Below, one piece after another: positions 1 to 20,530 of a stretch of 20,530 nucleotides of DNA. Source of the DNA: a virus; IMG/VR virus record IMGVR_UViG_3300044972_000531, positions 1 through 20,530 of that record. One strand, written 5' to 3'. Made by a program: the position numbers and the translations under genes. Numbering within the stretch: the stretch's first letter is position 1; every line of letters begins with the position of its first letter. Under the pieces are notes generated by a model. The model ran no database searches, had not been told where the DNA came from, and saw only the letters and a list, made by a program, of their open reading frames with translations.

Positions 1-614
1 GGTGGATATCCAGGATTAAGTGGGTTTCCAGTTCTGTAATAAAATCCACCCTCATAGGTTACTGCATCACCATAACCGTAATCTACGCCATTATCATATG
101 GTCCAATTAAAGTCCATGGAGCAGGACCTGTAGCACCAGTTACTCCTTGAATACCTTGGATACCCTGGTTTCCTTGAGGACCAGTATTACCTTGTGGTCC
201 TACTTCACCTTGAATTCCTTGAATACCTTGGATACCTTGAGGTCCAGTATCTCCAATGGGTCCCTGAGGCCCTGTATCGCCCTGTAAGCCCTGTTCACCC
301 TGTATACCTTGTATACCTTGCTCACCTTGCAAACCAGTCTCTCCGATTGGCCCTGTAGGTCCAGGAACGGTAGAGTCAGCACCAGTAGGACCCTGCGGTC
401 CTGTTAGTCCAGTAGGTCCTTGAGGACCCCTGTCATTAGAAACTAATACATCAGTAACAACGTTTTCAATTTCAACTAGTACATTTGATGGAGCAGTAAA
501 CTCTAAGGTATACACTTCTTGGGTAATAAAATTTTCAATGTCAATTGTTACCTGAGAAGGAGAGGTAAGTTCTACATTATATACTTTTTCTTCAACAAAT
601 ATTTCTGTAGACAC
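1..614 (-). CDS. Collagen-like phage fibre/tail protein (3' end off window)
   Basis: The frame is open from a GTG at 614 to the left edge, so at least 204 residues are present and the C-terminus is missing. The GTG shares one base with the upstream TAG stop (TAGTG). Three parts are visible. Residues 1-60 hold two degenerate tandem copies of about 23 residues, each ending in PS(Q/N)V-x-(I/V)-(D/E)-IEN. Next come roughly 30 Gly-X-Y triplets rich in GPQG, GIQG and GPTG, with one interruption at [11 protein letters not shown]. After that starts a globular part, [11 protein letters not shown] then [15 protein letters not shown], which resembles the small aromatic-rich modules found after collagen stalks in phage fibres. 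Collagen-like repeats form trimeric stalks in many phage fibres, so a host-contact or appendage role is inferred. The third part is too incomplete to name. The C-terminal receptor-binding end, if any, lies outside the window. Confidence 0.85.
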
Positions 615-955
615 TATTGAGTCACCTCAGCAGAAACTGCAAAGCGTCCCTTAAGGATGCGTGTTACTTCACCACCAGGAGATTCAACTTCAATGTCATA
701 CATGTGACGACCATAAGGAACTGCAGTCATCTCAGTAGCAGTAGCAGTTACAGTTACTTCTCCTGATTCATTGGCGGTAATTTTTCCATTACTTTTACTT
801 AGGTCAAGAAATTTAGTAGAAGTATTAATGTCACTTCGGACCTGCATGCGCACTCCATAGGAATCAAGGTCCCATGCAATGCCATCAATCTTAATTGTAA
901 AATTTAGATTAAAGGTTGCTCCCTGGTCTGCAACTATGTTATATGTACCAGCCAC
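614..955 (-). CDS. Small beta-rich virion/baseplate-like protein
   Basis: 113 residues from a GTG start that overlaps the preceding gene's TAG by one base (TAGTG, the same arrangement as at its own 3' end). The sequence is rich in alternating hydrophobic and Thr/Val residues with no membrane segment. The opening ([22 protein letters not shown], then a [10 protein letters not shown] stretch) resembles the N-terminal domain seen in small phage tail/baseplate proteins, in which a 'dQGatf...' strand is followed by a 'DLtgy..r.qiR' strand. A later [14 protein letters not shown] segment followed by LKGRF fits the rest of that fold. It lies directly upstream of the collagen-like fibre, so a fibre-attachment or adaptor role is plausible but inferred. 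I am confident that it is a gene, less so about its function. Confidence 0.72.
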
Positions 956-1185
956 TATACTTCATCCTTAAGGTGTAAGTTAATATGTTCGTCTAAACGT
1001 TTTTCAATTCGATTAACGGTGTGCGCTATATCTGGAAGGCTTCTTCCACCATTTGATGTTGGCTGAATTGGATAAGTTTGTTCTTTAATAAAAGACTTAA
1101 GTGGAGTTAAGACAAGCCACTTTCCTAGCATCGCTATAACACCTAACGAGGTCGCTACAATGCCTAAAATTTCTGCTACATTCAT
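955..1185 (-). CDS. Small membrane protein, holin-like architecture
   Basis: 76 residues, ATG at 1185 overlapping the upstream TGA by four bases (ATGA). Residues about 4-28 form one hydrophobic segment (ILGIVATSLGVIAMLGKWLVL), followed by a basic and polar stretch and a C-terminal amphipathic helix (IAHTVNRIEKRLDEHINLHLKDE) with heptad-like spacing. One N-terminal transmembrane helix plus a charged C-terminal coil is common in small phage holins and membrane-anchored virion proteins. No lysin gene is adjacent in this window, so holin is only one possibility; a minor virion or assembly protein is the alternative. Confidence 0.7.
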   Translation of the reverse strand: MNVAEILGIVATSLGVIAMLGKWLVLTPLKSFIKEQTYPIQPTSNGGRSLPDIAHTVNRIEKRLDEHINLHLKDEV

Positions 1186-1433
1186 GAGATTTCCTCAACC
1201 TCATATCCAGCATTAACTAAAACTTGCGCTTCTTCATCAGAAATTTTATGTACGCTACCACCAAGGTAGTAGTTATCTGCCAATTCAAGGTCCTCGTTCT
1301 GGGGCCAACGTGTTTCGTAGCATTCACCATCGTAAACTACTACAGTAATTCCACGAGGTATTTGATAAAAATCAAACAGTCTATGGTCCCCAATTGGGCC
1401 TTCCATTACTGTAGGTGGTTTGAATAGGTACAT
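1182..1433 (-). CDS. Hypothetical protein downstream of the capsid gene
   Basis: 83 residues, ATG at 1433 preceded on the minus strand by TGGAGAACAC, a reasonable ribosome-binding site. The protein is acidic and soluble (MYLFKPPTVMEGPIG start; YYLGGSVHKISDEEAQVLVNAGYEVEEI end). The final helix-turn pattern (sDEEA..L.nAGY) is typical of small phage structural or adaptor proteins that I cannot assign to a named family. It follows the major capsid gene by about 70 bp containing a GC hairpin, so its expression may be reduced relative to capsid. It overlaps the next gene by four bases, implying coupling. Confidence 0.68.
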   Translation of the reverse strand: MYLFKPPTVMEGPIGDHRLFDFYQIPRGITVVVYDGECYETRWPQNEDLELADNYYLGGSVHKISDEEAQVLVNAGYEVEEIS

Positions 1434-1467
1434 GTGTTCTCCAGGTAGGTTAAGTTACCAACCCCAC

Positions 1468-1485
1468 CCCCAGGAAAACCTGGGG
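1468..1485 (-). terminator. GC-rich hairpin after the capsid gene
   Basis: A perfect inverted repeat, CCCCAGG-N4-CCTGGGG (7-bp stem, 4-nt loop), sits about 20 bases past the capsid stop codon in the direction of transcription. On the minus strand it is followed by a G-rich stretch rather than a T-run, so it is not a classic intrinsic terminator. It may act as an attenuator or protect the abundant capsid mRNA from 3' exonuclease. What is seen is the stem; the function is inferred. Confidence 0.5.
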
Positions 1486-1503
1486 ATGAGACTGATGACT
1501 TAA

Positions 1504-2427
1504 TTAGTCAGCAATGCTTGAGTCAGACTCAATGCGGTATAGGCACTCGTCGCGGTAGATTGCGTGACCAAGTACGCCGTACCAACCCATTGGGCGTAGA
1601 CGCATCAACTTGTCGGTCACAGGACCAACTACCATGTGTGGCTCTTCTGCCACAACTTCAGCAAGTGCTTGCTGTCCAGCGAAGAACGTTGAGTAAACGC
1701 CTGCTACTGGTTCGATACGTGCAGATTCTACAAAGAATGCACCTTCGAAAGCACCGATTTCACCAGCGTAGATGTTGCCAGTGTCTTGGTAGTTGTGCGG
1801 AGCACGCCAAGCAGCAGCATCAGATTCAGCACGAAGGTCGTGTGAAACTTCTGGATGAATTGCAGACCAGTACATGCTACCCTTGCGGTAAGGGGCCTTG
1901 TTGGCGCGCAATTTAGCAACAACGTAACGAACGTCAGCAGCGGTGATAGTGCCAGTAGCATCTACTCCACCTTCTGCAAAACGAACATTGTCACCTTCAA
2001 GCAGAACATCCTTGACGATTTCGTCAATGCTGTCTGCCATGTTGAATGCAAGAATGTTTGCAATCGCTGGGTCTACATCTGCTAGAGAAAGCAGGTTCAA
2101 CTTGCGAGTTGTAACGGTTGCATTGCCATACTCTTCTAGGGTTACAAGAACCTTATCTGGAGTATCTAGACCTACTGAATCAACGTCAACAGTTTCTGTT
2201 AGTGTTGAAGTCTTGCGAGCAAGGTCCTTGTATTTCTGTAGTACGATAGTTTCGCCTGGGTTAGTTAGGGACGATGGACGCTTATCGGCAACGGCGCGCA
2301 GCATTGGCTGTGCACGTAGTTGGAATTCGATAAGACGGTCATACGCCTTCTGTACTAAACCGGCATCACCAGCGGTTCCACCAAGAGCCGTAGAGGCGGT
2401 GGAGTTAAAGCCAGTTGCATTAGCCAT
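1504..2427 (-). CDS. Major capsid protein, N4-gp56-like
   Basis: 307 residues, ATG at 2427 with AAGGA about nine bases upstream. The protein opens with a short Ala/Thr/Gly-rich stretch, then an acidic/helical N-arm (LVQKAYDRLIEFQLRAQPMLRAVADKRP). A long alpha/beta region follows with a VTLEEYGNATVTTRKLNLLS strand pair and a MADSIDEIVKDVLLEG helix. Near the C-terminus are FAGQQALAEV and a DKLMRLRPMGWYGVLGHAIYRDE segment. The last resembles the 'gpv.DkL.R..p.GWyg..Gy..yR' signature that I associate with the N4-gp56 family of HK97-fold capsid proteins, found in podoviruses. The gene follows the scaffold gene, as expected for a capsid protein. It would form the icosahedral shell. Family assignment is from memory of the pattern; the capsid role is well supported by length, composition and context. 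Confidence 0.85.
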   Translation of the reverse strand: MANATGFNSTASTALGGTAGDAGLVQKAYDRLIEFQLRAQPMLRAVADKRPSSLTNPGETIVLQKYKDLARKTSTLTETVDVDSVGLDTPDKVLVTLEEYGNATVTTRKLNLLSLADVDPAIANILAFNMADSIDEIVKDVLLEGDNVRFAEGGVDATGTITAADVRYVVAKLRANKAPYRKGSMYWSAIHPEVSHDLRAESDAAAWRAPHNYQDTGNIYAGEIGAFEGAFFVESARIEPVAGVYSTFFAGQQALAEVVAEEPHMVVGPVTDKLMRLRPMGWYGVLGHAIYRDECLYRIESDSSIAD

Positions 2428-2459
2428 TTTTTAGTTTCCTTATGTTAGATTGATTTCGA

Positions 2460-2957
2460 CTATTCACTGCCGAAAATCAGATTGAGAAGTTCTTCCTCGG
2501 TCTGAGCCTGATTAATACGGAGAAGGGCATCTTCTGCGCGGTCAGGTGACACAGCACCGGAGGTTACGGCATCAATCTGACGTAATGCAGCCAAGTCGGC
2601 TGGATTAACGGCAGTCCCCGCGTTAGCGGAAGGCACACCAAAAACGTCAGCATAGTCTTCAAGCCATGAATCAAAGTCGTTAGACTCTACATCAATGTCT
2701 TGCGGAATGAATGCTGCTATCTTTGGGCTGATGCCCTTGGATTCTAGGATGGACTTGACACTGGTATCGCGAGTTGTCTTCCGGAGTGACGTTAACTCGG
2801 ATTCCAATTCTTTGATTCTCTTTGATTGTGAACGTTCTGCACGACGCAACTTCTTTACAACATCATCACCTGATGCACGCCGAGGCGTTGGTTGCTCGTC
2901 TAAATCGTCCTCAAAGTCGTCTTCGAAGTCGTCCCATTCTTGAATGTTGTTACTCAT
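2460..2957 (-). CDS. Capsid scaffolding protein
   Basis: 165 residues, ATG at 2957 with AAGGGAG about nine bases upstream. The N-terminus is very acidic (EWDDFEDDFEDDLDEQP), then comes a basic coiled-coil stretch at about 30-60 (VVKKLRRAERSQSKRIKELESELTSLRK), a helical middle, and an acidic C-terminus. High charge, a coiled coil, small size and position immediately upstream of the major capsid gene are the standard picture of a phage scaffolding protein, which guides procapsid assembly and is later expelled or cleaved. Sequence similarity in this class is low, so the call rests on architecture and order. The proteasome-like peptidase encoded at 11.1-11.6 kb is a candidate for removing it. Confidence 0.78.
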   Translation of the reverse strand: MSNNIQEWDDFEDDFEDDLDEQPTPRRASGDDVVKKLRRAERSQSKRIKELESELTSLRKTTRDTSVKSILESKGISPKIAAFIPQDIDVESNDFDSWLEDYADVFGVPSANAGTAVNPADLAALRQIDAVTSGAVSPDRAEDALLRINQAQTEEELLNLIFGSE

Positions 2958-3083
2958 AGTAACCTATCTCCCTTTATTCATTAGTCGAATCGTAGCGACG
3001 CGAATTCACCCAGGGGCGGATGGTTCGGATACTACTACCAGTCTTATACAAGGTAGGGGCTGGTTGGTCCCACCTGATTCTAT
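2958..3083 (-). other. Intergenic gap before the scaffold-capsid genes
   Basis: This is the largest gap inside the late module (about 126 bp); the other late genes abut or overlap. It probably holds a promoter that boosts scaffold and capsid expression. On the minus strand there is a TGGTAGTAGTAT stretch (3040 to 3029) offering a TG-N-TANNNT or TAGTAT -10 element similar to those in the rightward module, but I see no convincing -35 box. The scaffold ribosome-binding site lies at its downstream end. Confidence 0.35.
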
Positions 3084-3959
3084 TTATACTCTACGTTTAC
3101 GTCGTAGACTTGCGGATGATGCACCAGTTGAACCCTGGAACTCAGCACGTGCCTGAGAACGTAAACTTGTTACACCCTCAGAAGTTCTTTGTAAAACATT
3201 TTGTTTTTCAAGTTCAGACTCAAGGTCAATTCCTGAATCAAATGTTTTTGCTGCTGCACCTAAGCCAGTAATTTCTTGCGCTGTTTTTTCGTAACCAGCG
3301 CGAGCACTTCCACGTTCAACGCCCATCTTAAATAACTCTTCTGCATTCATACTATTTGATAAACCAAATTCAGAAGCAGCAGCACGAACACCTGCAATAT
3401 CAATCTTCTTCTTTAGTTCAACAGCACCTGCTTCACCAGTAAGTAAGGCTTTTGCTAAGTCTTTACGACCTATGCTTGGGAAGTTTTGGGAAAGTTCCCT
3501 CTTCAAGAATTCATCAGCATTATCTATTGCGTAGAATGCATTAGATAAGCGTGCAGAAACTTCTTCAGCATCTACGTCTCCACCAATAATGTCTGCAATA
3601 TTTGCATCATTACCTAGGTCGTTTAGACCGTACTTATTAAATTCTTTTTTAATTTGCTTTGTCATTGTTGAGTAGTCAGCAACAGTTGGAATATAAGCAA
3701 CGTTATATCCCTGAGCCTTGCGAGCCTTTAACTTAAAAATACCAGCAAAGCGGTCCTTATAGGCTTGCGGAGCATTCTCGTCCGTTAATAGTACATCGGG
3801 AATATCAGCATCGGTCATACCTTGATTGTAATATTTTTGAGATGCATTGTACAAAGAAAGTAACCAAGGTGCCTCTACGTCAATGTTATCAAAGAAAGCA
3901 GAGAACTGTTGACGAAATACTTCGTAAGCAGGAATCTTATTATCTGTTGTTTCAGCCAT
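3084..3959 (-). CDS. Probable virion-associated protein, unknown function
   Basis: 291 residues, ATG at 3959 overlapping the upstream TAA by one base (TAATG). Mostly alpha-helical and polar, with many Ala/Asp/Lys residues and no membrane span. It starts MAETTDNKIPAYEVFRQQFS and contains APWLLSLYNASQKYYNQGMT and DRFAGIFKLKARKAQGYNVA. It ends in a Gly/Ser-rich basic tail (FQGSTGASSASLRRKRRV) of a kind common in phage internal or head-associated proteins. It pairs with the 314-residue gene just upstream: both contain a helical block mentioning 'L..F...Y' repeats and may be partners. The position between the giant protein and the scaffold suggests an internal virion or connector-associated protein. 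I do not recognise a family. Confidence 0.7.
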   Translation of the reverse strand: MAETTDNKIPAYEVFRQQFSAFFDNIDVEAPWLLSLYNASQKYYNQGMTDADIPDVLLTDENAPQAYKDRFAGIFKLKARKAQGYNVAYIPTVADYSTMTKQIKKEFNKYGLNDLGNDANIADIIGGDVDAEEVSARLSNAFYAIDNADEFLKRELSQNFPSIGRKDLAKALLTGEAGAVELKKKIDIAGVRAAASEFGLSNSMNAEELFKMGVERGSARAGYEKTAQEITGLGAAAKTFDSGIDLESELEKQNVLQRTSEGVTSLRSQARAEFQGSTGASSASLRRKRRV

Positions 3960-4903
3960 TATGCACCAAATCCAAACGCTTTAGCAAATGATGAACCAAG
4001 GTTCTTTGCTTCTTGTTGAGCCATTGTACCATATTGAAAACGAGTATCTGCACGTAAATCTGCGCGGAACTCGTTAAGAGTTTTAGTGTAAGGCTTACTG
4101 TCTTTTGTAGCAGTAAGAGCCTTGCTTAGTGTGTTGTCAAATAAAGTTATCTTATCTGCATTTAAGTCAAGCATTGATGCCATAGTTTGAATGTAGTCTT
4201 GTGCAGCCTCGCGAACAGTTAACGCTGGGTTTTTATTTAGAGCATCAGCAAGACTACCATACAAAGCAATAGCACGCTTTCTGTAATCATTTTTAACTGT
4301 AGTCTCATCACCTTTACCAAGGATAACATCAAGGGTTTGTCCAATTGCAGAACTGTCTGAAAGAACAACACCCATCTCTGATGCGTAAGTTTTAAGATTA
4401 TTTAGAGTCGTTCCTGCTAAACCACCTAGTGACTTTCCTTCTTGAATATATTTGGTTGCAAGACCAACGCTGTACTCGTAAAGGAATGCACCTGTATCAA
4501 ATGAATAACTAGTACTAGTACTGCTAGTACTACCACTACTAGATGAACCACCCGAAGTGTTTCCCTCTGCATCAGTTGTACTTGAAGTTCCACCACTTTC
4601 AGAACTTTTACTTTTACTTTTACTTGCATACCTTTTTTCAGCAGCACGTAAAACCTTAAAGTAAGCAGCCTTTTCTTTTAGGGTTGCGCGACGACCAAAT
4701 AGAGTAATCATCTGTTGGTCTAGTTGACTATATGCAGAAACCTTGGGAGTAAAAGAGTATGACTTACTCTTACTTTTACTTGATGAAGAACTACCCATAC
4801 TGTAAGTAGTAGGTTTACCAGTACTATTAGCACCAGCAAAAGTATCCCCTTGGGTTGCGATAGCAGGATTGTCTGCTGCTGGGCCACTATTCTCGCTTGC
4901 CAT
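3959..4903 (-). CDS. Ser-rich virion-associated protein, unknown function
   Basis: 314 residues, ATG at 4903 overlapping the upstream TAA by one base (TAATG). The N-terminal half contains two low-complexity segments: SSSSSKSKSKSYSF at about 38-51, and SKSKSKSSESGGTSS followed by SGGSSSSGSTSSTSTSYSF at about 94-135. These flank a helical segment (QLDQQMITLFGRRATLKEKAAYFKVLRAAEKRY). The C-terminal half is helical and ordered, with ALNKNPALTVREAAQDYIQ and RADTRFQYGTMAQQEAKNLGSSFAKAFGFGA. The DNA behind the Ser tracts is itself repetitive (TACTAG and TTTTAC units). The layout of disordered linker, helix, linker and helical domain fits a flexible internal virion protein. No enzymatic motif is seen and I cannot name a family. 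Confidence 0.7.
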   Translation of the reverse strand: MASENSGPAADNPAIATQGDTFAGANSTGKPTTYSMGSSSSSKSKSKSYSFTPKVSAYSQLDQQMITLFGRRATLKEKAAYFKVLRAAEKRYASKSKSKSSESGGTSSTTDAEGNTSGGSSSSGSTSSTSTSYSFDTGAFLYEYSVGLATKYIQEGKSLGGLAGTTLNNLKTYASEMGVVLSDSSAIGQTLDVILGKGDETTVKNDYRKRAIALYGSLADALNKNPALTVREAAQDYIQTMASMLDLNADKITLFDNTLSKALTATKDSKPYTKTLNEFRADLRADTRFQYGTMAQQEAKNLGSSFAKAFGFGA

Positions 4904-7900
4904 TATTTAACTCCATTAAGTATTGGTGAATCAACAATGTTTAATTCATCTTGAGATAGATAGCGTTCATACATTTGCTCAAAATCAGGATTCTGTGCAA
5001 TAATGTATTCAGCCATTCGGTCACGCCAATCAGCGAAACGCTCATTAGTTTTAGTATCAAGACCCTCAACTCCAGTTAGAGCGCGGTTCTTTTCTAGTTC
5101 TGCCATGATTACTTCACGACCTTCAAGGTACATAACTAGTCCTTGAATTGACTTATTTTTAGTACCAACAGTTTTCATAAACTGCTCGTCTTTAGTAAAG
5201 TAAAGTGCAAGTTCTACAAACTTATCACTCTTCTGCAATGTTATACGGTTTTCGCGAGTGTCCCAGATTGGAAATTGTTTACCAACGTAGTCAGCAAGAC
5301 GTTCTTTCCATGGACTGTAATACTCTCGATAAGCAGCGGAACCCTTTTTGATGCCATTTTTTTCTGCATCTCGTTCAATGTACTCAAGGTTATTAAAGTA
5401 TTCAGACCAACCAGCGGACATTTGAGCACGACGCTCTGCATCTTCTGGAGACATGTTACGGCTCTTTAATGGTTCACCATTGATTTCAATACTATAAAGT
5501 AAGTCATCCGCAATCGGACTATAGTTATTTTCTTCACCAGGAATATTAAATAGAGCACCAATAAATGGATTGTCTTCATAAAGTTGTGCTGCTTTACTTA
5601 GGGAATTAGTATTAGCCTGAATTCCCTTAACTGTCATTGTATTACTAATTAAACCAAATCGATTGTCAGAATTAGATGAACGCAATGTAGAAACAACACT
5701 ACTTGCGAACATAACACCTTGAGAGTCAAGTTCAGTAATAAGTTTAACAGAACCTTCAGAGTATCCAAATTCATTCTGATACTTTGTAAGACTCTGATTT
5801 AATTCCATCATCTTTGAATCGTTAGTTTTACCAGCAACTACTGGTCCTATTCCAGATGATAACGCTTCGACCATCAATGCTTTTCGAGCCATGTCTTCGG
5901 CTCTAGCAGTAACTTCATCGCTATCTAATGACTCATCATTAAGAATCATTTCGGTAGCAATCTCGTCGCGCGCAGCATCTAAACGTGCAACCCAACGCTG
6001 TTGAACTTGAGGAACTACTTGTTCAATAATTGGCAATGAGCCAGTCATTCCATAAGTAGCGGCAAGGGCAGATATGGTTGCAGAGTTAAATGGAACTGCA
6101 GCACTCTGTACGTTGCTTAGTAAACTACGTCCGTAACCTTTTTCGTAAAAAGGCAAGATGTGCTTACTGGAAAATTCATCAAAAGTAACATCAAAGTTAT
6201 CTTGCAAAAATGAATCTATATTAGTATTTTTTGCTGCAAGTTTAATGCCTTCAGTTGCAATAACTTCACCAACAGGTCCACCAAATGTAGGAATAACAGG
6301 AACCTGTCCCTGTGTAATTACATCAAATCCAGTTGGATTAATTGTAATTGTATCTCTACCAGTTTTACTACGGAGCCATGCTGAGTTAAGTACAATGTTT
6401 TCTTTTCCTGTACCTTTACCCCATGGAGTACCTTCTTCTACAAGATTTCCTTCTTCGTCATAGACGTATCCAGAGCGGTATGGAGCATTGTACGCTTTTG
6501 CAAGCATGTAAGCAACTTCAGGGTTACGAGCAGTTGTTCCTAACCAAAAACGACTTGAGTTCTGGTGTGCCATGTAAAATGGTGTTAAGAAGCGAAGTAC
6601 TTTTGCAGGACTAGTGTATCTTTCTACAGAATAAAGACGCTGCATCAGTTCTTTGTAAGCACGGTCAGTAGCACCAATCTTAATGCGGTCAGCATTAGAT
6701 TCTATGTACGCTCTAACCGAATCATCTGTTGCACCCGGAACCTTGCGTGCTTCTGCTTCATAACGACGAGCCAATTTCTTGGCTTCCGCATCATGAACCA
6801 TACTAAAGAATGGATGACGAATTAGTCTATCTTCAGGCAATGTACCAATAATATTAAATACAAAAGAGACGGCATTTTTATATCCATTGGTAAGAGACTT
6901 GTCGCGTAATTCAACTGCACCAGTAACTTCGAATCTATCATTTAGATGAATTCGCGCTGATTCTTCAGGAGTAAATCCATCGACTGCAAGTTTATGAATA
7001 TTTCCATATGAAACTCCAGGAACAGAACTGCTTGTTGGAAGCAACTGTTCAATCTGTGCATATGTTACTGCAAGTTGTTCTTCAAAGGAAAACTTTGTAT
7101 CCATAGCCCTTGACATGTTTGTCATGCTTTGGTTAATTTCGCGCTTCCAGTTTACTGCTTCTGTATCGGAACTATTCAACCATGCTTTAGCATCTTCAAG
7201 TGCCCTAGTTGGTGATTTTCCTTCTGCTAATCCTTCAACAATTTTACGAGCAGCAGCGTCCTTCATAATCACATTGTTCACGTAATCAGAATGAGCATTG
7301 GCCCACTTAATATCTGTTCTATCAATTCCACGACGAGCATGCCCAGCATTAAGGAATCCACTGCCAGTTACGCGACGCTCATCTAAAAGAATACGAGTTG
7401 AAGAAACTTTGGAACTAGAGGCATTACGAATCATGTCTCCGGCTTCGCCTGCAAAGGCTTGACCTATGTATACACCAGGAAATATTTCTACTTGGTTTTC
7501 ACCGGTATAAGATTTTTTAATTTTACCAGAGGGTGTGACTTTACCGCCAAGTACAGTTAACTCATCTTGCAGGTCTGCTCTTTGAACTAACAATCCAATT
7601 GTTTTATCAGCATGAACGCTCAAACGTTCTAATCCAAACTTTGCATTTCCTAAAGCATAAGAAACAGTTTGCGCTCCATTGGCATCCATCTTTTCTAATT
7701 TAGATAGAGCAAAGTTTGCATCATCACGGTACTTAACAATAGCGTTAATAATGTCCATGCTGGTTGAGCGGTTTGCTAACTGAGCAGCATCTTGCCATTG
7801 CTGGTTTGTAAATAAACGAATAAATTCGTTTCCTGCGTCTGAACCATAATCTGCTTTACCACTAATTGCTGGGTCAACAAGTTCTTTCATTGCTTTTACA

Positions 7901-10425
7901 ATGTCATCTGCTTCTTTAACTCCAGAAGACTTGTATCTTGCCAAGGCTTTTAGTTGGTCTTTTACAATAAATGACGCAAGTGCAAGCCCATCAGTATCTT
8001 TAATGATTTCCTTATTGGCTTCATCAATCATGATTTTTTTAACGCCCATTGCAATCTTCATTCCATCATTACTTGGAATTAATTGCTTTTTGATTATACC
8101 TTGTTCTTTGCGTAAATCTTGCGCCCTATCATTAAATTCTTTAGTTGCTTTTTCGCTTGTCTTACGGTATCCACGATTACTTAGACCGCGTGCAATTGAA
8201 CCTGGGTTTCTCCGAGCACTAAACATGTCGGTCCAGCCGTAACCATATGTTGATGCAAAATCATACATGGAAGCAGCAGTACGCAGGTATCCTTCAAAGA
8301 CGTTACGTGTTGTATACTTAAAACTTAATAGGGTAAATGGCTTCCAAGCATAGGTGTAAAACTTATCTAGCCCGTCAATAGCAACATCGTACCCGGTGCG
8401 AACTCCTGGCTTAAGAATGTCTGAGTATAAAGAGTAACTTCCAGTTCCGCCTTCAAGTGCTGCCCGCTCTGCGGTCTGCATTGTTTCTCTTACCTTCTTG
8501 GAATCCCAACCCTCTTCCAGGATACCTTCCATTACTCCGCGAAGCAATTGTGGATTTTCGCTCATAATTTGGTCGAAGAACTTTATATCAACACTAAAGT
8601 GAATTCCAGGAACTTGAGTTTCAGTAAGGGTGTTTGCTGCTAGAGACCTGCGAATTGCGTAGTAATCATTACTATCGGCAACTGCGCGGCCTTCTCCTGC
8701 TGCTCTTTCTTCTGCTAGTCTTGTAACAATTTTTTCCATCTCAAGATGAGCCTGAGGAGAACCACCCTCTGCTTCATCTGCAATGGTGTACTTCTTTTCC
8801 ATAAGACTTTTAATCTCACGAGACTTTGCACGGTTAGTTGATTGAATTAGTTCACGTGCAAATACATTGGCTGCATCACGTTGAACCATATTCATTACAC
8901 CAAGTTGTTCACCGTAGTGCTTTTGAATAAGTGCTTCAATTCCCTCGTCCTGAAGATTTTCAAGAAAGTAAAAACGTTCTGACTTACTAGTTAGACGGCG
9001 GTAGTCGTTTGAACGACCTTTCATCCAGTCAACGTCTTTTCCAGAAAGTTTTCCAATTTGAGAAATACGAGAATCTGCCTCTAGGTAGGAACGCTTACCA
9101 GCAGTTCCACCAAGGTGCGCAAGACCAGCAGGAACTTCACGCAACTGCTGATTTGGATTAATCCACATTGCTGCACGAACTGCAGAAGTTTTCATGTTAT
9201 TTGCTTTTGCAACTTCACGCGCTAAACTAAGTTTTTTGGTTGGGTCAATGTTTAAGAAAATACCATCTGACTGTACAGTTGCAATACCTGCGCGTACGCG
9301 TTCTAAGTAAGAATACTTAGACCAGGTTCGTCCAATTGAAAGGTCACCTTCAACAACGGTGCGGAAAGCACCTTGCTTCATTAGTAACTCTTCTTCTTGC
9401 TTGGCAATTGCTTCGCGAGCGTCAACAACTTTTTGCTTTGCGGCAATGTTCTTTTCAAAGTTTTCTGGTGACATTTTTATTTTAGATTCAACAAGTTGAC
9501 CAATTGCTTTTTCTTCATCAAGAAGTTGCTGAGTCTTACCAGTGTTCTGAATTAGTAATTCATGAATATCGCCGTATTGAATTTTAACTTTTTCTAGGCT
9601 AGGAATGTGACCAAGGGAAGCCTTGATTACATCACCCATTGCTTCTCTTCCACCAACCTTAAAGGCATCAGAAAGAGATACTGCGTAACCCGAAGGGTTA
9701 GATGAATCTGCAACTAAACCATAGGCTTGAATTGCGGCGATGTTCTCTGGGTCTTTTTCTACAAGTTTGAAAATTTGAGCAGCGGAAGTATTTGATGCCT
9801 GATTAGTAACTGCTTCGTCAATTTCATTAACTAGCATATCAACTCGTCCGTAGCGACTTCCTGCTGGACGAATTAACTCGCTCTTGCGGATTACTTTTAC
9901 AGCACCGCCACCAACTAGAAAAACTGGGTCTAAGAAGTTAAATCCAAGGTCTGCTGTACCTGACCAGAATTGTGCTGAACCAGAAGTGAAGTAATCATTT
10001 ACTTCTTTTGAGTTGGACCAGTCAATTTTATCTGTTCCTTGCTCACCAGCAAAATTCCAGTCACCAATTAAACCAACTAATGCGCGACCAGGAGAAATAC
10101 TGCGTCGCCATTCTTCTTCACCTTCAACGGATTGCTTTGAAGATTCAAATCCATTTTGCATTTGCTCTACAAATGACAGGTTGCTGTTTTGGTCTCGGTA
10201 GTTACTGTTTAACTGTAAAAGAACAGCACTTAGACCTGGGGCAATGTAATCGCGGTAAGGAATTGCAAGTTTACTTAAAGCCGACAAAGCAGGCTCTGCG
10301 GTTTCTACAACATTCTGTCCAGTTTCACCCTCAAAAAATCCACCGACTTTTTTACCAACAAAGTCTTTGGCTTGTTCGAATGGATTATTAGGATTATCTA
10401 CAAATGCATCAATAGGATTAGCCAT
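4903..10425 (-). CDS. Giant (1840 aa) putative internal/ejected virion protein
   Basis: 1840 residues, ATG at 10425 sharing a base with the upstream TAA. It is the longest gene in the window, about one quarter of it. It is largely helical, with long charged stretches (for example KQKVVDAREAIAKQEEELLMK at about 320-345). There are recurring aromatic-rich islands: KPFTLLSFKYTTRNVFEGYLR (about 690-715) and SPAKVLRFLTPFYMAHQNSS (about 1272-1292). I see no clear peptidase, lysozyme or polymerase signature. Proteins of this size between portal and scaffold are typical of podovirus-type phages that eject large internal proteins with their DNA, whereas siphoviruses place a tape measure after the tail-tube genes. 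The internal virion role is inference from size, order and the 'LRFLTPF..A..N..RFW' type island, which I associate loosely with large phage structural proteins. A fused enzymatic domain cannot be excluded by eye. Confidence 0.75.
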   Translation of the reverse strand: MANPIDAFVDNPNNPFEQAKDFVGKKVGGFFEGETGQNVVETAEPALSALSKLAIPYRDYIAPGLSAVLLQLNSNYRDQNSNLSFVEQMQNGFESSKQSVEGEEEWRRSISPGRALVGLIGDWNFAGEQGTDKIDWSNSKEVNDYFTSGSAQFWSGTADLGFNFLDPVFLVGGGAVKVIRKSELIRPAGSRYGRVDMLVNEIDEAVTNQASNTSAAQIFKLVEKDPENIAAIQAYGLVADSSNPSGYAVSLSDAFKVGGREAMGDVIKASLGHIPSLEKVKIQYGDIHELLIQNTGKTQQLLDEEKAIGQLVESKIKMSPENFEKNIAAKQKVVDAREAIAKQEEELLMKQGAFRTVVEGDLSIGRTWSKYSYLERVRAGIATVQSDGIFLNIDPTKKLSLAREVAKANNMKTSAVRAAMWINPNQQLREVPAGLAHLGGTAGKRSYLEADSRISQIGKLSGKDVDWMKGRSNDYRRLTSKSERFYFLENLQDEGIEALIQKHYGEQLGVMNMVQRDAANVFARELIQSTNRAKSREIKSLMEKKYTIADEAEGGSPQAHLEMEKIVTRLAEERAAGEGRAVADSNDYYAIRRSLAANTLTETQVPGIHFSVDIKFFDQIMSENPQLLRGVMEGILEEGWDSKKVRETMQTAERAALEGGTGSYSLYSDILKPGVRTGYDVAIDGLDKFYTYAWKPFTLLSFKYTTRNVFEGYLRTAASMYDFASTYGYGWTDMFSARRNPGSIARGLSNRGYRKTSEKATKEFNDRAQDLRKEQGIIKKQLIPSNDGMKIAMGVKKIMIDEANKEIIKDTDGLALASFIVKDQLKALARYKSSGVKEADDIVKAMKELVDPAISGKADYGSDAGNEFIRLFTNQQWQDAAQLANRSTSMDIINAIVKYRDDANFALSKLEKMDANGAQTVSYALGNAKFGLERLSVHADKTIGLLVQRADLQDELTVLGGKVTPSGKIKKSYTGENQVEIFPGVYIGQAFAGEAGDMIRNASSSKVSSTRILLDERRVTGSGFLNAGHARRGIDRTDIKWANAHSDYVNNVIMKDAAARKIVEGLAEGKSPTRALEDAKAWLNSSDTEAVNWKREINQSMTNMSRAMDTKFSFEEQLAVTYAQIEQLLPTSSSVPGVSYGNIHKLAVDGFTPEESARIHLNDRFEVTGAVELRDKSLTNGYKNAVSFVFNIIGTLPEDRLIRHPFFSMVHDAEAKKLARRYEAEARKVPGATDDSVRAYIESNADRIKIGATDRAYKELMQRLYSVERYTSPAKVLRFLTPFYMAHQNSSRFWLGTTARNPEVAYMLAKAYNAPYRSGYVYDEEGNLVEEGTPWGKGTGKENIVLNSAWLRSKTGRDTITINPTGFDVITQGQVPVIPTFGGPVGEVIATEGIKLAAKNTNIDSFLQDNFDVTFDEFSSKHILPFYEKGYGRSLLSNVQSAAVPFNSATISALAATYGMTGSLPIIEQVVPQVQQRWVARLDAARDEIATEMILNDESLDSDEVTARAEDMARKALMVEALSSGIGPVVAGKTNDSKMMELNQSLTKYQNEFGYSEGSVKLITELDSQGVMFASSVVSTLRSSNSDNRFGLISNTMTVKGIQANTNSLSKAAQLYEDNPFIGALFNIPGEENNYSPIADDLLYSIEINGEPLKSRNMSPEDAERRAQMSAGWSEYFNNLEYIERDAEKNGIKKGSAAYREYYSPWKERLADYVGKQFPIWDTRENRITLQKSDKFVELALYFTKDEQFMKTVGTKNKSIQGLVMYLEGREVIMAELEKNRALTGVEGLDTKTNERFADWRDRMAEYIIAQNPDFEQMYERYLSQDELNIVDSPILNGVK

Positions 10426-10589
10426 TATTCACCAATCTTCTTGTTGTTATTTAATGTTATAAGTTCATTAATGAATTGATTGCGTTGGTCATCGCTCGCC
10501 CAGTCGATTGATGCAAAACCAAAAACAATATCTGGGTGCTGCGAACCAAGGACATTAGTAAATGCCGCAATATGGTTCTCTAAACTCAT
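10425..10589 (-). CDS. Small hypothetical protein (54 aa)
   Basis: An ORF that fills the gap between two clear genes. ATG at 10589 overlaps the preceding TAA, and its own TAA at 10425-10427 overlaps the start of the giant gene. The product begins MSLENHIAAFTNVLGSQHPD, contains a VFGFASIDWASDDQRNQFIN segment, and ends in a polar helix with NNNKKIGE. It is mostly helical, without Cys or a membrane span. Tight coupling on both sides makes it very likely to be translated. It might be a chaperone or assembly factor for the adjacent giant protein, but there is no direct evidence for function. Confidence 0.7.
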   Translation of the reverse strand: MSLENHIAAFTNVLGSQHPDIVFGFASIDWASDDQRNQFINELITLNNNKKIGE

Positions 10590-11050
10590 TAATTATTCCT
10601 TGCTTGAGATAAAACTGATTTCCAAAAGAGTTTGAACCCTTCAGACTGCCCATCTTGGGCTGCTTTTGTATCTAGAACATCTTTATATGCTTTAATCATT
10701 GCAAAACGGTCAGGAACTTCAGGTTCTGGTGTCATTCCAGGGCCTGTCATGTAACCATTGGTTACAGGAACACCTGGGTTTTGAGTAGGAGCGTTGATTG
10801 GAACTATCGGATTTGCCATACTTGCTTCTCTTACCTGTGCTGCACTAGGACCTTGAGACCTAGAACCTGCTAAAGGTGCTCCTTGAGTAGCAGCAGCGGT
10901 GTCAGAACGATAACCGTACTGTCCGTTTGATGGTACTTCGCGCATTGCTTGCTTAGTTCCAGCCATTCCATCAGTCCTTTTTCCAGAACGAGGATTGGAA
11001 ACAGCAGCGCGCTTTTCATTTGAAGGTGCGCGATATCCGCCACGTGCCAT
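10589..11050 (-). CDS. Disordered Gly/Pro-rich virion-module protein (153 aa)
   Basis: ATG at 11050, three bases after the peptidase stop, with GAGGAGC six bases upstream, a strong ribosome-binding site. The first 60% is low-complexity and basic, rich in Gly, Ser, Arg, Pro and Gln (MARGGYRAPSNEKRAAVSNP; later PIVPINAPTQNPGVPVTNG), and probably disordered. The last about 40 residues look helical (DRFAMIKAYKDVLDTKAAQDG then FKLFWKSVLSQARNN). No family recognised. Sitting next to a putative maturation peptidase, it could be a substrate, an inhibitor-like partner or a minor scaffold; these are guesses from order only. Confidence 0.68.
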   Translation of the reverse strand: MARGGYRAPSNEKRAAVSNPRSGKRTDGMAGTKQAMREVPSNGQYGYRSDTAAATQGAPLAGSRSQGPSAAQVREASMANPIVPINAPTQNPGVPVTNGYMTGPGMTPEPEVPDRFAMIKAYKDVLDTKAAQDGQSEGFKLFWKSVLSQARNN

Positions 11051-11051
11051 G

Positions 11052-11564
11052 TTATGCTCCTCGTCGTACTATCTGGATTGGTCCTCCAGAGTTAATATCT
11101 AATTTAATAGCAATCTTCATTGCTTCTTCGATGGTCGCCCCGGCAAGTATTGCTCCAGTCGCCCAGTTACCACCAGTGCCGATAGAATACGTATTAGTAT
11201 TCGTACGTAAAATTGAATAATCTTCGCAAACATAAAATAACTTATTCTCTAGACCGACTATGAAAACTGCGCCTTCGTCATCTTTAAGAACGTAGCCAGT
11301 TTCTTCGTGTGCCCTGCGCATTGCAGGTACAAATTTTGATACCATAAACTTATACAAGTTACTGCCATCATACACTGGAGGTTCCCAGCCATAGGTAATA
11401 ATGTCGCAATAGCGACTTACACCTGCACCAGCAATAACATAGTCACCAACTTCTGTGATTTTTTTTATGTCTTTGCTAACCCAGGCTCTTTCACCTTCAG
11501 TGGTTTGACTATCTGCCGCAAGTGTAAAACCTTTTCGGTTTTGTACGCCTACGATAGTTGTCAT
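11052..11564 (-). CDS. Proteasome/HslV-like Ntn peptidase, putative prohead protease
   Basis: 170 residues, ATG at 11564 two bases after the portal stop. The N-terminus MTTIVGVQNRKGFTLAADSQ closely matches the HslV (ClpQ) opening 'MTTIV.V...G....A.D.Q.T.G'. Counting from Thr2 as the processed N-terminal nucleophile, Asp18 and Lys34 (in DIKKI) fall at proteasome Asp17 and Lys33. YVIAGAG matches the conserved 'viAG.aG' strand, and SIGTGGNWATGAILAG matches the 'igsGg.yA.aA' motif with Thr in place of Ser at the oxyanion-side position. KLDINSGG near residue 156 matches 'alDi.....'. The length equals HslV. No HslU/ClpX ATPase partner is visible. Its position between portal and scaffold is where head-maturation proteases usually sit, so cleavage of scaffold or other head proteins is inferred. 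An alternative is a proteasome-like enzyme acting on host proteins. Confidence 0.82.
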   Translation of the reverse strand: MTTIVGVQNRKGFTLAADSQTTEGERAWVSKDIKKITEVGDYVIAGAGVSRYCDIITYGWEPPVYDGSNLYKFMVSKFVPAMRRAHEETGYVLKDDEGAVFIVGLENKLFYVCEDYSILRTNTNTYSIGTGGNWATGAILAGATIEEAMKIAIKLDINSGGPIQIVRRGA

Positions 11565-11565
11565 A

Positions 11566-13335
11566 TTATCCGCCCATTGCCGAAAGAATTGTTGCTATGT
11601 CAGCAGGTGGCTGTTCAGCCTGAGGTGGTCCTGCTGGTTGTTCTGTTGATGGTCCTGGAGGAGCCTGTTCTGCAGGTACTCCTCCACCCATTGCTGCGAG
11701 CATTTGCTCAGGTGCCATAGGTGCTTGAGGAACCATTTCTTGTGGTTCAGGTTCAGGAGGAGCAAACGATTCAAGAACTGCATCTTCAATGTCTTTACCG
11801 CGGCGACGCGACTCAATAACCTTAGCCATTTTATTAATAATGTCTGATGGGTCTTGTCCCTGAGCGGCCATGCTAGGAATTGCTTGTGCTGTTGCAGCAA
11901 GTGAACCTGCAAGTGAGTCTCGCATTCGCTCTACGTCAATCTTTTCTTGCTCTGCAGAAACGTTCATTGACCATGGTAGTTCGCGCATTACAAAGTCACG
12001 GGAAGCCAAGTTAGCCTGTAGTGCTTGTAGTGCAAAGATTAGGGCTCGGTTAGGGTCAAGTCCAGCCATAAGGCCATAACGTGCCTGTACTGAGTAGTCA
12101 CCATTAATGTCTTTGTAGGTATCATATGAGATTTCATACGGTGTACCAGTTTGAGTACCCGTAATCTTCTTTATACCACCAAAGAGGCGTTCGTCCATTT
12201 CGAAGCATAGGCCGATAACGTCCTCAAACAGTTCCTGAAGAATCTGCTGGCCAGCCTTAACCTGCGTATCGAAACCACCGAGAAGGGCTTGCACTCCGGA
12301 GCCAGTAATGATGCTAGCATCAATTGTTCCAGAACGGCCTTCAGGGTATCGTGCACCCATGCGCATTTCGGATTCTAGTACTGCTTGCTCCTGGAACGCA
12401 CCAGAAGGTAGTTCTAGTCCTACTCGTCGGATACCTTGTGGGTTGGACGAACGTAAAATTGCGTCTGGTCCGAAAGCGAATTCTTGTACGTCCTGAGGAA
12501 CAGCAAACGGAGCATTAACTGACTTTTCCGCAGCATCCATGGCGAGCCATGCGAAGCGTGCGCGAGCAAGTTGCGGGTAGATAACATCATCAAACTGTCC
12601 ACGTGGGTCATCAGGGTCAATCCCTGGTCGGCGCGCGATGCGCACTGTAACCATACCCATTGGGTTTATAGCCTTCTTTAATGGAAGGTTATCCTTTTCG
12701 GGTAGGAAAAGTAAGATTTGGTCTTTATCCTCATAACGGATTAATTCCAGTTGCTGGTTCATATCCGTGTTGTCGCGACCTTGACGACCGATTATTTGCG
12801 ATTCGTATTCTGGAAACTCAACAATAAGTTCACGCATACTCTTTAGGTATCGCTTGGTGTATGACACTAACCGACCGTGGCGGTCAAACTCTGGGTAAGC
12901 ACCTAGTGGGTTTTCCACACGGATTCGTGGCATAAAAGTTTCAAAGTCTGGTTCTACAACAATTGGCAGGAAGCCATATGTTAGATACCAGTCTGCACCG
13001 TAGTACATTTGGCTTTGTAGTTTAGAAGACTGAACATAGTGATTGGCAATTACTGTCTTAGTATCTGCCCTTTTCTTAGCGCGCTCGTTATTCGTCTTAA
13101 CTGTTTGGCAGTTAAAGGAAGGTAGCGGAGCAAGTACTTCGGAAATGTCGCGGGCTGCCACATCAATGAAGTTAGCAATCATGGACTGAGACGCGCCCTC
13201 TGGGAACATCTCTGGTGCAACATTGGATAGGTTTCCACGGCGTACGTCTAGTACGTCTGCCATGCGCTGGTCGCGATACGAGTAGCGTTGTTTTAACGCT
13301 TCTACCTTATCGGAAACTTGTTGTGCTGATAGCAT
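11566..13335 (-). CDS. Portal protein
   Basis: 589 residues from ATG at 13335, chosen over an in-frame ATG at 13386 because AAAGGA lies seven bases before it and because the longer form would overlap the terminase gene. N-terminal region: MLSAQQVSDKVEALKQRYSY, then VRRGNLSNVAPEMFPEGASQSMIANFIDVAARDISE, typical of portal N-termini that describe membrane-free helical clip/wing domains. The middle contains YGADWYLTYGFLPIVVEPDF and a conserved ENPLGAYPEFD turn. The C-terminal 90 residues form a Pro/Gln/Glu-rich disordered tail with two related ends (MLAAMGGG and ILSAMGG). Portal proteins form the dodecameric DNA-entry ring at one vertex and bind terminase. Support is the order (terminase then portal), size and composition. 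I cannot say which portal subfamily it belongs to. Confidence 0.87.
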   Translation of the reverse strand: MLSAQQVSDKVEALKQRYSYRDQRMADVLDVRRGNLSNVAPEMFPEGASQSMIANFIDVAARDISEVLAPLPSFNCQTVKTNNERAKKRADTKTVIANHYVQSSKLQSQMYYGADWYLTYGFLPIVVEPDFETFMPRIRVENPLGAYPEFDRHGRLVSYTKRYLKSMRELIVEFPEYESQIIGRQGRDNTDMNQQLELIRYEDKDQILLFLPEKDNLPLKKAINPMGMVTVRIARRPGIDPDDPRGQFDDVIYPQLARARFAWLAMDAAEKSVNAPFAVPQDVQEFAFGPDAILRSSNPQGIRRVGLELPSGAFQEQAVLESEMRMGARYPEGRSGTIDASIITGSGVQALLGGFDTQVKAGQQILQELFEDVIGLCFEMDERLFGGIKKITGTQTGTPYEISYDTYKDINGDYSVQARYGLMAGLDPNRALIFALQALQANLASRDFVMRELPWSMNVSAEQEKIDVERMRDSLAGSLAATAQAIPSMAAQGQDPSDIINKMAKVIESRRRGKDIEDAVLESFAPPEPEPQEMVPQAPMAPEQMLAAMGGGVPAEQAPPGPSTEQPAGPPQAEQPPADIATILSAMGG

Positions 13336-13345
13336 GGATATCCTT

Positions 13346-15220
13346 TTACATGTAAATGACTTGTTGCTCTGCGTAAGCGTCGTCAAGGTTTATTACTCCG
13401 CGCTGCGCTTCTTGCTTGCGGGTAATGAATCGATTATGTGAGAAGTAACTTGTATTTGTCCCTTGTCGGACAATCTCTTGGGCTTTGATTTCACAAAACC
13501 ATAGTGCCATAACAAGGTCGGTAGCACCCTTGGTAGTTGCTGACCAAGTAATTAATTGGTTAACAAGTGCCTTAGTGTGTTCGTTAATGTTGTCTGGGAA
13601 TTCAAGCAAGTTGTCGTTTTGAAACTTTCCATCTCGGATTGTTCCCATGAGGTTAGATATGGCTGCGACACCAAAACCAACATCCCATTTATTCTTGCCT
13701 GTAAACTGCTCAGCGAGTCTAGTGCCTCGGTTGGCAAGCCAATGTCGTAAATCTTCGTCAAGTGAGAATGCTTTCTGGAATGCATTGATTTCAATGCGTA
13801 ACTCCATAGGGCGGTATCGCTCTACAAAGTCTTCGATTAAAGAACGGATTTTGCGGGGAGTAGGGTCTGACATGTTGTAGCAGTCAAGAACCATTCTATG
13901 TCCGGTATCTCTTTCTACCGCATAAACTACGGCAGCAGTCTTACCAGCCATGGCAGGGTCAAGACCCATAATGGTTACCCAGTTACCACCCGAGGGGTGG
14001 CCAGGCGCATTTCGATTAAGTGGCCCAGGCTTCCGCATTCGGTTGATGCAACCGTTAACCACCAAGGGTGGGAATACTGCGTCTTCTTCAACGTCTTGCT
14101 GTTGGTATACCAGAGCCCAAGTTGAGGAGGACACTTCGCCACGTCTGCGATAAAGTTCGGTTCCATCCCATTTGGGGTAATGCCCATTCTCGTCAGGGTA
14201 AGTATCCTCGTCACCATCCCAGGGACGGTCCGACTTAGGCCAGAGGGTGACCCAGTTCTTAGGGTCATCCGCAAACTCCAGTACCGCTGGCATTGCGAGA
14301 TAGGTAAATGGGGATTCGCCTTGTGCCCAATGGTCCTCGTTGCGGAGTTCCTTATACAGGTCAATAGAGGATACGCGTGTTCCGGCGACAATTAATTTAC
14401 CATTCTTACCCAAACGGGTAATAACCATCTTCTGCAACCAGTTGAGTTGCTTTTCCCATTCATGGGCGTTAGTAGTACCTACAACGTCATCAAGAATGAT
14501 TAGGTCGGCGCGAGTACCGTAAATCTGCTGGCCGATACCCAGGGCCTGTACGGTTGGGTCCTTTTCACCAGATGAGCGTTCTAGATAGATTCTATCCTGT
14601 GTCCATTGGTCCGCGGTGGCTTTATAGCCTCCTGCTGGTCCATACACTTGCTGCATCTTGAGCCAGGCATCCTCAGTTAATCTTTGCTTGACTGAGTACA
14701 AGAATTCTTTGGCGCGCGTCTGAGTCTGGGATACAAACACAATGCGGATGTTGGGGTCCATGGCTATGCGGTATGTGGCATAGTTAACCGTTAAAACGGT
14801 GGACTTGGCGTGCTCGGGGGGTACGTTTACTAATAGGCGATTTGAGTTGCCGGTCATGTACGTCATGGAGTCATGTAGCCAAGAAGGCTCTTTTCCCTCT
14901 AGAACATCAATCCAGGACTGGTGGTGTGGGAAGACTTCCATGTTTAGGAACTCTTTAGAGAAAGTGGCAAAGTTAATCTTTTTGTCGGAGGCTACGTGTA
15001 ACGAGGAGGTTACAGTCTGAGCCCCAAGCGAAGACGCTTCATCTAACTTGGATGAGAACTTAGGGTCTTTGAGCCAGTTCCGGAGAACTTCCTTCTTGCG
15101 CCCTACGTTATTGAGCGCGGCCTCCACAGGGATTCCCTGGGATACCAGTTTAAGGACAGAGGCTTGGTCATTGGCCAATTTAACTCGTGTATGGTGTAGG
15201 TCACCACCTTTTGCACCCAT
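13346..15220 (-). CDS. terL: Terminase large subunit (DNA-packaging ATPase/nuclease)
   Basis: 624 residues from ATG at 15220; an in-frame TTG at 15232 is an alternative, and neither has a strong ribosome-binding site. The N-terminal about 70 residues resemble a small helix-turn-helix (SVLKLVSQGIPVEAALNNVG then EVLRNWLKDPKF), as found at the front of some large terminases. Walker A-like PPEHAKST lies at about 134-141 and Walker B LIILDD at about 240-245. A coupling-motif candidate, VAGTRVSS, is at about 278-285. The RNase H-like nuclease domain begins at IMGLDPAMAGKTA (first catalytic Asp at about 421) with an acidic LRIEINAFQ further on. The protein pumps DNA into the prohead through the portal and cuts concatemers. 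It is the first gene of the leftward unit. No separate small terminase subunit is visible in the window. Confidence 0.93.
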   Translation of the reverse strand: MGAKGGDLHHTRVKLANDQASVLKLVSQGIPVEAALNNVGRKKEVLRNWLKDPKFSSKLDEASSLGAQTVTSSLHVASDKKINFATFSKEFLNMEVFPHHQSWIDVLEGKEPSWLHDSMTYMTGNSNRLLVNVPPEHAKSTVLTVNYATYRIAMDPNIRIVFVSQTQTRAKEFLYSVKQRLTEDAWLKMQQVYGPAGGYKATADQWTQDRIYLERSSGEKDPTVQALGIGQQIYGTRADLIILDDVVGTTNAHEWEKQLNWLQKMVITRLGKNGKLIVAGTRVSSIDLYKELRNEDHWAQGESPFTYLAMPAVLEFADDPKNWVTLWPKSDRPWDGDEDTYPDENGHYPKWDGTELYRRRGEVSSSTWALVYQQQDVEEDAVFPPLVVNGCINRMRKPGPLNRNAPGHPSGGNWVTIMGLDPAMAGKTAAVVYAVERDTGHRMVLDCYNMSDPTPRKIRSLIEDFVERYRPMELRIEINAFQKAFSLDEDLRHWLANRGTRLAEQFTGKNKWDVGFGVAAISNLMGTIRDGKFQNDNLLEFPDNINEHTKALVNQLITWSATTKGATDLVMALWFCEIKAQEIVRQGTNTSYFSHNRFITRKQEAQRGVINLDDAYAEQQVIYM

Positions 15221-15262
15221 GTCAACATCCAATCAAAACTACAAACAAAACGTGTTACAAAA

Positions 15263-15281
15263 GGACCGCGCAAAGCGGTCC
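15263..15281. terminator. Hairpin GGACCGC-N5-GCGGTCC
   Basis: A perfect 7-bp stem with a 5-nt loop about 45 bases upstream of the terminase start. On the minus strand it is followed by TTTTG, so it could be a weak leader terminator or attenuator for leftward transcription, or a protein-binding hairpin in the late 5' leader. On the plus strand no T-run follows. Confidence 0.4.
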
Positions 15282-15305
15282 GTTATACTAAACAAGTATA
15301 CATAT

Positions 15306-15311
15306 ATACTA
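15306..15311 (-). promoter_or_regulatory. Possible leftward late promoter -10 (TAGTAT)
   Basis: On the minus strand TAGTAT lies at 15311-15306, with TTACGG about 18 bases further upstream as a weak -35 candidate. It would drive the terminase-led late unit. It is a weak match and overlaps the AGTATA-N4-TATACT palindrome (15295-15310), which could be its operator. This is a tentative call. Confidence 0.25.
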
Positions 15312-15526
15312 ACCCCATTAGAGAACTACCCGTAACGCATAGTTATCAAAAAAAAATAAAAATCTTTTACAGAGACCAGGGGCAGGGGCAGAAAACCCAA
15401 ACAATGCAAGAAAATCTAAGCCAGAGTAATTATATATACATACCCCCCTCTCCTTAAGAGTGGGTAGTCAAAGAATCTTTTTTTTCCTTACCTGTCGGTC
15501 CTTTCCTGTTGCGTTTCCGCAACGGT

Positions 15527-15554
15527 GGGGGGTGGGGGTAGGGGGTGGGTAGGG
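15527..15554 (+). other. G-quadruplex-prone tract
   Basis: Five runs of G (6, 5, 5, 3 and 3 long) are separated by only one- or two-base linkers (T or TA), all on the plus strand. This matches the G3+ N1-7 rule for intramolecular G-quadruplexes. It lies in the divergent gene-free region, so it may affect replication, packaging or promoter opening; the function is inferred. Confidence 0.7.
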
Positions 15555-15642
15555 TGTTGCTTAATTAAAACAAAAGTATTTATCATTGACTGTCTGGTGT
15601 AGGTATTGTGCGACATGGTGCGAGGTGCGAGGTGTTGCGACA

Positions 15643-15672
15643 TAACAACAACTAACAACAACTAACGATAAC
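15643..15672 (+). repeat. Tandem 10-bp repeats (TAACAACAAC type)
   Basis: Two exact copies of TAACAACAAC are followed by a variant TAACGATAAC and a partial TAATGACC, giving a 10-bp helical-period repeat. A related stretch, AACAACAACTAA, recurs near 15880. This is candidate origin or regulator-binding DNA. Confidence 0.55.
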
Positions 15673-15720
15673 TAATGACCGCTTGAATCATTACTAACAA
15701 TTAGTAACGCGTTGCAATGT

Positions 15721-15744
15721 AACAACACAACAACACAACAACGA
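15721..15744 (+). repeat. Tandem 8-bp repeats (AACAACAC)
   Basis: Two exact AACAACAC units are followed by AACAACGA. They lie in the gene-free divergent region close to the 10-bp repeat family, adding to the origin-like character. Confidence 0.55.
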
Positions 15745-15932
15745 GATAGCGATAAGGATAGATAGCCGTTACCGATTAGCAACAACACACAACACACACA
15801 CGCGCACGCTTGCGCGTTGCGCTTACGCAACTAACCAAAACTATCGGCGCATTGTTTAGCCGTTGCGAATAAGTAACTAACAACAACTAAGCGCGACTAA
15901 GTTTCGATAGCGTGAAATTATTTTGCGCGCGC

Positions 15933-15958
15933 GTTGCGCGTTGATTAGTTGCGCGTTG
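15933..15958 (+). repeat. Direct repeats GTTGCGCGTTG (15-bp spacing)
   Basis: Two exact 11-mers start 15 bp apart at 15933 and 15948. A third near copy (TTGCGCGTTG) is at 15810-15819. The pattern is iteron-like and GCGC-rich. Confidence 0.5.
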
Positions 15959-16012
15959 CATTGTTGCAACATGCAAACATTACGCGCGAGATAGTAACGC
16001 CCGATAGTTTCG

Positions 16013-20321: not shown

Positions 20322-20530
20322 ATGTGTCTACTTATGGTAACTATGGGGCAACTGCCCAAGCGTGAGCATTTAGTCAATGCAAGCGAGAATAATCCTGACG
20401 GATACGGCTATGCCGTACATCATGGCGACCGAATAATTACTGGTCGTAGCATGAAGTATGAGCAACTGCTCGACCGTTTCTATGCAGAGATGGCTAAGTC
20501 AGAGAATCCAGTAGGTGTATTCCATGCACG
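20322..20530 (+). CDS. Class-II glutamine amidotransferase (5' part, runs off window)
   Basis: ATG at 20322, two bases after the amidoligase stop and with GGAGAA upstream; 69 complete codons are seen. The start MCLL puts a Cys at position 2, the N-terminal nucleophile of class-II (Ntn) glutamine amidotransferases after Met removal. NNPDGYGYAVHHGDRI and NPVGVFHAR match the 'n.DGwG.a......' and 'v.HvR.at' strands of that fold. It would release ammonia from glutamine. Its coupling to the amidoligase gene suggests joint action, with ammonia or an amide being delivered to the amidoligase product. The catalytic core beyond the first strands lies outside the window. Confidence 0.83.
   Translation, partial: MCLLMVTMGQLPKREHLVNASENNPDGYGYAVHHGDRIITGRSMKYEQLLDRFYAEMAKSENPVGVFHA

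Follow-up and report, generated by a model that had tools for sequence, protein, structure and literature searches.

Small proteasome-like proteins borne by phages and bacteria have been described as the AAH, CPH and PPH families, which lack a propeptide and an AAA+ partner and are of unknown function (Fuchs et al., 2021; PMC8665760). In that survey no AAA+ partner co-occurred with these homologs, no genomic context hinted at the function of the newly recognized proteins, and no Actinobacteria-specific phage with an AAH was found (PMC8665760). HslV-like genes are also present in the jumbo phage pSal-SNUABM-04, which encodes separate prohead serine proteases (PMC7823757). A further set of phage proteins is gathered in PHROG 1040, with members from phi92-like Stephanstirmvirinae, Shewanella phages 1/4 and 1/40 and others; in the phages that we viewed, the gene lies away from the portal, among nucleotide-metabolism or other non-structural genes. 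To our knowledge, no phage member has been assigned a biochemical activity, an oligomeric state or a substrate. While the phage proteasome-homolog family is thus already described (PMC8665760), two features are new as far as our tools show, namely that such a peptidase is common in podovirus-like actinophages and that its gene behaves there as a movable cassette.

The gene that we consider comes from a window of 20,530 nucleotides (the whole stretch of DNA analyzed). The open reading frame noted in the initial annotation was recovered at its exact coordinates as a 170-aa minus-strand gene (Table 1); a plus-strand reading of 11052-11564 is broken by stops. It belongs to a compact operon with the order terminase, portal, peptidase, four further genes (products of 153, 1840, 314 and 291 aa), scaffold and capsid, its start codon falling 1 bp past the portal stop and its end 1 bp ahead of the next gene. 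The placement between portal and scaffold that had been claimed for it holds in so far as it directly follows the portal, but the four further genes just named separate it from the 165-aa scaffold.

Table 1. Coordinates of the peptidase gene and its neighbors in the window.
Feature	Position	Strand	Basis
Proteasome-like (HslV/BPH-like) Ntn peptidase, 170 aa	11052..11564	-	ORF, profiles, AlphaFold model, alignment of relatives
Thr2 codon, presumed nucleophile	11559..11561	-	Thr in 90/90 distinct relatives, four different ACN codons
Portal protein (phrog_104)	11566..13386	-	PHROGs; conserved start MLS at about 13335
Large terminase subunit (phrog_38)	13346..15232	-	PHROGs
153-aa protein (phrog_8200), next conserved gene past the variable slot	10589..11050	-	PHROGs; related loci
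1840-aa protein (phrog_10618), probably an internal/ejected virion protein	4903..10425	-	PHROGs; operon position
Probable scaffold, 165 aa (phrog_7813)	2460..2957	-	PHROGs; weak matches to scaffold families
Major capsid protein, N4-gp56 family, 307 aa	1504..2427	-	Profiles; without long N-terminal prodomain

The product of this gene is a proteasome-fold Ntn hydrolase, and the proposal that it is a phage-encoded proteasome/HslV-like peptidase is upheld by both profile searches and structure prediction. First, it matches the Pfam Proteasome family (PF00227) with 29 bits (cut-off 22.4) and, in a PHROGs profile search, phrog_1040 ('peptidase HslV family') with E=1.4e-31 over residues 1-167, which is its whole length; the NCBIfam proteasome and HslV equivalogs gave weak matches far under their cut-offs (for HslV, 24.7 bits vs 137 and 24.6 vs 157.75). 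The best phmmer matches were to designed tandem-repeat proteins and titin and were discarded as artefacts of summed weak repeat matches. Second, an AlphaFold model computed from a 43-sequence alignment (pLDDT 91.5, pTM 0.87) displays the alpha-beta-beta-alpha sandwich of the superfamily, with helices at residues 50-58 and 70-89. The first-ranked Foldseek match to the model is the beta-proteobacterial proteasome homolog BPH. Comparisons with VIA-align recovered Trypanosoma HslV (4hnz; Z 18.9, 160 aligned residues, rmsd 3.0), BPH (5ovt; Z 18.7, 157 aligned, rmsd 2.1) and many 20S beta subunits (Z about 17), giving a range of Z 17-19 across the three groups, and paired residue 2 of the model with chain residue 1 of the HslV and BPH structures. 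The structural check that the initial annotation had called for, against HslV and 20S beta subunits, hence favors the Ntn sandwich.

The active site could be examined across 90 distinct relatives. Thr2, Asp18 and Lys34 had been read as having the spacing of the proteasome Thr1/Asp17/Lys33 triad; of these, Thr2 and Asp18 are indeed invariant in 90/90, but the lysine had been placed one residue too early. Position 34 is a lysine in only 39/90 relatives, most having V, P, T or D there instead, and this poor conservation rules it out as the catalytic residue, whereas Lys35 shows no variation in 90/90, the loop being one residue longer than in HslV. The GTGGNWATG and AGAG motifs were found as described, at residues 129-137 and 45-48 respectively; residue 130 is variable, being Ser, Thr or Asn among the relatives. 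Nearly all relatives begin with MTT, and in most loci there is no in-frame start codon upstream of the peptidase and therefore no propeptide. Among close relatives (pairs at 76% identity or more) dN/dS is about 0.03-0.12, which shows the gene to be under strong purifying selection. Taken together, the PF00227 and phrog_1040 scores, the invariance of Thr2 and Asp18 and the dN/dS values place the resemblance to proteasomes far beyond chance. The protein looks catalytically intact, with a predicted triad of Thr2, Asp18 and Lys35.

In terms of its affinities, the protein is best read as a member of the group I proteasome-like proteins, that is the HslV/BPH/AAH/CPH/PPH assemblage of Fuchs et al. 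(2021). BPH (5ovs/5ovt/5ovu) is its best match by both profile and Foldseek, with Thr1 of BPH pairing with Thr2, although BPH is bacterial and only about 21% identical to the window peptidase. With HslV it shares, besides the fold, a TTIV N-terminus and a GSGG-like motif; it differs in the low equivalog score given above and in that no HslU was found in the related records. Like AAH, CPH and PPH, it is small, has no propeptide and no AAA+ partner was found for it; PPH, however, is about 140 aa long and lacks helix H2 (PMC8665760), as against a length of 170 aa with a helix at residues 70-89 here. The phages considered here are actinophages, whereas that survey found no AAH in a phage specific to Actinobacteria (PMC8665760). 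Members of PHROG 1040 are about 30-35% identical to it and have the MTT N-terminus in common with it. As the proteasome-like superfamily also includes the ligase connectase (PMC8665760), and as residue 130 varies between Ser, Thr and Asn, the Ntn chemistry could conceivably serve something besides proteolysis, such as specific peptide ligation of the connectase kind or amidohydrolysis. We consider this improbable, given that the nearest structures are peptidases and that this compact protein does not have the insertion in the active site that has been described in connectase.

Similar proteins are found in 219 phage records with very different gene neighborhoods. The closest isolate that shares the operon is Planktophila phage LanE43AprE7 (E7; OX376640; record name 'Caudovirales sp. 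ct2KA10'), in which the same order is seen: terminase, portal, peptidase, a protein of about 150 aa, a giant protein, scaffold and capsid. Planktophila phage LanE43AprF5 (F5; OX376641) likewise encodes both peptidase and portal. The Planktophila phage peptidase is about 33% identical to that of the window, and these are isolates with a known host: both phages were isolated on 'Ca. Nanopelagicales', and the closest isolates with the same operon have 'Ca. Planktophila' as host (PMC10202952). WhiB, an actinophage marker (PMC10202952), is present in 17 of 21 related records. As the window is an incomplete 20.5-kb virus record, its own host can only be deduced, and the carriers appear to be podovirus-like phages of freshwater Actinobacteria. 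Scans of bacterial genomes recovered no close bacterial relative, a weak negative since such scans need short conserved peptides.

To assess the association with the head genes independently of the peptidase, we collected loci by searching for the portal and inspected the gene right after it. This gave 76 new loci: in 26 the portal is immediately followed by the peptidase, in 44 it is not, and six end too early to judge. The 44 peptidase-free slots are either empty or occupied by a short ORF (about 75-90 aa) with an acidic tail; after the slot come the next conserved gene, for a protein of about 105-180 aa, and then that of the giant protein; in two Streptomyces genomes the slot is filled by three small ORFs. 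Presence and absence in the slot require at least eight state changes on the portal tree, and even loci whose portals are about 75% identical to that of the window (L087 and L088) have the slot without the peptidase. The most telling case is a pair of phages, L022 and G002, with 88% DNA identity from terminase through portal: the 516-bp peptidase gene of the former stands opposite an unrelated 83-aa ORF (252 bp) of the latter in the same slot, and from the following gene onward the two can be aligned again, at 72% DNA identity in the downstream flank. This is a clean cassette swap. The small slot proteins of the relatives (L170:13889-14140, L087:4944-5183, L151:7715-7966 and others; about 75-90 aa) have very acidic C-termini (EEEEED/DEDED), and several display a common 'W..TGL..HALEND' motif; searches of PHROGs, Pfam and PADLOC assigned none of them to a family with confidence.

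A slot lacking the peptidase need not mean a genome lacking it, an equation that relocated copies in four genomes (G001, G003, G004 and G005) rule out. Whole-record searches showed that three of these (G003, G004 and G005), in which the slot is without the peptidase, have a copy on the opposite strand, next to replication genes, while G001 has a divergent copy in the replication region. In larger phages the peptidase adjoins a CHAP endolysin or a RuvC-like resolvase, and helicase genes are also among its neighbors in other phages. True absence was seen in the metagenomic genome G002, which is complete (its two ends share a 207-bp overlap at 99.5%), and in the complete genomes of the Streptomyces phages Immanuel3 and WRightOn. 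Another 22 slot-negative records, most of them fragments, had no peptidase match anywhere in the record; as several slot-negative loci are fragments, whole-genome absence is established for the three genomes only. Each record that gave a match had just one copy. The peptidase is thus dispensable and its position changing.

These observations bear directly on the idea of the initial annotation that the gene occupies the head-protease position and encodes an unusual maturation enzyme, i.e. an Ntn threonine protease that cuts scaffold or capsid. The idea draws on the gene's place right after the portal, which the window shares with 26 of the 76 portal-found loci, on expression with the late genes as judged by position, and on the profile scan of the window genes, in which no other named head protease was recognized. 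However, the gene does not behave as a conserved part of the head module: complete genomes with the same head module lack it, an unrelated 83-aa ORF cleanly replaces it, and it relocates to the opposite-strand replication region, all alongside the same portal, scaffold and capsid. Capsid and scaffold align well among the window, G002 and Planktophila phage E7, and those of the Streptomyces phages, if more distant, are of the same kind. None of the capsids compared has a long N-terminal prodomain, although short cleavages or digestion of the scaffold would be compatible with the sequences; the capsid is alike whether the gene is present or not, and the longest capsid N-terminus belongs to the peptidase-less G002. 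The coexistence of HslV-like genes with separate prohead serine proteases in pSal-SNUABM-04 (PMC7823757) points the same way, and a literature search yielded nothing usable on a threonine prohead protease or on virion evidence for phage HslV-like proteins. Given the slot variation, relocation, swap and unchanged head proteins, we rejected head maturation as the best reading and regard it as very unlikely; the protein is probably an optional helper rather than the enzyme that matures the virus head. In the window's own subgroup it may have a virion-associated role, since there it sits in the late structural operon.

The suggestion that the peptidase acts without an ATPase partner fared better. 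AAA_2, to which HslU, ClpX and similar proteins belong, was over the cut-off in 0/19 related records (the window being an incomplete 20.5 kb), which fits the published absence of an AAA+ partner for these homologs (PMC8665760). The recurrent AAA match was ruled out as a protease partner, being a DnaB-like helicase where examined (L166 and L168) and occurring also in the peptidase-less G002. Many Actinobacteria possess a Pup-proteasome, and this, along with the want of a phage unfoldase, raises the prospect of the peptidase co-assembling or competing with the host 20S proteasome, or with another host AAA+ partner, and altering host proteolysis. The prospect seems slim: the resemblance to HslV and BPH is at least equal to that to the beta subunits, and a literature search gave no relevant paper on a Planktophila proteasome.

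Accordingly, with moderate confidence, we favor an accessory, catalytically active intracellular peptidase over a dedicated head-maturation protease, a target in counter-defence or host takeover being one version of this; that it acts in the infected cell is suggested by its changing gene positions. The peptidase would be translated with the late structural operon, as its start just past the portal stop suggests. Methionine aminopeptidase is expected to remove a Met preceding Thr, and the host enzyme would in this manner remove Met1, making a propeptide unnecessary. Thr2, Asp18 and Lys35 would then make up the active site, as their invariance and the fold indicate, and the subunits would probably form a ring as in HslV and BPH. 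With no phage AAA+ unfoldase, the targets that the enzyme cleaves in the infected cell might be peptides, unfolded proteins or one host protein in particular; alternatively, it might borrow a host ATPase.

The version in which the peptidase degrades a specific host protein for counter-defence or takeover, with its cassette behavior reflecting an arms race, is in keeping with the peptidase having been gained, lost and swapped repeatedly in one slot, with the great differences in phage size and gene order among the carriers and with the strong purifying selection. With no PADLOC match (PADLOC lists defence rather than counter-defence systems), we give it a low probability. Equally speculative is the fuller form of the proposal, in which a stand-alone viral proteasome-like ring, without an AAA+ partner and traded among actinophages as a cassette, removes such a defence or takeover target; if true, a viral proteasome homolog would for the first time have a defined role. 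Irrespective of this, a single actinophage lineage offers a natural experiment, with near-identical phages with and without the gene, late-operon as against replication-side positions and cultured carriers in Planktophila phages E7 and F5. These natural plus/minus phages and gene positions argue against the tempting head-protease annotation and render the function testable.

Other genes of these phages also merit mention. A 409-aa protein of the window (19090-20319, plus strand), encoded opposite to the structural genes, contains an Amidoligase_2 domain (PF12224, E=9e-8), and relatives repeatedly have homologs of it upstream of the terminase. At the window end (3-614, minus strand) lies the start of a collagen-like Gly-X-Y repeat protein, cut by that end and probably a tail fibre. 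The 1840-aa and 153-aa proteins evolve much faster than their neighbors: compared with the related locus L019 they show 37% and 41% identity respectively, as against about 80% for capsid and peptidase. Finally, in two Streptomyces Beephvirinae (L163:16040-17988 and L164:16390-18410), which have the same head gene order, arrays of more than 20 tRNA genes lie between the internal-protein genes and the scaffold.
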